A stretch of DNA of 64,000 nucleotides from an uncultured archaeon (GTDB taxonomy: Archaea; Thermoplasmatota; Thermoplasmata; Thermoplasmatales; Thermoplasmataceae). Position 1 is the first letter of the stretch; each line of letters begins with the position of its first letter. A program made the translations under genes and the position numbers. The notes below the pieces were generated by a model. The model searched no databases. It worked only from the letters and a program-made list of their open reading frames with translations, and was not told the DNA's origin. This document shows positions 1 to 64,000 of this stretch, in pieces. The stretch lies in contig CP009479.1 in the NCBI GenBank assembly GCA_000965745.1, positions 1,932,457 to 1,996,456 on the forward strand. Direction: 5' to 3'.

Positions 1-1
1 T

Positions 2-85
2 CCTGTAAAACATTTCATATATCTGATAATAGGCACAATTGCCATAGCCATAGTGGTAGTGCTTGCAATTCCCCTGCTGAGCTGA
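2..85 (+). CDS. C-terminal end of a membrane-anchored protein (partial)
   Basis: The open frame runs in from the left edge and stops with TGA at 83-85. The last ~25 residues are almost purely hydrophobic (Ile, Ala, Val, Leu) and form a C-terminal transmembrane helix with a two- or three-residue tail. This fits the membrane anchor of a secreted protein or the last helix of a transporter. The family cannot be named because the rest lies outside the window. Confidence 0.45.
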   Translation, partial: PVKHFIYLIIGTIAIAIVVVLAIPLLS

Positions 86-127
86 ATATTTTCATGTCTA
101 TGCATCAAGGCTGCACTACAGGCATTT

Positions 128-694
128 TTACCGCATCGGAGCAGGTATCCTCTCGATTCGTGAAAAAAGAATAAATGAGGTGTATTTGTCATTGCTGAAG
201 AAGGCGTCCTGCTCTATTCCTTCAACTTCAAACCCATTGTTGATTAGGACCCTCATGGATGCAAGATTTCCTTCAAGAACCTTTGTCTGAAGCCTTCTCA
301 GTTTGAGCTCCCCGAAGGCATAGTTGCATGCAAGGCCGACAGCCTCCGTAGCTATCCCTTTGCCTCTGAACTGGCGTCCCACCCAGTAGCCGATATGCGC
401 CTTTCTGTCAAGAAAATTTATGTCACTAAGCCCGACAATACCAGCTGCCCTGTTCTTGTAAAGAATGAGGAAGTCCACGGCAAAGGGAACTGATCCCGTA
501 TCCCTGTTCCTCTCTATGAATTCCACTGCATTCTCGACACCATAAGGGTGAGGGAAGCTATGGGCACCAATTTTATCCCTTATTTCTATATCGTTTGCCA
601 GAGATGCTATTTCTTCCGCATACCTGATATCGATAGGCGAATCCAGGGTGATATTCACCCCCGTTAGCTTAGTAAGTCTAGATACACTGGACAC
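128..694 (-). CDS. GNAT-family N-acetyltransferase (RimJ/RimL type)
   Basis: A 188-residue protein with the acetyl-CoA pyrophosphate-binding signature of GNAT enzymes, VGRQFRGKGIA at residues ~105-115, followed by the helix typical of the family (AVGLACNYAF). The motif NLASMRVLINNGF near residue 143 is the usual C-terminal Asn-Ala-Ser-containing strand of the RimJ/RimL branch. Such enzymes acetylate N-termini or small amines in the cytoplasm; the substrate cannot be read from sequence. The start shown is GTG and is divergent from the next gene, with ~95 bases of promoter space between them. Confidence 0.85.
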   Translation of the reverse strand: MSSVSRLTKLTGVNITLDSPIDIRYAEEIASLANDIEIRDKIGAHSFPHPYGVENAVEFIERNRDTGSVPFAVDFLILYKNRAAGIVGLSDINFLDRKAHIGYWVGRQFRGKGIATEAVGLACNYAFGELKLRRLQTKVLEGNLASMRVLINNGFEVEGIEQDAFFSNDKYTSFILFSRIERIPAPMR

Positions 695-790
695 AATTAT
701 TCACCAAACGGCTTTGTAGTACATATTGTAGGTATTGAAAAAATTGTCGCAATGGGTTATAGTATGTGAACCGCAATAGATTTATTCAGG

Positions 791-1450
791 TTGAACCGTA
801 TAGTTTCTGGATCTGTATTGAAATTTAGCAAGGCGTTCTTTGTAGCCGGAATAATTGGCCCATTGGTTACGATTATACTAACTGTGACAGACACATTCAT
901 TTCCCCATGGTTCAGCTGGACCCAGAATGCTCTGAGTGATCTTGGAGTGAACCGGTACTCCTATCTGTTTAATTACTCGCTCATTTTCGAAGGTGTAATG
1001 AATTTCTTATTCGCACTGGGACTGATGAACTTCTATGGTTTGAAGAAGTTGACTGTTGTTTCCCTCATCATAAGTGGGTTGAGCCTTTCCATGGTTGGAA
1101 TTTTTGTGGAGACCTATCACCCATTCCATCTCGTATTTGCCCTCGTATATTTCATCCTCTTCCCGCTCGCGATAATAATGTTCAGCAGGGAAATCGGGAG
1201 AGAGCATCCTATCCAGTCTAGAACCGGTTATGCATTGTCAGCAGCTTCCCTGGTTACCATAATAATCGGTGTCGCGGTTGCTTTCGGGTTTATCGGCAAT
1301 GCAAGCATAGGACTGGCCATTCCGGAGATGGTTGAAGCCGTTCTTCTTGGAGGCTGGAGCGTGTATATCGGAAGCTGGTCGCTTACCATGGGCAGCCAGT
1401 CGGGAGCCTCAAATCCATTGCAGGAAACGGAGGCCAGGGCTCACCAGTAA
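791..1450 (+). CDS. DUF998-family membrane protein
   Basis: A 219-residue polytopic protein with about six hydrophobic helices. The early pattern of a first helix, then a WFSWTQNALSDLG loop, then a second helix is characteristic of DUF998 proteins (a conserved SxSxLG-like loop between the first helices). Function of the family is unknown. The start is TTG; a TATA-like stretch lies at about 755-764. A related DUF998-like protein occurs at 41581-42189. The C-terminal tail (GASNPLQETEARAHQ) is hydrophilic and probably cytoplasmic. Confidence 0.7.
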   Translation: MNRIVSGSVLKFSKAFFVAGIIGPLVTIILTVTDTFISPWFSWTQNALSDLGVNRYSYLFNYSLIFEGVMNFLFALGLMNFYGLKKLTVVSLIISGLSLSMVGIFVETYHPFHLVFALVYFILFPLAIIMFSREIGREHPIQSRTGYALSAASLVTIIIGVAVAFGFIGNASIGLAIPEMVEAVLLGGWSVYIGSWSLTMGSQSGASNPLQETEARAHQ

Positions 1451-1463
1451 CTTTTTCCGGAGA

Positions 1464-2144
1464 TCAGGATCCTGCCTTCAGCAGATTTATCCTTGCTGAA
1501 CCCGGATTAAAGAAGCCCGCCCACAGAAGGAGTATTCCTACAAACTCTGCATAGTAGAGAAATGCAGGAAATTTGGCGATATAGAGCGTCCCTGCTACAC
1601 TAACGATTATGACTCCGGCGATTATGCTCAGCATTTTTCTGTTGTGAGTTCTCCTGTAACTTACGATTGCAACATACAGGATTATCACGGCTGCTGGGAA
1701 GGTGATCAGAGATGATGATAATATCACAAGCAGAGGTAGGGCTCCAAACACTACGTAGTTAGATATGATGTTTCCAACATCTGACACTGCCAGTGTTGCA
1801 AGAAGGAGGATTGTTGCCGCTATAGAATATGCATAATAGGCTTTCAGTGGCTTCTGAGATCCAGATAGCTGAAGTGAGCCAATCGCAAGGAACTGCACAA
1901 GCAGGGCCACAATCGCAAGGTAGGATTTTATGAGTATCTGTGAATAGATGCCTACTGAGAAAATGAACTCTTCAAGGACGCCAAAAGTGAACAGCCAGAG
2001 ACCTATACTCCATGAAGCATAATTGGCACTTCTCCTGGACAGGTAACTGCTCGTCAGAAAAACGCTCAAAACGATGCTCAGTATCATTATCAAAGCTGTA
2101 GAAAACTGAGTTATGGCCTGTGCATCCAGATTTATAGCCGTCAT
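1464..2144 (-). CDS. Seven-helix membrane protein of unknown function
   Basis: A 226-residue protein with seven predicted hydrophobic helices, beginning with FSTALIMILSIVLSVFLTSS and ending with FLYYAEFVGILLLWAGFF. There are no recognisable catalytic or transport motifs; a positively charged loop with YRRTHNRK lies between helices 5 and 6. The layout resembles archaeal seven-helix proteins of the Thermoplasmata, but no family can be assigned. It is convergent with the DUF998 gene, and another membrane protein gene follows upstream on the same strand. Confidence 0.6.
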   Translation of the reverse strand: MTAINLDAQAITQFSTALIMILSIVLSVFLTSSYLSRRSANYASWSIGLWLFTFGVLEEFIFSVGIYSQILIKSYLAIVALLVQFLAIGSLQLSGSQKPLKAYYAYSIAATILLLATLAVSDVGNIISNYVVFGALPLLVILSSSLITFPAAVIILYVAIVSYRRTHNRKMLSIIAGVIIVSVAGTLYIAKFPAFLYYAEFVGILLLWAGFFNPGSARINLLKAGS

Positions 2145-2256
2145 GTTTATCCATCACACTTCCTTGTATTGAGCCATCCTTGAACGCATGGAAATACCAG
2201 GAGGTGATTCCCGAATCGGATATAAAAGAGAACGCTTAATGCTGAATGGTTTCATT

Positions 2257-2874
2257 TCAGCTCTGGCTCTGAAAAGTGGTATCCACGAGCGAAGGGTCGC
2301 TCAACCTCTCCATGTGCTTATCAATCTTCCTGGATTCGTGGAATATGTATATTGCCATAGTTGCCAGTGCCACTGCAAATATGAGAGTTCCACCAAACAC
2401 TATTCCGTTCATGAATGTGACTGTATAGTCGTCCTTGATGTACAGGAAGAATAGCTCCACGAGCTCAGAAACAGAAACCGCTACCCCATAGAACAGGATG
2501 TTCAATCTCAACAGGAAGGATACAGATCTTGCCTTGTAGATGAACGCAGATGGTGAATATGCCCTCTTCAGAGAACTGTACAGTTTCTCGATTTCCGGTC
2601 CAGCTGACTGAACTGACTCCAGGAGTTTGTCCTCGATATCTTCCCTGCCTTTCTGCCCCTCGTCAAAGAGTATGTCTACAATTCTGTTTGCCTCAGGGCT
2701 GGCAAAAAAGGAAACGATATCCTTGGTCATTACAAGGTACAGGACCCTCTGAAGCAGGCTCGTCCTGTCTTCAAGTTTCGCGAAATATCCATCAAATGTT
2801 CTTCTTAAGGCAATGAAGGCCACGATGCATAGAACCAGGATAGAAATCGGGATTATGACAGGTATAACTGACAC
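2257..2874 (-). CDS. Membrane protein with a central cytoplasmic helical domain
   Basis: A 205-residue protein. One N-terminal helix (IPVIIPISILVLCIVAFIAL) is followed by ~100 mostly charged residues predicted helical (including GQKGREDIEDKLLESVQSAGPEIEKLYSSLKRAY), then two more helices and a basic C-terminal tail. The topology suggests a membrane anchor carrying a soluble coiled-coil domain. No known family recognised. Same strand as the seven-helix gene, from which it is separated by ~110 bases. Confidence 0.55.
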   Translation of the reverse strand: MSVIPVIIPISILVLCIVAFIALRRTFDGYFAKLEDRTSLLQRVLYLVMTKDIVSFFASPEANRIVDILFDEGQKGREDIEDKLLESVQSAGPEIEKLYSSLKRAYSPSAFIYKARSVSFLLRLNILFYGVAVSVSELVELFFLYIKDDYTVTFMNGIVFGGTLIFAVALATMAIYIFHESRKIDKHMERLSDPSLVDTTFQSQS

Positions 2875-3119
2875 GTGCAGTCTAGAAGAAATAGTATAAA
2901 TAATTCTTTGCCCGTAATAGTTACATAAGAAATTTCGGCATTCTTCCCTGTTTCAGTTATAATGCTGTGTTAGGAATGCTGATCGTCAATAGAGGCCGGT
3001 CTATCCTCCCATAGAAGCCTATGAGAGACCTTTTGGGTGGGACGTAAATGGCCCTGCAACTCCGAAAGGTTAAGCGTAACTGTTTTTGAATGTCTATCGA
3101 TTGAAATCGTATAGGGTAG

Positions 3120-3374
3120 ATGAATATGGATGAGTATTATGAAAAATTGCTTTCGATGGTTGAAAGGATTGCATTTTCAGTGATCGGCCTGGTCCTGGCA
3201 ATATATCTGTTGAACTTCGTTGCGTCCCTGGGACCGGGAACTTATGGATCAACACTCCTTGACGGAATTTCTGTTTACCTTGTTCTTGGATCGGTCATTC
3301 TTATACTGTGGGTAGCATACAATGTGTTCAACCTCGGAAGAGGCTATACGGAGTCCAGGAGCCGCAAAAGATAA
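3120..3374 (+). CDS. Small two-helix membrane protein
   Basis: An 84-residue protein with two hydrophobic helices (IAFSVIGLVLAIYLLNFVASL and GISVYLVLGSVILILWVAYNVF) separated by a Gly-rich loop, and a basic tail ending in SRSRKR. The N-terminus is acidic. No family recognised. The ~245 bases before it contain no gene I can support. Confidence 0.5.
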   Translation: MNMDEYYEKLLSMVERIAFSVIGLVLAIYLLNFVASLGPGTYGSTLLDGISVYLVLGSVILILWVAYNVFNLGRGYTESRSRKR

Positions 3375-3587
3375 TCCATGCCATCAAATAACCATCCGGA
3401 AACCAAGTCTTCTTTTGGCATTGGGCGTGCTTGACAGAAGCCAGTATCCGTTCTCAAAACCTTATGCAGTCTTATGCATGGATTTTCGGAACGTGTGCCG
3501 CCCCAATCGAACCCGCCCCAGAAGCATTAGGCATGCTTCTGATGTACAGGTATTCACCCATCATTGGCAGCACAGAGGCTTCCTCAC

Positions 3588-3848
3588 TCACGACGAACGG
3601 GTCTCCGCAAAGGCCAGGGCCACTGAGGTAGATCGCCAGTGAGGCGGGCCTGTCCCTGTCGTAGTCCTGGCCATATGTTTCATATCTCGATATCTTCCAG
3701 ACCTGTTGAGGTACGTTCTCATCTTTTTGCTATCGGGCATCATTCCCTCTCTGTCCCATTTCCTAATGGTAGTGGGGTTGATCTGCAATATATCAAAGGC
3801 ATCTATGAGGGTGTAGAGTTTCTCCCTTTTCCAGCTGTTAAAACCCAT
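3588..3848 (-). pseudogene. Decayed MerR-like / IS607-resolvase-like DNA-binding domain
   Basis: The first ~55 residues look like a MerR-type winged helix: LYTLIDAFDILQINPTTIRK, then WDREGMM, then an YLN..GRYRDM segment. This resembles the N-terminal DNA-binding domain of IS607-family serine recombinases. After GRYRDM the frame drifts into low-quality sequence. An overlapping frame stays open for another ~65 codons (down to ~3470) but shows no serine-recombinase motifs and has no start. I read it as a broken gene, possibly a mobile-element relic; a free-standing small regulator is the alternative. Confidence 0.4.
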
Positions 3849-3930
3849 TCAAAGGCTCTTGCATTTAGATACGTTGAGGTTCAGGAAAGTTGGCCCCATT
3901 ACAGGAGAAGTGAGCAGTAAGTAGATGCGA

Positions 3931-3955
3931 GACCTTCAGGACGGTCTTGAAGGTC
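3931..3955. repeat. Perfect 8-bp inverted repeat in a gene-poor stretch
   Basis: GACCTTCA (3931-3938) and TGAAGGTC (3948-3955) are perfect inverse copies around a 9-base loop. The surrounding ~300 bases (3849-4146) contain no gene I can support. The palindromic CCCGGGCTG near 3992 has its inverse CAGCCCGGG near 4123, so the stretch may be a small decayed insertion. No function assigned. Confidence 0.3.
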
Positions 3956-4146
3956 AGCTGTTGCTCCCCGGATCAAGAAAATATAACGAGCCCGGGCTGC
4001 CATGAAACGGCATTTTTCAGAGAAGGCGCTCTGCAACCGGACATGGTGTTTCCATGGGGATGTTACAAGGTTTGTAAATTATTCAACGGAAATAATGGCC
4101 GATGGTTCGAACGGCATCACAACCAGCCCGGGCCATTCAGGTCACC

Positions 4147-5589
4147 TTATTCAACAGATGATGAGAAGTCGCTGTTCACCATTTCAAGAAATGCTTTTTC
4201 GACGATTTCTGACGGGAGATACCTTATGAGCTCGTAAAGGAGGTTCTTATTCTTATTCAATGGGCTGTCCTCCGAAGTCAGAACCTCGATCAGTTTTGGT
4301 CCGTCTATCTTGCCATTTCCTGCGCCAACCTCCTTCATTATCTGATCCAGTGTTCTTGGATGCCTGCTTTTCAGGGATTCAGTGATTTCGCTTAGATCCT
4401 CGATAAAGTCAGGTGCAACCTTGTCATGAACCGGAGACGAGTTGAGATGGAGGCTTGGGGGCATTCCCATTTCGGATGAGCCCGGCTGCACCTGGAGGAA
4501 CCATCCTTTTTCCTTGAGTTTGGCGCCTACCTCAAATATGTCAATAGAATCGCTGGTGAATGCGAATATTGTTGTTTCAGCCTCTCCCACGATCCTGTAT
4601 CCCAGGGACGTTATGCCCTTCACTATCTGTTCCTTTGCGCTTACTGTCCTTCTTGCCAGATTAAGATAACCCTCTTCGCCAAGATAGTTCAGCACTGCCC
4701 ATGACGCCGCAAGTGGGGCTGATGACTTAGTTGACTGAACCCCTATATTTGACATCGGGTATCCGGGCCAGTCTGCGTTAACATAAAGCTGGTATTTCCT
4801 CAGATCCTTGTTTCTGTAGAGAATCACTGAAGATCCCTTAGGGGTGTACCCGTACTTATGGAGGTCAACTGAAATGCTGGATACGCCTGGGACTGAAAAA
4901 TCCCACTTCTTGACAGGAACGCCTATCTTATCGAGGAAAGGCAGGATAAGGCCCCCTACACATGCGTCAACGTGCAGCCATACCTTGTTCTCTGAAGCGA
5001 TTTCAGCAATCTTTTCGATCGGGTCGATTCCACCGTACGGGAAATTAGGGGCGGATGAGATCACAATCGCAGTCTTATCGCTGATTGCGTTCCTGATTGT
5101 TTCAGGCTCTACGAGGTAACTCTGGCTGCTAACCGGTATAAGAACAGGCTTCATTCTCAGATATTCAGCAGCTTTTCTGAAGGCAGGATGGGCAGTTACA
5201 GGTATGACAATTTCAGGGGTCGGTGCACCGCTTCCCCTTTTTTCAAGGAACTGGTCGCGTGCAGCTTTGACGGCTATCAATATGCTTTCTGTCCCACCAG
5301 TGGTAAAGTTGCCTGTGACCTTCTCGTCGCCGTTGAGGAGCGAGCCAATCATAGCAACTACTTCGTTCTCAAGCCTTAATGTGCTTGGGAAAGCGTGATA
5401 ATCCATAGCGTTTCTGTTAAGAAACTTCACATAGATATCATTGATTCTCGCCAGTTCTTCCAGCCCTGAATCGTAAAGGTATGTGAACAGTCTTCCACCC
5501 TTCACCTTTATGTCATCTTTAGTGTATTCTTCAAGCCTGGCAAACACATTCTCCATGGGCTCCGATTTTGCCGGGAGTCTTCTCAACAT
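4147..5589 (-). CDS. PLP-dependent group II decarboxylase / sphingosine-1-phosphate-lyase-like enzyme
   Basis: About 480 residues with the full fold-type I layout. TGGTES (~97-102) binds the PLP phosphate, HVDACVGG supplies the ring-stacking His and the Asp that contacts the pyridine nitrogen (~206-208), and the Schiff-base Lys lies in DLHKYGYTPKG (~245). The sequence between is closest to sphingosine-1-phosphate lyase and archaeal MfnA-like decarboxylases. Since archaea lack sphingolipids, it probably decarboxylates an amino acid (Asp, Glu or Tyr are family substrates) or cleaves a phospho-amino-alcohol. I chose ATG 5589 over GTG 5601 because a TATA box (5614-5623) places the transcript start at about 5593. 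Confidence 0.85.
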   Translation of the reverse strand: MLRRLPAKSEPMENVFARLEEYTKDDIKVKGGRLFTYLYDSGLEELARINDIYVKFLNRNAMDYHAFPSTLRLENEVVAMIGSLLNGDEKVTGNFTTGGTESILIAVKAARDQFLEKRGSGAPTPEIVIPVTAHPAFRKAAEYLRMKPVLIPVSSQSYLVEPETIRNAISDKTAIVISSAPNFPYGGIDPIEKIAEIASENKVWLHVDACVGGLILPFLDKIGVPVKKWDFSVPGVSSISVDLHKYGYTPKGSSVILYRNKDLRKYQLYVNADWPGYPMSNIGVQSTKSSAPLAASWAVLNYLGEEGYLNLARRTVSAKEQIVKGITSLGYRIVGEAETTIFAFTSDSIDIFEVGAKLKEKGWFLQVQPGSSEMGMPPSLHLNSSPVHDKVAPDFIEDLSEITESLKSRHPRTLDQIMKEVGAGNGKIDGPKLIEVLTSEDSPLNKNKNLLYELIRYLPSEIVEKAFLEMVNSDFSSSVE

Positions 5590-5601
5590 AACATTCCTCA
5601 C

Positions 5602-5973
5602 ATCTCAGTTCAAGTATATAAATTTAGTTATAACCATATATTTAATTCACTATATCGAATTACTAAATTTGTCATCACTTTTCGCCCATAGTCGGTGAAA
5701 TAGCTATTCTTGCTCATATTACGATGGTCACCGCTAAGTTGGCATTTTAGATAAACCTTATGATTTATTGGCAGGGATCAGAGTGGATCAGTTTTAGCCT
5801 GCAAGTCCTTTTCATGTCAAGAACTGGTGTGGGCTTCCCCCATGCCTTCTTGTTCCCGCCCAATGAAACGCAAATCCTGAAATCCGGACGGCAGTATATT
5901 GAAATATTATTTTGGATTACTTTATCGAGTCTGATTTGTAGTTAACTAATTCAATCGGATTTAGAGTGGGACG
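5602..5973. other. Divergent intergenic region, no gene seen
   Basis: This 370-base, AT-rich stretch separates the divergent PLP decarboxylase and racemase genes. It holds the TATA box of the decarboxylase (about 5614-5623). Short open frames of ~60 codons occur on the plus strand but have poor codon structure. I see no RNA gene or repeat. Confidence 0.4.
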
Positions 5974-6675
5974 ATGAAGAGCAACAGGAATGAAAACGAT
6001 TTTCCAGGACTTCTCGGTGTGCTTGGAGGCATGGGGCCCGCAGCAACGCTCGATTTTCTTGACAAACTGCTGAAGCTGACCAATGCGGAGACTGACCAGG
6101 AACAGATACCGACTATAACGTACAATAACTGCATGATTCCTGACAGGAATGAGGCTTACCTTAGGGGTGGAGAATCACCTGTACCGGAACTGATAAGGAG
6201 TGCCAGGGTTCTTGAAAATGCGGGAGTAGACATGATAGCTATGCCCTGCAACACAGCGCACATCTGGTTTGATTCCCTGGTGGAGTCAACAGCAGTCGAA
6301 TTCCTCAATATGCCGGGAATAACTGCAGACTGTATACCCGATGGTGCCAGTGTAGGAATTATTTCGACGACCCCGGTCAAACTCTCAGGGCTTTACGCCA
6401 GCAAGCTCGCGGAAAGGGGTGTTGTTGTGAAGTACGGCAAAGACCAGGACGAAATAATGAAGGCAATATATCTGGTAAAATCAGGCGACCTCAAAGATGC
6501 AAAAAGAATATTCATGGAGCAGATAGACCTTCTTGAGTCAGAGGGAGTTGATCACATACTTGCCGGATGCACCGAAGTTCCGCTAGTTGTTTCAGAGGAT
6601 GACCTGAATTCCAGGCTGATCGATCCAATGGAATGCCTTGCCCTCGAATGCATAAGAAAATTCGGCAAGAAATGA
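5974..6675 (+). CDS. Aspartate/glutamate racemase family protein
   Basis: A 233-residue cytoplasmic enzyme of the PLP-independent two-cysteine racemase family. The N-terminal signature GVLGGMGPAATLDFL and the two catalytic cysteines in MPCNTAH (~90) and AGCTEVPL (~200) are all present, so it should be active. The family interconverts L- and D-aspartate (or glutamate). Length is normal for RacD/YgeA-type proteins. It is followed after 46 bases by the S9 peptidase on the same strand, consistent with a role in amino-acid turnover. Confidence 0.9.
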   Translation: MKSNRNENDFPGLLGVLGGMGPAATLDFLDKLLKLTNAETDQEQIPTITYNNCMIPDRNEAYLRGGESPVPELIRSARVLENAGVDMIAMPCNTAHIWFDSLVESTAVEFLNMPGITADCIPDGASVGIISTTPVKLSGLYASKLAERGVVVKYGKDQDEIMKAIYLVKSGDLKDAKRIFMEQIDLLESEGVDHILAGCTEVPLVVSEDDLNSRLIDPMECLALECIRKFGKK

Positions 6676-6721
6676 TTTCCTCTGCAAATTCTTTTTATCA
6701 GGACATCCATTTCCTGTAAAC

Positions 6722-8506
6722 ATGAAGAGCCCTGAAGAATCCTATAGGTTGGAAGTCGTTTCAGACCCTTATGTTTCCGGGAACTTTGCATATTTTACAT
6801 TGAACTGGATAGAGGATGGAGAGTACAGATCCTCCATCTACAGATTTAATGGTGAGAAGGTTGACAGAGTGACCTTCGGGGGCCACGAGAAGATGCCTTC
6901 TTTCTTCAATGGAAAATTCCATTACGTGTCGTATACAAAGAAGAAGGAATCCCTGATGCTCCAGGAAGAATTCAAGGAGCCGAGGGAGATATTTTCCAAC
7001 GAGTCCATCCAAAAATATCTGTATCACAAAAACACGCCAATTGTTATGACCCAGGATTCTTCAAACGAAGAGGAGCCCTTCATAACTGACAGGCTGAAGT
7101 ACAGGTTTGATACCAAAGGGTACCTGAGGACAAGAGTCAGGCTCGTCGCATTGGAAGACTCCCCCAGAAATCTTGTATCGGGCGACTTCGATGTTGTTGA
7201 TTTTGACTCGAATGGAAAAGTAGTCATTTTCAGCGCCACGATTGAAGATGATGATCGCGGCCTTCAGGATATTTATGAACTCAATGTGGCAGATAGCTCC
7301 TACAGAAGGTTGACATCAGGTTCTGGAGAAGCTCCACTGGTTTCTGTCAACCTTGATGGTGAGATCGCATACATTGGCCATAGAAATGGGATTAGCCCGT
7401 GGACACCCTCTTCACTGGTTTTTCCAGGGACTGAAAGAACCATTGGCATTGGAAAGAACGCGGGCAACACTGTCAACTCGGACCTTTTTGTGCCGGGTTC
7501 AAATTCACTTCTGCTTGATAACGGAAAGTATTTTCTAATAGGGCAGGAAGGGGGTAAATCACACATCTACGCATATGACGGGAATGAAGTTCTGAAAATA
7601 ACTGATGGAAACATTTCGGTAAGAGCCTTCCATGTGAATGACGGCAAGGTTGCGTATGTCTATTCTTCACCGGAGAGACCGTCTGTGCTTGTATTCAAGG
7701 GAGAGTACGACCCGAACCCTGATTTCAGGGGAAGAAAGCCCATGAGGATAGAAGTCAACGGCATGGAAGCCTGGCTGATAGAATCCTCCAAAGAGAATCC
7801 TACAGTTCTGGCAGTCCATGGGGGTCCACAGACTGCGTACGGGTATGCATACAGCATTGAGTTCAACTTCCTTGCAGATAACGGCTATAATGTGCTATAC
7901 GGCAACCCCAGAGGGAGTGACGGGTACGGTGAGGATTTCGCTGAAGGCTGCGTTGGAGATTGGGGAGGGAAGGATTTTGAGGACCTCCTCGGATTTGTGG
8001 ATGCATCTATGAAGGAATTGGGGCTTTCTGATAACTTCGCCATCACAGGAGGTTCATACGGCGGATACATGACTAATGCTGCAATTGTGAAGACTGATAG
8101 GTTTAAATGCGCAATTTCTGAAAGGTGTGTCTCCAATCTTATGAGCATGTGCGGAACAAGTGATATTGGATTCTGGTTCAATGCCATAGAATCTTCAGTG
8201 GATGACCCATGGTCTGAAGATGGCATCAGGAGGCTTCTTGAACTGTCACCCGTGACCAGGGCCAAGAATGTCCGGACCCCAACAATGTTCGTCCATGGCG
8301 AAAATGACTACAGGTGCCCGATAGAACAATCCGAACAGATGTACAACGCAATCAGGATGAACGGTGTCGATACTTTGCTTGCAAGATATCCGGGAGATAC
8401 TCACGAACACGCGAGGAGAGGGATTCCGGAGAACATGAAGGACAGGCTGAAAAGGAAACTTTCATGGTTTGACACCTATATGAAGAAAAAAAGAAGAGAC
8501 GAATGA
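6722..8506 (+). CDS. S9-family prolyl oligopeptidase / acylaminoacyl-peptidase
   Basis: A 594-residue serine peptidase. The N-terminal ~330 residues have repeated short beta-strand blades typical of the family propeller. The C-terminal alpha/beta-hydrolase domain carries the nucleophile in GGSYGGYM, the Asp in HGENDYRCP and the His in DTHEHARRG. These enzymes cleave short peptides, often with acylated or prolyl N-termini, in the cytoplasm after proteasome or tricorn action. No signal peptide is seen. It lies just downstream of the racemase and close to other peptidases (M18 aminopeptidase at 10339-11715), so this region looks like a peptide-turnover neighbourhood. Confidence 0.93.
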   Translation: MKSPEESYRLEVVSDPYVSGNFAYFTLNWIEDGEYRSSIYRFNGEKVDRVTFGGHEKMPSFFNGKFHYVSYTKKKESLMLQEEFKEPREIFSNESIQKYLYHKNTPIVMTQDSSNEEEPFITDRLKYRFDTKGYLRTRVRLVALEDSPRNLVSGDFDVVDFDSNGKVVIFSATIEDDDRGLQDIYELNVADSSYRRLTSGSGEAPLVSVNLDGEIAYIGHRNGISPWTPSSLVFPGTERTIGIGKNAGNTVNSDLFVPGSNSLLLDNGKYFLIGQEGGKSHIYAYDGNEVLKITDGNISVRAFHVNDGKVAYVYSSPERPSVLVFKGEYDPNPDFRGRKPMRIEVNGMEAWLIESSKENPTVLAVHGGPQTAYGYAYSIEFNFLADNGYNVLYGNPRGSDGYGEDFAEGCVGDWGGKDFEDLLGFVDASMKELGLSDNFAITGGSYGGYMTNAAIVKTDRFKCAISERCVSNLMSMCGTSDIGFWFNAIESSVDDPWSEDGIRRLLELSPVTRAKNVRTPTMFVHGENDYRCPIEQSEQMYNAIRMNGVDTLLARYPGDTHEHARRGIPENMKDRLKRKLSWFDTYMKKKRRDE

Positions 8507-8512
8507 CGTGGA

Positions 8513-9439
8513 TCACCTGAATAGCTTGTCCTGCAAATAGTCCATTGTATTCAGCTGTTCCCCTTTTGATTCAACTGTCTTCTTGGCAACATCCGGCAAC
8601 CACTTCTCCATGGGGGTGAATTCGAAACCTTCACTCTCTGCCTTCTCAACCGACACTGTCCTGTCTTTTTCTGTGTGATAAGGGCTGATATTTTCTTTCC
8701 TGCCCTCTCTAGCAATAACTGCAGTTTTATTGATCGAATCCGCCATTATCCTTACCATTTCGTTTGCATCGGCTGTTTCCCTGGAGGCAGCGTTATAATA
8801 TCCCCTCTTGCCGTTCAATCCTAGCCAAGCCAGGAATCTTCCAGCATCTTCAACCCAGACGTAATTCATCTTGCCGCAGGGGTCCGGTATCACAATTTCC
8901 TTCCCTTCGAGGATCCTTCCGATGTGAAACTGCACCCTTCCGGTAACGTCGTCAGGGCCGATAACAATTGGGAACCTTGCTGCAACTGCCGGGACTGGTG
9001 AGTTTCTGAAAAGAAAGGCCTCAGCGCTCCTCTTTCCCTCGTTGTAACCGAGGCTGCCGATTCCACCCTCCTTCATGTCATACGACATTGGGTCAAAATC
9101 TGATTCCACGGTTTCCATTTTCGGGGTTTCATAAACCGACATGCTGGAAGTGTAAACATAGTGGCCAATTTTGCCGTCGAGTGCAGAAATTGTCGCTGCC
9201 ATATCATCAGGTCCGAATCCCACCTGATCGAAAACGACATCATAGTAATCTCCCTGAGGCACCTTTGATTTCAGGCTGCTTTCATCAAACCTGTCCAGGA
9301 CTATCGACTTCACCTTGTCCCCAAAAGGGCTTGGTGTCTTCCCCCTTGAAGCTAAGGTAACATCTGCACCTTCACCAAGAAGGGTATGCACAAGCCTCCT
9401 GCCTATGAATCCTGTTCCGCCAATAACCAGAGCTTTCAT
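8513..9439 (-). CDS. NAD(P)-dependent epimerase/dehydratase (extended SDR)
   Basis: A 308-residue Rossmann-fold protein. It begins with the dinucleotide-binding GGTGFIGRRLVHTL motif, has the YTSSMSVY strand with the catalytic Ser/Thr region (~residue 100), and a YNEGKRSAEAFL motif that supplies the Tyr-x3-Lys pair in the shifted form seen in isoflavone-reductase-like and sugar epimerase members. Substrate unknown. It is convergent with the S9 peptidase, only six bases apart. Confidence 0.85.
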   Translation of the reverse strand: MKALVIGGTGFIGRRLVHTLLGEGADVTLASRGKTPSPFGDKVKSIVLDRFDESSLKSKVPQGDYYDVVFDQVGFGPDDMAATISALDGKIGHYVYTSSMSVYETPKMETVESDFDPMSYDMKEGGIGSLGYNEGKRSAEAFLFRNSPVPAVAARFPIVIGPDDVTGRVQFHIGRILEGKEIVIPDPCGKMNYVWVEDAGRFLAWLGLNGKRGYYNAASRETADANEMVRIMADSINKTAVIAREGRKENISPYHTEKDRTVSVEKAESEGFEFTPMEKWLPDVAKKTVESKGEQLNTMDYLQDKLFR

Positions 9440-9568
9440 GTTTGTTCTCCCATAATACGTATCCGGTACATGGTATAAAAATCAAACTGGCCTCCAGTGC
9501 CAATGGGAGCTGTAATTCGGCTATAAGTCTCCCGGCACTCAAAAAAGTTGGTGAGGTATGAGGCCCGT

Positions 9569-10222
9569 TCAGTAGACATCCATCGCTATGACCCTTGCCA
9601 TTGCTCCGCTTCCTCCCTTGATCTTAATAGGAAGCGCAGCTACAAGGTATCTCTTCCCCTCAACCAGCTGGTCAAGATTTGCAAGGTCTTCGATGAATAC
9701 CATATTGTGCTTAAGCAGTGCCTTGTGGACAGCAAAATCCTCATGGTCGTAAGGCTCTATTCCCAGTGTGTCAATCCCTATTATCCTTGGCTTTTTCTGT
9801 GAAAAGAACTCGACCGTCTCGACTGAAAGGCCGGGGAAGTCGTATTGAAACTCCCTGGTGTAGCCTCTCTTCTTGTCCCAGCCCGTGTTTATGAGGATTA
9901 TCTTTCCATTGTATTCATCTTTCCAGACTTTCCTGATGGAGTCCAGCGTGATTTCAGTTCCTGTTATTTCCGGCCTTATCACGTATCCTTCACCGACCAG
10001 GGCATCAATCCCAATCTGGTCAATTGTCTTGCCGTCCTCGAGCATGTGTGAGGGAGTGTCTATGTGAGTTCCTGAGTGCGTTGCGGAATAATAGGTCTCA
10101 ACTTTGTAGCCGTCGCGGGATACTGTGCCGATTGGTTTCACGTCAACCAGGGGATTTGTTGGCCAGATTGGCATGTATGTCTCCAGAGTTACGCTCAAAT
10201 CATAAAAACCCTTTATTTCCAT
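9569..10222 (-). CDS. Cyclase-family hydrolase (kynurenine formamidase-like)
   Basis: A 217-residue metal-dependent hydrolase with the family signature HSGTHIDTPSHM at ~68-79, whose His and Asp residues bind the metals. A later IGIDTLGIEPYDHEDFAVHKALL block carries the conserved Asp and His of the C-terminal half. The family includes kynurenine formamidases and isatin hydrolases; no kynurenine genes lie nearby, so the substrate is open. It sits on its own transcription unit between the epimerase and the M18 aminopeptidase. Confidence 0.85.
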   Translation of the reverse strand: MEIKGFYDLSVTLETYMPIWPTNPLVDVKPIGTVSRDGYKVETYYSATHSGTHIDTPSHMLEDGKTIDQIGIDALVGEGYVIRPEITGTEITLDSIRKVWKDEYNGKIILINTGWDKKRGYTREFQYDFPGLSVETVEFFSQKKPRIIGIDTLGIEPYDHEDFAVHKALLKHNMVFIEDLANLDQLVEGKRYLVAALPIKIKGGSGAMARVIAMDVY

Positions 10223-10338
10223 GCAGATTCAATACACTTAAGCATTATAAGTTTAGAACCAAAAATAATAGGTGCGGATAATTCAGCAGGAATAAAGAAT
10301 TCAGGTATGGATATACCTATCTCCGGTGCCTTCCAAAG

Positions 10339-11715
10339 TCAGTGCATCATGAATGCAAGATAAGCATGATATGAACTCCACATGTCAACCTTGCTGACAA
10401 GTTCAAAGGGAGAGTGCATTCCAAGGACCGGTGGTCCAGCATCTATGACGCTCATTCCATACCTGGCAAAATCCTGCGCCACAGTCCCGCCACCGCCTTC
10501 ATCGACCTTGCCCAGCGTTCCGAACTGATATTTTACCTTATGCTTCTCGAATATGTTCCTCAGGTAGGCAACGAACTCAGCAGGTGCCTCCGATGACATG
10601 AACTTGCCTCCAGAACCGGTATATTTGGTTATGACGATACCTCCGCCAAGCTTGGCAGCATTGTATGTGTCATGGGCATCCTTGAAGCTCGGGTCCATCG
10701 CGGCATCGACATCCGAGCTTATGACCTTGCTTTTCCTCAGCAATGACAGGACCTCCAGATGGTCAGCATTTCCTTTCAGCTTGTGGATAACCTGGGTAAC
10801 CAGATATTCAAGAAGGTTTGATTGTGAACCGGTGGCCCCCATGCTTCCAATCTCTTCTTTATCATAAAATAGCACAAGAACAGTGTCATCGGGTTTTTCA
10901 ATATCCATGAAGGCGTGGAAGCAGGCGTATGATGATGCCTTATCGTCATGGCCGTATCCACCGATCATCGATGCATCAAGGCCGGATTCCCTTGCCTTGT
11001 CTGAAGGGACGAGATAGAGGTCCGCAGAAGCGAGGTCCTCTTCCTCAATGTCGTAGCGGTCCTTGAGTATTTTGAGAACGTTATTCTTGAACTGGTCCTT
11101 TCTTGTCTGGCCCGGAATGCTTCCGAATATGGCGTTCATCTCCTCTCCCTTTATGCCCTCAAACAGTTTTCGTTCCCCCTGGACCTTGTCTGCTATGTGA
11201 GGGAGAAGGTCGGGAATGACAAAAACAGGGTCGTCAGGCTCCTCACCAATCCTGAGCTTGATTTCCCGTCCGCCCTTGGTGTATACCCTTCCATGAAGGG
11301 CCAGGGACCTGTTTACCCACTGATATTTCTTGACCCCTCCATAATACTGCGTCTTAAGCAGGACAGTGTTGGTCTCAACATCCTCATACACAGGCTTTGG
11401 TTTCAGATCAATTCTGGGTGAGTCTATGTGTGAGGCAATGACGAAAAGACCGTTGTCTATTCCCTTCTTTCCTATTATCCCTGCAGCTAGAGTCCTCCCC
11501 ATGTGGTTTAAGTAGAACTTTGAGCCTGGCCTCAGTTTCTCTGAATTCTCGATGTTCGAAAATTCATTTCTCTCAAGGCGCTCTATGAAATAATCAACTG
11601 CCTCGAACTCCGTTTTCACGCTGTTAAGGAAATTTATGTACCCTCTAGAAATTTCATTCAGTTTGGCCTCACTGGAATTGTCGATAAGGGACCATCCCGT
11701 CTTATGATCTGCCAT
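10339..11715 (-). CDS. M18-family aminopeptidase
   Basis: A 458-residue zinc aminopeptidase. Zinc-binding and catalytic residues appear in family order: ASHIDSPRIDLKP (His and Asp, ~94-106), GHDDKASSYA (bridging Asp), YDKEEIGSMG (catalytic Glu pair), DVDAAMDPSF (Asp), and the C-terminal FELVSKVDMWSSYHAYLAFM (His ~453). M18 enzymes form large dodecameric tetrahedra in the cytoplasm and remove N-terminal residues, preferring acidic ones. Together with the S9 peptidase at 6722-8506 it completes peptide degradation to free amino acids. Confidence 0.92.
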   Translation of the reverse strand: MADHKTGWSLIDNSSEAKLNEISRGYINFLNSVKTEFEAVDYFIERLERNEFSNIENSEKLRPGSKFYLNHMGRTLAAGIIGKKGIDNGLFVIASHIDSPRIDLKPKPVYEDVETNTVLLKTQYYGGVKKYQWVNRSLALHGRVYTKGGREIKLRIGEEPDDPVFVIPDLLPHIADKVQGERKLFEGIKGEEMNAIFGSIPGQTRKDQFKNNVLKILKDRYDIEEEDLASADLYLVPSDKARESGLDASMIGGYGHDDKASSYACFHAFMDIEKPDDTVLVLFYDKEEIGSMGATGSQSNLLEYLVTQVIHKLKGNADHLEVLSLLRKSKVISSDVDAAMDPSFKDAHDTYNAAKLGGGIVITKYTGSGGKFMSSEAPAEFVAYLRNIFEKHKVKYQFGTLGKVDEGGGGTVAQDFARYGMSVIDAGPPVLGMHSPFELVSKVDMWSSYHAYLAFMMH

Positions 11716-11776
11716 AATGGCGCAAAACTGAAATCATATTTAAAAGGTTTGAGTTGGGTGTATTTTAGTTTCCAAC

Positions 11777-12676
11777 TCATTTTTTGATTTCGATTGTGTG
11801 ATAATACACCTTGTCACCATCTATGGGGAAAATATCCATCTCGTTCTCCTTCCAGATCACGGAGGAAGCCTCCCTGTCCTCCACAAGTTGGAAGCCGGTT
11901 CTGCCAATCAAGTCAAAAAATTTCTCCTTGATGTAGGCATCGAGGAACCCGTAATCTTCGGCAAGCTCTGCAGAAGGTGTGTCTTCCTCGAAAAACGAAG
12001 CCATCAGCAGTGCCTTTCCCCCGGGCTTCATTATCCTGTAGAGTTCAGCAACAACAAGTTCCGTATCCGTAATGTTGTTGAGACCTGCAAAAGATGTGAC
12101 GTTATCCGCTACACCTTCCCTAAGGGCCATGTGCTTTATGTCGGTTGCCAGGTAAAATGCCTTTCTCATGCCCTTCTTTTCAAAGTCCCTCTTAGTGGAA
12201 AGAAGCACGTTCGGATCTATATCGGTCGCAATCACTGAAGAGTTGTTTGATCTTTTCAATACCTGTTCAAGCATCATCCCCAGGCCCGTGGCGAGATCCA
12301 CTATATTTCCTGATAGATTCCCTATCTTTGGGTAAGTTATATTCCACCATTTTTCGTGCGCTTTCCTGATGTCGGGGCTTATCAGTCTCTGGTATCCTTT
12401 CATTACCTCTTGCCTGTATTTCTGGGATATGATTCTCTTGTCCCATTTCCATTCCATGCCGGAGGTTTCACTGTCAATAAGAATGTAGACACCCTCCCTG
12501 GATGAATACTTCCTGTTGCAGAATGTGCACTGCATTTCCCCATTTATTTCGTTCCCACAGACCGGGCAGGCCAGGACTGCCCCAATCTCTACCGCTCCCA
12601 TCATTTCTTTCACCAGCCATTCCATTCCTTTTTGTTCACAGTTTGTTGCAGAAAGTCGAAGTGATGTTTCGTCCAC
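11777..12676 (-). CDS. SAM-dependent methyltransferase with N-terminal zinc ribbon
   Basis: A protein of 282-299 residues. A CxxC...CxxC zinc ribbon (CPVCGNEI...CTFCNRKY) near the N-terminus is followed by a class I methyltransferase domain with motif I IVDLATGLGMML and the ATDIDPNVL acidic loop. The ribbon plus methyltransferase layout is seen in UbiE/RlmA-like archaeal proteins. Substrate unknown. The farthest start is GTG at 12676; ATG at 12625 is equally plausible and begins just before the ribbon. Its end is ~60 bases from the M18 start, so they may be cotranscribed. Confidence 0.8.
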   Translation of the reverse strand: MDETSLRLSATNCEQKGMEWLVKEMMGAVEIGAVLACPVCGNEINGEMQCTFCNRKYSSREGVYILIDSETSGMEWKWDKRIISQKYRQEVMKGYQRLISPDIRKAHEKWWNITYPKIGNLSGNIVDLATGLGMMLEQVLKRSNNSSVIATDIDPNVLLSTKRDFEKKGMRKAFYLATDIKHMALREGVADNVTSFAGLNNITDTELVVAELYRIMKPGGKALLMASFFEEDTPSAELAEDYGFLDAYIKEKFFDLIGRTGFQLVEDREASSVIWKENEMDIFPIDGDKVYYHTIEIKK

Positions 12677-12861
12677 TTTGCATCAACGCCAGTTACTGCT
12701 GGCGGTAGCCTTGCGATCTAAGAAAGTTCATGTTTTTGCAGGATTCTTAGAGCTACAGATAAAAAACTGGTGGTGGCATAAATACTATATGGCTTAAAAT
12801 GGAGGGGGCCGTTTAACCACCAAGACAGTTTTTTAAACGTCTGATAGGGAAATCCAGTAAG

Positions 12862-12869
12862 GTTTAATA
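12862..12869 (+). promoter_or_regulatory. TATA box of the thiamine transport operon
   Basis: TTTAATAT sits about 28 bases before the first paired base of the TPP riboswitch. This is the spacing expected if transcription starts right at the aptamer (about 12890-12895). Confidence 0.45.
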
Positions 12870-12889
12870 TTCACTGAAAATACAGGTAC

Positions 12890-12982
12890 AGCTAGGGGAG
12901 CCAAAAGAAACTGCTGAGAGGACAGCAAATGTTTGCTGCCGACCCTTAAACCTGATCCGGGCAATGCCGGCGAAGGGAAGCA
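12890..12982 (+). promoter_or_regulatory. TPP riboswitch (THI element)
   Basis: The conserved core blocks of the thiamine pyrophosphate aptamer appear in order: GGGGAGCC, then GCTGAGA, a variable P3a hairpin with arms AGCAAA/TTTGCT, then GACCCTTAAACCTGATCCG, GCAATGCCGGCG and GAAGGGAAGC. CCGG/CCGG closes P4. TPP riboswitches are established in Thermoplasmata. A downstream hairpin (12988-13008, arms CTG..AGAG and CTCT..CAG) ends against the ribosome-binding site AGGAGG at 13007-13012, so the switch may control translation. It precedes a thiamine ABC importer, as expected. Confidence 0.93.
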
Positions 12983-13017
12983 CAGTTCTGGAGAGACTTC
13001 TCTGGCAGGAGGAAAAC

Positions 13018-14175
13018 ATGGATCCTGCAAGAGACGATAAGGCAAGAGTAAGCAAGTACAGATCTTATAGGAAGCGGGTAATTGCACTCGTAATAGCTGT
13101 AGTGGTGGTAATAGCTGGCTTTTCAGTTTACTACAGCCTGATAAGCAAGCCAACTGGAGAGAAGACGCTGACTGTTTATACATACAGCTCTTTCATGGCT
13201 TACGGCCCGAACAAGACAAAAGCGTTCAACGCTGTTTTCGGGACTTTTGAGAAAGCCCACAATGTGAAAATTGTTGTTAAGACCCCAGGAAATGGTATCC
13301 TGCAGCAGCTCCAGGCTGAAAAGAACAACCCCCGGGCGGATATTGTGATCGGCCTCACCAACATGAATGGAGTGGTGGCCTCGTCTCAGGGCCTTCTGGT
13401 TAACTACACGCCCCCGGCCGACAGTTACATCAATTCGTCGCTTCTGAAGGATATGGGGTCTGCGGCCAGTTACATCACCCCTTACGAATATTCGTACCTG
13501 GGGATAGATTACAATAAATCCTTTGTCAACAGTACTTCATCCGCGGTGAATGGGAGCTTTATGCCATCATTCGGTGACCTTGCCGGCAGTGCCCTTGCAT
13601 CCAACCTCCTTCTTGAAAATCCCACGGTTGACGACACCGGCCTCGGTTTCCTGCTGTGGCAGATAGCGTATTACAAATATGTGCTTCACGACAGCAACTG
13701 GACTGACTGGTGGAACGCTACAAAACCATACACACAGGGCCATATCTATGACTCATGGGATACGGCCTTCAGCTATTTCGACACCGGAAACCACACAAAT
13801 CTTCTTGTGAGTTACCTTACGGACCCTGCGTACAACAATTTCTTCGGCTATGGAAATTCAACCGGATCATCCGTAACATACCACAACGGCACAGCATACG
13901 GCTGGAGAACAATATACGGGACCGGAATCGTGAACGGTTCGTCAAACCTCACCCTGGACAAGGAGTTTGTGAATTATTTCCTCAGTCCCACTGTGCAGAA
14001 TGAAATACCTACTAACGAGTGGATGTACCCTGCAAATTCAAGCATTGCCCTGCCCCCCTCATTCGATGTGCTCCCCAACCAGAATAACATATATCCCTTG
14101 AACAACTATGTTACAGCGTCAGATATTGCAGCGAATATCCAGACCTGGGAGACACAATGGCTGAATCTGCAGTGA
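13018..14175 (+). CDS. thiB: Thiamine ABC transporter, substrate-binding protein
   Basis: About 385 residues. A basic N-terminus and one hydrophobic helix (VIALVIAVVVVIAGFSVYYSL) anchor it outside the membrane. The ectodomain starts with a KTLTVYTYSSFMAYGP strand typical of iron/thiamine-binding ThiB-type periplasmic proteins and contains many N-x-S/T sequons, as expected for a glycosylated archaeal surface protein. I start at ATG 13018 because an AGGAGG box lies five bases upstream; a longer reading from 12964 would run through the riboswitch. Overlaps the permease gene by 19 bases. The riboswitch upstream supports thiamine (or TPP) as ligand. Confidence 0.9.
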   Translation: MDPARDDKARVSKYRSYRKRVIALVIAVVVVIAGFSVYYSLISKPTGEKTLTVYTYSSFMAYGPNKTKAFNAVFGTFEKAHNVKIVVKTPGNGILQQLQAEKNNPRADIVIGLTNMNGVVASSQGLLVNYTPPADSYINSSLLKDMGSAASYITPYEYSYLGIDYNKSFVNSTSSAVNGSFMPSFGDLAGSALASNLLLENPTVDDTGLGFLLWQIAYYKYVLHDSNWTDWWNATKPYTQGHIYDSWDTAFSYFDTGNHTNLLVSYLTDPAYNNFFGYGNSTGSSVTYHNGTAYGWRTIYGTGIVNGSSNLTLDKEFVNYFLSPTVQNEIPTNEWMYPANSSIALPPSFDVLPNQNNIYPLNNYVTASDIAANIQTWETQWLNLQ

Positions 14176-15806
14176 AGATTACGAAGGGCAGAAACACCCT
14201 TAAATGGCTTCTGCTTTTCACTCCATCCATTTTTATTGCCGCGGTAGTGGTATACCCGTTCATACAGCTCCTGTACAGCAATGCTAATTTTGACTTTGCA
14301 AGTCAGATCACTGGAAGTTCCCCTGTGGCGCAACTTACAAGAAAAGCAATACAGAACTCAATTGTTCAGGGTGCTGTCAGTGCCTTGCTGTCCTTCGTTG
14401 CAGGACTTCCGGTTGGCCTTTTCCTTGGGAGGCATACATTCAGGTTCAAGCGCATGGTCAATTCAATAGTGATTATCCCCTTCTTTCTTCCATCAATACT
14501 TGTTGTTTTCGCCTTCATTTCCGGATTCGGGTCCAACTCATCCATGGCACACATCCTACCGTTCACGGAGTCGGCTTCCTCAGGCTTTACGGGAATAATC
14601 GCAGTAAATACATTCTTCAATGCACCCCTCGTTGCATTGTTCACCATGACTGCGGTTGAGCAAAGTGATGTAGCACTCAATGAGGCCGCCATGACCCTTG
14701 GTGCTGCAGATGTCAGAAGATTCAGGACAGTCTGGGGAAAGGATGCGCTTCTTGCGGCCAGTGGTGCTGCACTTCTGGCATTTACCTATTCTTTCGCAGG
14801 TTTTGCAGCTCCCCTGATTATTGGGGGGCCGGGATATTTCACTCTCGACGCATGGATATACTTCATGGTCAAGACATTGAATAATCTTCAAGCAGCCATG
14901 GTGCTTGCCCTGATTGAGGCCCTTATTCTGGTTTTGCCCGCACTTTCATACATCATATTCAGTTCAAGGCAGAGAAGGGTTACGGGGAGCCAACTGAGGC
15001 TCCCGGTTCAGGATCAAAGAAAAAATGGCTACTTTTACGCCGGGGCCGCATACACTTTTTTCTGGGTTGTTGTTGAACTCTATCTTCTTTCGTCTGTTTT
15101 TGCGGCTTCACTTGAAAATTCATCCGGACAGTGGTGGCACTTTGCAAACTATATTCAGCTGTTCGGGGGGAGAACTACTTCGGCCATCGGTATTTCGGCT
15201 GCTTCCAGCATCCTCAACACTGTATTCTATGGCACCATGACGTCGCTGCTTGTAGTCACCCTTGGCCTGATGTGGATAACCGGGAGGAGGCGGCTGAACT
15301 ACAAAAACCGTTTTGCCTCGGAGCCTTTGCAGTATGTTCCCCTGATAATCTCATCTATTATCATGGCCTTCTCGGTCTCAGTGGTTTTTGGAGTTATCAC
15401 CCCGGAGAGCCTCATCTGGGTGCTCATCATACTTGCCCAGACCTCTGTGGCGATTCCTGTGGTGCTAAGGGTGATCGATTCCGGTTTCTCTTCAATATCA
15501 CACACGTACACTGAGGCTGCCCTTACACTCAGAGGCAATCCCTTCTTCGAAGTTGAGATGCCAATGGCCAGATCTACTTTTGCATCCGCCCTGATGTTTG
15601 CCTTTGCAATAAGCCTGGGGGAGTTCTCTGCCACTAATTTCCTGGCCACTACAAATTACGTTCCACTGACTGTTGAAATGTATCTGCTGAGAGGCGTGAG
15701 ACTTTTTGGGGCTTCTTTTGCCGCAGCTTCACTGCTCCTTATTATAAGCATTGTTTCGTTCTACTTCATCCAGAGGTTAGGTGAGAGATTTATTGGCTTT
15801 CGTTGA
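14157..15806 (+). CDS. thiP: Thiamine ABC transporter, fused permease
   Basis: A 549-residue membrane protein with about 12 hydrophobic helices, the duplicated two-domain form seen in ThiP/FbpB permeases. Each half carries an EAA-type loop contacting the ATPase: LNEAAMTLGAADVRRF (~175-190) and YTEAALTLRGNPFFE (~450-465). It overlaps the binding protein upstream and the ATPase downstream, so all three are one translationally coupled operon under the TPP riboswitch. Confidence 0.92.
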   Translation: MAESAVKITKGRNTLKWLLLFTPSIFIAAVVVYPFIQLLYSNANFDFASQITGSSPVAQLTRKAIQNSIVQGAVSALLSFVAGLPVGLFLGRHTFRFKRMVNSIVIIPFFLPSILVVFAFISGFGSNSSMAHILPFTESASSGFTGIIAVNTFFNAPLVALFTMTAVEQSDVALNEAAMTLGAADVRRFRTVWGKDALLAASGAALLAFTYSFAGFAAPLIIGGPGYFTLDAWIYFMVKTLNNLQAAMVLALIEALILVLPALSYIIFSSRQRRVTGSQLRLPVQDQRKNGYFYAGAAYTFFWVVVELYLLSSVFAASLENSSGQWWHFANYIQLFGGRTTSAIGISAASSILNTVFYGTMTSLLVVTLGLMWITGRRRLNYKNRFASEPLQYVPLIISSIIMAFSVSVVFGVITPESLIWVLIILAQTSVAIPVVLRVIDSGFSSISHTYTEAALTLRGNPFFEVEMPMARSTFASALMFAFAISLGEFSATNFLATTNYVPLTVEMYLLRGVRLFGASFAAASLLLIISIVSFYFIQRLGERFIGFR

Positions 15807-16752
15807 GATCAGGAACCTGGTCAGGCACTATTCGGGAAATTTCAAGCTGTACAACATCAGTCTCGAACTTGAGAGGGGGGAAACTCTGACGTTAATGGGC
15901 CCTAGCGGATCGGGGAAAACATCACTGCTTAGAAATGTTTGTGGGCTCGACATCCCTGACTCCGGCAGAATCACTGTTGGTGGAAGGGACATAACGTACC
16001 TGCCCACGACAAAAAGGAACATCGGCCTGATTTTTCAGGACCTGGCCATCTTTCCACACATGAAGGTCTATGACAACATTGCCTATGGATTGCGTGCAAA
16101 GAACGTTCATGAAAGAGATATTGAAGATAGGGTTGAAGAATTGTCAGGCATGCTTGGTATCAAGAGCCTCCTTGAAAGATTTCCCGGCCAGATTTCAGGG
16201 GGTCAGAGGCAAAGGGTAGCACTGGCAAGGTCTGTAGCACCTTCACCTTCCGTGCTTCTTCTCGATGAGCCCATGAGCTCCCTCGACATGCAGCTTAGAA
16301 GCAGTGTCAGGAGCGAGATAAAGTCGTTTGCAAAGAAGATGGAGCTTACGATGATTTACGTCACCCATGACCACAACGAAGGGCTCTACATGGCTGACAA
16401 GACAGGAATAATGTACGACGGTTCCATAGAAAGGATAGCCCCGCCGCAGGATCTGTTTACACACCCCGGAACTGAGAGGACTGCCAAGTTCTTCGGATAT
16501 AATGTTGTGACCGCCGATGGCAGGAAAGTCGCTTTCTACCCTTCCGATTTCAAGGTCGCTGCCGAGGGCCCTGAAATGTCTGGAAAGATCGTGTCAATCG
16601 GTTTCGAAGGTGAGCACGACAGGGCTCACGTAATGATGGATAGCGGTGATCTCGTTCAACTGGAGTTTCCACCCGGAAAATACATAGGAAAGCTCGCTCC
16701 CGGAGACCGTATAGGCATCACCATTACCCGAACAGAAGACCTGACCGGTTGA
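15781..16752 (+). CDS. thiQ: Thiamine ABC transporter, ATP-binding protein
   Basis: A 323-residue ABC ATPase. Walker A GPSGSGKTS (~40-48), Q-loop in LIFQDLAIFPH, signature SGGQRQRVALARS, Walker B VLLLDEPMSSLD and the switch His in YVTHDHNEG are intact. The last ~90 residues form a TOBE-like regulatory beta domain, so it is longer than bacterial ThiQ and closer to the CysA/PotA group. The start is GTG at 15781, with TTG 15793 as an alternative. It overlaps the permease by 26 bases and should energise thiamine uptake. Confidence 0.9.
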   Translation: MRDLLAFVEIRNLVRHYSGNFKLYNISLELERGETLTLMGPSGSGKTSLLRNVCGLDIPDSGRITVGGRDITYLPTTKRNIGLIFQDLAIFPHMKVYDNIAYGLRAKNVHERDIEDRVEELSGMLGIKSLLERFPGQISGGQRQRVALARSVAPSPSVLLLDEPMSSLDMQLRSSVRSEIKSFAKKMELTMIYVTHDHNEGLYMADKTGIMYDGSIERIAPPQDLFTHPGTERTAKFFGYNVVTADGRKVAFYPSDFKVAAEGPEMSGKIVSIGFEGEHDRAHVMMDSGDLVQLEFPPGKYIGKLAPGDRIGITITRTEDLTG

Positions 16753-16844
16753 AGGCTGGAGCATCAAGCCACTGATTCGACTCCCTGTCTGCCATATAAA
16801 ACTTTTAACTGTTTGCCAGATTGGAGGCGGAATGGGGGAGAATA

Positions 16845-17843
16845 ATGCGCGTTAAACAAGGCGGCATAATTGCAAGAAATGCAATGAACCTCGCGATACT
16901 CACTTCATTCCTGACATGGATATTACTGCCCTTCTCCAGGGATTTGGCCCTTGCTGCAACCTCCTTCGTGCTATTCACCCTGCTTCTTTTTGGCAGAAGC
17001 TTCAGGCTGTTTAACTTCAGGGTGATTAACGGCCATTTCAGAGGGGACTTTCGGGAATACATCAGAAAGAAGAGACTTGTCCCCCAGAACATTTTGCTTG
17101 GACTCTTGGCTGGCTTTTTCAGGACCCTTCTGGATGGAATTGCCTATCTTGCTGGCACAGTCGGCGGATTGGTGCTTGTTCTCGCCCTTGACCTGATTCT
17201 GGCAGCCCTTATTGTCTTAGCGTTCTTCTACAGGCCGGGAGTGAATAGAACACTATCCCGGTCCTTTCCCGCCGACAGTGAAAGCAGCAGCTATGTGCAT
17301 GAGCTTGCAGAAAACTGTGGAATGAAGGCGCCTGAACTCAGGATCATACCTGATTCAAGGGTAAGAATGCCAAACGCATTTTCCTGGAGCATTCCTGGTG
17401 GAAAGAGCTACATCTTTGCCAGCGAGAACCTGTTCCTTGTTCTTACAAGGGATGAGATAGGCGGAATTTTCACCCACGAACTTGGGCACATAAAGGGAAG
17501 GCACTCCGAGAAATCATTCCTTCTCACCTCTTTTGTTCCGTTGGCCTGGATCAATAGTGCAGTTCTCCCTTTTGCTCTTCTTCCTTTCCTTGTCGCCATT
17601 GGCGTTTCTGTTGCTTCCATTGTCTCCGCACTGTTGTATGTGGCTTTCCGAAGAGGTTCCATTTCCAGGAGGTTCGAAAAGCTTGCGGACATCTTCGCGG
17701 CCAGGAACTATGACAGGGATGCCTACCTGTCTTCATTAAGAAAGCTTACTGAAATAAGAGGGTCTGGTGGGCCTCACACAGCGAGGAGTTTTGCCTCCCA
17801 CGATACCCTCGAAGAGAGGGAGAAACTGATCAGAAGCATCTGA
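16845..17843 (+). CDS. htpX: HtpX-like M48 membrane metalloprotease
   Basis: About 332 residues. Two N-terminal hydrophobic segments, a second pair near residue 95, the zinc motif THELGHIKGRH (HExxH form, ~205), then further helices and the third zinc ligand Glu in RRFEKLADIFAARN. HtpX proteases degrade misfolded membrane proteins. I start at ATG 16845, preceded by GGGGGAG, rather than TTG 16821. A second paralogue lies at 46502-47467; this copy has extra N-terminal hydrophobic sequence and is more divergent. Confidence 0.88.
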   Translation: MRVKQGGIIARNAMNLAILTSFLTWILLPFSRDLALAATSFVLFTLLLFGRSFRLFNFRVINGHFRGDFREYIRKKRLVPQNILLGLLAGFFRTLLDGIAYLAGTVGGLVLVLALDLILAALIVLAFFYRPGVNRTLSRSFPADSESSSYVHELAENCGMKAPELRIIPDSRVRMPNAFSWSIPGGKSYIFASENLFLVLTRDEIGGIFTHELGHIKGRHSEKSFLLTSFVPLAWINSAVLPFALLPFLVAIGVSVASIVSALLYVAFRRGSISRRFEKLADIFAARNYDRDAYLSSLRKLTEIRGSGGPHTARSFASHDTLEEREKLIRSI

Positions 17844-17955
17844 ATCCATATTCTAATCTTATACTTGCCGTAGGAAGGAATCGGGAATGTGGATTGAAAA
17901 ACATTGTTGCAGTTCCAATTTTATTTGGCAAGTCTTTTCCGAATTCGTAAGAGAG

Positions 17956-18021
17956 CGCTCCATGAAAGTTGCGCCGATAAATGGTGCGCAGGGGGTCGCA
18001 ACTCCTTTCATAAATGGAGCG
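17956..18021. repeat. Long imperfect inverted repeat with an inner hairpin
   Basis: CGCTCCAT-GAAAG-TTGCG (17956-17973) pairs with CGCAA-CTTTC-ATGGAGCG (17997-18021), with only small bulges; inside, GCGCC pairs with GGTGCGC. The whole element could fold into a single ~66-base structure. It lies in the 340-base region between the convergent htpX and sat genes (17844-18184), where I see no protein gene. It could be a bidirectional terminator, a small structured RNA or a miniature mobile element. Confidence 0.45.
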
Positions 18022-18184
18022 GCCCATGTGTAAGCTATCGGGGAAAACAGGCAGATGCAGGATTAACCGGAATAAAAGAGAAATAGATTTTCATATAGCA
18101 ACGGGGCTTGAAACTCTGATTGAAAAAAATTGGTCAGCGGAAGACAGGTTGGAACCCGAACTTCCGGTCAGAGCCATGCAGGGC

Positions 18185-19324
18185 CTACCTTACAAAGGGC
18201 TCCGGCATGGATTTGATAACATTATAGACTTCAAGCCTCATCACTTCAGGAGGAGGAAGCTGTTCGGAACTTATGATCTCCCTCAGCTTTGTCCCGCTGA
18301 ACCTCTCCTGGTATGAAGAGGGATGTGCACACTCCCTGTCTGTTACAAGCTGCTCGCATTTTCTGCAGTAGAACGTCTCCTCGAAAGGCACTATGCTTAT
18401 ACCGAGGTCATTGAAATTTCTGAGATTTTCCTGCGCCTCATAGGGTCCGTAAAAAGATCCCACGCCGGCATGGTCCCTGCCAACTATGAAGTGGCTGCAT
18501 CCAAAGTTCTTCCTCATTATTGCATGCATAACAGCTTCCCTCGGGCCTGCATACATCATCTCATAATGCAGTGGAGTTAGCAGTACCTTGTTGGGTGGGT
18601 AATACGATTCTACAAGGGCCGAATACGCCTTCATTATGGCCTCGTCCGTATAGTCGCCTTTCTTCTTTCTCCCGATTACGGGATTGATGAACAGGCCGTC
18701 CGTTGACCTGAGTGAGAGCCGCTGAATCTGTTCATGACCCCTGTGTGGCACATTTCTTGTCTGGAATGCCGATACAGTTGTCCACCCTCTTTCCGAAAAT
18801 ATCTTCCTGGTTTCCTTGGGAAATAATGTATCGGAAATAAACGGCACCGCAACGTTTCCGGCAGCCGTTATTTTTCCTGCCACAGCGACATTTCCTGCCT
18901 CCTGCACTTTTGCGACGCCGGGATGGTCTGCTGAATTTGTTCCAAAAACGCTCTCTGAATGCTTCTTCTTGTCGTACCTGTAGAGCTGGGATACTTCGAT
19001 TTCAGCGATAGGATTCCCGCCGTATGAAAGGACTGCCGTATCTCCCTCCCTGACCTTCCCGGACGAATCCTCGCCGATGCCCATCATTATGGGAATACTC
19101 CATGGAGTTCCGTTTTCAAGCCTCTGTTCATTGAGAATGCTATGATAATCGTTCTCTTCAACAAAGCCTGTTATGGGACTCAGGATCCCGTTCTTGATAT
19201 CCATCACGGTTACTGCGGTTTCATAGCTTACTTCTATGAAGCCTTTATAATCGGAGCGGTCCAGGCTGTCCGGAGACATGTCCCTTATTTCAACGAGTTT
19301 TCCTCCGTGTGGCATTGGAAGCAT
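18185..19324 (-). CDS. sat: Sulfate adenylyltransferase
   Basis: A 379-residue ATP sulfurylase of the archaeal/dissimilatory-type Sat family. The nucleotide-binding QTRNVPHRGHEQIQ block with its HxGH motif, and the GRDHAGVGSFYGPY motif, are intact. A CRKC...C cluster near residue 315 is the zinc ribbon common in thermophile Sat. It makes adenosine 5'-phosphosulfate (APS) from ATP and sulfate in the cytoplasm. The ATG at 19324 overlaps the last base of the upstream APS reductase gene, so the two are one operon for assimilatory sulfate reduction. Confidence 0.95.
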   Translation of the reverse strand: MLPMPHGGKLVEIRDMSPDSLDRSDYKGFIEVSYETAVTVMDIKNGILSPITGFVEENDYHSILNEQRLENGTPWSIPIMMGIGEDSSGKVREGDTAVLSYGGNPIAEIEVSQLYRYDKKKHSESVFGTNSADHPGVAKVQEAGNVAVAGKITAAGNVAVPFISDTLFPKETRKIFSERGWTTVSAFQTRNVPHRGHEQIQRLSLRSTDGLFINPVIGRKKKGDYTDEAIMKAYSALVESYYPPNKVLLTPLHYEMMYAGPREAVMHAIMRKNFGCSHFIVGRDHAGVGSFYGPYEAQENLRNFNDLGISIVPFEETFYCRKCEQLVTDRECAHPSSYQERFSGTKLREIISSEQLPPPEVMRLEVYNVIKSMPEPFVR

Positions 19325-20097
19325 CAGTTTCCACCCCCGTTGCTTCCGCTTTCATGATTATTGGCCCTGAATTCGGGAGCAGCGCCCCATGAGGAGCTGT
19401 CCTTGACGTGCAGCCCGCATTCCTTGACGTCTGTCTCCCACCACCATCTCCCGGCGCGTTCGCCTTCCCCTGGCTTGACTGCCCTGGTGCATGGGGCACA
19501 CCCGATGCTTGGGTATCCTTGATCATGGAGGCTGTTGTACGGGACATTATTCTTCCTGATGTAATTCCAGACCTCATCGGACGTTAACTTCAATATGGGG
19601 TTCACTTTCACCAGGTTACGCCGGGAATCCAATTCAAGAACCTCTGCATCCTGCCTGAAGCTGGTCTGGTCTGCCCTGAGGCCGGTTACCCATGCTTTCT
19701 TCCCTTTCAGCAACCTGTTCAGGGGTTCCACTTTCCTTATTCCGCAGCATAGTTTCCTGTTCTCCACAGATTTGTAGAAGAGGTTCATCCCTTTGTTCCG
19801 GACCATTTCCTCGACCTTCCCAAATTCCGGGAAGTATGACCTTATAACTACTCCGTAATTGGACGCCACTCTGTCCATGAGTTCGTAGGTCTCCTCTGGC
19901 AGCCTTCCGGTATCAATTGTAGCTATGGGAATCCGGACATCCTTCTTCGCCATCATGTCTATAACAACCATATCTTCAGCGCCGAAGCTTGAAGTAAATA
20001 CTGCATCTTCCCCGAAACTATTCCAGGTCCACTCGAGTATCTCCTCTGGCGTCAGAGCCTCGATCTCTGGATAGTTCTCTTTCAGTGACATATGCAT
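19324..20097 (-). CDS. cysH: Adenylylsulfate (APS/PAPS) reductase, CysH family
   Basis: A 257-residue PP-loop enzyme. The nucleotide-binding FTSSFGAEDMV motif lies at ~34-44. Two cysteine pairs, CC (117-118) in KLCCGIRKVEPL and CxxC (200-203) in IGCAPC, are the four ligands of the [4Fe-4S] cluster diagnostic of APS-preferring reductases. The C-terminal KECGLH carries the catalytic Cys (227). It reduces APS to sulfite and AMP using thioredoxin-like donors. First gene of the cysH-sat operon. Its promoter region is flanked by GTGGGAA repeats and is shared divergently with the ComA-like gene. Confidence 0.93.
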   Translation of the reverse strand: MHMSLKENYPEIEALTPEEILEWTWNSFGEDAVFTSSFGAEDMVVIDMMAKKDVRIPIATIDTGRLPEETYELMDRVASNYGVVIRSYFPEFGKVEEMVRNKGMNLFYKSVENRKLCCGIRKVEPLNRLLKGKKAWVTGLRADQTSFRQDAEVLELDSRRNLVKVNPILKLTSDEVWNYIRKNNVPYNSLHDQGYPSIGCAPCTRAVKPGEGERAGRWWWETDVKECGLHVKDSSSWGAAPEFRANNHESGSNGGGN

Positions 20098-20130
20098 TAC
20101 AATTCCCGTGGAGCATATTAGCGCTTGTTT

Positions 20131-20157
20131 GTGGGAAGTTTAAGTGAGTTGTGGGAA
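20131..20157. promoter_or_regulatory. Direct repeats flanking the cysH promoter
   Basis: GTGGGAA occurs at 20131-20137 and again at 20151-20157, exactly 20 bases apart (about two helical turns). The TATA-like box of the cysH-sat operon (TTTAAG at about 20139-20144, read on the minus strand as CTTAAA) lies between them. A related inverse half-site TTCCCGTG is at about 20103. The arrangement suits a repressor that blocks TBP/TFB binding. The divergent ComA-like gene has its own TATA box near 20175-20182. Confidence 0.4.
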
Positions 20158-20208
20158 CTAAATGCGCATATGTCAACTATTTAAGCACCCTCTCATTAAT
20201 CAGGGTGA

Positions 20209-21198
20209 ATGATTTCAAACAGATTCCTTGGTGACCTAATCCCGTTGGAAAATGACAGGAAGGGGCTGGGAAATACAATGGTTCTTGACAGGCTGGCACC
20301 CATAGACTGGGAAATCCTTCCCGACCTTGCATCCTTTATCAGTGTTGTGAAGATAGGCTGGACACTGCCCCTGCTTCTCAAGAGAAGCACGCTGGTTGAC
20401 AGAATCAGCAGATACAGGAAATCCGGGGTATCAGTATCACCTGGAGGAACACTTCTTGAGATGGCAGTCAACAAGGGAAGGGCGGACAAGGCTCTCGAAT
20501 CAATCAGGGATGCCGGTTTTGACACTGTTGAGCTGAGTGAAGGAGTCATTGATGTGCCTCCCTATATAAAGAAGGGAATAGTTGATTTTGCCCATTCAAA
20601 CGGAATGAGGCTGAACATAGAGGTGGGGAAGAAGAATCCGAGAAATCAGCTGAGCCTCGATGAAACTATACAGAGGGTTTCTGAGTCCCTGGATTTTGGC
20701 CCTGATTTTGTAATCATAGAAGGGAGGGAGGCGGGACGGAGTGTTGAGATTTTTGACGACCTCGGTGACATCAAATGGGACTGGGTAAACAGGATAATCG
20801 AGGAGTATCCCCGGAACAGGATAATGTTTGAGGCACCGATTGAGAAACAGCAGATCGAGCTGGTGATAAGGCTTGGATCATCTGTAAACCTGGGAAACGT
20901 ATCATTCAACAGTGTTGCTGCACTTGAGACACAAAGGCGCGGCCTTCGTGGTGACACTTTTGGAGTTGTTGACAACACAGTGAAAGTCTCGGGTCCACCC
21001 TCAAACAAGTTCGTCTATTACATAGTCGCAAACCATGGCCCGATTGATCAGGCCTCCATGATGGATCTGACCGGGATGAACAGGAAAACTGTGCAGAATG
21101 CCTTGACTGAACTGCTAGAGAATGGCCTGATAAAGGCAGCCACTGACAGGAAGGACCTGAGGAAGCGTGTTTATTCCATAAATTCCGGCCTGCAGTGA
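20209..21198 (+). CDS. ComA-family phosphosulfolactate synthase-like protein fused to a winged helix
   Basis: 329 residues, ~80 longer than usual ComA. Residues ~1-252 match (2R)-phospho-3-sulfolactate synthase: PGGTLLE (78-84), EVGKK (138-142), EGREAG, MFEAP (206-210), VNLGN and GLRGDT (245-250). ComA adds sulfite to phosphoenolpyruvate. Some usual residues differ: DKG is DRL near 27-29, SDG is SEG near 110. Residues ~266-329 form a winged helix (PIDQASMMDLTGMNRKTVQN, then ALTELLENGLI, then a basic wing), of a type used in transcription regulators. It is divergent from the sulfite-producing cysH-sat operon. It may consume sulfite, sense it, or both. A TATA box near 20178 makes it leaderless or nearly so. 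Confidence 0.8.
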   Translation: MISNRFLGDLIPLENDRKGLGNTMVLDRLAPIDWEILPDLASFISVVKIGWTLPLLLKRSTLVDRISRYRKSGVSVSPGGTLLEMAVNKGRADKALESIRDAGFDTVELSEGVIDVPPYIKKGIVDFAHSNGMRLNIEVGKKNPRNQLSLDETIQRVSESLDFGPDFVIIEGREAGRSVEIFDDLGDIKWDWVNRIIEEYPRNRIMFEAPIEKQQIELVIRLGSSVNLGNVSFNSVAALETQRRGLRGDTFGVVDNTVKVSGPPSNKFVYYIVANHGPIDQASMMDLTGMNRKTVQNALTELLENGLIKAATDRKDLRKRVYSINSGLQ

Positions 21199-21472
21199 GG
21201 AAATGCCCCAACTGTTTTGTAGCGATCGCTCACAATTACTGATCCGGGCACTCCTGTGCCACACATAGGGGTCCGGTTGAAGTATAGTTCGTAAACCAGA
21301 TGAGTTACGTGAAGTTCCTTCTAAGAACATGGGGGCTGCAGCCACGGCCGCTGCAAGAAGGAAACTTTCAGCAAGTGCTCCACTGCCGGGTTCACCATCG
21401 GACGCAATTTATGTTATCAATGACACACTGTTATGCTCGCCAGTACATCCCTGACCGGTATCTTTCACGATA

Positions 21473-22078
21473 TTATGAAACTACAAATGTGCCATACATC
21501 CATCCGGGAGTCTCCATGGAAAACGGCCCGCATTCACACATACATCCCCATGAGTATACACCTGGTTGGGTGAAAGTTACATTAGTCATGACAGCAGAAT
21601 CTGGCGGTATTGGAATATTCAGGCCATTGCTGGTAGTGAAGGTGTGGGAGATATTGGAAGGCGCGATGAAGGAAACACCTCTTGCAGAAGGCAGGAACAC
21701 TTCAGAATCACTGATTGGGAAACTGGAATTTGTATACTGCTTTACGTTCATTATGCCGGTATCTGACCCGGAAAGGTTTGCATCAGAGGATTTAAGCAAT
21801 TTGTCGATACCAGGGTCCTGGTTGAACACCGTTATCCTTACGGAGACATTGGAGGGGACGTTTATTGCCGCTGAAGACTGGTCCACACCCCCAACAAGGA
21901 CGTAGAAAGCATAATCCGTGACGTTGTCCTGTGTCCGCAGGGCAATTCCAAGATTGAGCTGGAAGGATGAAGTCTGTTTCACAGGGTGTGGCAATTGAGG
22001 CACATAGGGCGATATGGATATGAAAAGAGAGAGGATGATGAAAAACAATGCCACAGCCATCAGCTTCTGATTGCCCAT
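21473..22078 (-). CDS. CuA-like cupredoxin (cytochrome oxidase subunit II relative) with altered ligands
   Basis: 201 residues. One N-terminal hydrophobic segment (LMAVALFFIILSLFISISPY) anchors or exports it; the rest is an extracellular cupredoxin fold. His145 in SNISHTFTT and the C-terminal GVYSWGCMCECGPFSM match the layout of the subunit II CuA site (His...Cys-x3-Cys), with Cys179 and Cys183. The usual second His of CxxxCxxxH is Ser187, and an extra Cys181 sits between the two. It may bind copper differently. No oxidase subunit I gene is nearby. The MFS gene lies on the same strand, downstream. Confidence 0.7.
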   Translation of the reverse strand: MGNQKLMAVALFFIILSLFISISPYVPQLPHPVKQTSSFQLNLGIALRTQDNVTDYAFYVLVGGVDQSSAAINVPSNVSVRITVFNQDPGIDKLLKSSDANLSGSDTGIMNVKQYTNSSFPISDSEVFLPSARGVSFIAPSNISHTFTTSNGLNIPIPPDSAVMTNVTFTQPGVYSWGCMCECGPFSMETPGWMYGTFVVS

Positions 22079-22182
22079 CTTACCCGTATATTAACACTGC
22101 GTAGAAAATTAACACATGCTGTTATATGTAAGTGATTTTCGGTAATATGCGCTGTGAATGCCGCAATATTACCGGCCAGAAA

Positions 22183-23565
22183 TTAATGGCTAACTAGCTC
22201 TGAGCTCTCCCTGCTTATCTCTTCTAGTGTTTTTCCTTTCGTTTCCGGGATGATGAAGTACATGATTACACTTGACGCGATTGCTATTCCGGCATATACC
22301 AATACCATGTACCCAAGCCCGAGAGCCTTGAGAAACAGCGGAAAAGATGTGATAGCAAGACCTACCGCTATTTTGTCGATTGAAACGTTTATTGCCTGGC
22401 CGCTGGCCCTTACTTTAGTAGGAATCAATTCTGGAACTATTATCGTGCCTCCAATGATTGTTGCGGGTCCAGATGCAGCAAAGAAGTAGTTGAAGAGATA
22501 GAATGTGAATCCAAGGGTTGCTGCAAAACCTGTGAGGCCACCGAGTATTACCGAGCTCTGTGGAATTCCGAAGATGCCGGGGTTTATCTGAAGAAGGGAG
22601 AACAGGACAAGTGATACGAAAACTCCCGCATATCCAAGAACAACCAGTTTCTTCCTTCCAACCCTGTCGATCAGGAATATTGAGACTATTGTCCCTGGAA
22701 TTCCTGCCAGGAAGACTGCCGCGTATGTGAAACCAACAGGCGTTAAACCAAGATTGGCTGCTATCGTAATGGGCCCATAGATTGTGAATGTGCTGGAATA
22801 GGTATCATAAAGAATCCACAATATTGCACCTGCCAGGATCAGGGGCATGGAAGTACCGAGACGCCTCAGGTAGCCTACGTTATCTTTGGGTGCCCTTTCG
22901 CCAGCCCCTTTTTTGAAAACAGGATCAGCTGGCTCTACAGATTCCCCCTTAACCCTTGCAGTGAATCTGTATGTTTCTGGAATCTTTCTTCTGTAATATA
23001 TGACAAAGAGGGAGGGTACTGCTCCAAATGCCAGAACTATCTTCCAGGCGAGTTCGGGGGCCACGAAAGCTGAAGTAACCTGTACAACCAGTGCCGCCAG
23101 CGTCGCACCCAGTGAGAACATTATGGAAAAGGAAACCGCCATTAGCTTGCCCCTGTCCTTCATGTTTGAGTTCTCTGCCATTATCACTGGGGACATGACG
23201 TAATCGCCGCCTATTCCAAATCCGAGAACCAGCCTGGCTACAAAAAGGAGGGTGAAGTTTGAAACAAAGAGCTGTGAAATAGCGCCTATGAATATCAGCA
23301 GAAGATCTATACCATACATTGGCTTCCTTCCGATCTTGTCTGCCACAAGGCCGAAAAGCATTGCACCTGCAGCAGCGCCATAAAACGAGGAGGCCGTCAA
23401 TACCGAAGACTCAATCGTTGAAAGGTGAAGATACATAACGACCGGAAAAAACACCAGGGAAATCGCGTAAAGGTTGTATGAATCGGAGAACACTCCCATT
23501 CCGCTGACTATTACATTTCTTATGTGGAACGGTTTCAATCTGCTTTTATCGAGTTCGTTGAACAC
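22183..23565 (-). CDS. MFS transporter, metabolite:H+ symporter type
   Basis: A 460-residue protein with 12 helices. The MFS signature between helices 2 and 3, GLVADKIGRKPMYGIDL (~75-91), and its repeat in the second half, FLIDRVGRKKLVVLG, are intact; RLVLGFGIGGDYVMSPVIMAE in helix 4 is typical of the phosphate/sugar:H+ symporter branch. Substrate unknown. A long cytoplasmic loop (residues ~205-230) links the two halves. Single-gene unit, ~80 bases after the por operon on the same strand. Confidence 0.88.
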   Translation of the reverse strand: MFNELDKSRLKPFHIRNVIVSGMGVFSDSYNLYAISLVFFPVVMYLHLSTIESSVLTASSFYGAAAGAMLFGLVADKIGRKPMYGIDLLLIFIGAISQLFVSNFTLLFVARLVLGFGIGGDYVMSPVIMAENSNMKDRGKLMAVSFSIMFSLGATLAALVVQVTSAFVAPELAWKIVLAFGAVPSLFVIYYRRKIPETYRFTARVKGESVEPADPVFKKGAGERAPKDNVGYLRRLGTSMPLILAGAILWILYDTYSSTFTIYGPITIAANLGLTPVGFTYAAVFLAGIPGTIVSIFLIDRVGRKKLVVLGYAGVFVSLVLFSLLQINPGIFGIPQSSVILGGLTGFAATLGFTFYLFNYFFAASGPATIIGGTIIVPELIPTKVRASGQAINVSIDKIAVGLAITSFPLFLKALGLGYMVLVYAGIAIASSVIMYFIIPETKGKTLEEISRESSELVSH

Positions 23566-23644
23566 AATTCAAGTATTGCGGGTGGGTATAAAAAAGTTGA
23601 GTAGTTACTCAAAAAATAGTAATAGTTTCACAGATTCCAGGCAC

Positions 23645-24532
23645 TTAACGCGGCCTATTCTCCCTTGAAAGCAGTTCTGACCATCGTCTTTCCACGGCCT
23701 CCTGAATCATGGAAGTCTCGGTGCTGTTGAGGTGCCTGAATCTATTCTGCTTTCTTAAATATTCCCAGACCTGGAGCTGTTCCGAAGGCCTTGTCAGTTT
23801 GAACATCCCGTTCCTGTATTCATAGAGCGGAAATATTCTGGTTTTCACAGCCAGCCTGGACATTTCCACCGTTTCATCAGGTGAGAAGTACCACCCGGTG
23901 GGACAGGGGGTGAGTATCTGAATGAATTTTGGCCCCTCTGTCTCCTTCGCATTCCTGACTTTTCTGATGAGGTCCTCAGGGTATGCTATCGTCGCAGTTG
24001 CAACGTAAGGAACACCCTGGGCAATCATGAGGTCAGCAACCATTTTCTTTTCCTGTTTCTTGAAGTTTCTCCTCTTCCCGAGAGGAGTTGTGGTTGTGGT
24101 TGCACCGAACGGCGTGCTCCCTGACCTCTGTACACCGGTGTTCATGTAAGCTTCATTGTCATACATGATGTAGAATACATTGTGGCCCCTTTCCATTGCG
24201 CCACTCAGGGACTGGAGTCCAATATCCGCAGTCCCTCCATCCCCTGCAAAGCCTACAACACTGTAATCCTCTTTCCCCTGCAGGTCAAGAGATTCCCTGA
24301 TGCCTGTAATTGATGCACCTGTCGACGCGAATGGTGTGTATATCATTGGAACATCGAGGCTCCTGTAAGGCATTGCACCAGGTATCACGGCCCAGCATGA
24401 TGCAGGCACCGAAACTACTGTCTTCTCTCCCAGGCCCTTAAGAAGGTATCTCATCGCAAGAGTTGCCCCGCACCCATGGCAGGCGGTGTGGCCGGGTTCC
24501 ATGAGTTCTTCCCTGGGTAACGAGAATGGCAT
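23645..24532 (-). CDS. porB: 2-oxoacid:ferredoxin oxidoreductase, beta subunit
   Basis: A 295-residue thiamine pyrophosphate-binding subunit. GHTACHGCGATLAMRYLL near residue 13 provides cluster-binding cysteines, and GFAGDGGTADIGLQ (~91-104) is the Mg-TPP motif. With PorA it decarboxylates pyruvate (or a related oxoacid) to acyl-CoA, passing electrons to ferredoxin. Last gene of the porC-D-A-B operon; its start immediately follows the alpha gene stop. The enzyme needs TPP, which links it to the thiamine importer at 13018-16752. Confidence 0.92.
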   Translation of the reverse strand: MPFSLPREELMEPGHTACHGCGATLAMRYLLKGLGEKTVVSVPASCWAVIPGAMPYRSLDVPMIYTPFASTGASITGIRESLDLQGKEDYSVVGFAGDGGTADIGLQSLSGAMERGHNVFYIMYDNEAYMNTGVQRSGSTPFGATTTTTPLGKRRNFKKQEKKMVADLMIAQGVPYVATATIAYPEDLIRKVRNAKETEGPKFIQILTPCPTGWYFSPDETVEMSRLAVKTRIFPLYEYRNGMFKLTRPSEQLQVWEYLRKQNRFRHLNSTETSMIQEAVERRWSELLSRENRPR

Positions 24533-25711
24533 TTATTCACCTCCTTTTGTGTTTATCCAGCGTATCCCTTCACTGCCTTCTTCAACCATTTCGTACATCT
24601 TTCTGAATTCCTCCACCCTGACATCCCTGCCGCCGAGGCCTGCTACGAATCCTGTTAGTGGGACATCTGCCTTTCTGTACAGGGATGCAGACACTTCGGA
24701 GTAGAGAGACCCCCCATCCGAGAAAGCAAGTGATCTGTCTATTACGCCGGCTCCCTTCAGGCCCTTCAGTGAGCTGACGATTTCTTCTGACGGGAAAGGC
24801 CTGAAAAATTTGACCCGGACAAGGCCAACCTTTTTGCCTTCATTTCTTAGGAGGTTGACCACATGCTTTGCAGTGGAGGCAAGAGTTCCGGTTGCCACCA
24901 GTGCAAACTCGGCATCTTCCATCATGTAGTTGTCCGTAAGTCCGGCATAGTCACGGCCAAAACTCTCTGAAAAGTCCCTGTATGTCTTCTCGATGACAGC
25001 CCTGGCTTTGTTCATTGAGTCTGCCATGTCCTTCTTGAGTTCCATGAATGGCCCATCCGGAGTGGAATAGGAGCCATAGCCCATGGGGTTCTTGAAATCC
25101 ACCGTGAAGTCCAGGTCAAATTCAGGGAGGAAATCCCTTACCTGCGAAATATCCGGGACAGTCACAGGCTCTGATGTATGGGAAAGTATGAAGGCATCTT
25201 CCATGCTCATCAGTGGGAGTTTGACACTCCTGTCCTCCGCTATCCTGTACCCCATTATGATTGTATCAAGAACTTCCTGGTTTGACTCGCAGTAAACCTG
25301 CAACCACCCCGTGTCCTTCTGGTTCATGCTGTCTGTCTGGTCTGCCCATATATTCCATGGCGGGCCTATAGCCCTGTTAACCACACTGACAACTATGGGA
25401 AGCCTCATTCCGGCAGTCCAGTGAAGCATTTCATGCATGTAAAGCAGCCCGTGGGAACTTGTTGCCGTGTACGAACGCACCCCCGTGAGTTCGCTGGAAA
25501 AGACTGCAGTCATTGCGCTGTGCTCGCTCTCCACCTCAACATACCTGGCATCAAGCTCTTCGTTGGCCACCATTTCTGCCAGTTTCTCGACGATTGTGGT
25601 CTGCGGCGTTATAGGATAGGCTGAGATAAACCTGACGTCAGAGAGTTTCACCCCAATTGCTGCCGCCTCGTTTCCCGTCACAAGCGCCTTCGTCTGTGCC
25701 ATGGACTTCAT
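24533..25711 (-). CDS. porA: 2-oxoacid:ferredoxin oxidoreductase, alpha subunit
   Basis: A 392-residue subunit with the N-terminal TPP pyrimidine-binding domain (TGNEAAAIGVKLSDVRFISAYPITPQT pattern) and the YVEVESEHSAMTAVFSSELTGVR block that places the catalytic Glu. The C-terminal half has the transketolase C-terminal fold (EFALVATGTLASTAKHVVNLLRNEGKKVGLVRVKFFRPFP pattern). The length and YPITPQT motif fit pyruvate:ferredoxin oxidoreductase, though related 2-oxoacids cannot be excluded. It overlaps the delta gene by four bases. Confidence 0.92.
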   Translation of the reverse strand: MKSMAQTKALVTGNEAAAIGVKLSDVRFISAYPITPQTTIVEKLAEMVANEELDARYVEVESEHSAMTAVFSSELTGVRSYTATSSHGLLYMHEMLHWTAGMRLPIVVSVVNRAIGPPWNIWADQTDSMNQKDTGWLQVYCESNQEVLDTIIMGYRIAEDRSVKLPLMSMEDAFILSHTSEPVTVPDISQVRDFLPEFDLDFTVDFKNPMGYGSYSTPDGPFMELKKDMADSMNKARAVIEKTYRDFSESFGRDYAGLTDNYMMEDAEFALVATGTLASTAKHVVNLLRNEGKKVGLVRVKFFRPFPSEEIVSSLKGLKGAGVIDRSLAFSDGGSLYSEVSASLYRKADVPLTGFVAGLGGRDVRVEEFRKMYEMVEEGSEGIRWINTKGGE

Positions 25712-26007
25712 TGACTCAGACCTCCCTCCAGGGACATTTCAATTGAGTCTTCAGGGCATTCGTATGCGCATATTCCGCACCCCTTGCAGTGTTCAAGGTC
25801 TATCTCCGGAGCCTCGAGTTTCCCTATGCGCTCGCTGGGGGCTTCCAGAGCATTGGATTCCGATACGGTGATTGCGTTATCGGGGCAGAATTTCCAGCAT
25901 ATCATGCACCTGATGCATGTTGAATAATCAATCCGGGGAGTCTGAATGCGCCATGAATCTGTCCTGTTTTCCCTTGATCCCTTTTGCGTTACAGGAACTA
26001 AAACCAT
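25708..26007 (-). CDS. porD: 2-oxoacid:ferredoxin oxidoreductase, delta (ferredoxin) subunit
   Basis: A 99-residue iron-sulfur subunit with two [4Fe-4S] motifs, CIRCMICWKFCP and CKGCGICAYECP, the spacing of an 8Fe ferredoxin. It shuttles electrons from the TPP site to free ferredoxin. A four-base overlap with porA and a three-base gap after porC show a tightly coupled operon. Confidence 0.93.
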   Translation of the reverse strand: MVLVPVTQKGSRENRTDSWRIQTPRIDYSTCIRCMICWKFCPDNAITVSESNALEAPSERIGKLEAPEIDLEHCKGCGICAYECPEDSIEMSLEGGLSQ

Positions 26008-26010
26008 ATG

Positions 26011-26562
26011 CTACCACCCCGCCCTGGCAGAGTCATATGCGTCAAGGACAGCTGCAGCATTCTCGTCACCATATCTTGGAGATGCAGTTCTTGTGGCTTC
26101 GACTATGCTATCTAGAGAGACGTTTTGGTCTGCTTTAGCGAACGCACCAAGTATGGCGGTGTTGACTATGGGGTTGGCCCTGCTTCCAAGATTGTGCCTT
26201 ATTGCTATCGAAGTGGCGTCCACAGTCACTACCTTCCTGCCTGTTCCAAACTCCTCAGGTGGCTTGCTTGAATTGATGACCAGCAGCCCATCTTCCTTTA
26301 GCCCCTTCATAACGTCTGTGGACCCCATAACTGATGAGTCCAGTATTACGATGGCGTCAGGGTCGTATATCTGGCTTCTGAGAAATATCCTCTTCTCATC
26401 GATCCTGGTGAAGGAAGTAACGGGGGCACCTCTTCTTTCAGTCCCGAAGAATGGAAATGATAAAACATACTTTCCTTCGTTGAAAGCTGCAAGCGCAAGA
26501 ATTCTTGAGGCCGTTACAGCACCCTGCCCGCCCCTGCCATGAAAACGAATTTCGAGCATCAA
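26011..26562 (-). CDS. porC: 2-oxoacid:ferredoxin oxidoreductase, gamma subunit
   Basis: A 183-residue subunit opening with the family signature EIRFHGRGGQGAVTASRILA. It is the structural gamma domain of the archaeal four-subunit enzyme. First gene of the operon: a ribosome-binding GGTGAT lies about ten bases upstream of the start, and a TATA-like box (GTATAATAC on the minus strand, about 26593-26602) places transcription start near 26570. Confidence 0.93.
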   Translation of the reverse strand: MMLEIRFHGRGGQGAVTASRILALAAFNEGKYVLSFPFFGTERRGAPVTSFTRIDEKRIFLRSQIYDPDAIVILDSSVMGSTDVMKGLKEDGLLVINSSKPPEEFGTGRKVVTVDATSIAIRHNLGSRANPIVNTAILGAFAKADQNVSLDSIVEATRTASPRYGDENAAAVLDAYDSARAGW

Positions 26563-26719
26563 ATATCACCGTCTGAAAACAATCATCTCAATCGTATTAT
26601 ACTTCATGCCGTATTATGTGGGGTTGCAGACTCAATGTCATGCCCACAGAACCAGGTTTTGGGGTTACATTGGAAAATTCTTGTGATTTATATTATATGA
26701 ATGTTCAAATAAATGTATA

Positions 26720-26839
26720 TTAAAACCCCTGGCAGCAGTCAGCCTCCAGGATGCATCCACAATCAGCGCAGAACGGCTGATGATGATAACTCTCGCAGTT
26801 CCGGCATTGGCACGTAGGTTCGAAACAATCAGCACACAT
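26720..26839 (-). CDS. Cys-rich metal-binding microprotein (39 residues)
   Basis: A short open frame missed by length filters: ATG at 26837-26839, TAA at 26720-26722. Ten of 39 residues are Cys, arranged CxxC, CxCxxC, CxxCxC and a final CC pair, with a central HH. This is far from random and would suit one or two zinc or Fe-S sites, like a zinc ribbon or metallothionein. A TATA-like ATTAATAAC (about 26862-26870) places transcription start next to the ATG; TTG at 26851 is an in-frame alternative. It lies upstream of the por operon on the same strand, with ~155 bases between. Role unknown; it may bind metal or nucleic acid. Confidence 0.6.
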   Translation of the reverse strand: MCADCFEPTCQCRNCESYHHQPFCADCGCILEADCCQGF

Positions 26840-26990
26840 TATATTACACAATGATCACCTGTTATTAATCTGATTTGTGACATTTCAATGCAAATTCAAC
26901 TGGCAATGGTGCTGCCTTCCAGTTGCAAGTGAGAGCTTCGATCGGATACAGTGAAACAAATAAGGGGTTTACGGATCATGAAGTATTACC

Positions 26991-27884
26991 TTGCCTGATT
27001 ACAACGAACCTGAAGAGACGATCTACTCATTGATCAGAGAGTCCTTTCCGGACTTGAGCCTGGAGAGCATGGAGCTTGTAGACTCCGGGTGGGAGAATTA
27101 TGTGGTCATTGCCAATAGAAAGATAGCGTTCAAGATCCCGAGAAAAATGGAAGGTGGGGAGCCCCTCACCAGGGAAATTTCAATAACCGGGTGCCTGAAG
27201 GACAGCCCGGTTGGAGTCCCCGTTTTCAAATATGTCAGCTCCCATGGAGAGGTGCCTGTTGCAGGCTACGATCTAATTGAAGGCGACCCCCTCAATTCAA
27301 TTGTGCGTCTGACATCACCAATAATAGCACAACTTGCAGAATTTCTGAATTACCTGTTCTCCAGGAAAGATGATGGCTGCGTGATAAACGCAATTGGATA
27401 CCGTTCTGCGGAAGATTGGGTTAAAAAATACACGGAATACAGGGAGAACCTGTACTCGTCGTTGATTGAACTGCTCGATGATCAAACCTTGTCTGTCATC
27501 GCATTAAGATTTGACGAATTCCTGAATAATTCGTGCCGGACGCTGCAAACCTCCCCTGTTCACGGGGACCTCTACAGGGGTAATGTGCTTGTTGGGGCGG
27601 ACGCATGTGCCGTAAAAGGAGTTATTGACTGGGGAACCGCAGAATTTGGAGATCCTGCCATAGACTTTGCTGCAGTTGCAGTCGATTTTGACATCGAGCA
27701 GGTAGAAGAGATTCTTGAATCCTACGAAGGCCCTGTCGATAAATATTTTCGGGACAGGGTGGAATTTTACTGGCAGATGGAGCCCACCTACGGCATCCTG
27801 TACTTCTCCGGCAGGGATGAAGAAGAATGCGAGCGCCATGTAAAGGAGTTGCAAAAGAGGATATCAAAGGGGCTCTACGGGTGA
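26991..27884 (+). CDS. Aminoglycoside phosphotransferase (APH)-family kinase
   Basis: A 297-residue kinase of the APH/choline-kinase fold. Key motifs are complete: the ATP-site Lys in KIAFKIPRK (~46), catalytic loop VHGDLYRGNVL (~192-202) and the Mg-binding VIDWGTAEFGDPAIDFA (~213-229). Members phosphorylate aminoglycosides, choline, homoserine or sugars. In this setting a housekeeping small-molecule kinase is more likely than drug resistance. The start is TTG 26991, the only in-frame start after the stop at 26979. Confidence 0.85.
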   Translation: MPDYNEPEETIYSLIRESFPDLSLESMELVDSGWENYVVIANRKIAFKIPRKMEGGEPLTREISITGCLKDSPVGVPVFKYVSSHGEVPVAGYDLIEGDPLNSIVRLTSPIIAQLAEFLNYLFSRKDDGCVINAIGYRSAEDWVKKYTEYRENLYSSLIELLDDQTLSVIALRFDEFLNNSCRTLQTSPVHGDLYRGNVLVGADACAVKGVIDWGTAEFGDPAIDFAAVAVDFDIEQVEEILESYEGPVDKYFRDRVEFYWQMEPTYGILYFSGRDEEECERHVKELQKRISKGLYG

Positions 27885-27949
27885 TCTTTCCTCGATTCAG
27901 GAAAGGCATGGTTTTTTAATCTCTCATTCAGTTGTTTCAGGCAGGGGCA

Positions 27950-29023
27950 GTGCACATTACACTCAAAAGGGCAAGGGATTTGGGAATAGTATTTGAGGGC
28001 GAAACGGGCGGAATGAATAGTATAACTGATGTTCCGGAGGTTGAGGTTGGCCACTCCACCATAATATTTGGCGATCGGGAAAGTGTTGTTGGTTCAGGTC
28101 CTGCCAGAACCGGCATAACTGCCATACTTCCGCTTGGAAAGAAGAAAGTCAACTCAAACTTACTGGCTGGCGCTTCAGTCCTTAACGGCAATGGAGAGTT
28201 AACCGGCATCTCATGGCTGGAAGAGTCTGGAATGCTTTCGGGGCCCGTAATGCTTACAAACACATACAGTGTCGGGAAAGTGAGGGACGCGGTGCTGAAG
28301 TACATGACAGATAATGAGCTGGAGTCGGACTCACTCCCCGTCGTTGGGGAAATATCAGACGAGTACCTCAATGACATCAGGGGGCAGCACATCAGGGAAG
28401 AGCATGTTTTTGAATCGATAGGCAGGGCACAGAGAGAAAATGTTGAGGAAGGAAATGTTGGAGGAGGTACAGGGGCAGTGTGTTACGAATTCAAGGGCGG
28501 AATCGGCACTTCTTCAAGAATCCTGGAAGTATTGGAACGGGAATATTCTGTCGGTGTCATTGTTCAGGCAAATCACGGGCTCAGGCATCACCTGAACATC
28601 AACGGGATACCGGTTGGCCAGCACATCAGGAATAATCTCGTAAGAACTAAGGAGAGTGGCTCCATAGTAGGCGTGATAATCACGGATGCCCCCCTTCTCC
28701 CCCATCAGCTTAAAAGACTCTCAAGGAGGGCTTTCCTCGGACTGGCCAGAACAGGAAGCGTTTCCTCGAATGGATCAGGAGATTTCTTCCTGTCCATATC
28801 CACTGCTAATTCCTATGACGTCGATCCCGGCAGTATGGTTGAATCCACGTGGATACCAAATAGCTCGATTGACCCGTTGCTTGAAAACGTGGTTTATTCA
28901 ACGGAGGAGGCAATAATAAATGCCCTAGTAGCCGCGGAATCCATGAGTGGTTTCGGGAGGCATTATGTTTCGGCAATGCCCCATGACAGGGTCCAGGAAC
29001 TTTTGAAAAAGAGACGGAACTGA
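27950..29023 (+). CDS. DmpA/P1-family peptidase (beta-aminopeptidase or L-aminopeptidase/D-esterase)
   Basis: About 357 residues of the P1 Ntn-hydrolase-like family. The N-terminal RARDLG...FEGETG...NSITDVPEVEVGHSTI block and central EGNVGGGTGAVCYEFKGGIG are diagnostic. The enzyme is made as one chain and self-cleaves before the nucleophile in the GGIGTSSR segment, giving alpha and beta chains. Family members release N-terminal L-, D- or beta-residues from peptides. I prefer GTG 27950 over TTG 27932 because a TTTTTTAA box at 27912-27919 places transcription start around 27940. Confidence 0.87.
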   Translation: MHITLKRARDLGIVFEGETGGMNSITDVPEVEVGHSTIIFGDRESVVGSGPARTGITAILPLGKKKVNSNLLAGASVLNGNGELTGISWLEESGMLSGPVMLTNTYSVGKVRDAVLKYMTDNELESDSLPVVGEISDEYLNDIRGQHIREEHVFESIGRAQRENVEEGNVGGGTGAVCYEFKGGIGTSSRILEVLEREYSVGVIVQANHGLRHHLNINGIPVGQHIRNNLVRTKESGSIVGVIITDAPLLPHQLKRLSRRAFLGLARTGSVSSNGSGDFFLSISTANSYDVDPGSMVESTWIPNSSIDPLLENVVYSTEEAIINALVAAESMSGFGRHYVSAMPHDRVQELLKKRRN

Positions 29024-29147
29024 TCTAATGCGTGTTTCTCGAAGTATAGCTACATTTGCAAACATTCAATTAAGGACAATATTAACAATAAATCCATCAA
29101 AAATAATGTTTAAATATCGGATAGCTGTAAATTTAGATAGATAATTT

Positions 29148-31439
29148 ATGGCGAACAAAAGAATTGTTTTAATTACGGCAGTTCTTGTTGCAGCTATTAT
29201 GGTTTTGTCGTCTCTCACCATATTGACAGAGGCGGCAGGGCAGAATAATAGCCCAGGAACTAGTGCAGCACAGACAACAGCGACTTCCCAGGTAACGAAA
29301 CAGACCTCCACGCTTTCGGCCAAGGCAAGCAGTATTCTGCAGGACCTCCAGTCAAAAGGAGTTCCCAGCAACTACGTTTATCTGCCAAGTTTCAAGAAAG
29401 CGGCAATAACCGGAACTAACATCAGCGGACCAAGCTACGGGAGCGCACCAGCGCCGATGGGAATAGGAACTTATGGGTTTTCCAACAACAGCGGAGTCAT
29501 CACGAGATATGACCTGAACACATCCAGTTTTTCAGGGGCAGTGACTTTCAACAACTTCACGACTTTCTACCCCTATGATGATGGGCCGAACAGCGTGACT
29601 GTTCAGCTTAACTCCATACTCAACAATGTAACACTGTTCGGCAAGACGAACTACACCTTCTGGAACCAGAACGTGTTATTCTACTCTGCAAGGACTCATA
29701 CTGTGCAGTTTCTTGATAACATCTGGAACTTTTCCAGCCCTGCATTCTACCTTAGCCCGAACGTTTTCAGCTCATACCAGGGGAACCTGGTCGCTCCTGT
29801 ATTCTACTATGCAGTTGGTCCGGCATTCTCAGTCACATATCCTTTCACGGTGAATTTCTACCTCAATTCAACGGTGCTCAATGGTGAAAATACAGTGTTT
29901 TTCAACTACACGCTTAAAGATGCCACCGGAGCAGTGTCAGGCTCTTTTGACGAGGTCCAGTTCAATTCAACTTACGGAATGCCTGCCGGATATTCCGCAC
30001 CACAGGCGAACTATTACGTAACTTCCAAGAACTTGACCCCGACGGGATTTATACCGTATGATTCTGAGATCATGATTGGAGGGCCCGGAGGAGGGAGCAC
30101 AGCTATGATTTACAACATAAACGCAACAATGACCCTCAAGTACAAGAATGCAGCGAACAACTACGTGAACGTTCCATCGGCCTATGATGTTGGATCTGAA
30201 ACGGGTGAGACCTCAACCGGCATTGCCGTCACATGGACGCCGAACGCCGTGGCTCATCTCAGTGCAGGCCCGTCATTCGTTTACGGAATGTGGAACGTGT
30301 CCCAGGTGAATACATTTGATCACTACACTGGAAATGTAAACCCACCGAATTCATTCATGTTTGTAAGCCAGGGATCGCCGTTCAACAGCAGCAACGCTTC
30401 GTGGAGCCCCCTGTCACAGTCAGGCGGTTATTCATTCTGGTTGCCCCATGGAACATATGGCTCTTCCATTCTGATGAGCAACAGGAACCCACGGACAGGC
30501 ACGCTAGTTCCGGGAGTCATGCAGAATACCCATCTGACATGGAACCACGCTCGTGGGGTATACACACCGCTCTATGCTTTCGGAAACCAGCAGCTCAAGT
30601 ACATTTCGATGCTTGGCCACGGAACTCCACAGAATCCATACGTACTGTTCAACAACCCATCACCGACGGGCTATCTGAATCCACTGTTTTCGTCCTTTAA
30701 CGACTACGTGTTCCCGGATTTCACTGGTGTTCTGCTGCACAGCACAAGCGCTTATGTGGTCATGTATAACATGCCTTCGTTCAATGTCCAGTATACGCAG
30801 CCATCCCAGCTCCATGCACTTGCATACTTTGGCGTCCAGTACACGACAAACCAGATAGGGTTCGTCCTATACAACTCACAGAACGTTCTCATGACGCATA
30901 ACTCGATCAGCGGCTGGTACGCGAACACACTTACAGAATTCCCTGCAGCCAACGTGCTTCTGTGGAATTCGCAGGACAACCTTATAGCGAACAACAACTT
31001 CACAACAATGGACAGCTCACTGTTAATCTACAACATGCATGGACAGAGGGGTGACAACTCCGTAATGGGCAACAGCTTCATCCAGGACAAGTCGCTCACA
31101 AACATGACCTACCCCGGAATAGCAATTGATACCACATTCGGGACGTCAGTTTACGGGCCTGTTGCCCTCACTGTGTACAGCTCCCACAACGTGATAACGC
31201 AGAATTACTTCATAGTGTACAATCCGATTAACAGCCCCTTTTACAGCATATATTCCGGCCTTGGTGCAAAGTACATCAACTTCTGGAACGGCAACTTCTG
31301 GTGGAACTACTACCCACACAGCGGAACTTACAACAATTATGGGCTGATAGCATTTGGCGGTGACCACCATCCCATCAGTGTAAAGGGGTACACACCATAC
31401 GTGTTCCTGCCATATGTTACAAACTTTTTATACAGCTGA
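29148..31439 (+). CDS. Thermopsin-family (A5) secreted acid protease with C-terminal beta-helix
   Basis: 763 residues. A Sec signal peptide (RIVLITAVLVAAIMVLSSLT, Ala-rich cleavage site near TEAAG) is followed by a Ser/Thr-rich linker. The catalytic A5 region starts at PAPMGIGTYGF (~100), the usual thermopsin opening, and continues with many N-glycosylation sequons. From ~residue 560 short Asn-rich repeats of the NosD/right-handed beta-helix type appear (QNVLMTHNSISG, QDNLIANNNF, HNVITQNYFIV). Thermopsin digests proteins outside the cell at low pH. A TATA box (TTTAAATAT, 29109-29117) sets a leaderless or near-leaderless transcript. Confidence 0.85.
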   Translation: MANKRIVLITAVLVAAIMVLSSLTILTEAAGQNNSPGTSAAQTTATSQVTKQTSTLSAKASSILQDLQSKGVPSNYVYLPSFKKAAITGTNISGPSYGSAPAPMGIGTYGFSNNSGVITRYDLNTSSFSGAVTFNNFTTFYPYDDGPNSVTVQLNSILNNVTLFGKTNYTFWNQNVLFYSARTHTVQFLDNIWNFSSPAFYLSPNVFSSYQGNLVAPVFYYAVGPAFSVTYPFTVNFYLNSTVLNGENTVFFNYTLKDATGAVSGSFDEVQFNSTYGMPAGYSAPQANYYVTSKNLTPTGFIPYDSEIMIGGPGGGSTAMIYNINATMTLKYKNAANNYVNVPSAYDVGSETGETSTGIAVTWTPNAVAHLSAGPSFVYGMWNVSQVNTFDHYTGNVNPPNSFMFVSQGSPFNSSNASWSPLSQSGGYSFWLPHGTYGSSILMSNRNPRTGTLVPGVMQNTHLTWNHARGVYTPLYAFGNQQLKYISMLGHGTPQNPYVLFNNPSPTGYLNPLFSSFNDYVFPDFTGVLLHSTSAYVVMYNMPSFNVQYTQPSQLHALAYFGVQYTTNQIGFVLYNSQNVLMTHNSISGWYANTLTEFPAANVLLWNSQDNLIANNNFTTMDSSLLIYNMHGQRGDNSVMGNSFIQDKSLTNMTYPGIAIDTTFGTSVYGPVALTVYSSHNVITQNYFIVYNPINSPFYSIYSGLGAKYINFWNGNFWWNYYPHSGTYNNYGLIAFGGDHHPISVKGYTPYVFLPYVTNFLYS

Positions 31440-31562
31440 TGTTGAAAAACATCACATTTTTTTCTAATTGCAAATAACTATTCAACATATGAACGGTTTT
31501 TCGGGATATCACAATAGATATGTTATTTCGAAATGTTTTTATTTTGAAACAAGTTATATTTT

Positions 31563-32225
31563 ATGGTAAAATTAAAATGGTTAGGACATGCAGCGTGGCT
31601 GGTATTTTACAGAGACACAACCATCATAATCGACCCGTATTTAACAAACAATCCAAAGGCACCCATGAAAGCCGATGAAATCGAGAAACTCGATTACATC
31701 TTCATAACACACGATCATTTCGATCATCTGGGGGACGCTTTTGACCTGGCCAAGAGAACAGGGGCAAAGACAGTCAGTATTTTTGAGATTTCCAATATGG
31801 CCACTGAGGCCGGGGTCCCACAGGAAAATGCGATAGGCATGAACAAAGGCAGCGGTCTTGTTAGCCTGGGCAGCCTTAAGGTTTCCCTTACCCATGCAGA
31901 TCACAGCGGGCACGAGGTGGGATTCGTCATTGACGGTGATGGCAAGACCATCTATCATGCTGGAGATACCGCACTTTTCGGCGACATGTCATTAATAGGT
32001 CAGTTATACCGCCCCAGCGTTGCCATACTGCCCATTGGGGGGTTTTATACTATGGGGCCCAGGGAAGCAGCAATGGCTGCCGACCTGATTGGCGCCGGAA
32101 TAAGCATTCCGATGCATTACAATACATTCCCCGCAATTGAACAGAATCCTGACAGCTTCACCAGCCAGATTAAAAATGGCAAAGGAAAAGTGCTGAAAGT
32201 AGGGGAAGAATATGAGATTCCGTGA
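31563..32225 (+). CDS. UPF0173 metal-dependent hydrolase (metallo-beta-lactamase fold)
   Basis: A 220-residue protein. WLGHAAWLV opens the fold; ITHDHFDHLGD (~49-59) is the HxHxDH metal motif, followed by further metal ligands at ADHSGHEVGF, HAGDTALFGD and PMHYNTF. The whole protein matches the UPF0173/YtkL group, whose substrate is unknown. The next membrane protein gene follows after about 20 bases and is probably cotranscribed. Confidence 0.9.
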   Translation: MVKLKWLGHAAWLVFYRDTTIIIDPYLTNNPKAPMKADEIEKLDYIFITHDHFDHLGDAFDLAKRTGAKTVSIFEISNMATEAGVPQENAIGMNKGSGLVSLGSLKVSLTHADHSGHEVGFVIDGDGKTIYHAGDTALFGDMSLIGQLYRPSVAILPIGGFYTMGPREAAMAADLIGAGISIPMHYNTFPAIEQNPDSFTSQIKNGKGKVLKVGEEYEIP

Positions 32226-32249
32226 GATCATTAAGGAGACGTGCTAAAA

Positions 32250-32810
32250 ATGGCATTGGCATCTGTTGCATTTTCGATCTCGGCTTTCTCCATATCTGCA
32301 TTCCTTTCCGGCCTCTTCCTGCTGGGCAAAGATCAGGGGGAAAATTCAGGGAAAACCCTTGGCATAATCAATGTGCTGGTGGGGATTTCAATCTTCATAT
32401 CATCCATTCTTCTATTTACCACTGTTCCATTTGGGACAGGCTCGCCTGCCGAAAATGTCCAGCTTGGATTCTCCGTGCTTCAGGTATTCTTCGGTATAGT
32501 GTGGATATCGTTCGGGGCTTCCACCCTTTATAACTGGGACATGAAATTCATTGGATCCACTACCCTATTACTGCTAGTCTACAACGTAATAGTTCTGATA
32601 GTACTTCCAATTAGCTGGAGTGCGGCTTTCACTACGGTGGGAATGGTCGTTGTTGAACTTGCACTCTTCTCCTACATACTCGATGAATTTGGGTTCTGGG
32701 CGGTAACACATGGGAAAATGAAGGCTACCGTGCAGGGATATTTTCTGATAGCCTCCAGTGTTCTGTCCATTGCCCTGGCTGTTATCCCCGGCGGGATAAT
32801 ACCTATGTGA
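32250..32810 (+). CDS. Six-helix membrane protein, possibly AmiS/UreI-like
   Basis: About 186 residues, nearly all in six hydrophobic helices, starting with SVAFSISAFSISAFLSGLFLLG. Helix 3 ends in FFGIVWISFGASTLYNWD, loosely like AmiS/UreI amide or urea channels, but the match is not firm. AAGGAG (32233-32238) precedes both GTG 32241 and ATG 32250; ATG has the better spacing. The stop codon TGA is also the first three bases of the IS605-type right end that follows, so the original C-terminus may have been altered. Confidence 0.6.
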   Translation: MALASVAFSISAFSISAFLSGLFLLGKDQGENSGKTLGIINVLVGISIFISSILLFTTVPFGTGSPAENVQLGFSVLQVFFGIVWISFGASTLYNWDMKFIGSTTLLLLVYNVIVLIVLPISWSAAFTTVGMVVVELALFSYILDEFGFWAVTHGKMKATVQGYFLIASSVLSIALAVIPGGIIPM

Positions 32811-32935
32811 CATCCTCCCCGCCCTATCAGACGGGGCTTCCTGCTTCCCTGACCGGCTGAACCATCCGGAAGGATAGTTGGACTCCAGTCTCCACAGGCT
32901 TAAAAAACAGGAGTAATATCCTCCATTTTTTTGTG
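32808..32935 (-). mobile_element. IS200/IS605-type right end (omega-RNA-like remnant), no tnpB
   Basis: Read on the minus strand, 32808-32850 gives GGAAGCCCCGTCT...GGGCGGGGAGGATGTCA. This is a GC-rich hairpin with the sequence typical of the right end of archaeal IS605/TnpB elements, where the 3' part of the TnpB guide RNA is encoded. Just upstream come two more hairpins (GACTGGAGTC near 32882 and ATCC-TTCC-GGAT near 32868), as in omega-RNA scaffolds, and a GGAG...CTCC hairpin near 32912-32925. No tnpA or tnpB frame is present. The flank that would serve as guide is the 3' end of the membrane protein gene. Confidence 0.55.
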
Positions 32936-32968
32936 CCATGCCAGGATTAACGCGCTTTTTACTGTGAG

Positions 32969-33328
32969 CTAGAAAGTCTTTGTGTCCCATCTTCTGAATG
33001 AGTCCACTACAGCAATTATTCCAGCCACGATCAGGAATGCCGACGGAATCAGAAAGAAACCTCCCACAAGATACACACCCAGTGCACCTGAAACCGCCAT
33101 CGGGACCCCGCCAACAAGAGACTCGATTCGTGTTATGAACGCACCTGCGAGTCCTACAAGAGATAGAAAAATGGCAATCCAGCTACTCTGGAAGAAAGAG
33201 AATGCACCATATATGTGCAGCAGTGATCCTATCCCTCCCGCAACCAGTGCAACCAGGCCCATAAGTAACCCGATCACTCCGCCAACCATTCCAAGGATTG
33301 CTATGTCGTTCCCTTTGAATCCACCCAT
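32969..33328 (-). CDS. Four-helix membrane protein (DUF4064-like)
   Basis: 119 residues with four hydrophobic, Gly-rich helices (AILGMVGGVIGLLMGLVALVAGG; SWIAIFLSLVGLAGAFI; PMAVSGALGVYLVGGFFLI; SAFLIVAGIIAVVDSF). The layout resembles DUF4064-type small membrane proteins, but the assignment is loose. No catalytic motif. Transcribed toward the IS605-type remnant. Confidence 0.55.
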   Translation of the reverse strand: MGGFKGNDIAILGMVGGVIGLLMGLVALVAGGIGSLLHIYGAFSFFQSSWIAIFLSLVGLAGAFITRIESLVGGVPMAVSGALGVYLVGGFFLIPSAFLIVAGIIAVVDSFRRWDTKTF

Positions 33329-33853
33329 TATGTATAAATCGGCTGACGCATACTTAAGAGTTGATGCTTATTATGCAAGATCCTCATGGTAAAACTCTGT
33401 CCAGGGTCTTTTAACTCACGCGCAGGCAGAAGATGAACACATGTGAATGAAATGGACCATAACCGCACACAATAGAGGACCGTAGATCTTTCGACTGGTA
33501 CCATCATGGACTTCGGCCATTTATTCCAGATACGGTGTAATGCAGGATGGTTGCTGGTGCGATTACTACCACGCAGCACACCCCGCATATGGAAAGACTA
33601 AAATGGAGAGGTTTTAAAGCAACCTGAACTTGAAAAGATCGCTTGTGAAAAATGGAAAATCACGCGGTATCCTCGTCTATTTCGGTGAGGAGGTAGCAGC
33701 CTCCCGCCGGTATGGCGCGAGGGGAGAGCTTCATAGAATTGACTGAAAAAGAAGGTACTGGCAGATTACTGTTCCGCGCGATGAGATTAAGCTTTTCACC
33801 TTCACCTGCTTCTTCATAGACAAAGAACACAGGCACAGCGGACCTGTGGGATT
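33329..33853. other. Gene-poor region, nothing recognised
   Basis: About 525 bases. A minus-strand frame at 33328-33588 is open for 86 codons but has no family resemblance and poor codon structure. Near 33690-33730 short GC-rich complementary pieces occur (GGAGG and CCTCC) without a convincing fold. The region follows the IS605-type remnant and may be decayed mobile DNA. Confidence 0.35.
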
Positions 33854-34054
33854 ATGCTCATGGAATCCCTGAAACGCATTTCTGAAAGTGGTGGCGGGAT
33901 AGTTGAGCCATGCCCTGCCACACATTCAACTTCTGTCGAGAGACCGTTCGAATTCCTTCATGCATATCTTGACGAAGGGTTTGAACCGATTTCGATATCG
34001 GGCAAAGTAGTGTTCAGGTCAGGAAGAAAGCGGATCAATCACCAGAATGGGTAA
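33854..34054 (+). CDS. Short hypothetical protein (66 residues)
   Basis: Open for 66 codons with a plausible protein-like composition: an amphipathic N-terminal helix (LMESLKRISES), a Gly and Cys turn, an FEFLHAYLDEGFEPISI segment and a basic tail (FRSGRKRINHQNG). No family recognised. It may be a real small gene or the tail end of a decayed one; there is no clear ribosome-binding site. Confidence 0.3.
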   Translation: MLMESLKRISESGGGIVEPCPATHSTSVERPFEFLHAYLDEGFEPISISGKVVFRSGRKRINHQNG

Positions 34055-34161
34055 TACCGAAGCATTGTGCGTGAAGAGGCTCTTCAATCATAGCAGGTAT
34101 TCAGCAGATAGTTTAACAGTTAAGGATTCAACCTTTATTGCCAGTTCGGTATAATTTGTAC

Positions 34162-34287
34162 ATGTGCGAATATTGCATACTGGACGATGAAGAGTCTTCC
34201 TGTTCTTGCCCCTGCTCATCATACATGGGAAAGAAATTCTGCAAAGTGTGTGGACACAAAATAAGAATGGTCCATTCACCGAGATGA
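34162..34287 (+). CDS. Cys-rich metal-binding microprotein (41 residues)
   Basis: ATG at 34162-34164, TGA at 34285-34287. Seven Cys in 41 residues: CEYC at 2-5, CSCPC at 14-18 and CKVCGH at 27-32, ending in a basic segment. CxxC...CxxC with this spacing suits a zinc ribbon. It resembles in design, but not in sequence, the 39-residue protein at 26720-26839. A TATA-like CCTTTATT about 28 bases upstream of the ATG suggests a leaderless transcript. The gene is convergent with an unknown gene at 34302. Role unknown; nucleic-acid binding or metal handling are possible. Confidence 0.55.
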   Translation: MCEYCILDDEESSCSCPCSSYMGKKFCKVCGHKIRMVHSPR

Positions 34288-34301
34288 CTGGTGCTCAACC
34301 C

Positions 34302-34730
34302 CTACAGTTCTGAGAAATTGCTGCAGAAAGGAAAACACTCACTGAAGCGGCAAAGTGCGATTCTGGTGTCTGCTGCTTCTTCAACAGAATCCTTGTCGGA
34401 TTCACTGAAGATGCTTACAAAATCTTCCCTGTCGAATAAAGACAGGATCATTGCCACTTTAGGGTGCAGCAGTGTCCCGCTGCCACCCTCTGCTTTCAGT
34501 ATTGCCGAATGAATGAGAACGTCCTCTGGGCTTACCTTTCCCTCATCGTTGTGGATGTCTACCGCCCTCATGGACATTATAAGCCATGTCCTGTATTTCT
34601 GAACAAGATCGCAAAGAAATGTGGGCCTTTCGAACATGAACTGTTCGTTGTTTTCCTTGAGCGATTTGGCTTCCCGGACAATGTTATCATATTCGCTTTC
34701 CACTAGATTGATGAAGGTGGAGATATGCAT
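34302..34730 (-). CDS. Hypothetical protein (142 residues)
   Basis: A soluble, acidic, largely helical protein: an N-terminal ISTFINLVESEYDNIVREAKSLKENNEQ helix pair, a GGSGTLLHPKVAMILSLFD turn, and a C-terminal SRFSECFPFCSN-like region with three Cys. I recognise no family. The gene begins ~135 bases from the end of the bactofilin-like gene and runs toward the Cys-rich microprotein. Confidence 0.45.
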   Translation of the reverse strand: MHISTFINLVESEYDNIVREAKSLKENNEQFMFERPTFLCDLVQKYRTWLIMSMRAVDIHNDEGKVSPEDVLIHSAILKAEGGSGTLLHPKVAMILSLFDREDFVSIFSESDKDSVEEAADTRIALCRFSECFPFCSNFSEL

Positions 34731-34865
34731 GAATAATGGAACAGTGCATGCTTCAAATAATAGCCAGTCACTAATGTTAAGGCATTATGGCAGGCTACGT
34801 TGCCCAAAACTTCCTTATATTGGAGGTTTTGGATGCCATCCCTGAAAGGGTGGTGTTAAAGGCGG

Positions 34866-35771
34866 TTAATTATCACCGACGATCTTCTTCTCCTTCACAA
34901 TGGACTTGTCAGAGACCGATATCTTTTCAGCTTCAACATAGCCAATCCTGCAGTTGTCGCCGATTGTCACTTCCCGGGCACTGATTTTCGGGCACCTGAC
35001 GCTCTCTATTCTGACAGTGCCACCCTTGATCTCGCCAATGTCGACCCTGGAGCTCGGGAACACAAGGCGTTTCTTTACGGTGACCAGAATATCGTCAGAT
35101 TCGAGGAGCTTGATCTCAGTCCCCCACCCCATGCTCTCAAGCTCGAAAGAATCAGCCTTGACGTTTGAAGCAGTTATTGCGCCATGTATCTGTACCTTGC
35201 CCGATTCTAAAGTCTCTGTATGGACTATCCCGGAACTGTCCATTGTCCTGCACTTTATCCCCGACGCTTTAAGTGTTCCCTTTGATTCCACACTCTCGGA
35301 TTCAAGCAAGCCTGCCATTTTTGCGCTTCCGAAAGATATAAAAGCCGACACTTTTGTGCTTTCAGAGGACAGTGTACCCGAACTGTTCAGGGCACCCCCC
35401 TTTATAACTCCTGAAACGTTAAGCGACCCAGAATTCGCCAGGCTGTCGCTGAAATACACTGATCCATCTACCTTTGCTGCTCCTGAGACTTTCATCAGGG
35501 CAACGTGGACCGAACCCGAAACTTTTCCAGACCCTGAAATGTGTAATTCATGGGCGTCAACTTCAGTCAGACTTCCCGAACCTGATATTCTTACAACCGA
35601 ATTGCTCCCACTTTTCCTCTTCTGTCCGGGAGTCTCCGCGGTCTCCACTGACGGGTTCTCAGGACCATCGTTCCACCTTTCCTTCATCTCTTCATATGTT
35701 TCCCTGGTGATTTCCCCCTCCTCAAGCATCTTGTCCAATTTTTCCTTCATGTTGTTGTCCATCCGTATCAT
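34866..35771 (-). CDS. Bactofilin-like polymer-forming protein with N-terminal SHOCT-like helix pair
   Basis: About 301 residues. The first ~30 residues (KEKLDKMLEEGEITRETYEE) form a short SHOCT-type helical hairpin. After a linker, residues ~65-300 are a run of short beta-strands with repeating Gly/Ser/Val pattern (GSGSLTEVDAHELHISGSGKV and so on), as in bactofilins and DUF583 proteins that polymerise into filaments. The divergent gene at 35912 encodes an HTH regulator whose C-terminus carries a similar SHOCT-like stretch. A TATA box at 35798-35811 places transcription start near 35778, so ATG 35771 is the likely start. Confidence 0.7.
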   Translation of the reverse strand: MIRMDNNMKEKLDKMLEEGEITRETYEEMKERWNDGPENPSVETAETPGQKRKSGSNSVVRISGSGSLTEVDAHELHISGSGKVSGSVHVALMKVSGAAKVDGSVYFSDSLANSGSLNVSGVIKGGALNSSGTLSSESTKVSAFISFGSAKMAGLLESESVESKGTLKASGIKCRTMDSSGIVHTETLESGKVQIHGAITASNVKADSFELESMGWGTEIKLLESDDILVTVKKRLVFPSSRVDIGEIKGGTVRIESVRCPKISAREVTIGDNCRIGYVEAEKISVSDKSIVKEKKIVGDN

Positions 35772-35836
35772 GCTGATCAACAGGCCGGAATATTTATATT
35801 TATTTCAAAATAATTATTTAAATCTGTGAAAAATAT

Positions 35837-35885
35837 AGTTGCATTAGATCAACTGACAAGTTCAACCATCAACGGAAAGGTTGAA
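35837..35885. promoter_or_regulatory. Paired inverted repeats in the divergent promoter of the HTH gene
   Basis: AGTTG-N8-CAACT (35837-35854) and TTCAACC-N11-GGTTGAA (35861-35885) share the same GTTGA/TCAAC half-site. They lie between the divergent bactofilin-like and HTH genes, directly before the HTH start (35912). This is a typical place for an autoregulatory operator of the HTH protein. Confidence 0.45.
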
Positions 35886-35911
35886 GGTATCTTTCTCCAT
35901 ATGAACCATGC

Positions 35912-36322
35912 ATGTTGGAAGTACTGCACACCCTTACATCACCGTCAAAGGTTAACGTGTTCAACCTTATCAGGGAACCCTCCACTCCTGAGAACATAGC
36001 TTCTGAACTTGGCATCACCCGGCAGGCCGTCGACAAACACCTCAAAGATTTGCAGAAGTACGGGGCCATACGGAAGATGTGGCTCTTATCCTCGGACCGC
36101 CCCAGGATTCAATACGTTGCCACTGAACTTGGCCTCTATTTCTACGGGGAAATCGGGTCGTTCATGTCATCATACAGGTCCAGGGGGAAGAAGGACGCCA
36201 TTGAGAGCCTGAAAGACCTTGACGTAAGTATGTTGAACGGGGATATCAGTGTAGACGAATATACGTCCCGGAAGGAAAGGATTTCCAGGGACTATTCTTG
36301 GTTTGTATCCGATGACGAATGA
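35912..36322 (+). CDS. ArsR-like winged-helix regulator with SHOCT-like C-terminus
   Basis: 136 residues. SKVNVFNLIREPSTPENIAS plus ITRQAVDKHLKDLQKYGAIRK is a complete winged helix-turn-helix; a hydrophobic dimerisation region follows. The last ~30 residues, LNGDISVDEYTSRKERIS, resemble the LEEGEITRETYEEMKERW segment of the divergent bactofilin-like protein. The shared element suggests the regulator may contact the filament protein, or that both read the same partner. Operator-like repeats sit in the shared promoter. Confidence 0.75.
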   Translation: MLEVLHTLTSPSKVNVFNLIREPSTPENIASELGITRQAVDKHLKDLQKYGAIRKMWLLSSDRPRIQYVATELGLYFYGEIGSFMSSYRSRGKKDAIESLKDLDVSMLNGDISVDEYTSRKERISRDYSWFVSDDE

Positions 36323-36348
36323 CCGCCGTATTGCCCAAACTTGCCAGA

Positions 36349-36836
36349 TCATTCCCCGGACAACTGTACAGATCTGCAGAATAGTGCAAGCCTGAGAAAA
36401 GGCAGCCTCATGGAACTCACCGGATTGATATTATTGTAAAGGGCTGATCTGCGGGCCAGCCGATAACCATTACGCCAGATCATAAACAGGCAAAGTTGAT
36501 CTGAAACCCTTGCAGTCAAAGGTGTCTTTGACATGAGAAGGCGATCGCGGGAGTTATCCTCCAGTTCGTCAAGAAGAGGAAGCCCGAACGGAAATTCATG
36601 GGGTGGGTCCCACCACCTTGGATCACAACTCTTTCGAGTTCCTTGAGATGTGAGAGTATCTCCCGGTAATTGTCTCCCCACTCGTTGTCTATCCTGGCAA
36701 GCTCCTGTATTAAGGAAGCAGGAAAATCATGAGATGTGAAATATTTCGGGAATATCTGAATCACATTCTTCCCGCCTTCCGTTAGTGAGGCAGTCAAATT
36801 TTGGAAAAGCTGTATCAGCCATGTTTGATGGAGCAT
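36349..36836 (-). pseudogene. Possible decayed regulator (FilR1-like domain)
   Basis: Two overlapping minus-strand frames may be one broken gene. The first (36516-36836) contains IQIFPKYFTSHDFPASLIQELARI, reminiscent of the middle domain of archaeal FilR1/DUF1724 regulators (a short segment before LP/LI-x-ELxRI). The second, after a frameshift near 36600, contains RVSDQLCLFMIWRNG, like the later strand of that domain. The DNA-binding domain is missing. Weak similarity; it may be only a chance reading. Confidence 0.25.
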
Positions 36837-36963
36837 TCATTCAGTAAAAGACACCTGCCATGATCAATACTGGTCCTGGCTTTTTTTAAAAATATTCTTG
36901 CCAGTAATTGAAAAGAATTTAAAGGAATACCCAATATAACCATACTGTCTTGATTATTGCGAT

Positions 36964-37040
36964 TCAGCCCCACAATCCAAGTTTACAGCAACATGGGGCT
37001 GTAACCCACGCAGGCGGAAACGGGACCTGCATTTGAGGTG
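36964..37040 (+). promoter_or_regulatory. Structured leader with mutually exclusive hairpins (candidate riboswitch)
   Basis: Upstream of the methyltransferase, CAGCCCCA (36965-36972) pairs with TGGGGCTG (36994-37001). A competing stem, TTACAG (36983-36988) with CTGTAA (36999-37004), uses part of the same 3' arm, so both cannot form at once. GCAGG (37010-37014) pairs with CCTGC (37026-37030), and CCC (37005-37007) could pair with GGG (37022-37024) across it as a pseudoknot. The ribosome-binding GAGGTG follows at 37035-37040. A TATA-like ATTTAAAG (36917-36924) would place this leader inside the transcript. It matches no riboswitch class I know. Confidence 0.45.
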
Positions 37041-37046
37041 ATAAGT

Positions 37047-37883
37047 ATGAGCGGAAATGATGATAATGTGGTAAGGACGCGGGATTATTATGACAACAAA
37101 GATACTGATATATTCTACAGAAAGGCTTGGGGGGACGAGCACATACATCTTGGAATTTTCAAGGATTATTATGAGCCAATTCAGAGCGCATGCCTGAGAA
37201 CTGTCAGGACGATGGCAGAAAAAGTAGGAAGCATAAGCAGTGATACGGAAGTCCTGGATATTGGTTCAGGGTATGGCGGTACCGCAAGGTATCTTGCTTC
37301 TACATACGGCTGCCACGTCAATGCACTCAATCTGAGTGAAGTTCAGAACAGGAGGTCTGAGGAACTTAACAGGAAGAGAAAGCTTCAGAGGAATATCAGT
37401 ATTGTTGAGGGCAGCTTTGAAGACATGCCATTTGAAGACGAGACCATGGATATATGCTGGTCCATAGACGCAATTCTACACAGTGGGAACAGGAAAAAAG
37501 TGGTAGAAGAGGTTTCGAGGGTTCTAAGGCCAGGAGGCGATTTTGTCTTTACCGATCCGATGAGAACCGACGGTTGCCCCCATGACATTCTTGAGCCGAT
37601 TCTGGAAAGAATTCACCTGTCCGACATGGGATCACTCTCATTCTACAGGTCTGAGGCAAGAGATGCTGGATTGGAAGAAGTGTCGTTCACCGACCTTTCA
37701 CAACATCTAGTAAACACTTACGGGCGCGTTCTTGAGTTCACCGAAAATAACGAAGAAACTTTATCCGATGAAATAAGCAGGGAATTCATAGACCACATGG
37801 AGGAAGGCTTGAGGCATTGGGTTGAAGGTGGAAAGGAAGGGCATCTTGGATGGGGGATTATGCATTTCAGGAAAAAGACATGA
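37047..37883 (+). CDS. SAM methyltransferase, sarcosine/dimethylglycine N-methyltransferase-like
   Basis: 278 residues. Motif I VLDIGSGYGGTARYLA and the following NALNLSEVQNRRSEELN loop, plus the EVSRVLRPGGDFVFTDPM block, match glycine/sarcosine/dimethylglycine methyltransferases that make betaine, and also phosphoethanolamine methyltransferase relatives. The N-terminal YYDNKDTDIFYRKAWGDEHIHLGIF is characteristic of the same group. Product may be a compatible solute, but the substrate is not proven. ATG 37047 is chosen for its GAGGTG box six bases upstream; GTG 37038 is in the same frame. Preceded by a structured leader. Confidence 0.8.
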   Translation: MSGNDDNVVRTRDYYDNKDTDIFYRKAWGDEHIHLGIFKDYYEPIQSACLRTVRTMAEKVGSISSDTEVLDIGSGYGGTARYLASTYGCHVNALNLSEVQNRRSEELNRKRKLQRNISIVEGSFEDMPFEDETMDICWSIDAILHSGNRKKVVEEVSRVLRPGGDFVFTDPMRTDGCPHDILEPILERIHLSDMGSLSFYRSEARDAGLEEVSFTDLSQHLVNTYGRVLEFTENNEETLSDEISREFIDHMEEGLRHWVEGGKEGHLGWGIMHFRKKT

Positions 37884-38414
37884 GAAAGCATGGATGTCCT
37901 CGTTTGGCCTGTTGGTTTTCCCACAGTCATATTTTTGCAGGCCCAACATAACACCACATCCTTCACGTCTATCCGCCAACGGTTTCCAGTAACCTCGGCG
38001 GACACACTCCCAAAGCCCGTCGGCTTATTTATCTGATTATTATTTCTGAAGTAAAATTTAATACCGTAACAGTGTGTTTGATTTCTGGCAGGCAGGCCGT
38101 TGAACAAGAAATAATAGGATGAAGGAGAGTACATTAACCTCTGAGCTGGCAGCTTTGGCAATGATGCTTTCTGCCTTAGTGGTCGTTTTTGAGCCTCTGG
38201 CCGAACATGGGCCGGCCGGCGCCATGCCTGCGAACTCGGATGGTGGAGACATGACAATACTTGTAAACAGACACCATGCAGCATTTCAGGCAAACCAACA
38301 CCATTTTCTATTTTAGGAAAGGCATGAATAAGACCGTCCAATTTCGCACTAGTTTTTCATCTCTGCGGTCAAAATATCAGTTAACCCCGAAGTCGAAGGT
38401 TGCCTTGAGCAGGC
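37884..38414. other. Gene-poor region between the methyltransferase and proC
   Basis: About 530 bases without a gene I can name. A plus-strand frame at 38119-38316 encodes 65 residues with a hydrophobic start (LAALAMMLSALVVVF) and a His-rich tail, but no family is seen and start context is poor. Minus-strand frames are open over 37.7-38.3 kb only because they run antisense to the methyltransferase end. Confidence 0.35.
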
Positions 38415-39221
38415 TTAACCGTTTTGCGTCCCTTTCCTGTCAATTTCTTCAGATATCTTTCTGGCCTTATTGGTTGCAGCCTCTATTGCCCTCATAAATG
38501 CAGTTCTTATGCCGGAGTTTTCAAGTTCGTAGAGCGCATCTATTGTCACCCCGCCAGGAGTCGTAACCAGGTCCCTGAGTTCCGATACATGGCTGTTTCC
38601 CTCTGCAACAAGCTTAGCAGAACCAAGTATTGTCTGGTAGGAACTCCTGAGGGCGAGTTCCCTTGGAAGGCCGACTTTGAGGCCTGCATAAACCATGGCC
38701 TCTATGATGGTGAATATGTAAGCCGGCCCAGAGCCACTCATCGCCGTGAGTGCGTCCATATACCTCTCTTCCACCTTCTCTGTCTTGCCGAAACTGTTCA
38801 GAAGCCTTGAAACAACCCCCTCCTCACTCTCGCTGAGGTCGTCCGATGAATATACGGTATAGCCCCCTCCAACCCTGGCAGCCACATTTGTCATTGCCCG
38901 AACTACTTTTGAATCCGGGATCAGCGATTTGATTTTTGATGTACTGAGGGCTGCAGCTAGTGAAATTACTATCTTCCCCCTGGTATGATCTCCTATCTTC
39001 TCCAGGAGAAAAAGAGTATCCAATGGTTTCAGAACCATGAGTATAATTTCCGCTTCCTGTGCTGCAACTATGTTGTCGCTCATGGTCCGGATGCCAAGGT
39101 TTTCCAGTTTCTCAAGTTTGGCAGCCGACCTCCTGGTTACTGTCACTTCGTGTCCGCTACTGTTGAGTGCCTCTGCTGCTGCCGATCCTATTGTTCCCCC
39201 ACCAAGTACTGAAACTCTCAT
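38415..39221 (-). CDS. proC: Pyrroline-5-carboxylate reductase
   Basis: 268 residues. The N-terminal VSVLGGGTIGSAAAEAL is the NAD(P)H-binding motif, and the C-terminal MDALTAMSGSGPAYIFTIIEAM plus LRDLVTTPGGVTIDALYELE are the P5CR signature. It converts 1-pyrroline-5-carboxylate to proline. Length is standard. It stands alone; no proA or proB is visible in the window. Confidence 0.94.
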   Translation of the reverse strand: MRVSVLGGGTIGSAAAEALNSSGHEVTVTRRSAAKLEKLENLGIRTMSDNIVAAQEAEIILMVLKPLDTLFLLEKIGDHTRGKIVISLAAALSTSKIKSLIPDSKVVRAMTNVAARVGGGYTVYSSDDLSESEEGVVSRLLNSFGKTEKVEERYMDALTAMSGSGPAYIFTIIEAMVYAGLKVGLPRELALRSSYQTILGSAKLVAEGNSHVSELRDLVTTPGGVTIDALYELENSGIRTAFMRAIEAATNKARKISEEIDRKGTQNG

Positions 39222-39322
39222 ATTACGTATTTTGGCATGTCAATAATTAACACATAAACGTTTCTGTCCCTTTTCTGTCAAACTGCTCCCCTATCGGCAG
39301 GAAAATCGGCAGAATCCTGATT

Positions 39323-39886
39323 TTAGAGTCTGCGCCCCAGCTCTTTTTCTGATATGGCTTCGTATGTTTTCAGGTCCGGCTCACTGTAAAGCACAAAACG
39401 TATCTTTTCCAAATGTGTTTCTTTTGAGCTCACGTACTCAATAACAGTTCTTACAGCAATCCGGCCAGCCTCACACACCGGATAGCCGTATGCACCAGTG
39501 CTTATGGATGGAAATGACATGGATCCTATGCCTTCACCATCTGCAAGCTCGAGGCAATTTCTGTAGCAGTTCTCAAGAACCCTGCCCTCACCGGAATTGC
39601 CCCCTCTCCAGACGGGCCCTACGGTGTGTATGACAAAATCTGCTTTCAGGTTTCCACCTGATGTTATTACTGCCTTTCCAGCTGGCAGGCCATCTGGCCA
39701 GCTCTCATTCCTTATTTTTGCACACTCGTCTTTGATTTTCGGCCCTCCTGCCCTGTGTATGGCACCATCAACTCCACCACCACCCATTAGGGATGAGTTC
39801 GCTGCATTGACAATTGCTTCCGTGCCTTGTGTCGTAATGTCTCCGCGGACAATCTCAAGTTCAACTCTGCCTATTTTGAAACGCAT
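39323..39886 (-). CDS. Macrodomain ADP-ribose-binding protein
   Basis: About 187 residues from ATG 39886. IVNAANSSLMGGGGVDGAIHRAGG is the classic macrodomain ligand-binding loop, and ISTGAYGYP with the following VCEAGRIAVRT helix is the second one. The family removes or binds ADP-ribose and O-acetyl-ADP-ribose. A longer reading from 39937 adds 17 residues with no conservation I recognise. Lies just downstream of the secreted-protein cluster, on the same strand. Confidence 0.9.
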   Translation of the reverse strand: MRFKIGRVELEIVRGDITTQGTEAIVNAANSSLMGGGGVDGAIHRAGGPKIKDECAKIRNESWPDGLPAGKAVITSGGNLKADFVIHTVGPVWRGGNSGEGRVLENCYRNCLELADGEGIGSMSFPSISTGAYGYPVCEAGRIAVRTVIEYVSSKETHLEKIRFVLYSEPDLKTYEAISEKELGRRL

Positions 39887-39954
39887 GTCTGGTTGAATCC
39901 AGTAGACAGGCTTAATCTCTCCGCATCCGGCCAGCACGGTCGTTTCAAGAATGG

Positions 39955-40731
39955 TCAGTATTTTAAGGTTATGGTGCCAAAATTCAGGGAGTCTCCAGGC
40001 GGGAGTCTCACTTCTCCAAATTCCAGGCCTAATTGTGTCCCCTGATGGTTGAATGTGATGCTTCCCTGCTTATAAACGCCGAAAAGGTCTGACCATGAAA
40101 CAAGGGTGTCATTGTAGTATGGGAACCCGACAGCTACGGGCCCGGTTGCGGGAAAGGAATACGACTCCGAAAAACCGAATGTGCTTGGTACGATGGTAAA
40201 GTTCTGTGGGCTCGATCCATAGGGGGTATAATTGTACAGGGTTGTATTGCCTGAGATCGGGATGAACAAATGGTAACTGAAGGAGTAAGTCTGCAATTCA
40301 TCCCCTGTGTTGTTGATAGCGATACTCTGGATTACGCTATCATTGGTCAGAACTGACAGAACCGTCACAACATCAGTCTTGAAGGTGGTATTTTCATAGA
40401 CGGTGTAGCTGCCGTTATTCTTCAGGTACACGGCATTATCGTTTAGTATTCCGGTAACGGTGTCTCCAGGCGGAAAGGTGACAAAGTAGTCAGTAAGCGA
40501 GCTGTTTGCACCAGGCGGATTCAGGTGATATGCACTTAGACCGATTGTACTAAGTGTGTTGTTTCCTGCTTCGAGTGACCTGGCATCAAAATTGGCGAGG
40601 TTGAAGTGAGTGTTTCCAGCCGAGTTGTTATTCGGGAAAAGTGAGGGAAAAATCAAGGCCATTATGATTATGGACACTATTACAACTCCACCAATTATGC
40701 TTGAAGCCATTATTTTCCTGTCTCTATCCAT
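39955..40731 (-). CDS. Membrane-anchored extracellular protein (258 residues)
   Basis: One N-terminal helix (SSIIGGVVIVSIIIMALIFPSLF) followed by a Ser/Thr/Asn-rich ectodomain with many N-x-S/T sequons and beta-rich composition. No catalytic motif. It begins a minus-strand cluster with a second secreted protein upstream (40761) and a DUF998 membrane protein (41581). The gap to the upstream gene is only 29 bases, which suggests cotranscription. Confidence 0.6.
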   Translation of the reverse strand: MDRDRKIMASSIIGGVVIVSIIIMALIFPSLFPNNNSAGNTHFNLANFDARSLEAGNNTLSTIGLSAYHLNPPGANSSLTDYFVTFPPGDTVTGILNDNAVYLKNNGSYTVYENTTFKTDVVTVLSVLTNDSVIQSIAINNTGDELQTYSFSYHLFIPISGNTTLYNYTPYGSSPQNFTIVPSTFGFSESYSFPATGPVAVGFPYYNDTLVSWSDLFGVYKQGSITFNHQGTQLGLEFGEVRLPPGDSLNFGTITLKY

Positions 40732-40760
40732 TTATCCGCACCTCCTCATAAATCACTGCC

Positions 40761-41477
40761 TTATCCCATCGATACAGCAATGGGCCCATACGTTGTAGCA
40801 CTTGCAGCATTTCCTAGAGGGCCCAGCATAAGATCCAGCGAAGATTGGGCCTTTACGGCAGAAAATATTCCGTAGTCATACTCATTCTGGTATGTGAACT
40901 GGTCCCATGAAAGCGTCAGCGAACTGTAGTAGAAGTTCTCATAAAACGAGCTCAACTGGTCTCCGAGAACATAATGCCCGGGGCCGGTGGAATTCAGGCT
41001 TTTTCCCGGGAACAGCCCCGATACAGAAGCAGAATCAGGCTTTGCAGTTGAGAAATTCATCCCCATGTACGTTGATCCACCGGAATTAACTATCGAAATA
41101 TCTATTGTCCCCTGATCAAGCCCATAAACGAAAGTCATCCTATCGTACTTGAACTGGTCAATCACGCCGACAGTATTCTGAACCCTGTCATTTATCCTGT
41201 TTACCTTTCCCGATGTAAGCGGCTCTTTCAACAATACTCCATTGGAATTGTAATAAGCAGTAGGCGTAACTGTCACCGATAAGCCGTGGGATGATAGTAT
41301 AACCGTTTCGTTGTTAATAACTTCAATCGTGTAGTTTCCGACTGTGTAACGGGCGCTAGTCTTGTATATAACCTGATTTTGGGCATTCTCCTTTGCAGCC
41401 GACAAAGGCGCCCAAGCTGCTACTGAACTTATGAATATTGCAATCATCAGCAGAGAGATTACTTTGGAATATTGCAC
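40761..41477 (-). CDS. Secreted protein with Sec signal peptide (238 residues)
   Basis: A clear signal peptide (KVISLLMIAIFISSVAAWAPLSAA, cleavage near SAA) precedes a beta-rich ectodomain containing several glycosylation sequons. No Cys, no active-site motif and no family recognised. It is cotranscribed with the anchored protein at 39955-40731; their functions are probably linked, for example as an exported complex. Confidence 0.6.
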   Translation of the reverse strand: MQYSKVISLLMIAIFISSVAAWAPLSAAKENAQNQVIYKTSARYTVGNYTIEVINNETVILSSHGLSVTVTPTAYYNSNGVLLKEPLTSGKVNRINDRVQNTVGVIDQFKYDRMTFVYGLDQGTIDISIVNSGGSTYMGMNFSTAKPDSASVSGLFPGKSLNSTGPGHYVLGDQLSSFYENFYYSSLTLSWDQFTYQNEYDYGIFSAVKAQSSLDLMLGPLGNAASATTYGPIAVSMG

Positions 41478-41580
41478 CAGTAATCAAACCTAATGAACCA
41501 ATATAAATATTTTTAGATCCTATTTCCCGATATATATAGTTAAAATTTCGTGTTATGTCATATCTCATACCAGTTCCAGA

Positions 41581-42189
41581 TCAGCCAGTATACGCTTGAT
41601 TCTGGGAATGACCAAGCAAGTAACCTCCAAATGCTATCTGCCAGAGAAGTATCGGATAGAATATCATCCTCTCCGCACCACCCGGGCCCAATATGTAATC
41701 GAACCCAACATATCCTCCAAAATATGAAACAAAGGAGAAAATTCCGGCAAGAACGGATATTTTAGCCATGGCTCCGGAAGTCATTCTATAGGCAAGTATG
41801 CTGCTTAAGGCCCCGAACACAAATATCAGGTTAGCCCCAAGGTAATGGGTCGTTGGAAAAACATCCCAGGGCGATAATCCTACAAGAAGGAATCCAAGGC
41901 CTGCCAGGGTATATATTACTGGCCTTATTTTGAAGCCGCCATTGCGGAAGAGGAGATACGTGCTCCAAAGCCAGAGTACCCCTACAATGATAACTGAAAT
42001 GTTCCAGAAAATCTCAGTGGTTACACCTGCACCACCCAGGTAACTTATTGCCTGGCTCCTTTCAGAATAGGAAGGATAGACTGCCGTTGCTGCAGTGATT
42101 GACATAAGGGCGATGATTCCGCCTAAAGCAAAACCTGTTCCAGGATTTCGTCTTTTGCCAGAGGTGGCGATTTCATAGGAAGAACTCAT
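41581..42189 (-). CDS. DUF998-family membrane protein
   Basis: 202 residues with six hydrophobic helices. The loop after helix 1 (AVYPSYSERSQAISYLGGAGV) holds the Ser-rich DUF998 pattern. The protein resembles the one at 791-1450 in plan. Its promoter region carries an 8-bp palindrome (42202-42224). It may be the membrane component of the secreted-protein cluster, but the ~100-base gap leaves this open. Confidence 0.65.
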   Translation of the reverse strand: MSSSYEIATSGKRRNPGTGFALGGIIALMSITAATAVYPSYSERSQAISYLGGAGVTTEIFWNISVIIVGVLWLWSTYLLFRNGGFKIRPVIYTLAGLGFLLVGLSPWDVFPTTHYLGANLIFVFGALSSILAYRMTSGAMAKISVLAGIFSFVSYFGGYVGFDYILGPGGAERMIFYPILLWQIAFGGYLLGHSQNQAYTG

Positions 42190-42201
42190 GCAAGAACACC
42201 A

Positions 42202-42224
42202 TCATGCTCACCAAAGGAGCATGA
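42202..42224. promoter_or_regulatory. 8-bp palindrome at the start of the DUF998 gene
   Basis: TCATGCTC (42202-42209) and GAGCATGA (42217-42224) form a perfect inverted repeat with a 7-base spacer, 13 bases before the start of the DUF998 gene at 42189. It could be an operator or a hairpin in a short leader. Confidence 0.35.
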
Positions 42225-42357
42225 GGTTCCGTGAGCTACCCGAATTTAATAATTTATGCACCAATGATACTGTCATGAGGAACAGATCTGAGTCTCGAAC
42301 TTGAGACGTACCAGAAAATAGGACCTCGTACGGTTTCGTCGGGGAAAGTGCTGTGAA

Positions 42358-42621
42358 TTACCCTTTCTCATCCGGTGCCAGTGTTGGAGCAAGAATTATA
42401 GTGCTTAATATGGGAAGAGCAATAGACCAGATTATCAGGATTAGATAACTCTGAATGATTTCTCCACGTAAAATCAACCGAAAAGATATGTATGCTAATC
42501 CCACGGAAGTGGGGCCAAAAAACAGAAACACTTCTCCAACTCTCTTTCTGAAGGAAGTCAATCCGCACACTCTCCCTATATAGCCTTGCTCTCCACCAAT
42601 AATTTTCCCATGCAAAATCAA
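42358..42621 (-). CDS. Two-helix membrane protein (87 residues)
   Basis: Two hydrophobic helices (VFLFFGPTSVGLAYISFRLIL; SYLILIIWSIALPILSTIILAP), with a Gly-rich basic N-terminus. The start is a weak TTG at 42621 with no clear ribosome-binding site. No family recognised. It sits between the DUF998 gene and the hicBA/IS630 wreck and might itself be a fragment. Confidence 0.4.
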   Translation of the reverse strand: MILHGKIIGGEQGYIGRVCGLTSFRKRVGEVFLFFGPTSVGLAYISFRLILRGEIIQSYLILIIWSIALPILSTIILAPTLAPDEKG

Positions 42622-42696
42622 AGAAGTAATTTGTGATCTTTACCTATACGTAACGCATTAAGTAATTGCGCATAATTTCTTAAGGATTCTATTTGG

Positions 42697-42940
42697 CTAC
42701 GAATCCTCATCAAACTGCTCTGTAACAGACCAGATCAAGTCTCCTACTGTGTGAAAATACCGGTTGCGGGTACGCCCTTTGATCTTACGAGTTCCAACAC
42801 TCCTTCCATTGCATTGAGATCGGGGGAATATGGAGGGAGGAGTTCGAGGATAATGTGCGGATTGTTCTCCGGGAATTCCTTCAGCAGATTCGCATGATGG
42901 TACTTTGCATTGTCCAGGACCATGTGGACCTCCCCTGATA
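42697..42940 (-). mobile_element. IS630-family transposase remnant, frameshifted
   Basis: The C-terminal part of an IS630 DDE transposase survives: HMVLDNAKYHHANLLKEF (DNxxxH motif), then LELLPPYSPDLNAMEGV with the catalytic Glu. The frame then breaks; the usual ending continues in another frame as RNRYFHTVGDLIWSVTEQF. The N-terminal two thirds are absent, and the upstream side runs straight into the hicA remnant. No terminal inverted repeats are recognisable. Clearly inactive. Confidence 0.75.
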
Positions 42941-43062
42941 TAGGAGAAATGGTCACCGGGAATTCCCTGACCGTGATCTCCTTTCCCTTTCCTGACAGTG
43001 AAACTTTGTTTGGAGAGCACCTTGACAACGTCCTCTCCTGAAACAACTGGTAGTTTATGCAT
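42930..43062 (-). pseudogene. hicA: Decayed hicA toxin gene
   Basis: From ATG 43062 the product starts MHKLPVVSGEDVVKVLSKQ, as in the intact copy at 43820-44038. The middle that should hold the catalytic His (GSHIT in the intact copy) is missing. The next recognisable part, SLSGKGKEITV, matches the intact VNSEGKKITV but lies in another frame. Beyond it the sequence becomes IS630. The toxin is therefore dead, presumably by insertion and deletion. Confidence 0.7.
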
Positions 43063-43264
43063 CCAGGAGAACTTCCTCCCCAACATCCTGAGGTATGGGT
43101 TTTTCGTCTTCCTTGAGTACCTTTATGTAGAGTTCAATCGCCTCTTTGATATTATTGAGTGCCTCCTCAATGGTTTCACCTTCGGAGATACAGCCGGGCA
43201 AAGCTGGAACCGTGACGGTAAAACCGCCTTCCTCCTGAGGCTCAAGAATAACGGTAAACTTTAT
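43055..43264 (-). pseudogene. hicB: hicB antitoxin copy with a lost start codon (ATA)
   Basis: 69 codons that match the intact hicB at 44031-44240 from end to end (VPALPGC, EALNNIKEAIELYI, PIPQDVGEEVLLDA). The frame is open, but the codon in the start position is ATA instead of ATG, and no other start lies nearby. It overlaps the dead hicA by eight bases, exactly as in the intact pair. Without toxin, it may be unexpressed, or weakly translated from ATA. Confidence 0.7.
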
Positions 43265-43819
43265 AAGTATTGGATTGGAATTATTGATCTAATTATCATG
43301 GTGGAGTTCGATAGAAGCACTTCCTATGATTCCAATCATCTGTGTCTTGGGAATAATCAGATGTTAGAGGCTCCAGGAAAAGAAATATCGCCAGACAGGA
43401 TGTATTGTATCTGTCTGTTGAAGCCTGTTCGATGTTTTGAAATTTTGGCTTAAAATTCTCTTGGTGCCCCATCGATTGTATATCTAAGTTGTTGCGAATC
43501 GGCTAAGACCCGTGTTTATGTGGGAATGGAAAATAAAATCGTCAAGAGGTTAGAAATCTGAAAGTTGGAAATATGGCGACTCAAAGGATAGGTAGGTATC
43601 TACTACCAAAGATGGTTATGAAATATTTGAACTATTTAACCATAGAAAGCTCAAAATCCCGCATTTAGAAATTTTTGAATTCATGAATATGGGGGAAATC
43701 AAAATTTCCCAAGGATACTGCTTTACATATAATTCCTATTTATCAAATAATGGATGAAACCCACACCTCAAATAGTTTAATAAATGGATTTTAGTGGAAA
43801 AGTCAATTCGAATAGGATA
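43265..43819. other. Gene-poor AT-rich region between two hicBA copies
   Basis: About 555 bases. A 51-codon plus-strand frame begins near 43300 but has no recognisable relative. No tRNA, repeat array or transposase piece found. The spacing between the two hicBA copies suggests a duplication followed by decay. Confidence 0.35.
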
Positions 43820-44038
43820 TTACAAGAGCCTGATAAACTCGTCTACTGTAAGGCCAGCCTGTTTGATAATTGCCCTCAAAATACCAGGACCGAGTTCCTT
43901 GTGATTTGGAACCGTTATTTTCTTTCCTTCACTGTTCACCAGTGTAATATGACTTCCAGTTTGATGATCGAAAACGAAACCTGCTTTCGATAGTGCCTTT
44001 ATAACATCCGTGCCTGACAGAACTGGCAAATTAGGCAT
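43820..44038 (-). CDS. hicA: HicA mRNA-interferase toxin
   Basis: 72 residues of the double-stranded-RNA-binding-like HicA fold: PVLSGTDVIKALSKAGFVFD, then QTGSHITL with the catalytic His (~30), then KKITVPNHKELGPGILRAI. It cleaves mRNA when free of antitoxin. The ATG overlaps the end of hicB by eight bases, the standard hicBA layout on one transcript. Confidence 0.88.
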   Translation of the reverse strand: MPNLPVLSGTDVIKALSKAGFVFDHQTGSHITLVNSEGKKITVPNHKELGPGILRAIIKQAGLTVDEFIRLL

Positions 44039-44240
44039 CCAGTACTACTTCCTCTCCGACATCTTCTGGGATTGGCTCATTATGTTTCCTTAGTGAGCCT
44101 ATATAGGATTCTATGGCTTCCTTGGCATTTTCGAGTGCCTCCTCCCTGGTTTTACCCTGAGTAAAGCATCCGGGAAGAGCGGGGACGCTTACTACGTAGT
44201 AGCCATCTTCATCTCTCTCAAGGATGACGGTGTATTTCAC
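44031..44240 (-). CDS. hicB: HicB antitoxin
   Basis: 69 residues of the short HicB (DUF1902-like) type: KYTVILERDEDGYYVVSVPALPGCFTQG pattern, then EALENAKEAIESYI. It lacks a C-terminal DNA-binding domain, so it probably neutralises HicA without direct autoregulation, unless another region binds DNA. First gene of the operon; the upstream decayed copy at 43055-43264 is its close paralogue. Confidence 0.88.
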   Translation of the reverse strand: MKYTVILERDEDGYYVVSVPALPGCFTQGKTREEALENAKEAIESYIGSLRKHNEPIPEDVGEEVVLDA

Positions 44241-44286
44241 ATAGATCCTATGAAATGTTCAGAAATAAAGATTTCCTATTGAAGGA

Positions 44287-45177
44287 TTATAATTTAAGTC
44301 TTTTCCAGAAGGAACTTGTTCCCCCCACAAGTAATCCGAATACTACAGATCCGTTATGAAGGATGTTCAAAGCGTATACCACGATGTAAATCTGGTAAAA
44401 GGAGAAAAAATTAAGGATCATCGATGTAATAGTCATGGCTGGTAATGCTCTTCTTCCTAGAAGAAATCTAAAAACCCATCTTCACCTCTTCTAAGAACTT
44501 CTCATGCCCTTCTTCTTCCGGACGACGAACCTTTTGCATAGAAGCAGGAATCCCTAGCATTCCAATTGCAATGGCAGAAATGGCAAATGTGATTGAATTG
44601 AATATGAAGCCTGGCGTAAATCCAACTAGGCCAATCAGGATACCCCCCCAAAGGGCTCCCAATAATTCTCGCTATCGTCTCTCCCCTTGCAAAAATCCAT
44701 TACCATCAGTCAAATTTTCTTTTTTCACAAGTGAAAGCAGCAAAGCCGATGAAGCAGGGTCAAAGACTGCTCCAAAGATTGAGATTATAACAACTGCTCC
44801 AAAAATGGCAATGGAGTTAAATCCCATAATGATGACAATGGCCGCGAGAATGGCCATAGCACAAGCGCGAACTAGGTCTGATATTATCATGAGTTTTCTT
44901 CTATCGTGACGGTCTACCAAGGCGCCCGCAAAACCCCTATGGTAAGCATAGGGACAAATTCTGCAACACCCAGCAATGTGAGGAGCAAAGCAGTATGGGT
45001 GGTTGCGTAAATTATCCATTCTATTACTACGTTTCCAACTGCATATCCACTTGCTGAAACGATAGTTACGAACCATAGTGATCTGAAGTTTCTATTTCTA
45101 AAGACATTGATAGGCATATTACGGTCATCCCCCCTCTTTTTAACCGTTTGCAACATTTTTCTCGTATTTTCAATCAC
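44287..45177 (-). pseudogene. Frameshifted and truncated MFS transporter (EntS/MFS_3 type)
   Basis: Pieces of one MFS gene run in consecutive frames. 44914-45177 holds the start (FRNRNFRSLWFVTIVSASGYAVG). 44672-45076 holds the middle (GALVDRHDRRKLMIISDLVR, the MFS signature, and VFDPASSALLLSLV). 44468-44662 continues (WGGILIGLVGFTPGFIFNSI), and a last part down to the stop at 44287 carries LLGRRALPAMTITSMILNFF. At least three frameshifts, and about a third of the usual ~420 residues is missing at the C-terminus. Not functional. Confidence 0.75.
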
Positions 45178-45321
45178 GTTGTTGTTTTATGCGCTCTTAA
45201 TGTGGTCTACGATGACTGATGCCACATTCTATTGCAATAACAATTAAAGATAATAATACTGGCGTTTAAAGCCGCAAAATTGGTCATTTTAAGTATATTC
45301 ACATATTTATATAGAATAATA

Positions 45322-45393
45322 AGGATAGGTAGGGATTCGAACCCTAATAGATGGGATCTGCAGTCCCACGCATAGCCGCTCTGCCACCTATCC
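45322..45393 (-). tRNA. tRNA-Cys (GCA)
   Basis: Minus-strand cloverleaf: acceptor GGATAGG/CCTATCC, anticodon stem TGGGA/TCCCA with loop CTGCAGA (anticodon GCA), T arm with GGTTCGAATCC. The discriminator base is T (U73), as expected for tRNA-Cys. No intron; CCA not encoded. Confidence 0.95.
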
Positions 45394-45741
45394 ATTTACG
45401 GGCGCAATCCCGCGGTATGGTGAATATGAGAAATCGTTTAATACTTTTCTCAAAAATAAGGATTTGAGCGAGTACCATCACAGCGATATCGTGCGTAGGC
45501 TGAATAAAAATATGACAAAGACGATAATGAATCTTGAGGGTTTGAACAACCTATTGCAGGAGTCATTGTCCTGAATTATGGCTGAATACCACCTGAATGT
45601 GTTGAGTAATTCTGAACTGTGTGCTCTATTATGAAGTTCCATGGTTCCTCCCAATATTCTCACTTTTCATCGCTATCCATTACAACAACGTGAAAGCCTC
45701 CCCCGCTCAATTTTGTTAATTCCGGAGGTGGTACGATGCAG
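45394..45741. other. Intergenic region upstream of tRNA-Cys
   Basis: 350 bases with a TATA-like TATTAAAC (minus strand, near 45438-45446) suited to drive the tRNA. A 53-codon plus-strand open stretch ends near 45573 but lacks a start and is not longer than expected by chance in AT-rich sequence. Nothing else recognised. Confidence 0.35.
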
Positions 45742-46416
45742 TCAGAGGACGGTGAAATGCAATATTCCGATCTGTCCCCAACCGTCTGCAGAAACCACTG
45801 TGTAGGTCCCAGGTGAAAATTCATGGAATACATGGTCCTGCAAATTCCCTGTCCAGTATCCCGAAAGGGTTATGCTCCCTGATAAGTCTGTAGTTCCAAG
45901 GTAAGTGGTTTCTGAGGGCGAACTGTACATTTTAGCATGAGTGCTGTGCGGTAGGAACTGATAGTAACCTACGTGATACATCAAAGGGCATGAGTATATC
46001 GCTGGCTTGTTTATGGTAAGCGGTGAGGCCTGGTCAAGGTTTGATGCACTATAATTCCCATTCAGAACTGCTATCCCGTAATGTGTTGAGGCGCACGGGT
46101 TCATGCTGAACACATAGGGCGAGCTGAACTGGGGGTAGTTGGATTGAGGCGGGAGGTCATTCCACATCAGTAGTGTGTTCATAACCGATACTGAAATGCT
46201 GATATTGGCGCCTTGGGAAATCTTTTCACTGCTAATCCTGGTTGTGAGTGCCAGGCCAGTGGTATAGTTTACAGAATAAGCACTTGATTTAGTAGGTGGA
46301 ATGGCGGAAGGGCTGTAAAGCTGAACACTGATTGCAGCTGATACACCAAGAATGGCCACAGCCGCTGCAACAATAGCAACCATCGTTCTATTCACAACGA
46401 TGGCATTTCCGCTCAT
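45742..46416 (-). CDS. Secreted or anchored protein with C-terminal beta domain
   Basis: 224 residues. An N-terminal helix (TMVAIVAAAVAILGVSAAISV) is followed by a Pro/Ser linker, an Ig-like beta segment (GANISISVSVMNTLL), and a C-terminal FSPGTYTVVSADGWGQIGILHFTV strand pair. The last motif recurs in archaeal surface beta-sandwich proteins. Two Cys (in NPCAS and YSCPL) could form a disulfide. No enzyme motif. Confidence 0.6.
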   Translation of the reverse strand: MSGNAIVVNRTMVAIVAAAVAILGVSAAISVQLYSPSAIPPTKSSAYSVNYTTGLALTTRISSEKISQGANISISVSVMNTLLMWNDLPPQSNYPQFSSPYVFSMNPCASTHYGIAVLNGNYSASNLDQASPLTINKPAIYSCPLMYHVGYYQFLPHSTHAKMYSSPSETTYLGTTDLSGSITLSGYWTGNLQDHVFHEFSPGTYTVVSADGWGQIGILHFTVL

Positions 46417-46501
46417 ATAATAATTAACAGATTAGTGTATTAAAGCTTTGTCAATTACAGGTGAAGGTTGAATAATAACTTGTTTGAGCATAAGAACTGG
46501 C

Positions 46502-47467
46502 TCAAAATTGATTCTTGTATTTCTCCAGAAGTTGGATCCTCTTTGCAGGGTGGGGATGATCACTGAACATTCCGGCAAACCTGGACAGTTTTGTTGTTTT
46601 CCACTGGTTAACCAGCTGTTCCGGATCCATCAGTTCAGCTTCACTGAATCCCGAAAATAACAGCATGTTGGCAAAGAAGTTTGAGTCGGTAGGCCTGACT
46701 GCCCTTCCAGCACGCTTCCTGTATGACCTGCTTGAGCTTATCACTATCTTCGCGAGTGCCGTCTGGAGCTTGCCGGCCCCGCCGGGAACAGTTTTTGCAG
46801 CATTGATGTCTGCATAGGATTCCCTCATCCTGTTTATGCCAAGTATCATCAGGTTGAAAATGAAACTTACAATGATGAGCAATATCGCAAATATAACGAA
46901 GATACCGCCATTTCTGTCTTCCATCATTCCGGAAAACATCAGCATGTAACCTAGGTAGAAGAGGATTGTCGGTATCAGGCCAATGGCCATAAGAAGCTCC
47001 ACGTCCCTGTGCTTAAGGTGGCCGACTTCATGCCCAACAACTGCCTCAAGCTCATCCCTGTCAAGGATGTTCAGGGCTCCCCGTGTAACGGCAATCCTTC
47101 TGCCTGCTACTGGAGAGCTGTACACAAAGGCATTTGGCATGGCTATTTCAGATATGTACAATGTTGGAGTCCTGACATTATTAGCTGCTGACACCCTCTC
47201 GATCATATCCTGAAGCCAGAAAAGTTGTGTATCATTTGGATCGACCTTCTTTGTTCTGAATGTCATGCCTATAATGTATGGCCCTAGCAGCCACTGTACT
47301 ATATCCAGGACAAGCACGAATGCAAGAATGAACGTAAGAGTGCTGAACAGGCTTGCTATGTTGAAGAAATACGTGGCTACACCCAGCACTATAAATGCAG
47401 CGAGCAACGCAATCAGAATTCCTACAAGAATAGTGGCAATTCTGAGTTTTGCGGAGTATATGTCCAT
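46502..47467 (-). CDS. htpX: HtpX-like M48 membrane metalloprotease
   Basis: 321 residues. Two N-terminal helices (ILVGILIALLAAFIVLGVATY; LFSTLTFILAFVLVLDIVQW), zinc motif VVGHEVGHLKHRD (~143-155), two more helices, and the third ligand Glu in RMRESYADINAAK. The C-terminal FADHPHPAKRIQLLEK pattern (here FSDHPHPAKR) is typical of HtpX. It is the standard-length form; a divergent paralogue lies at 16845-17843. Role: membrane protein quality control. Confidence 0.92.
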   Translation of the reverse strand: MDIYSAKLRIATILVGILIALLAAFIVLGVATYFFNIASLFSTLTFILAFVLVLDIVQWLLGPYIIGMTFRTKKVDPNDTQLFWLQDMIERVSAANNVRTPTLYISEIAMPNAFVYSSPVAGRRIAVTRGALNILDRDELEAVVGHEVGHLKHRDVELLMAIGLIPTILFYLGYMLMFSGMMEDRNGGIFVIFAILLIIVSFIFNLMILGINRMRESYADINAAKTVPGGAGKLQTALAKIVISSSRSYRKRAGRAVRPTDSNFFANMLLFSGFSEAELMDPEQLVNQWKTTKLSRFAGMFSDHPHPAKRIQLLEKYKNQF

Positions 47468-47624
47468 GGGTTAAACATTCCTAACCGAGATTTAAGTTTT
47501 GTTAATGAAAACCTTAATTTTCCCTTTTGTGGATTGGCTCAAAGGAACCTTTCCAGACGGCAGGGCCTAATCTTTCATTCCTGCCCGACTGTACGGGAAA
47601 ACAATATTCTGTGACAAGACAATA

Positions 47625-48185
47625 ATGGATCATCATATGAAACCAACAAACAGGATAATGGCCATTTTGGGAAAAGATACCGACACATCGAGGCTCAAAT
47701 CTTTGGCGAATGCTTCAAGCCTTATAATTCGCAGACGCACATACGCCCTTGAAGTGGATTTTCATACAGACAACCCGGAAAGTGTGCTGTCTGATTTGAA
47801 AAAGTTCGCAGAAGTGAAGGATTACAGAAAGCTAAACGCTGAAGAAATCCAGTATGACAGGGAATACTTTGAATCACAGCTAAGGAGGAGGGACGAGATT
47901 ATCCGTAATGCCAGCAGGATGTTCTCAGAGGAAAGGTACTGGGAGGCGCATACTGTTCTGGAGGACCTCTGGAAAGCTTCATCTGGGGCGGAAAAGAAGC
48001 TTCTTCAGGGTGTAATCATAATTGCTGCGTCAATGACCCACCATCAGATGGGAGAGGAAGCGGTGGCCCTCAAAATGTACGGGAAGGGGCTGAAACTGAT
48101 TGCAGAAGCTTCCGAAAAGTCCCCCGCGGAATTTGGTTTCACCGTGGATTTCTCATATCCGTGCGCTTTCCCGGATCTGTTCTGA
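47625..48185 (+). CDS. DUF309-domain protein
   Basis: 186 residues. The C-terminal ~100 residues carry the DUF309 signature: [33 protein letters not shown], with the conserved His and Trp. The N-terminal ~75 residues form a separate alpha/beta piece that I do not recognise. Function of DUF309 is unknown. It precedes asnS on the same strand, but the gap contains a separate TATA box, so asnS has its own promoter. Confidence 0.8.
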
Positions 48186-48246
48186 TCAACTGTATTGCCA
48201 ACGCCGGGTCAAAATATATATTATCTATTCTTCCATCGCTACAAAA

Positions 48247-49539
48247 ATGCAAGACATAGCCTCAGTACTCAGCAAGGATTCAGCGGGAAAAGAAGTGACA
48301 GTCAGGGGATGGGTCTACAGAGCGAGGAGCAGCGGAAAAATAGCCTTCATAGTGCTCCGGGACTCGAGCGGTGTGGTTCAGGCAGTTGCACACTCAGAGA
48401 ATTTCACCCCGGAAGAATTCAACATCCTTTCGTCGTTGACCATTGAAAGCAGCATGGAACTCACAGGAACTGTCAGGGAAGACAGCCGGGCGATAACAGG
48501 GTATGAGGTTGGAGTTTCAGGTTTCAGGATATACCAGAGAAACGAGAGTTTTCCCATAACCAAGGACCAGAGCGAGGATTTCCTTCTGGACATCCGTCAC
48601 CTCTGGGTGAGAAGCAGGGAATTCACAGCAGTAATGAAGATAAGGTCCACGCTTTTCAAGGCTTTCGCCGATTTCTATTACCAGAACGGATATTACCAGG
48701 TCCAGACACCCTTCATGGTTTCCACTGCGGCGGAGGGCGGTGCAACCCTTTTCAAGGTTCCATTCTTCGGCGATGAAGTAAGCCTGACACAGAGCGCACA
48801 GTTCTATCTTGAAAGCCTTATTTTCAGCCTTGAGAAAGTTTTCACAATTGGTCCAAGTTTCAGGGCTGAAAAATCCAGGACGAGGAGGCATCTCACCGAA
48901 TACTGGCATGCGGAAATTGAGGCTGCATGGCTCGGCAACGATGATCTCATGGAAGTGGAAGAAAGAATGATGGAATACATGGTCCAGGCGGTTGTCGAGA
49001 ACAACAAAGAGGAACTGAAGCTTCTTGGGAGAGATGTCGAAAAACTGAAAAAGATCAAGGCCCCTTTCGAGAGGATCAGGTATGGTGACCTGATGAAGAG
49101 GGCGAGGGAAGATTGGGGCCTGGATTTCGAATATGGCACAGACCTTGGGGCAGACGAGGAAAGGGCCCTGATGTCACATTTTGACAAGCCCGTGTTTGTA
49201 ACGCACTATCCGGTCGAGCACAAATCTTTCTACCACAGGCCCGATCCAGAGAACCCGAAAGAGGTCCTATGCCATGACCTCCTAGCACCTGAAGGGTACG
49301 GGGAAGTCATTGGGGGAGGAGAAAGGATATGGGAACTGGATGTCCTCGAGAAGAGAATAGAGGAAGCAAAGCTGAACAGGGATGACTATTACTGGTACAT
49401 TGACCTGAGGAAATATGGAAGCGTTCCGCACTCAGGATTCGGGCTTGGCCTGGACAGGGTAGCGATGTGGGTCATGGGGCTTGAAAACATAAAGGACGCC
49501 ATCCCTTTCCCCAGAACCATCAGGAGAACAAGGCCATGA
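48247..49539 (+). CDS. asnS: Asparaginyl-tRNA synthetase
   Basis: About 430 residues. An N-terminal OB-fold anticodon-binding domain ([23 protein letters not shown]) is followed by the class IIb catalytic core: motif 2 in [21 protein letters not shown] and motif 3 in [24 protein letters not shown] and the [11 protein letters not shown] and [11 protein letters not shown] endings fit AsnRS rather than AspRS. The start is ATG 48247: the TATA box AAAATATATATTA (48210-48222) lies ~28 bases before the transcript start, so the mRNA is nearly leaderless. Confidence 0.9.
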
Positions 49540-49668
49540 ACATGGCATTCCTGAAGAACAATATATACGAATATGCAATCCGTTATTATGGTTGAGAATT
49601 GCTCTATGCAGACACAGGTAAGATCCCGTGCATTGCAGGCAATCACAACCCAATTGGATGTGATGTGA

Positions 49669-50679
49669 ATTAATCCATTCCTGGCAGTTCTGAAAGGGGA
49701 GGAGCCTGAAAGGATCCCTGTATGGTTCATGAGACAGGCTGGGAGATACCTCCCGGAGTACCAGAAGATTAGAAGCGGGCGGTCAATTCAGGAAATGTGC
49801 TCAGATCCCAACCTGATAAATGAAGTAACACGGCAACCTGTCAATTTGCTCGGCGTTGATGCCGCCATCATCTTCTCTGACATAATGGTGCCACTTGAGG
49901 CCATGGGATTTGATATAACATTCAGGGAAGGGATAGGGCCTGTTGTCAGCAATTCCATAAAGGAAAAGCCTGACATGGGCGGAATATCATCCTTTGACGA
50001 GAAGAACCTGAGGTACCCAATCAGGGAAAGCATCAGGAAGTTCAGGGAAAACAACCCCGGAATCCCGCTGATCGGGTTCACCGGCGGGCCAGTGACTCTT
50101 CTTTCATACGCCACGAAGGGTTCTGCAGACCGCGACCTCGAGATCACAAAGAATGTTATGTATACAAGGCAGGACACCTACCACGAAGCCCTTGACATGA
50201 TCTCTGAAATGGTGGTGGAATATGCCAGGCTTCAGGTATCCGCGGGTGTGGATGCAATACAGATATTCGACAGCTGGGCCGGGTCACTTTCGCCTTACAT
50301 TTTCGAAAAATATGTGGAGAGAGCCCTTCAAGGAGTGATTGATGAGCTGAAGGGTTCAGGCATTCCGTTGATATATTTTGGAACCGGCCTCTCAGGCCTG
50401 ATTGACCAGATAGCAAAGCTGAATTTTGATGTGCTAAGCATGGACTGGAGGATGAGGCTGAGCAAGGTGAGGGCAGCTACCAGGGGAAAATTCATACTTC
50501 AGGGAAACCTCGATCCCAGGGTTGCTGCTACGCCCAACTACCTTCAGGAAACAAAGAATATTCTTGAGGACATTGGCGAGGACCCCGCGTACATATTCAA
50601 TCTCGGGCACGGTGTAATCCCCATAACGCCTCCTGAAAACCTCCGTTCCATCGTCAATTATGTGCATGCATACAGGTGA
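49669..50679 (+). CDS. hemE: Uroporphyrinogen decarboxylase
   Basis: Core of 316 residues from ATG 49729: RQAGRYLPEYQKIR with the catalytic Arg pair, FSDIMVPLEAMG with the catalytic Asp, and FGTGLSGL, LGHGVIPITPPE near the end. It makes coproporphyrinogen III. Twenty more codons upstream of that ATG read INPFLAVLKGEEPERIPVWF, the normal family N-terminus, so translation should begin before it. The only codons available are ATT at 49669, directly after GTG-ATG-TGA. The gene overlaps hemH, forming a heme operon. A TATA box lies near 49559-49570, leaving an ~80-base leader. Confidence 0.9.
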   Translation: MNPFLAVLKGEEPERIPVWFMRQAGRYLPEYQKIRSGRSIQEMCSDPNLINEVTRQPVNLLGVDAAIIFSDIMVPLEAMGFDITFREGIGPVVSNSIKEKPDMGGISSFDEKNLRYPIRESIRKFRENNPGIPLIGFTGGPVTLLSYATKGSADRDLEITKNVMYTRQDTYHEALDMISEMVVEYARLQVSAGVDAIQIFDSWAGSLSPYIFEKYVERALQGVIDELKGSGIPLIYFGTGLSGLIDQIAKLNFDVLSMDWRMRLSKVRAATRGKFILQGNLDPRVAATPNYLQETKNILEDIGEDPAYIFNLGHGVIPITPPENLRSIVNYVHAYR

Positions 50680-50683
50680 TCGA

Positions 50684-51589
50684 TTGAAGACTGCAGTTCT
50701 ACTGATGGCATACGGCAGCCCTACAAGAATGGAAGACGTAATGGGGTATCTTGAAGGGATATACGAAGGCAAGCCGGTCCCTCAATACGCAATTGATGAG
50801 AACACAAAGAAATACAGGATGTTCGGAGGAAAGTCTCCCTCCAACAGAATTGTGGAAAACGTTGCAGAAAAACTCTCGTCCTCGCTTAGTGCAGACGGCG
50901 ATTTTAAGGTATTCCTGGGAAACAAGCACTGGAAGCCCACACTGGATGATGCTGTTTCGGCCATATCCGGTTTTTCCCCTGAAAATGTAATAGCAATACC
51001 GCTGTTCCCTTTCCCTTCAAAGAATGTGGTGAATTCGTACAGAAACCCACTTAAGGAGTCATTGGAAGCCAGTGGCATGGATATTGGCCTGAAGGTGGTA
51101 AACGGATTCAATGAGCAGGAACTCTTCCTTAAGTCCTGGCTCGATGTCCTGGAAGGATATGTCAGCGGATTCCCTGAAGATACCTTCTATCTGTTTTCTG
51201 CACACAGCCTCCCCACAACGAGGAGCCCTGAGGAGAATTACAGGCAGAGTTTTCTCCAGACTGCAGAAAAACTGGCATCCATGCTCGGGCTTAAACACTA
51301 TGGCGCTGCATTCCAGAGCAGGGGCAAGTACGGTGCAAAATGGCTTGAACCCTCGGTGGAGGATGCCCTTGAATCGAACCTTGGCAGAATGGGAAAAAGC
51401 CTTGTGGCAATACCTCTCGGTTTCATATACGACCATCTTGAGATTCTCTATGACCTGGATTACGAATTCAGGAACCTGGTTAAATCCAGGGGAAAGGAGT
51501 ATCACAGAAGCAGCCTACCAAACGACAGCGACACATTTGTCTCTTGCCTGAAGGAGGCAGTGATGTCTGCAATATCAAGCAATAAATAA
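50684..51589 (+). CDS. hemH: Ferrochelatase
   Basis: About 301 residues from TTG 50684 (AGGTGAT box just upstream); a longer reading from 50660 overlaps hemE more. VLLMAYGSPTRMEDVMGYLE opens the fold; the metal-binding His is in LFSAHSLPTTRSP (~180), and the PLGFIYDHLEILYDLDYE motif holds the acidic Glu. It inserts ferrous iron into a porphyrin. With hemE in one operon and no hemN/hemG nearby, whether it acts on protoporphyrin or coproporphyrin is undecided. Confidence 0.92.
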   Translation: MKTAVLLMAYGSPTRMEDVMGYLEGIYEGKPVPQYAIDENTKKYRMFGGKSPSNRIVENVAEKLSSSLSADGDFKVFLGNKHWKPTLDDAVSAISGFSPENVIAIPLFPFPSKNVVNSYRNPLKESLEASGMDIGLKVVNGFNEQELFLKSWLDVLEGYVSGFPEDTFYLFSAHSLPTTRSPEENYRQSFLQTAEKLASMLGLKHYGAAFQSRGKYGAKWLEPSVEDALESNLGRMGKSLVAIPLGFIYDHLEILYDLDYEFRNLVKSRGKEYHRSSLPNDSDTFVSCLKEAVMSAISSNK

Positions 51590-51609
51590 CTACGGTGAGA
51601 TGAGGTCTC

Positions 51610-52515
51610 ATGGAATCACGCAACATCTTTGTTTACAATTCACCCGACTTTCTTCGCACAGTCTCAAAGAAAGGGACTGAAAGCGACATAACCATACACC
51701 ACAGGAAGGATGGCGATACCATCACGACCCTCCTTGAACCTTCAAGGTACCCGGAGAAGCTCTCCTCACTCACTGATACTATTTACGTCGCCGATATTGC
51801 AATAATAAACGGTGACCAGATAAACAGGGAATTCGGGGAGGTTGTCCTGGCACTGGATCTCATGGGAAAGAGGAAGGGGTACATCCTGATAACAGATGAA
51901 GCCAAAAAGGAACAGCTCACGGTGTTGCTCAAAGGAACAGTGGCCGAAAATTATGAATTTTTCTCCGGGAACCCCATGGAGCTTATGGAAAAGATAAATT
52001 CCACATCGGTCGAAAGAAGGGAATCAGAAAGGACCGTTGTGATAATTGACCATTTCTTCAAGGTGAAAAGTGTGGGTACAGTGGCGCTGGGTTTCGTCGT
52101 TGAGGGCACTCTGAAAAAGCACCAGAAGCTTTTCCTCTCGGATAGAGAAAAGGAGGCTCAGATTCGGTCCATACAGATGCATGATGAGGATCAGGAACTT
52201 GCCCCAGTCGGATCAAGAGTTGGGCTTGCCCTGAAGAACGTTGACGCAGAGGAGCTTGAGCGTGGAATGTATCTGTCATCTGAAAAGCTTGCCATGTCCG
52301 ATACGCTTACAATGCCGGAAGTGCATTCAATGGTCAGGAATGCCCCGAAAGATGACATGGAAGTTTTCGTGAGCGATGAGCTAAGATATCAGAGAGGCTT
52401 CATGAAGGAAGGAGCCATAAAACTGGAAAGGCCCATTCCTTCATACAAGGAGGGGGTAATAGTGGCAAATCCGAACCTCACTCCGAGGATAATAGGCATT
52501 TCAAGGTTCAGCTGA
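51610..52515 (+). CDS. EF-Tu/SelB-like protein lacking GTPase motifs
   Basis: 301 residues. The C-terminal ~160 residues contain beta-barrel domain 2 of translation GTPases (HFFKVKSVGTVALGFVVEGTLKKHQKLFL, then VGSRVGLALKNVDAEELERG). The N-terminal half keeps the overall G-domain layout (a VADIAIINGDQINREFGEVVLALDLMGKRKGYILITDE segment) but has no GxxxxGKS, DxxG or NKxD motif. Similar degenerate EF-Tu paralogues exist in other archaea, with unknown role. Follows hemH after 20 bases; it is probably in the same transcript. Confidence 0.75.
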   Translation: MESRNIFVYNSPDFLRTVSKKGTESDITIHHRKDGDTITTLLEPSRYPEKLSSLTDTIYVADIAIINGDQINREFGEVVLALDLMGKRKGYILITDEAKKEQLTVLLKGTVAENYEFFSGNPMELMEKINSTSVERRESERTVVIIDHFFKVKSVGTVALGFVVEGTLKKHQKLFLSDREKEAQIRSIQMHDEDQELAPVGSRVGLALKNVDAEELERGMYLSSEKLAMSDTLTMPEVHSMVRNAPKDDMEVFVSDELRYQRGFMKEGAIKLERPIPSYKEGVIVANPNLTPRIIGISRFS

Positions 52516-53803
52516 CATTTTCCTTCTTTCTGCGGAGCATTTCCTCAGTTCCTATGTCATGCCTCATGTAGTAGTTTCCCCTGATTCTCCAGAGGTTTTC
52601 CTCAACCCTTGCCGACGCTTCAGGTATGGTGTCTGCCAAGCCAACAAGTGCAAGTGCACGCGAGGTGCTCATCTTCACGTTGTTCAATGTGCCGGAAACA
52701 GCTGCGTAGTAAACCCTGAAATCATCCGGCTCAGGATCCGTTGAAATCTCAAGGTCTCCGGGAGTGGGGTTTGAGCCGTAACCTTCCGGAACGACATACT
52801 TGAGGACTGATGCCTTTTCCCTGAATTTCATGCTGGCTCTCAACTTCCCTTCAACAATTTCATTCATCAGCTCAACAAAATCGTCTTCAAGAAGAGTAAG
52901 GACACTGATCCCTTCAGGATCTGCAAACCGTGCATTTATCTCGACAATTTTCGGGGAATCGCCAACCTGCATGAACTGGCCGTAAATTACACCCTTGAAA
53001 GGATTGCCTTCATCTTTCATGTGGAATACGATCCTTCTTATGATCTCCAGGGCTTCTTCAGCCACAGTCTGCTTAATGAATGGAAGCCCGCCGTTTGAGT
53101 CTGAAATTGCCCCCATTCCGCCGGTGTTGGGCCCCTCGTCATTCTCGTACGCCCTCTTGAAGTCCTGGACTATGGGGAACGGAGCAATATTTGTTCCATC
53201 TGAAAGGACCTGCAGTGAGAATTCTTCACCCTGTATTCTCTCTTCAAGAATCACCGCGCCATCCTTTTCAATCACACTGGCAGCATAGGAAACAGCCTCC
53301 TCTTTGGTATGCAGCTGGACTCCCATGACTCGGACGCCCTTTCCACCCGTCAGTCCTATTGGCTTAATCGCATATTCCTTGCCAGATTTTTCAAGAAGGC
53401 CCGCTATCTCACTTTGCTCTGTAATGACTTTGAACTCGATGTTTCCGGGGATGGAGTTCCTTTCCACAAACTTCCTCATGAACTCCTTCGACGTTTCTAG
53501 CCTTGCAGCCTCGTAGGATGGGGATGCAACCCTGATGCCTTCCTCTTCAAGCCTGTCAACCAGTTTGGTGTTTAACACCGGATCTGGTCCCACGAAGGCA
53601 AGGTCCACACCACTTTCAAGCGCGAATTTGAGGATCGAGTCAACATCGAGCTCATCATGGATGAACGCTTTCCGGCTCACTGAGAAAATAGAAGGGTTCC
53701 GGTTCTTCATGACTGAGTACAGTTCAGCTCCGGAGGAGAGGATCTTCCTGGCAATGGCGTCTTCCCTTCCTCCTCCACCAACAAGTAATACCTTATTCTT
53801 CAT
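52508..53803 (-). CDS. purD: Phosphoribosylamine-glycine ligase
   Basis: About 431 residues with the ATP-grasp layout: KVLLVGGGGREDAIARKI at the N-terminus, KPIGLTGGKGVRVM (ATP-binding loop), PFPIVQDFKRAYENDEGPNTGGMGA, and EINARFADPEGISVL metal site. It catalyses the second step of purine synthesis. ATG 53803 is chosen because it begins with the first conserved residues and overlaps the end of scpB by about ten bases; a longer reading from 53869 adds unconserved residues inside scpB. Confidence 0.93.
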   Translation of the reverse strand: MKNKVLLVGGGGREDAIARKILSSGAELYSVMKNRNPSIFSVSRKAFIHDELDVDSILKFALESGVDLAFVGPDPVLNTKLVDRLEEEGIRVASPSYEAARLETSKEFMRKFVERNSIPGNIEFKVITEQSEIAGLLEKSGKEYAIKPIGLTGGKGVRVMGVQLHTKEEAVSYAASVIEKDGAVILEERIQGEEFSLQVLSDGTNIAPFPIVQDFKRAYENDEGPNTGGMGAISDSNGGLPFIKQTVAEEALEIIRRIVFHMKDEGNPFKGVIYGQFMQVGDSPKIVEINARFADPEGISVLTLLEDDFVELMNEIVEGKLRASMKFREKASVLKYVVPEGYGSNPTPGDLEISTDPEPDDFRVYYAAVSGTLNNVKMSTSRALALVGLADTIPEASARVEENLWRIRGNYYMRHDIGTEEMLRRKKENVS

Positions 53804-54293
53804 TGTGATCATCGACGCTATTTTTGACAAGGGACTGTAATTTCCCCTTGCTGATATCGAAGTATTCATAAAATTTTTTAGTTACGTTGTACAACTCTGT
53901 ATTGCGGAACTTGCGTGAATAGATCATCCCCTTCCTTTTAAGGCTCTCAACATACTCAGGGTATCTTGTGCCAACATTGATCTTAAGATCACCCTTCTTG
54001 GAATCTGGGTTCATGGCGACAAAACCGAGTGTCTGGAGTTCCTGCCCGGTAAATTCACGCTCCGAAACTGACCTGACATCCTGCACATATTCCTTCCTGA
54101 GCTGGAGTTTATAACGGAATCCGTTTCTGACGACCTCCAGGGCGGAGTTGTTTTTGTTATACTCCCGGTTCAGTTTTTTCAGGGCTTTTATGACATCATC
54201 CTTGTCCGCGGAAAGCATTATCGCCATGTCGGATATCGAAATCGGAGACTCTGTAGCATAGAGAAGTGCTTCAACCCTCGGTTTGATATCCAT
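53793..54293 (-). CDS. scpB: Segregation and condensation protein B
   Basis: 166 residues with two winged-helix domains: RVEALLYATESPISISDMAIML (first) and SEREFTGQELQTLGFVAMNPD (second). ScpB binds ScpA and SMC in chromosome condensation. Shorter and less conserved than bacterial forms, as usual in archaea. scpA and smc are not in the window. It overlaps purD by ~10 bases, so they are cotranscribed. Confidence 0.8.
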   Translation of the reverse strand: MDIKPRVEALLYATESPISISDMAIMLSADKDDVIKALKKLNREYNKNNSALEVVRNGFRYKLQLRKEYVQDVRSVSEREFTGQELQTLGFVAMNPDSKKGDLKINVGTRYPEYVESLKRKGMIYSRKFRNTELYNVTKKFYEYFDISKGKLQSLVKNSVDDHNEE

Positions 54294-54568
54294 TATTAGA
54301 TTTATAGCTCTTAAATATTAAACTCTTTTGAATTTTTTAGAAATGCTTAAGATTCCTTCTTGCGCTAAAGTGCACAGGTAACCATAAAAGCCGGATAAGG
54401 AAGAGCAAACCAACCCAACAGAACTGCGAGCCAGCCGGCATTTTCCGGCAGAGATTCTTCATGCATTACGGATAGGCGGAAGCCGGAAGAGCATCAGGAC
54501 AGGATTTCAGGATTCTTATTGCCTTTGCCAGGACATAAGGTAAAATATGGGGGAAATATCCCAATCAG

Positions 54569-55912
54569 ATGAGCGAACAAGTGTTCGGTTCCAGGAAGGA
54601 GGATGAATCTCAGCTTTACGGTGAAACCGAAATTCATGAGTCCGGGAGGACAGAAAAAGAGATCTCGACATTCTACCTCTGGTTTGCCTCCAATCTCACC
54701 ATTGCAGATTTTGCATTGGGATTCCTGCCCATTGAGTTTGGAATGAGCATAACAAGCAGCATTATTGCACTTGCCATAGGCAACATCGCAGGTGGAATAC
54801 TTCTTGCTCTGATGAGCACCATGGGCCCCAAGGCAGGGTTCCCGCAGATGATTATCGGGATGAAGCCGATGGGCCGGCTCCCGGGAAGAATCATGTCGGT
54901 GCTTCAGTGGAGCAATACCGGAGGCTGGCTGACTGTTAATATAGTCATAGCTTCACTGGCACTTACCACAGCCTTTTCAGGGCTCAATTACATACTTTCC
55001 ATTGCCCTTTCTGTTGTGGTAGTTGCAATAGCTGCCTTTCTGGGAGGAAAGGCGATTCACAGGTTTGAAAGAATTATGTCATTCGTCCTGGGCATTATGT
55101 TCGCCTTTGTAACAATATTCTCTCTCTCAAAGATGAACGTCCTCGCTTCATACAGCCCGTCACACGTACTGCCGGAGTATGCAGCCTTCGGAACAACAGT
55201 AGCGGTATCGTTCTCATACATCATGTCATGGAGCCCGTACGCTTCTGATTACTCGAGATACATATCCTCGAGGAAGTCCGGCAGGAAGGTATTTGCATAC
55301 ACCTTTATAGGCGGCGCTGTAGCCTCATTCTGGCTTGAGGCGGCCGGACTTCTGGTGGCCATAATCAGTGGAAGGCCTTCAGGCAATCCGGCCGGAGACC
55401 TCAACTCAATACTTGGCGGATTTGGGGTCATTGGAATGCTTGCCCTGTTTCTCGGCGGCCTTTCTGCCAACTCCCTTAACCTTTACTCCAATTCAGTGTC
55501 ACTCAAGGCAGTAGGGGTCAAGATGAAGAGAACAACCCTGGTCGTCATCGTTTCCATTATAGTGATGGCCCTTGCAATAATAGGATACGTGACATTTTAC
55601 GACTTTTATGAGACTTTCCTGCTCATACTGGATTACTGGATAACCCCGTGGATTGGGGTTGTTGCTGCTGATTTCTTCATTGCCAACAGAGGGAAGAAGT
55701 TCAGTCTGTCCTCAATAGTTCCAGTGAACAGAACAGGTGTGGCATCATACATTGTCGCAATACTGGTATCAGTTCCATTCATGAACCCTCCTGTGAACTT
55801 CATAGGCCCGATTGCACAGCTTCTGGGCGGTGTTGATATCAGTTACTTCGTTTCCTTCGGAGTTGCAGTACTGCTCTACACCGGATTAAGCAAGAGGCAT
55901 GAGAGCAATTAA
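54569..55912 (+). CDS. NCS1-family nucleobase/cation symporter
   Basis: 447 residues with 12 helices. The early LTIADFALGFLPIEFGMSITS segment, GPKAGFPQMIIGMKPMG and the central FSYIMSWSPYASDYSRYI motif are typical of cytosine/purine permeases (CodB type, NCS1). It may carry cytosine, purines, or a thiamine-pyrimidine precursor; there is no TPP riboswitch before it. dcd follows after 23 bases on the same strand, which fits pyrimidine salvage. Confidence 0.87.
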   Translation: MSEQVFGSRKEDESQLYGETEIHESGRTEKEISTFYLWFASNLTIADFALGFLPIEFGMSITSSIIALAIGNIAGGILLALMSTMGPKAGFPQMIIGMKPMGRLPGRIMSVLQWSNTGGWLTVNIVIASLALTTAFSGLNYILSIALSVVVVAIAAFLGGKAIHRFERIMSFVLGIMFAFVTIFSLSKMNVLASYSPSHVLPEYAAFGTTVAVSFSYIMSWSPYASDYSRYISSRKSGRKVFAYTFIGGAVASFWLEAAGLLVAIISGRPSGNPAGDLNSILGGFGVIGMLALFLGGLSANSLNLYSNSVSLKAVGVKMKRTTLVVIVSIIVMALAIIGYVTFYDFYETFLLILDYWITPWIGVVAADFFIANRGKKFSLSSIVPVNRTGVASYIVAILVSVPFMNPPVNFIGPIAQLLGGVDISYFVSFGVAVLLYTGLSKRHESN

Positions 55913-55935
55913 TACAACCTGTTCGATCCACAGGC

Positions 55936-56406
55936 ATGGTGATCCTGCGGGACGGTGAAATAGAAGAGCTTGTGGCTAAAGGGCAGCTCATCTCATCCTC
56001 ATACAGGAAGGAAAATCTTACCCCAAACGGTTATGATCTCACAATAAACTCTGTAAGGGTGGATGGAGAAGAATCTGGCCGGGAAGAAGCGGCAGTGGGC
56101 CCCCACTCAGTTTTCTGGGTCTCAACATCTGAGACGATCAGCATGCCGGAAAATATTGGTGGAAAAATATGGATCAGGTCCAGCTATGCCAGGAAGGGAA
56201 TTTTTGGCTCGTTCGGGTTCGTGGATGCGGGGTTCAGGGGTACACTGACACTGGCATTTTTCAACGGATCATCGAAGGAAGTAAATATATCAAGAGGGAA
56301 CACAATCGCCCAGATTACTTTTCTGAGGATGGACGGAAATGCTGAACTTGCTTATGAAAAACGTTCAGGCAACTACCAGGGCCAGACCGATATAAAGCTA
56401 AAATAA
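55936..56406 (+). CDS. dcd: dCTP deaminase family protein
   Basis: 156 residues of the trimeric dUTPase/dCTP deaminase fold. RSSYARKGIFGSFGFVDAGFRGTLTLAFFN carries the family core with the nucleotide-binding Ser-Ser/Arg and the Ala-Gly-Phe turn; NGYDLTINSVRV matches the N-terminal strand. It converts dCTP to dUTP. The C-terminal tail ends in YQGQTDIKLK, a typical lid. Located directly after the nucleobase permease. Confidence 0.88.
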   Translation: MVILRDGEIEELVAKGQLISSSYRKENLTPNGYDLTINSVRVDGEESGREEAAVGPHSVFWVSTSETISMPENIGGKIWIRSSYARKGIFGSFGFVDAGFRGTLTLAFFNGSSKEVNISRGNTIAQITFLRMDGNAELAYEKRSGNYQGQTDIKLK

Positions 56407-56431
56407 TGCTGTCTGATACCAATGATTGAAA

Positions 56432-56854
56432 ATGGGGATAAGAGACGTCAAATTCAGCTGTGAACGCGAAAGCAAAGCTTCTCCCGAAAAGGTATGGAAA
56501 ATTCTTTCATCATGGGAGAGAACTACGGAATTCTGGAAAGGGACAGGGGAGATAACAAGGACAGGGGAGGATACTTTTCAGGTCAGGTTCGCCTTCCCGG
56601 GCACGGCAAAAATGAGAATACTTCTCGACAAGCCCGGGATGTCCGTGACAGAGAAGTATCTGAGCGGCCCGTTCAAGGGAACGAAGAGGACCACCATAAC
56701 TACAGACAACGGATCCACAAGGATGAAAACTGAGTGGAACGTCGTTCTGTCACCGATGCTTATGTTCGGGAAATCATCCATACAGAAGCATTTTAACGAA
56801 GGAACAGAGAACGCGCTGAAAAGAATAGCAGACACATCGGAACAAACCCCCTGA
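56432..56854 (+). CDS. SRPBCC/CoxG-like lipid-binding-fold protein
   Basis: About 140 residues of the START/Bet v 1-like fold: KFSCERESKASPEKVWKILSSWERTTEFW, a central beta sheet with TGEITRTGEDTFQVRF, and a C-terminal helix HFNEGTENALKRIADT. These proteins bind hydrophobic ligands; CoxG relatives are seen with oxidoreductases, but here context gives no clue. ATG 56432 is chosen over TTG 56426. It is convergent with RNase Z, four bases apart. Confidence 0.75.
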   Translation: MGIRDVKFSCERESKASPEKVWKILSSWERTTEFWKGTGEITRTGEDTFQVRFAFPGTAKMRILLDKPGMSVTEKYLSGPFKGTKRTTITTDNGSTRMKTEWNVVLSPMLMFGKSSIQKHFNEGTENALKRIADTSEQTP

Positions 56855-56857
56855 AAA

Positions 56858-57790
56858 TTAACGGATAGGGAGGATCTCGTTTCTTTTTGGTACCTCGTAC
56901 TCGAGAAGTTCCCTGCTGAGCTCGGAGTTTCCAAAAATTTTCATGGATTCCTCGAGCATCACATTTAAGTCAGGCACCCGTGGGCTGTAGTGGAAAAGGA
57001 AAAATTTCCTCACTCCCGCATCCCTTGCTATCTCCGCGGCCTGCCTCGAGGAGGTATGGCCGAACTCATTAACTGTTGGTTCAAATGAAGAGTCCGTTGT
57101 GGTGTCGTGAATCAGGACGTCTGCGTCTTTTGCAAATTCCTTCATGGATTCCATGGGCCTCGTATCACCGGTATAAACGATTTTCCTGCCCTTTCTTATG
57201 CCCTTTGCAACTTCCTGAATGGTAACAGTGCTTCCATTGAAGACTATGGTGCCGTTCTGGCGAAGTTCCTCGAGCCTCGTAGATGGAATCTTGAGCCTGT
57301 CAGCGGCCTCCTTGTCTATCTTTATCAGATCCTTTTCCTCAACGGAATATGAAAGGGCAGGAACAGGATGGTCATTCCAGTGGGTCCTGACAACGAATTT
57401 GTCAAAATCGTAACTCTTGTCGGGGTAAAGCTGGTAGACTTTCACATCAAAACCAAGAGTGTAGTACCCGACATTGAGTGCATTGGAGAGTATCCTTATG
57501 GCTCCGGGTGGGCCATAAATATTGAGCGGCTCAGTCCTGTTGTTGAAGGACATGCTCTGTATGAGTCCAAGGAGGCCAAGAAAATGGTCTCCGTGAAAGT
57601 GTGTTATGAAAACATTGTTTATTCTCATGAACGATAGCTTGCTCTTCATTATCTGCTTCTGTGTCCCTTCTCCGCAGTCAAAGAGGTTCATGATCTCGTC
57701 GATCTGTATTGCCAGTGAGGGCATCCCTCTTCTCGGAACCGGCCACGATCCGCCTGTGCCAAGGAAAGTTATCTTGATGTTGGAGACCAT
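56858..57790 (-). CDS. rnz: Ribonuclease Z (tRNA 3' endonuclease)
   Basis: 310 residues. ITFLGTGGSWPVPRRGMPS opens the fold; HFHGDHFLGLLGLI (His64, 66, 69) is the zinc site, followed by YTGDTRPM, DTTTDSSF with NEFGHTSSRQAAEIA, and FLFHYSPR. It removes 3' trailers from pre-tRNAs; the tRNA genes in this window do not encode CCA. Standard short-form archaeal length. The TOPRIM protein gene lies upstream on the same strand. Confidence 0.93.
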   Translation of the reverse strand: MVSNIKITFLGTGGSWPVPRRGMPSLAIQIDEIMNLFDCGEGTQKQIMKSKLSFMRINNVFITHFHGDHFLGLLGLIQSMSFNNRTEPLNIYGPPGAIRILSNALNVGYYTLGFDVKVYQLYPDKSYDFDKFVVRTHWNDHPVPALSYSVEEKDLIKIDKEAADRLKIPSTRLEELRQNGTIVFNGSTVTIQEVAKGIRKGRKIVYTGDTRPMESMKEFAKDADVLIHDTTTDSSFEPTVNEFGHTSSRQAAEIARDAGVRKFFLFHYSPRVPDLNVMLEESMKIFGNSELSRELLEYEVPKRNEILPIR

Positions 57791-57837
57791 CGCTTTCAGT
57801 CTGGAATGTGTGACTGATATATTTTACTTGGGCAATA

Positions 57838-58290
57838 TCAGCTCTTCGAGCTTTGGACATCCCTGGTTCCAGGGGCTCCATAGTACCCGAAGTTGCGCTT
57901 TATCCTTTCAACTTCGGAGGGAAGCTCCTCGACAGTGGCAATTGGAGACCGCTTGCAGAGGTATTCCCAGAGGTAGGTGTCGGCCTTTACACCGGAACTG
58001 ACAAGATAGTTCTGAATTTTTTTCTTAAGAGTTTTTCCCTTTCTGTCAAAATCAGTCAGAATTATTATCTCACTGTATTCTTCTGCCAGGTTTTCTGAAA
58101 AATTCAGGATGCTCGATCCTGAATTCACATGAACAATCTTGCCCGTGAAATCTATGCTCCTCAAGCAGGAGATGTCATTCCTCCCCTCAACAACGATAGG
58201 CACGGACTCATTCTTCATTCTGTACTGTTCAAGAATGGAAAAAACTCTTGGTTCTGCCAGAGCCATTGTATTTGTCAACTCAATTACCAT
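57838..58290 (-). CDS. TOPRIM-domain protein (UPF0292)
   Basis: 150 residues. VVEGRNDISCLR (~33-44) supplies the conserved Glu, and IIILTDFDRKGKTLKKK (~74-90) the DxD of a TOPRIM metal site. The arrangement matches archaeal UPF0292 and bacterial ribonuclease M5-like proteins. It may act in RNA maturation; no direct evidence. It starts between the helicase end and RNase Z on the same strand and may be cotranscribed with both. Confidence 0.85.
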   Translation of the reverse strand: MVIELTNTMALAEPRVFSILEQYRMKNESVPIVVEGRNDISCLRSIDFTGKIVHVNSGSSILNFSENLAEEYSEIIILTDFDRKGKTLKKKIQNYLVSSGVKADTYLWEYLCKRSPIATVEELPSEVERIKRNFGYYGAPGTRDVQSSKS

Positions 58291-58310
58291 AGATAAATGT
58301 TCTCATTCTT

Positions 58311-61037
58311 TCAATCCCAGAACCTTCTGTTTCTGGCAAAATCCATTTCTGCGGTGAGGATGGCCCGGACAAAGTCCTCATCACTCGTGTAACTGACTTC
58401 TAGAAGCCTCGAGCCTGTCTCAGGCCCTATTCCCCTTGCGGCCATTACCATGACTGCCTTCATCCCCCTCTCCCTTACCAGGTGTGCATTCTTTATGAGC
58501 CTGTTTCTTGTCTTGACTGCCTCCCTGCTGTCGCCTTCCGCTTTGCTCAGCAGGTCCCTTTCGAATGGCGAGAGTGAGGCAACAAGATAACTCCCGCAAT
58601 TCGGGCATTTTATAGTTTCAATGTCGCGTATACGCTGCGTCCTGACATTTCTGCACCTGGTGCAGTAGAGAGTAACCTCCTCATTCTGTATCCTCTTGTG
58701 AACCGACTCAAGAATAGTCTTTGTCGGCTTGAGCGGAGAAACACGCTCAGAATAATGAGACAGGAAAACTTTGGAGGACTCGGACATTCCATCCTTCAGT
58801 ACAAACTCTATGTCGTCAGGGAGCCGTTTCATGAAGTGGGAGAGCGACTCAATGTCCATGTAGTCCGACATGAGCTTTCTTATGGCGTCCCTGTAAACAG
58901 GTGTGTCATGGTAGGCATCAACGATCTTCTCAAATCTCAGTCTCCCTATGTCTGCATCATTGCTGATGATGCTGAACTTCTTTGCCTCATAGAGGAATAC
59001 AGATGAGAAAAACCTCGATCTCCTGGCAGTTCCAAGTATGTAGGACTCAATCATCTCAGGCTTGATGCCGAGTATGATGTTCCTCATGTCCTCGGCCTTT
59101 ATCTTTCTGGAACTTCTCATGTAGATATGGTAAGGGGAATAGTCGACTTCCACGCTCTCGCCGGTGATTGACGCGACAAGGCTGGAAAGGATTTCCGCAA
59201 GTGCGAAATTCGCCCGTGTACCCAGAAGTACCTGTATTATTGTCTCTGATCCGTATGATTCGATAATCACCTGGTCAAGGGTTGCGGGGTCCTTGTCATA
59301 CCAGTCAAGTATACTGCTTCTGGAGTTTTCCGCTACTTCATCAGTCACTATCCTGTTCTTCCTGTTATGGGAAACCATTTCTGTAACATCGGGCAGGACC
59401 GGTATCTCCTCCCCTGACCACTTTGGGGCTATTGCCGCCGTTGAGAATGGCTCGACCAGGATCTTTTCCTCATCCAGCCTGATAGTCCTCCAGGTCATCC
59501 CCTTCATCACAAAGTATGTCCCGGGTTCTATCTCGTTTATCACATACCGTTCATCCAGAGTCCCAATGAACTTCCTGTTTATTGTATCTATGACTTTGTA
59601 GTTCTTCTCACTGGGGATCATCGATATGTTCTCGATGTAATACCTCAAAACACCCCTTTTCTTGCCTATGGTATCGTCCTGGATCCAGATCTTGTTTATT
59701 GAAGCAAGGAAATCCAGGAGATCGTCGAATTCCGCCTCTGTGAGAGTCCTGAAGGGGTACGCGGAAGTTATGATGTTGAACATGTCCTTCCTGTTGATCC
59801 TGCCCCTGAAGTACAGCTCGTTAATGATCTGGTTTGCCACCGTTGCAAGGGAGTTCCGGCGGATCAAAATGTCTTCAAGATGCCCTCCCTTTATGTGGGA
59901 AACGATAGCCATTGCCTCCTCCAGCTCAATAATGTCGCTGCAGATTATGTACCCCTTGGACACCTTGCCTATCCAGTGCCCTGATCTCCCGATCCTCTGG
60001 ATAAGTTTATTGATCTGCCTTGATGAATTAAACTGTATCACCAGATCGGCGGACCCTATGTCTATGCCAAGTTCGAGAGATGAAGTGCAGATGAGAGCCT
60101 TTATCTTGCCAGCTTTGAATTCCTGCTCGGCTGTTTCCCTCGTGGCCTTCGAAAGGGAGCCATGGTGGACTTGAACCGACGGGTTGTCAAGAAGAAGCCT
60201 GAGGCGGAATGCAATGTCTTCCGCAACACTTCTGGTGTTGACGAAAACTAATGTTCCATTATGCTGTTCTATCAGTGACCAGATGAAGGTGATAGCCCCC
60301 GCATACGACTGATCACATCCCATTACCTCTGCATCCTGCTCAGACGAGTCGGGTGGTATGATAAGAGTGACATCCAGTTTCTTCTCTATGTCTGTCCGTA
60401 TAATCTCGACCGGATCTGACGGGGAAAGAAACCTGGAGAGTTCACCGGAATTGCCGACAGTCGCTGACAGTCCAATTCTCTGGAAATTCCCTGCCACATC
60501 CTTCAGCCTCTCCATAGCAATTGCAAACTGGGACCCGCGCTCATTCTGTGCAGCTTCATGCAGCTCGTCAACAACAACGTACTTCACGTTGCTGATCACC
60601 TCCCTCAGCCTCTTGCCGTTGAGAAGGATCTGAAGTGATTCCGGTGTCGTTATAAGGATGTCTGCGGGGTGTGTGACAATCTTCCTGCGGTCTGCACTTG
60701 ATACATCACTGTGCCTGACCTGGGTTCGTATACCGAGCTCTTTTCCATACTCTATCAGGCGTCCGAGCATATCCCTGTTTAGGGCTCTGAGGGGAGTAAT
60801 ATAAAGAGTCGATATCGGCTTTGGCTTTTCTGAAAGGATCTTGTGGAAAATTGGCAGAATAGCCGCTTCAGTTTTCCCGCTTCCCGTGGGTGAAAGAAGC
60901 AGGGCATTCTTGCCCTCCAGAACGGTTGGTATCATTCTTTCCTGAGCTCCAGTGGGCTCGGATATGCCGTTGGCTGTAAGCATCCGTATTATTCGTATGT
61001 CCAGATTGTCAAAGGAAGATTCCATTCCAAGTTTCAT
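58311..61037 (-). CDS. Lhr-type ATP-dependent DNA/RNA helicase
   Basis: 908 residues of superfamily 2. Walker A SPTGSGKT (~49-56), DELH box in VVDELHEAAQNERG, motif III in LSATVG, motif VI QRIGRSGHWIGK. A large Lhr-type winged-helix/beta domain follows. Near residue ~805 a CxxC...CxxC zinc ribbon (CTRCRNVR...CPNCGSYL) and a C-terminal HhH-like region (VMAARGIGPETGSRLL) complete it, as in archaeal aLhr2-type helicases. Lhr proteins unwind branched DNA and R-loops in repair. The gene lies ~190 bases after the 22-residue microprotein on the same strand. Confidence 0.9.
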   Translation of the reverse strand: MKLGMESSFDNLDIRIIRMLTANGISEPTGAQERMIPTVLEGKNALLLSPTGSGKTEAAILPIFHKILSEKPKPISTLYITPLRALNRDMLGRLIEYGKELGIRTQVRHSDVSSADRRKIVTHPADILITTPESLQILLNGKRLREVISNVKYVVVDELHEAAQNERGSQFAIAMERLKDVAGNFQRIGLSATVGNSGELSRFLSPSDPVEIIRTDIEKKLDVTLIIPPDSSEQDAEVMGCDQSYAGAITFIWSLIEQHNGTLVFVNTRSVAEDIAFRLRLLLDNPSVQVHHGSLSKATRETAEQEFKAGKIKALICTSSLELGIDIGSADLVIQFNSSRQINKLIQRIGRSGHWIGKVSKGYIICSDIIELEEAMAIVSHIKGGHLEDILIRRNSLATVANQIINELYFRGRINRKDMFNIITSAYPFRTLTEAEFDDLLDFLASINKIWIQDDTIGKKRGVLRYYIENISMIPSEKNYKVIDTINRKFIGTLDERYVINEIEPGTYFVMKGMTWRTIRLDEEKILVEPFSTAAIAPKWSGEEIPVLPDVTEMVSHNRKNRIVTDEVAENSRSSILDWYDKDPATLDQVIIESYGSETIIQVLLGTRANFALAEILSSLVASITGESVEVDYSPYHIYMRSSRKIKAEDMRNIILGIKPEMIESYILGTARRSRFFSSVFLYEAKKFSIISNDADIGRLRFEKIVDAYHDTPVYRDAIRKLMSDYMDIESLSHFMKRLPDDIEFVLKDGMSESSKVFLSHYSERVSPLKPTKTILESVHKRIQNEEVTLYCTRCRNVRTQRIRDIETIKCPNCGSYLVASLSPFERDLLSKAEGDSREAVKTRNRLIKNAHLVRERGMKAVMVMAARGIGPETGSRLLEVSYTSDEDFVRAILTAEMDFARNRRFWD

Positions 61038-61206
61038 TCCCGTTATCGGTAGTGTCAGGTGAGCTGAACTCTTGCTATATTCAAGATTGGTATAAATTCT
61101 AGGCTATTTCAAATTGCTCATATCAATGGTAAAACACACATTCTTGACCCGGTACCTGGAGAATCCCGGGCTGATAATATGACACAGGATGCTCCAGGCA
61201 CATCTC

Positions 61207-61214
61207 AAAAAAAA
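61207..61214 (-). terminator. T8 terminator of the acidic microprotein
   Basis: Eight T residues on the minus strand, ten bases after the stop codon of the 22-codon gene. Oligo-T tracts are typical archaeal terminators. This could also be a conditional stop before the helicase gene. Confidence 0.55.
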
Positions 61215-61224
61215 TCAATTCTCA

Positions 61225-61293
61225 CTATAAATCATCGTCGTCGTCATTATCTTCATCATCGTCGTAATCTCTTCTCTTAATGAAGCTCAACAA
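61225..61293 (-). CDS. Acidic Asp-rich microprotein (22 residues)
   Basis: TTG at 61291-61293, TAG at 61225-61227. The product starts LSFIKRRDY and continues with a run of nearly pure Asp/Glu/Asn, ending in Leu. The signals are unusually complete: a TATA box AAGTATAAAT at 61331-61340, a strong ribosome-binding GGAGGTGT at 61300-61307 with seven bases of spacing, and a T8 terminator 61207-61214. Could act as an acidic inhibitor or a basic-partner binding peptide, or as a leader peptide for the helicase downstream. Not detectable by standard length filters. Confidence 0.55.
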   Translation of the reverse strand: MLSFIKRRDYDDDEDNDDDDDL

Positions 61294-61468
61294 GTGAGAA
61301 CACCTCCAGATTAACTTAACTTCAACCGATATTTATACTTTGCAGAGGAACAGTTGCACTACATTCAAAATGAGGAATAATAATGGGGTCAGACTTTCCT
61401 GCAATACATTGTTATCCGACAAATAGGGATAAAGTCTAATATATGGTTATCAATAACCCGACGATATT

Positions 61469-61630
61469 ATGACCGACAAGCTCGCTGAAGTTGAAATATC
61501 AAAAGAAGGAGAGACATATTATGCAACTATCACCCTTACATCGGGTGAGGTTATAACGCTAGAAAACGAGGATTTTGAAGAGGTCATTGAGCAGGTGGCA
61601 AATGATCTGCAGGACAGATATGGATCCTGA
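61469..61630 (+). CDS. Small acidic protein (53 residues), leaderless
   Basis: ATG at 61469, TGA at 61628-61630. A protein-like 53-residue frame with beta-strand pattern: LAEVEISKEGETYYATITLT, GEVITLENEDFEEVIEQV and a final helix DLQDRYGS. Rich in Glu. A TATA box TAATATAT (61437-61444) places transcription start at the ATG. It ends one base before tRNA-Ser, so the two might share a transcript and be processed by RNase P. No family recognised. Confidence 0.6.
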   Translation: MTDKLAEVEISKEGETYYATITLTSGEVITLENEDFEEVIEQVANDLQDRYGS

Positions 61631-61712
61631 GCGAGGATGGCCCAGTGGTACGGCGGCAGCCTGCTAAGCTGTTTCTCTTATGAGATCGGGGGTTCGAGTC
61701 CCCCTCCTCGCG
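61631..61712 (+). tRNA. tRNA-Ser (GCU)
   Basis: Class II tRNA: acceptor GCGAGGA/TCCTCGC, anticodon stem CAGC/GCTG with loop CTGCTAA (anticodon GCT), a long variable arm (TTCTCTTATGAGATC region), T arm GGGTTCGAGTCC, and discriminator G73 as expected for serine. No intron; CCA not encoded. A DNA methyltransferase gene lies 64 bases beyond its 3' end. Confidence 0.95.
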
Positions 61713-61775
61713 CTTGCCAATCTTCATTCCGGGAAACAGGTTGCATTTAGGGCCGACCTTGAATGAGTTTTCGTT

Positions 61776-63752
61776 TCATAGGTCTTCAACCAGTGACATG
61801 GCTCTCAGAATTTTCATCTTTTCAGAAGCACTTTCTCTGAGACCCTGTGCGTCTTTCATGCTGTTTGTTATAAGATCAAGCTTGTCCTTCGTTGGCAAAA
61901 GGACATATATCTTTGACAGGTCTTCATCAAGAATTGAAGGTATGGCTGCTCCCGTTAAGTATCTCCTCACCTGGGCCAGGAACCATTCAGTCCTGAGATA
62001 ATAGAGCAGGTAATGCTTATCGATTTTCCTGGGTTTCAGCACCCTGAATCCATTTGTGCAGACCGCGCCATCGTATTCCTTCGTTACAATTGCAGAAGCA
62101 TGTTTTTCGGTCCCAGTAGAGACTCCGGCCACCGCAGTTATCACCTCCCCTTTCCTGATTTCATAAGTTGCTCTGCCTGGAAGGTCACTTACCCTCATTC
62201 TCTGCGAGCCCACGATCTCGCTTGTTTCTGCATTTACGTTAGTTATTTCAACATATTGCGTGTATTCGTCCGGGTATCTCATGACTGGAGATTTTCCGGA
62301 CTTAATTTCCACCAATTCTCCCAGGGTCGGTGCTCCGCGTGATATGAGGGCGTCTACCAGTTTCTTATAATCAGGCTTATAGAATTCTGCATCAAGCCTG
62401 TTCCCTATTTCACTGAACTTCCTCGTAAAAGCAATGTTCCCTCTCTCGGGATCCATTCCTGCCTCAAACTGAGTGAATTGCCTCACCACTTCGCTCATGT
62501 CTTCATCAGGGACAATTTCGCCTGCTCTATTCTGCCTGAAAAGTGGTGTTGCGTTCTTGTCTCCCCTGTACCCGATATTCTCCACTATGGAGAAAAATAT
62601 TCTGTAATCTTCATTTTCCAATCGCTTAAGCTCATCCTTCCCGGTCTTCTTCATAAGGAGCACTGAAGTCTTCACACCGGTGCCATGCGGTATGAACGTC
62701 TTCGAAGGCAACGACACAACACCCACTATCTGAAAATTCTCCATCAGGTACCTTCTGACATAACCCATAGTCTTGTTCTCCAGTATTCCATCCGGCAGGA
62801 CAATTGCGACCTTTCCACCATCTTTCGCCAGTTCCATGGACCTCTCTATGAAAAGTATCTCGGGAACCTGCGCCTTCTGAAGTACCCCGGATATGGTGAA
62901 GCCATCGTTTACCCGTTCCCATACTCTCCCAAATTGGAATCTTTCAAGGTAGGAGCGTTCGCTTATCCTTCCGCGGCTCCCGAAAGGGGGATTTGTGAGG
63001 ACAAAATCAAACCCGTTTCTAAACTCCTCAGGGAGGCAGTTGCCAGAATTCCCAAAATCCCATAACCCGTCAGCATTGATAATCCTGGAGTTGTTATCGC
63101 CCTCCAGAATCATTCTGATACGCGCAAGCCTCATCATGGAAGGGCTTGTTTCGATGCCGACATAGTTGGAGGAGAGGGGTGCTGTTTTCATCACTTCTTT
63201 ATTTTTCACGTATCTCAGACTGCGAACAAGAAATCCTCCGGCTCCGCAGGCAGGGTCAATAATCCTGCTTTCGCGTGACGGTTTTACCATATTCACCACC
63301 AGGTCGACTACAGGGTCAGGTGTCAGGAACTGCCCCCTGTCTCCCCTGAGGCTTGAGAATACAAATTTCTGGAAAGCAGTTCCCTTGTCATCCCGGTCAG
63401 TTCCTTTCAGCGTAACTTTTTGCAGGCTTTCCATAGTGTAAGCTAAAGTGGGTTCCTTCAGGCCAATGGATTCTCTTTCTTTGAAAATGCCGGGATAGTT
63501 TCTTTTCACCCGTTCAAAAATAGCATCAATTTCGTTTTTGAACTCCCCGTCTGGAATTCTGCCTCTTTCCCTATGCCAGATATTTGTCGATTGGAGTATC
63601 TCCTGTCCATCCTCCATTTCCAGCTCTAATTTTAGAAAGAGGGCTTTGACGAACTCATCGAGAGCTTCAAAGGGTGAGAGCCCCTCGTTAGCGTATATAT
63701 GGTTGTGAATTTTACCGAACAACTGTAATAGTGTGTCACTCTTGTTGGGCAC
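61776..63752 (-). CDS. N6-adenine DNA methyltransferase fused to an HsdS-type recognition domain
   Basis: 658 residues. Residues ~1-140 are a helical N-terminal domain as in HsdM. SAM motif I DPACGAGGF (166-174) and catalytic NPPF (254-257) form the class gamma MTase core (to ~400). The last ~200 residues, starting near LGELVEIKSGKSPVMRY, with the TYEIRKGEVITAVAGVSTGT segment and a long C-terminal helix, are one target-recognition domain of the HsdS type. No nuclease domain is seen, and no hsdR lies in the window. It is either a solitary methylase or part of a Type I/IIB-like system continuing beyond the right edge. Sits next to tRNA-Ser. Confidence 0.88.
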   Translation of the reverse strand: MPNKSDTLLQLFGKIHNHIYANEGLSPFEALDEFVKALFLKLELEMEDGQEILQSTNIWHRERGRIPDGEFKNEIDAIFERVKRNYPGIFKERESIGLKEPTLAYTMESLQKVTLKGTDRDDKGTAFQKFVFSSLRGDRGQFLTPDPVVDLVVNMVKPSRESRIIDPACGAGGFLVRSLRYVKNKEVMKTAPLSSNYVGIETSPSMMRLARIRMILEGDNNSRIINADGLWDFGNSGNCLPEEFRNGFDFVLTNPPFGSRGRISERSYLERFQFGRVWERVNDGFTISGVLQKAQVPEILFIERSMELAKDGGKVAIVLPDGILENKTMGYVRRYLMENFQIVGVVSLPSKTFIPHGTGVKTSVLLMKKTGKDELKRLENEDYRIFFSIVENIGYRGDKNATPLFRQNRAGEIVPDEDMSEVVRQFTQFEAGMDPERGNIAFTRKFSEIGNRLDAEFYKPDYKKLVDALISRGAPTLGELVEIKSGKSPVMRYPDEYTQYVEITNVNAETSEIVGSQRMRVSDLPGRATYEIRKGEVITAVAGVSTGTEKHASAIVTKEYDGAVCTNGFRVLKPRKIDKHYLLYYLRTEWFLAQVRRYLTGAAIPSILDEDLSKIYVLLPTKDKLDLITNSMKDAQGLRESASEKMKILRAMSLVEDL

Positions 63753-64000
63753 TTTACACTATTGTGTTAAAAAGCTAATAAATGTTTTTCACCGGCTTCT
63801 ATTGGGCCCCACGATTATAATTTCGTGCCCGCTACAGGAACGGAGCCTTCCCTTCCTTTTCAGAATCTGGAATGAGACTGAAAAAGATTCCGTCGTACGG
63901 CGTAAAAGAGACTCCGGCAATCTCATTAAATTGCCGAATGAAATAAGGTAATGTTATAATACGAATAGTTTATGGAAGACTGTTGTTGTTTCCCATGAGC
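63753..64000. other. Upstream region of the DNA methyltransferase, window edge
   Basis: About 250 bases containing the promoter of the methyltransferase. A plus-strand frame of 72 codons overlaps the gene start and has no recognisable relative. No copy of the tRNA-Ser 3' end is present here, so an island boundary is not visible before the edge. Confidence 0.35.

Follow-up and report, generated by a model that had tools for sequence, protein, structure and literature searches.

A ComA barrel fused to a predicted winged helix and encoded divergently from cysH-sat in Thermoplasmatales is a probable regulator of sulfite supply

Results

A ComA-winged-helix gene divergent from cysH and sat

The window, i.e., the whole 64,000-nucleotide stretch of archaeal DNA analyzed here, carries an open reading frame of 329 codons with an ATG start and a TGA stop, which is divergently oriented from cysH with 111 bp between both start codons (Table 1). 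The encoded protein covers positions 9-243 of the 243 of the PF02679 model, that is, the full-length ComA (phosphosulfolactate synthase) domain, and reaches 215 bits against the TIGR03849 equivalog, below its curated cut-off of 280. An AlphaFold2 model computed from an input alignment of 58 sequences (mean pLDDT 89.4) consists of a barrel followed by a winged helix, and its top Foldseek match was 1QWG, the ComA of M. jannaschii (TM 0.88 by target length, 38% identity). A sequence-only reading of this DNA had placed ComA and a winged helix in one open reading frame, which the Pfam match and the model confirm. As in enzyme-derived one-component transcription factors, an enzyme fold that is a candidate sensor and a helix-turn-helix are thereby present in a single chain.

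Table 1. Features of the fusion gene and its divergent neighbors (positions in the window)
Feature	Position	Strand	Basis
sat, ATP sulfurylase	18185..19324	-	NF003166 448 > cut-off 387
cysH, assimilatory APS reductase type (CC..CxxC motif)	19324..20097	-	TIGR02055 258.4 > 235.3; NF002537 289.4 > 154
Shared divergent promoter region, cysH / fusion gene	20098..20208	.	Arrangement kept in 35/40 loci
Candidate operator repeat TTGTGGGAA, copy 1	20129..20137	+	Direct repeat vs shuffles
Candidate operator repeat TTGTGGGAA, copy 2	20149..20157	+	Direct repeat vs shuffles
Likely TATA box of fusion gene CTATTTAAG, about 28 nt before ATG	20177..20185	+	Probable, as read from the sequence
ComA-winged-helix fusion gene, 329 aa	20209..21198	+	ORF, Pfam, AlphaFold2
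ComA barrel, residues 19-249	20263..20955	+	Pfam PF02679 E=3e-62, 1QWG match
C-terminal winged helix, residues 264-324	20998..21180	+	AlphaFold2 model and invariant residues
Recognition helix, about residues 292-304; wing, about 308-324		+	AlphaFold2 model

Residues ~269-322 of the window protein matched MarR_2, TrmB and MarR weakly, all under the curated Pfam cut-offs (MarR_2 20.5 vs 27), and a match to MsvR was likewise weak (5.4e-5). Among 58 relatives, MarR_2 was found in 37 and TrmB in 16 at E<1e-3. The modeled domain has the H-H-H-E-E order of a winged-helix fold (helices 264-276, 281-288 and 292-304, strands 308-312 and 320-324), with pLDDT values mostly of 84-95. P264, F268, Q281, R292, T294, Q296, L302, D316, R318 and Y322 are invariant in 95 homologues, and the column entropy of the recognition helix (1.19 bits vs 1.57 bits for the barrel) places it among the most conserved segments. 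As judged from these alignments, the recognition helix is under strong constraint.

Distribution and origin of the fusion

ComA was present in 37 of the 117 genomes of the order, and the helix domain was found in every intact ComA gene that was read; those not intact were the ComA of G109, broken by an assembly gap, and that of G096, with internal stops in a half-complete genome. Canonical-length ComAs from family f25 of the same phylum (L151-L156) and from bacterial and haloarchaeal plasmids (L173-L181) stop a short way past the barrel, so that the C-terminal region cannot be dismissed as an extension common to all ComAs. In a maximum-likelihood tree built on the barrel only, all 64 non-redundant fusions fell on one side of a single branch (support 100/96), which indicates that the fusion arose once, as far as the data show. 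Among the named carriers are Ferroplasma acidarmanus Fer1, Ca. Sysuiplasma, Ca. Lutacidiplasma, a Cuniculiplasma MAG and Nitrososphaerales/Thaumarchaeota MAGs. Relatives in genome contigs were found by an alignment-based scan, a single-sequence scan having given none. We also observed, on the Legionella lytica plasmid NZ_CP071528.1 (318583-321495, L175), an annotated phosphosulfolactate synthase of ~970 aa in which a long N-terminal part precedes ComA.

Gene neighborhood

A divergent cysH, usually followed by sat, accompanied the fusion gene in 35 of the 40 loci of the order, belonging to 12 genera and encoding ComAs 45-65% identical to that of the window; the loci without it were L041, L050, L063, L068 and L070. 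It was also present in 37 of the named loci, drawn largely from the same genomes. ComA and CysH occurred together in 35 of the 117 genomes, ComA alone in 2, CysH alone in 0 and neither in 80 (Fisher p about 8e-28 without a kinship correction), and in one of the two ComA-only genomes (G062) cysH is split over two frames. The link to cysH-sat claimed by the sequence-only reading thus holds both in gene order and in co-occurrence, and both the C-terminal domain and the divergent partners recur across the order. As in enzyme-derived one-component regulators, the fusion gene shows a conserved linkage to the pathway of the ligand presumed for its sensor.

Other lineages offer further neighbors. UDP-sulfoquinovose synthase adjoins the fusion in two Nitrososphaerales MAGs, L107 (592 > 575) and L078 (572.8, just under that cut-off), the latter gene (L078:7477-9762) being interrupted by a LAGLIDADG insert that is probably an intein. 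In L102 and L106 the divergent neighbors are genes of an SsuA-family sulfonate transporter (216 and 203 > 163.5), L148 has APS kinase-sat-fusion on one strand, and L121 has sat-fusion. The shared theme of these neighbors is therefore sulfite or sulfonate. L050 and L099 have no adjacent cysH and the fusion stands beside sugar-nucleotide or glycosyltransferase genes. Genus g4 has second ComA-winged-helix copies, of which those in L111 and L116 have a Ras-like GTPase gene as divergent neighbor in place of cysH and a third (L108) lies at a contig end. In many soil Thermoplasmata cysH is not nearby and the neighbors (amylase, ROK, SDR) are without a sulfur link; together with the second copies of g4, these loci limit the claim.

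Repeats in the promoter region

The two TTGTGGGAA copies of the window are spaced at 20 bp (p about 0.02 against shuffled sequences) and flank a TATA-like TTTAAG stretch on the cysH side. A search for the exact pair with 8-16 bp between the copies gave a single occurrence in the 2.23-Mb genome. No second TTCCCACAA pair was found elsewhere in the host genome, and no copy of the TTCCCACAA motif in a 17-kb stretch around the UDP-sulfoquinovose synthase gene. An inverted repeat, CACCCT...AGGGTG (20186-20207), lies between the likely TATA box and the ATG of the fusion gene (p about 0.05 against shuffled sequences).

Direct repeats in 29 non-redundant divergent regions showed enrichment at a spacing of 33 bp (z 4.25), a peak that none of 150 shuffle sets attained at any of the 46 spacings. 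Further peaks near 11, 20-22, 43-44 and 53 bp form a helical series that was noticed post hoc. Such a pattern was absent from 91 control intergenic regions, with 0.06% of their sets matching the peak at 33 bp and 0.56% doing so when all spacings were considered. For 36 further upstream regions, an independent set lacking a divergent cysH, 32 bp was the largest of the 46 spacings, 33 bp alone not being raised. Spacings of 32-33 bp correspond to about three helical turns; the repeat motifs differ between lineages, and the spacing in the window is 20 bp, not 33. A shared inverted-repeat operator showed no enrichment over shuffles across 37 regions. TTCATATA/TTTACATA elements that precede many fusion start codons by about 27 nt were considered as operators and rejected, given that one copy is probably the TATA box. 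Elements resembling TTCCTGCGCA were observed upstream of the fusion gene in soil Thermoplasmata (L117-L150), where several loci have one copy close to the start codon and another upstream, at a distance of about 32 bp.

Residues of the ComA pocket

We compared 95 fusions with 13 canonical ComAs (M. jannaschii numbering). About 94-100% of the fusions keep D20, K43, W46, G74-G75-T76, E79, E103, S105, E133, K137, E168, R170, E171, G173, E205, P207, Q212, N227, R240 and R244. The canonical invariants are not all retained: K209 is E in 95 of 95 fusions and T48 is L or I in 91 of 95, both positions being nearly invariant among canonical enzymes, and G22 is replaced by L, M, I and others in a group-specific manner. 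New invariants of the fusions include W190, W192 and an IKWDW motif. The changes of DKG to DRL and SDG to SEG pointed out earlier in the window protein are indeed present, but variation at K21 and D106 is found in canonical ComAs as well, and the group-specific changes are those at G22, T48 and K209. By barrel topology these three would lie in loops after strands 1, 2 and 7, respectively, the expected active-site face. With most invariants kept and these positions changed, the pocket looks preserved yet altered. Judging by residue conservation, it likely binds a ligand; catalysis by the fusion protein is uncertain, and that some of it remains is somewhat less likely than not.

Fate of sulfite

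No NIR_SIR sulfite reductase was recognized in the complete genome of the host or in 32 of the 35 CysH genomes, an absence for which this enzyme was rejected as the sulfite outlet; a sulfite reductase of an unrecognized kind is possible in the host. The host has a UDP-sulfoquinovose synthase (635 bits > cut-off 575; G000:C1:1054189-1055337, L185:8190-9359), whose gene is located beside one for a sugar-1-phosphate nucleotidylyltransferase. Since this synthase is present and a recognizable reductase is not, sulfite itself is probably the product. Accordingly, of the earlier term "sulfate reduction operon", the divergent cysH-sat pair stands, but "sulfite-producing module" is the better name for a host without a recognizable sulfite reductase. 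The synthase was detected in 35 of 37 ComA genomes and in 35 of the 40 family genomes without ComA too, and was rejected as a ComA-specific partner.

Agl3 of Sulfolobus acidocaldarius is described as forming UDP-sulfoquinovose from UDP-glucose and sulfite (PMC4388408), and N-glycans of Thermoplasma acidophilum have been reported to contain 6-C-sulfofucose (Vinogradov 2012, cited in PMC12448462). We infer that Sat-CysH here serves mainly to supply sulfite for sulfosugars. A ComB-like phosphatase (PF04029; G000:C1:375747-376343 in the host) was considered as a linked pathway partner and rejected, as 91 of the 117 genomes of the order carry one regardless of ComA; being common also where ComA is absent, these genes probably have another role.

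Discussion

The fusion protein is probably a ComA-derived one-component transcription factor that senses sulfite and/or PEP and regulates sulfite supply. Taken part by part, a DNA-binding regulator of this locus is very probable from the sequences, and the chance that the signal is sulfite, alone or with PEP, is somewhat better than even. Good support for the regulatory role suggested earlier comes from the conservation of the recognition helix, from the divergent promoter and from the upstream repeats and sulfite-related neighbors. In the mechanism that we propose, a barrel that in ComA handles sulfite and PEP would have been joined once to a winged helix, which would bind the repeated elements in the divergent promoter and control cysH-sat (sulfate to APS to sulfite), and probably the fusion gene as well. 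The barrel would be the sensor, its most likely ligand being sulfite in combination with PEP, or else phosphosulfolactate, the product. In the simplest scheme, a build-up of sulfite would lead to ligand binding, a change in oligomeric state and shut-off of sulfite production, and this toxic metabolite would be held at the level needed for UDP-sulfoquinovose synthesis.

A locus regulator that senses something other than sulfite, e.g., PEP alone, sulfate, APS or another sulfonate, is rather unlikely: the T48 and K209 changes could alter the choice of ligand and the neighbors include a sulfonate transporter and APS kinase, but what the sulfur-linked neighbors most closely share is making, using or releasing sulfite, and the substrates of the parent enzyme are sulfite and PEP. 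The conservation of both pocket residues and DNA-binding helix would also suit a bifunctional protein, an active phosphosulfolactate synthase that regulates its own locus like the trigger enzymes PutA and BirA. We regard this as unlikely, given the group-specific K209 to E and T48 to L/I changes and the fact that no dedicated downstream sulfolactate pathway was found linked to the fusion gene.

Still more doubtful is a working phosphosulfolactate synthase that traps the sulfite of Sat-CysH as phosphosulfolactate and uses the winged helix only for oligomerization or protein contacts. K137, E168, R170, E171, S105, Q212, N227, R240 and R244 persist in about 90-100% of fusions, the host carries a ComB-like phosphatase gene and its sulfite has no recognizable reductase outlet; against this, recognition-helix and wing residues are invariant and ComB-like genes are common also without ComA. 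The substitutions at the otherwise invariant K209 (95/95) and T48 (91/95), in loops after barrel strands, further weaken a sulfite-trapping role. A chance neighbor or annotation artefact, for which no supporting point was found, is refuted by an arrangement kept in 35/40 loci of 12 genera at 45-65% ComA identity.

Compared with ComA (PF02679, TIGR03849; M. jannaschii 1QWG, B. subtilis 1U83), the barrel of the fusions is alike over its whole length and nearly all invariant polar residues are kept; they differ in the added C-terminal winged helix, the IKWDW motif and the replacements of K209 by E, T48 by L/I and G22 by L/M/I, and the window protein scores under the TIGR03849 equivalog cut-off. 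Enzyme-derived one-component regulators include BirA, a biotin ligase with an HTH, and MocR/GabR, an aminotransferase with a wHTH. As in these, a metabolic enzyme fold and a predicted DNA-binding domain share one chain encoded beside genes of the matching pathway; unlike them, the fusion is archaeal, uses a ComA barrel, carries the helix domain at the C-terminus instead of the N-terminus and belongs to a sulfite pathway, its DNA binding being predicted. MarR/TrmB-type archaeal winged helices and MsvR match the helix domain weakly, that of the window protein under family cut-offs, and their sensor domains are unrelated.

No report of a ComA-helix fusion was found in the open-access literature searched, and an open-access search for sulfite-responsive regulators gave nothing. 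The enzyme-derived regulator is a known kind, and its ComA-based family seems not to have been described in the open-access papers covered. We consider it evenly balanced that the fusions form a new archaeal regulator family whose ComA barrel senses sulfite (with PEP) and controls its supply for the synthesis of sulfosugars of cell-surface glycans, possibly while still catalytic.

Annotating the fusion genes plainly as "phosphosulfolactate synthase" would mislead. If the proposed role is true, the fusion is a directly testable sulfite sensor and one more case of an enzyme turned regulator, and it would suggest that Sat-CysH goes no further than sulfite in these organisms, feeding sulfosugars rather than sulfide.
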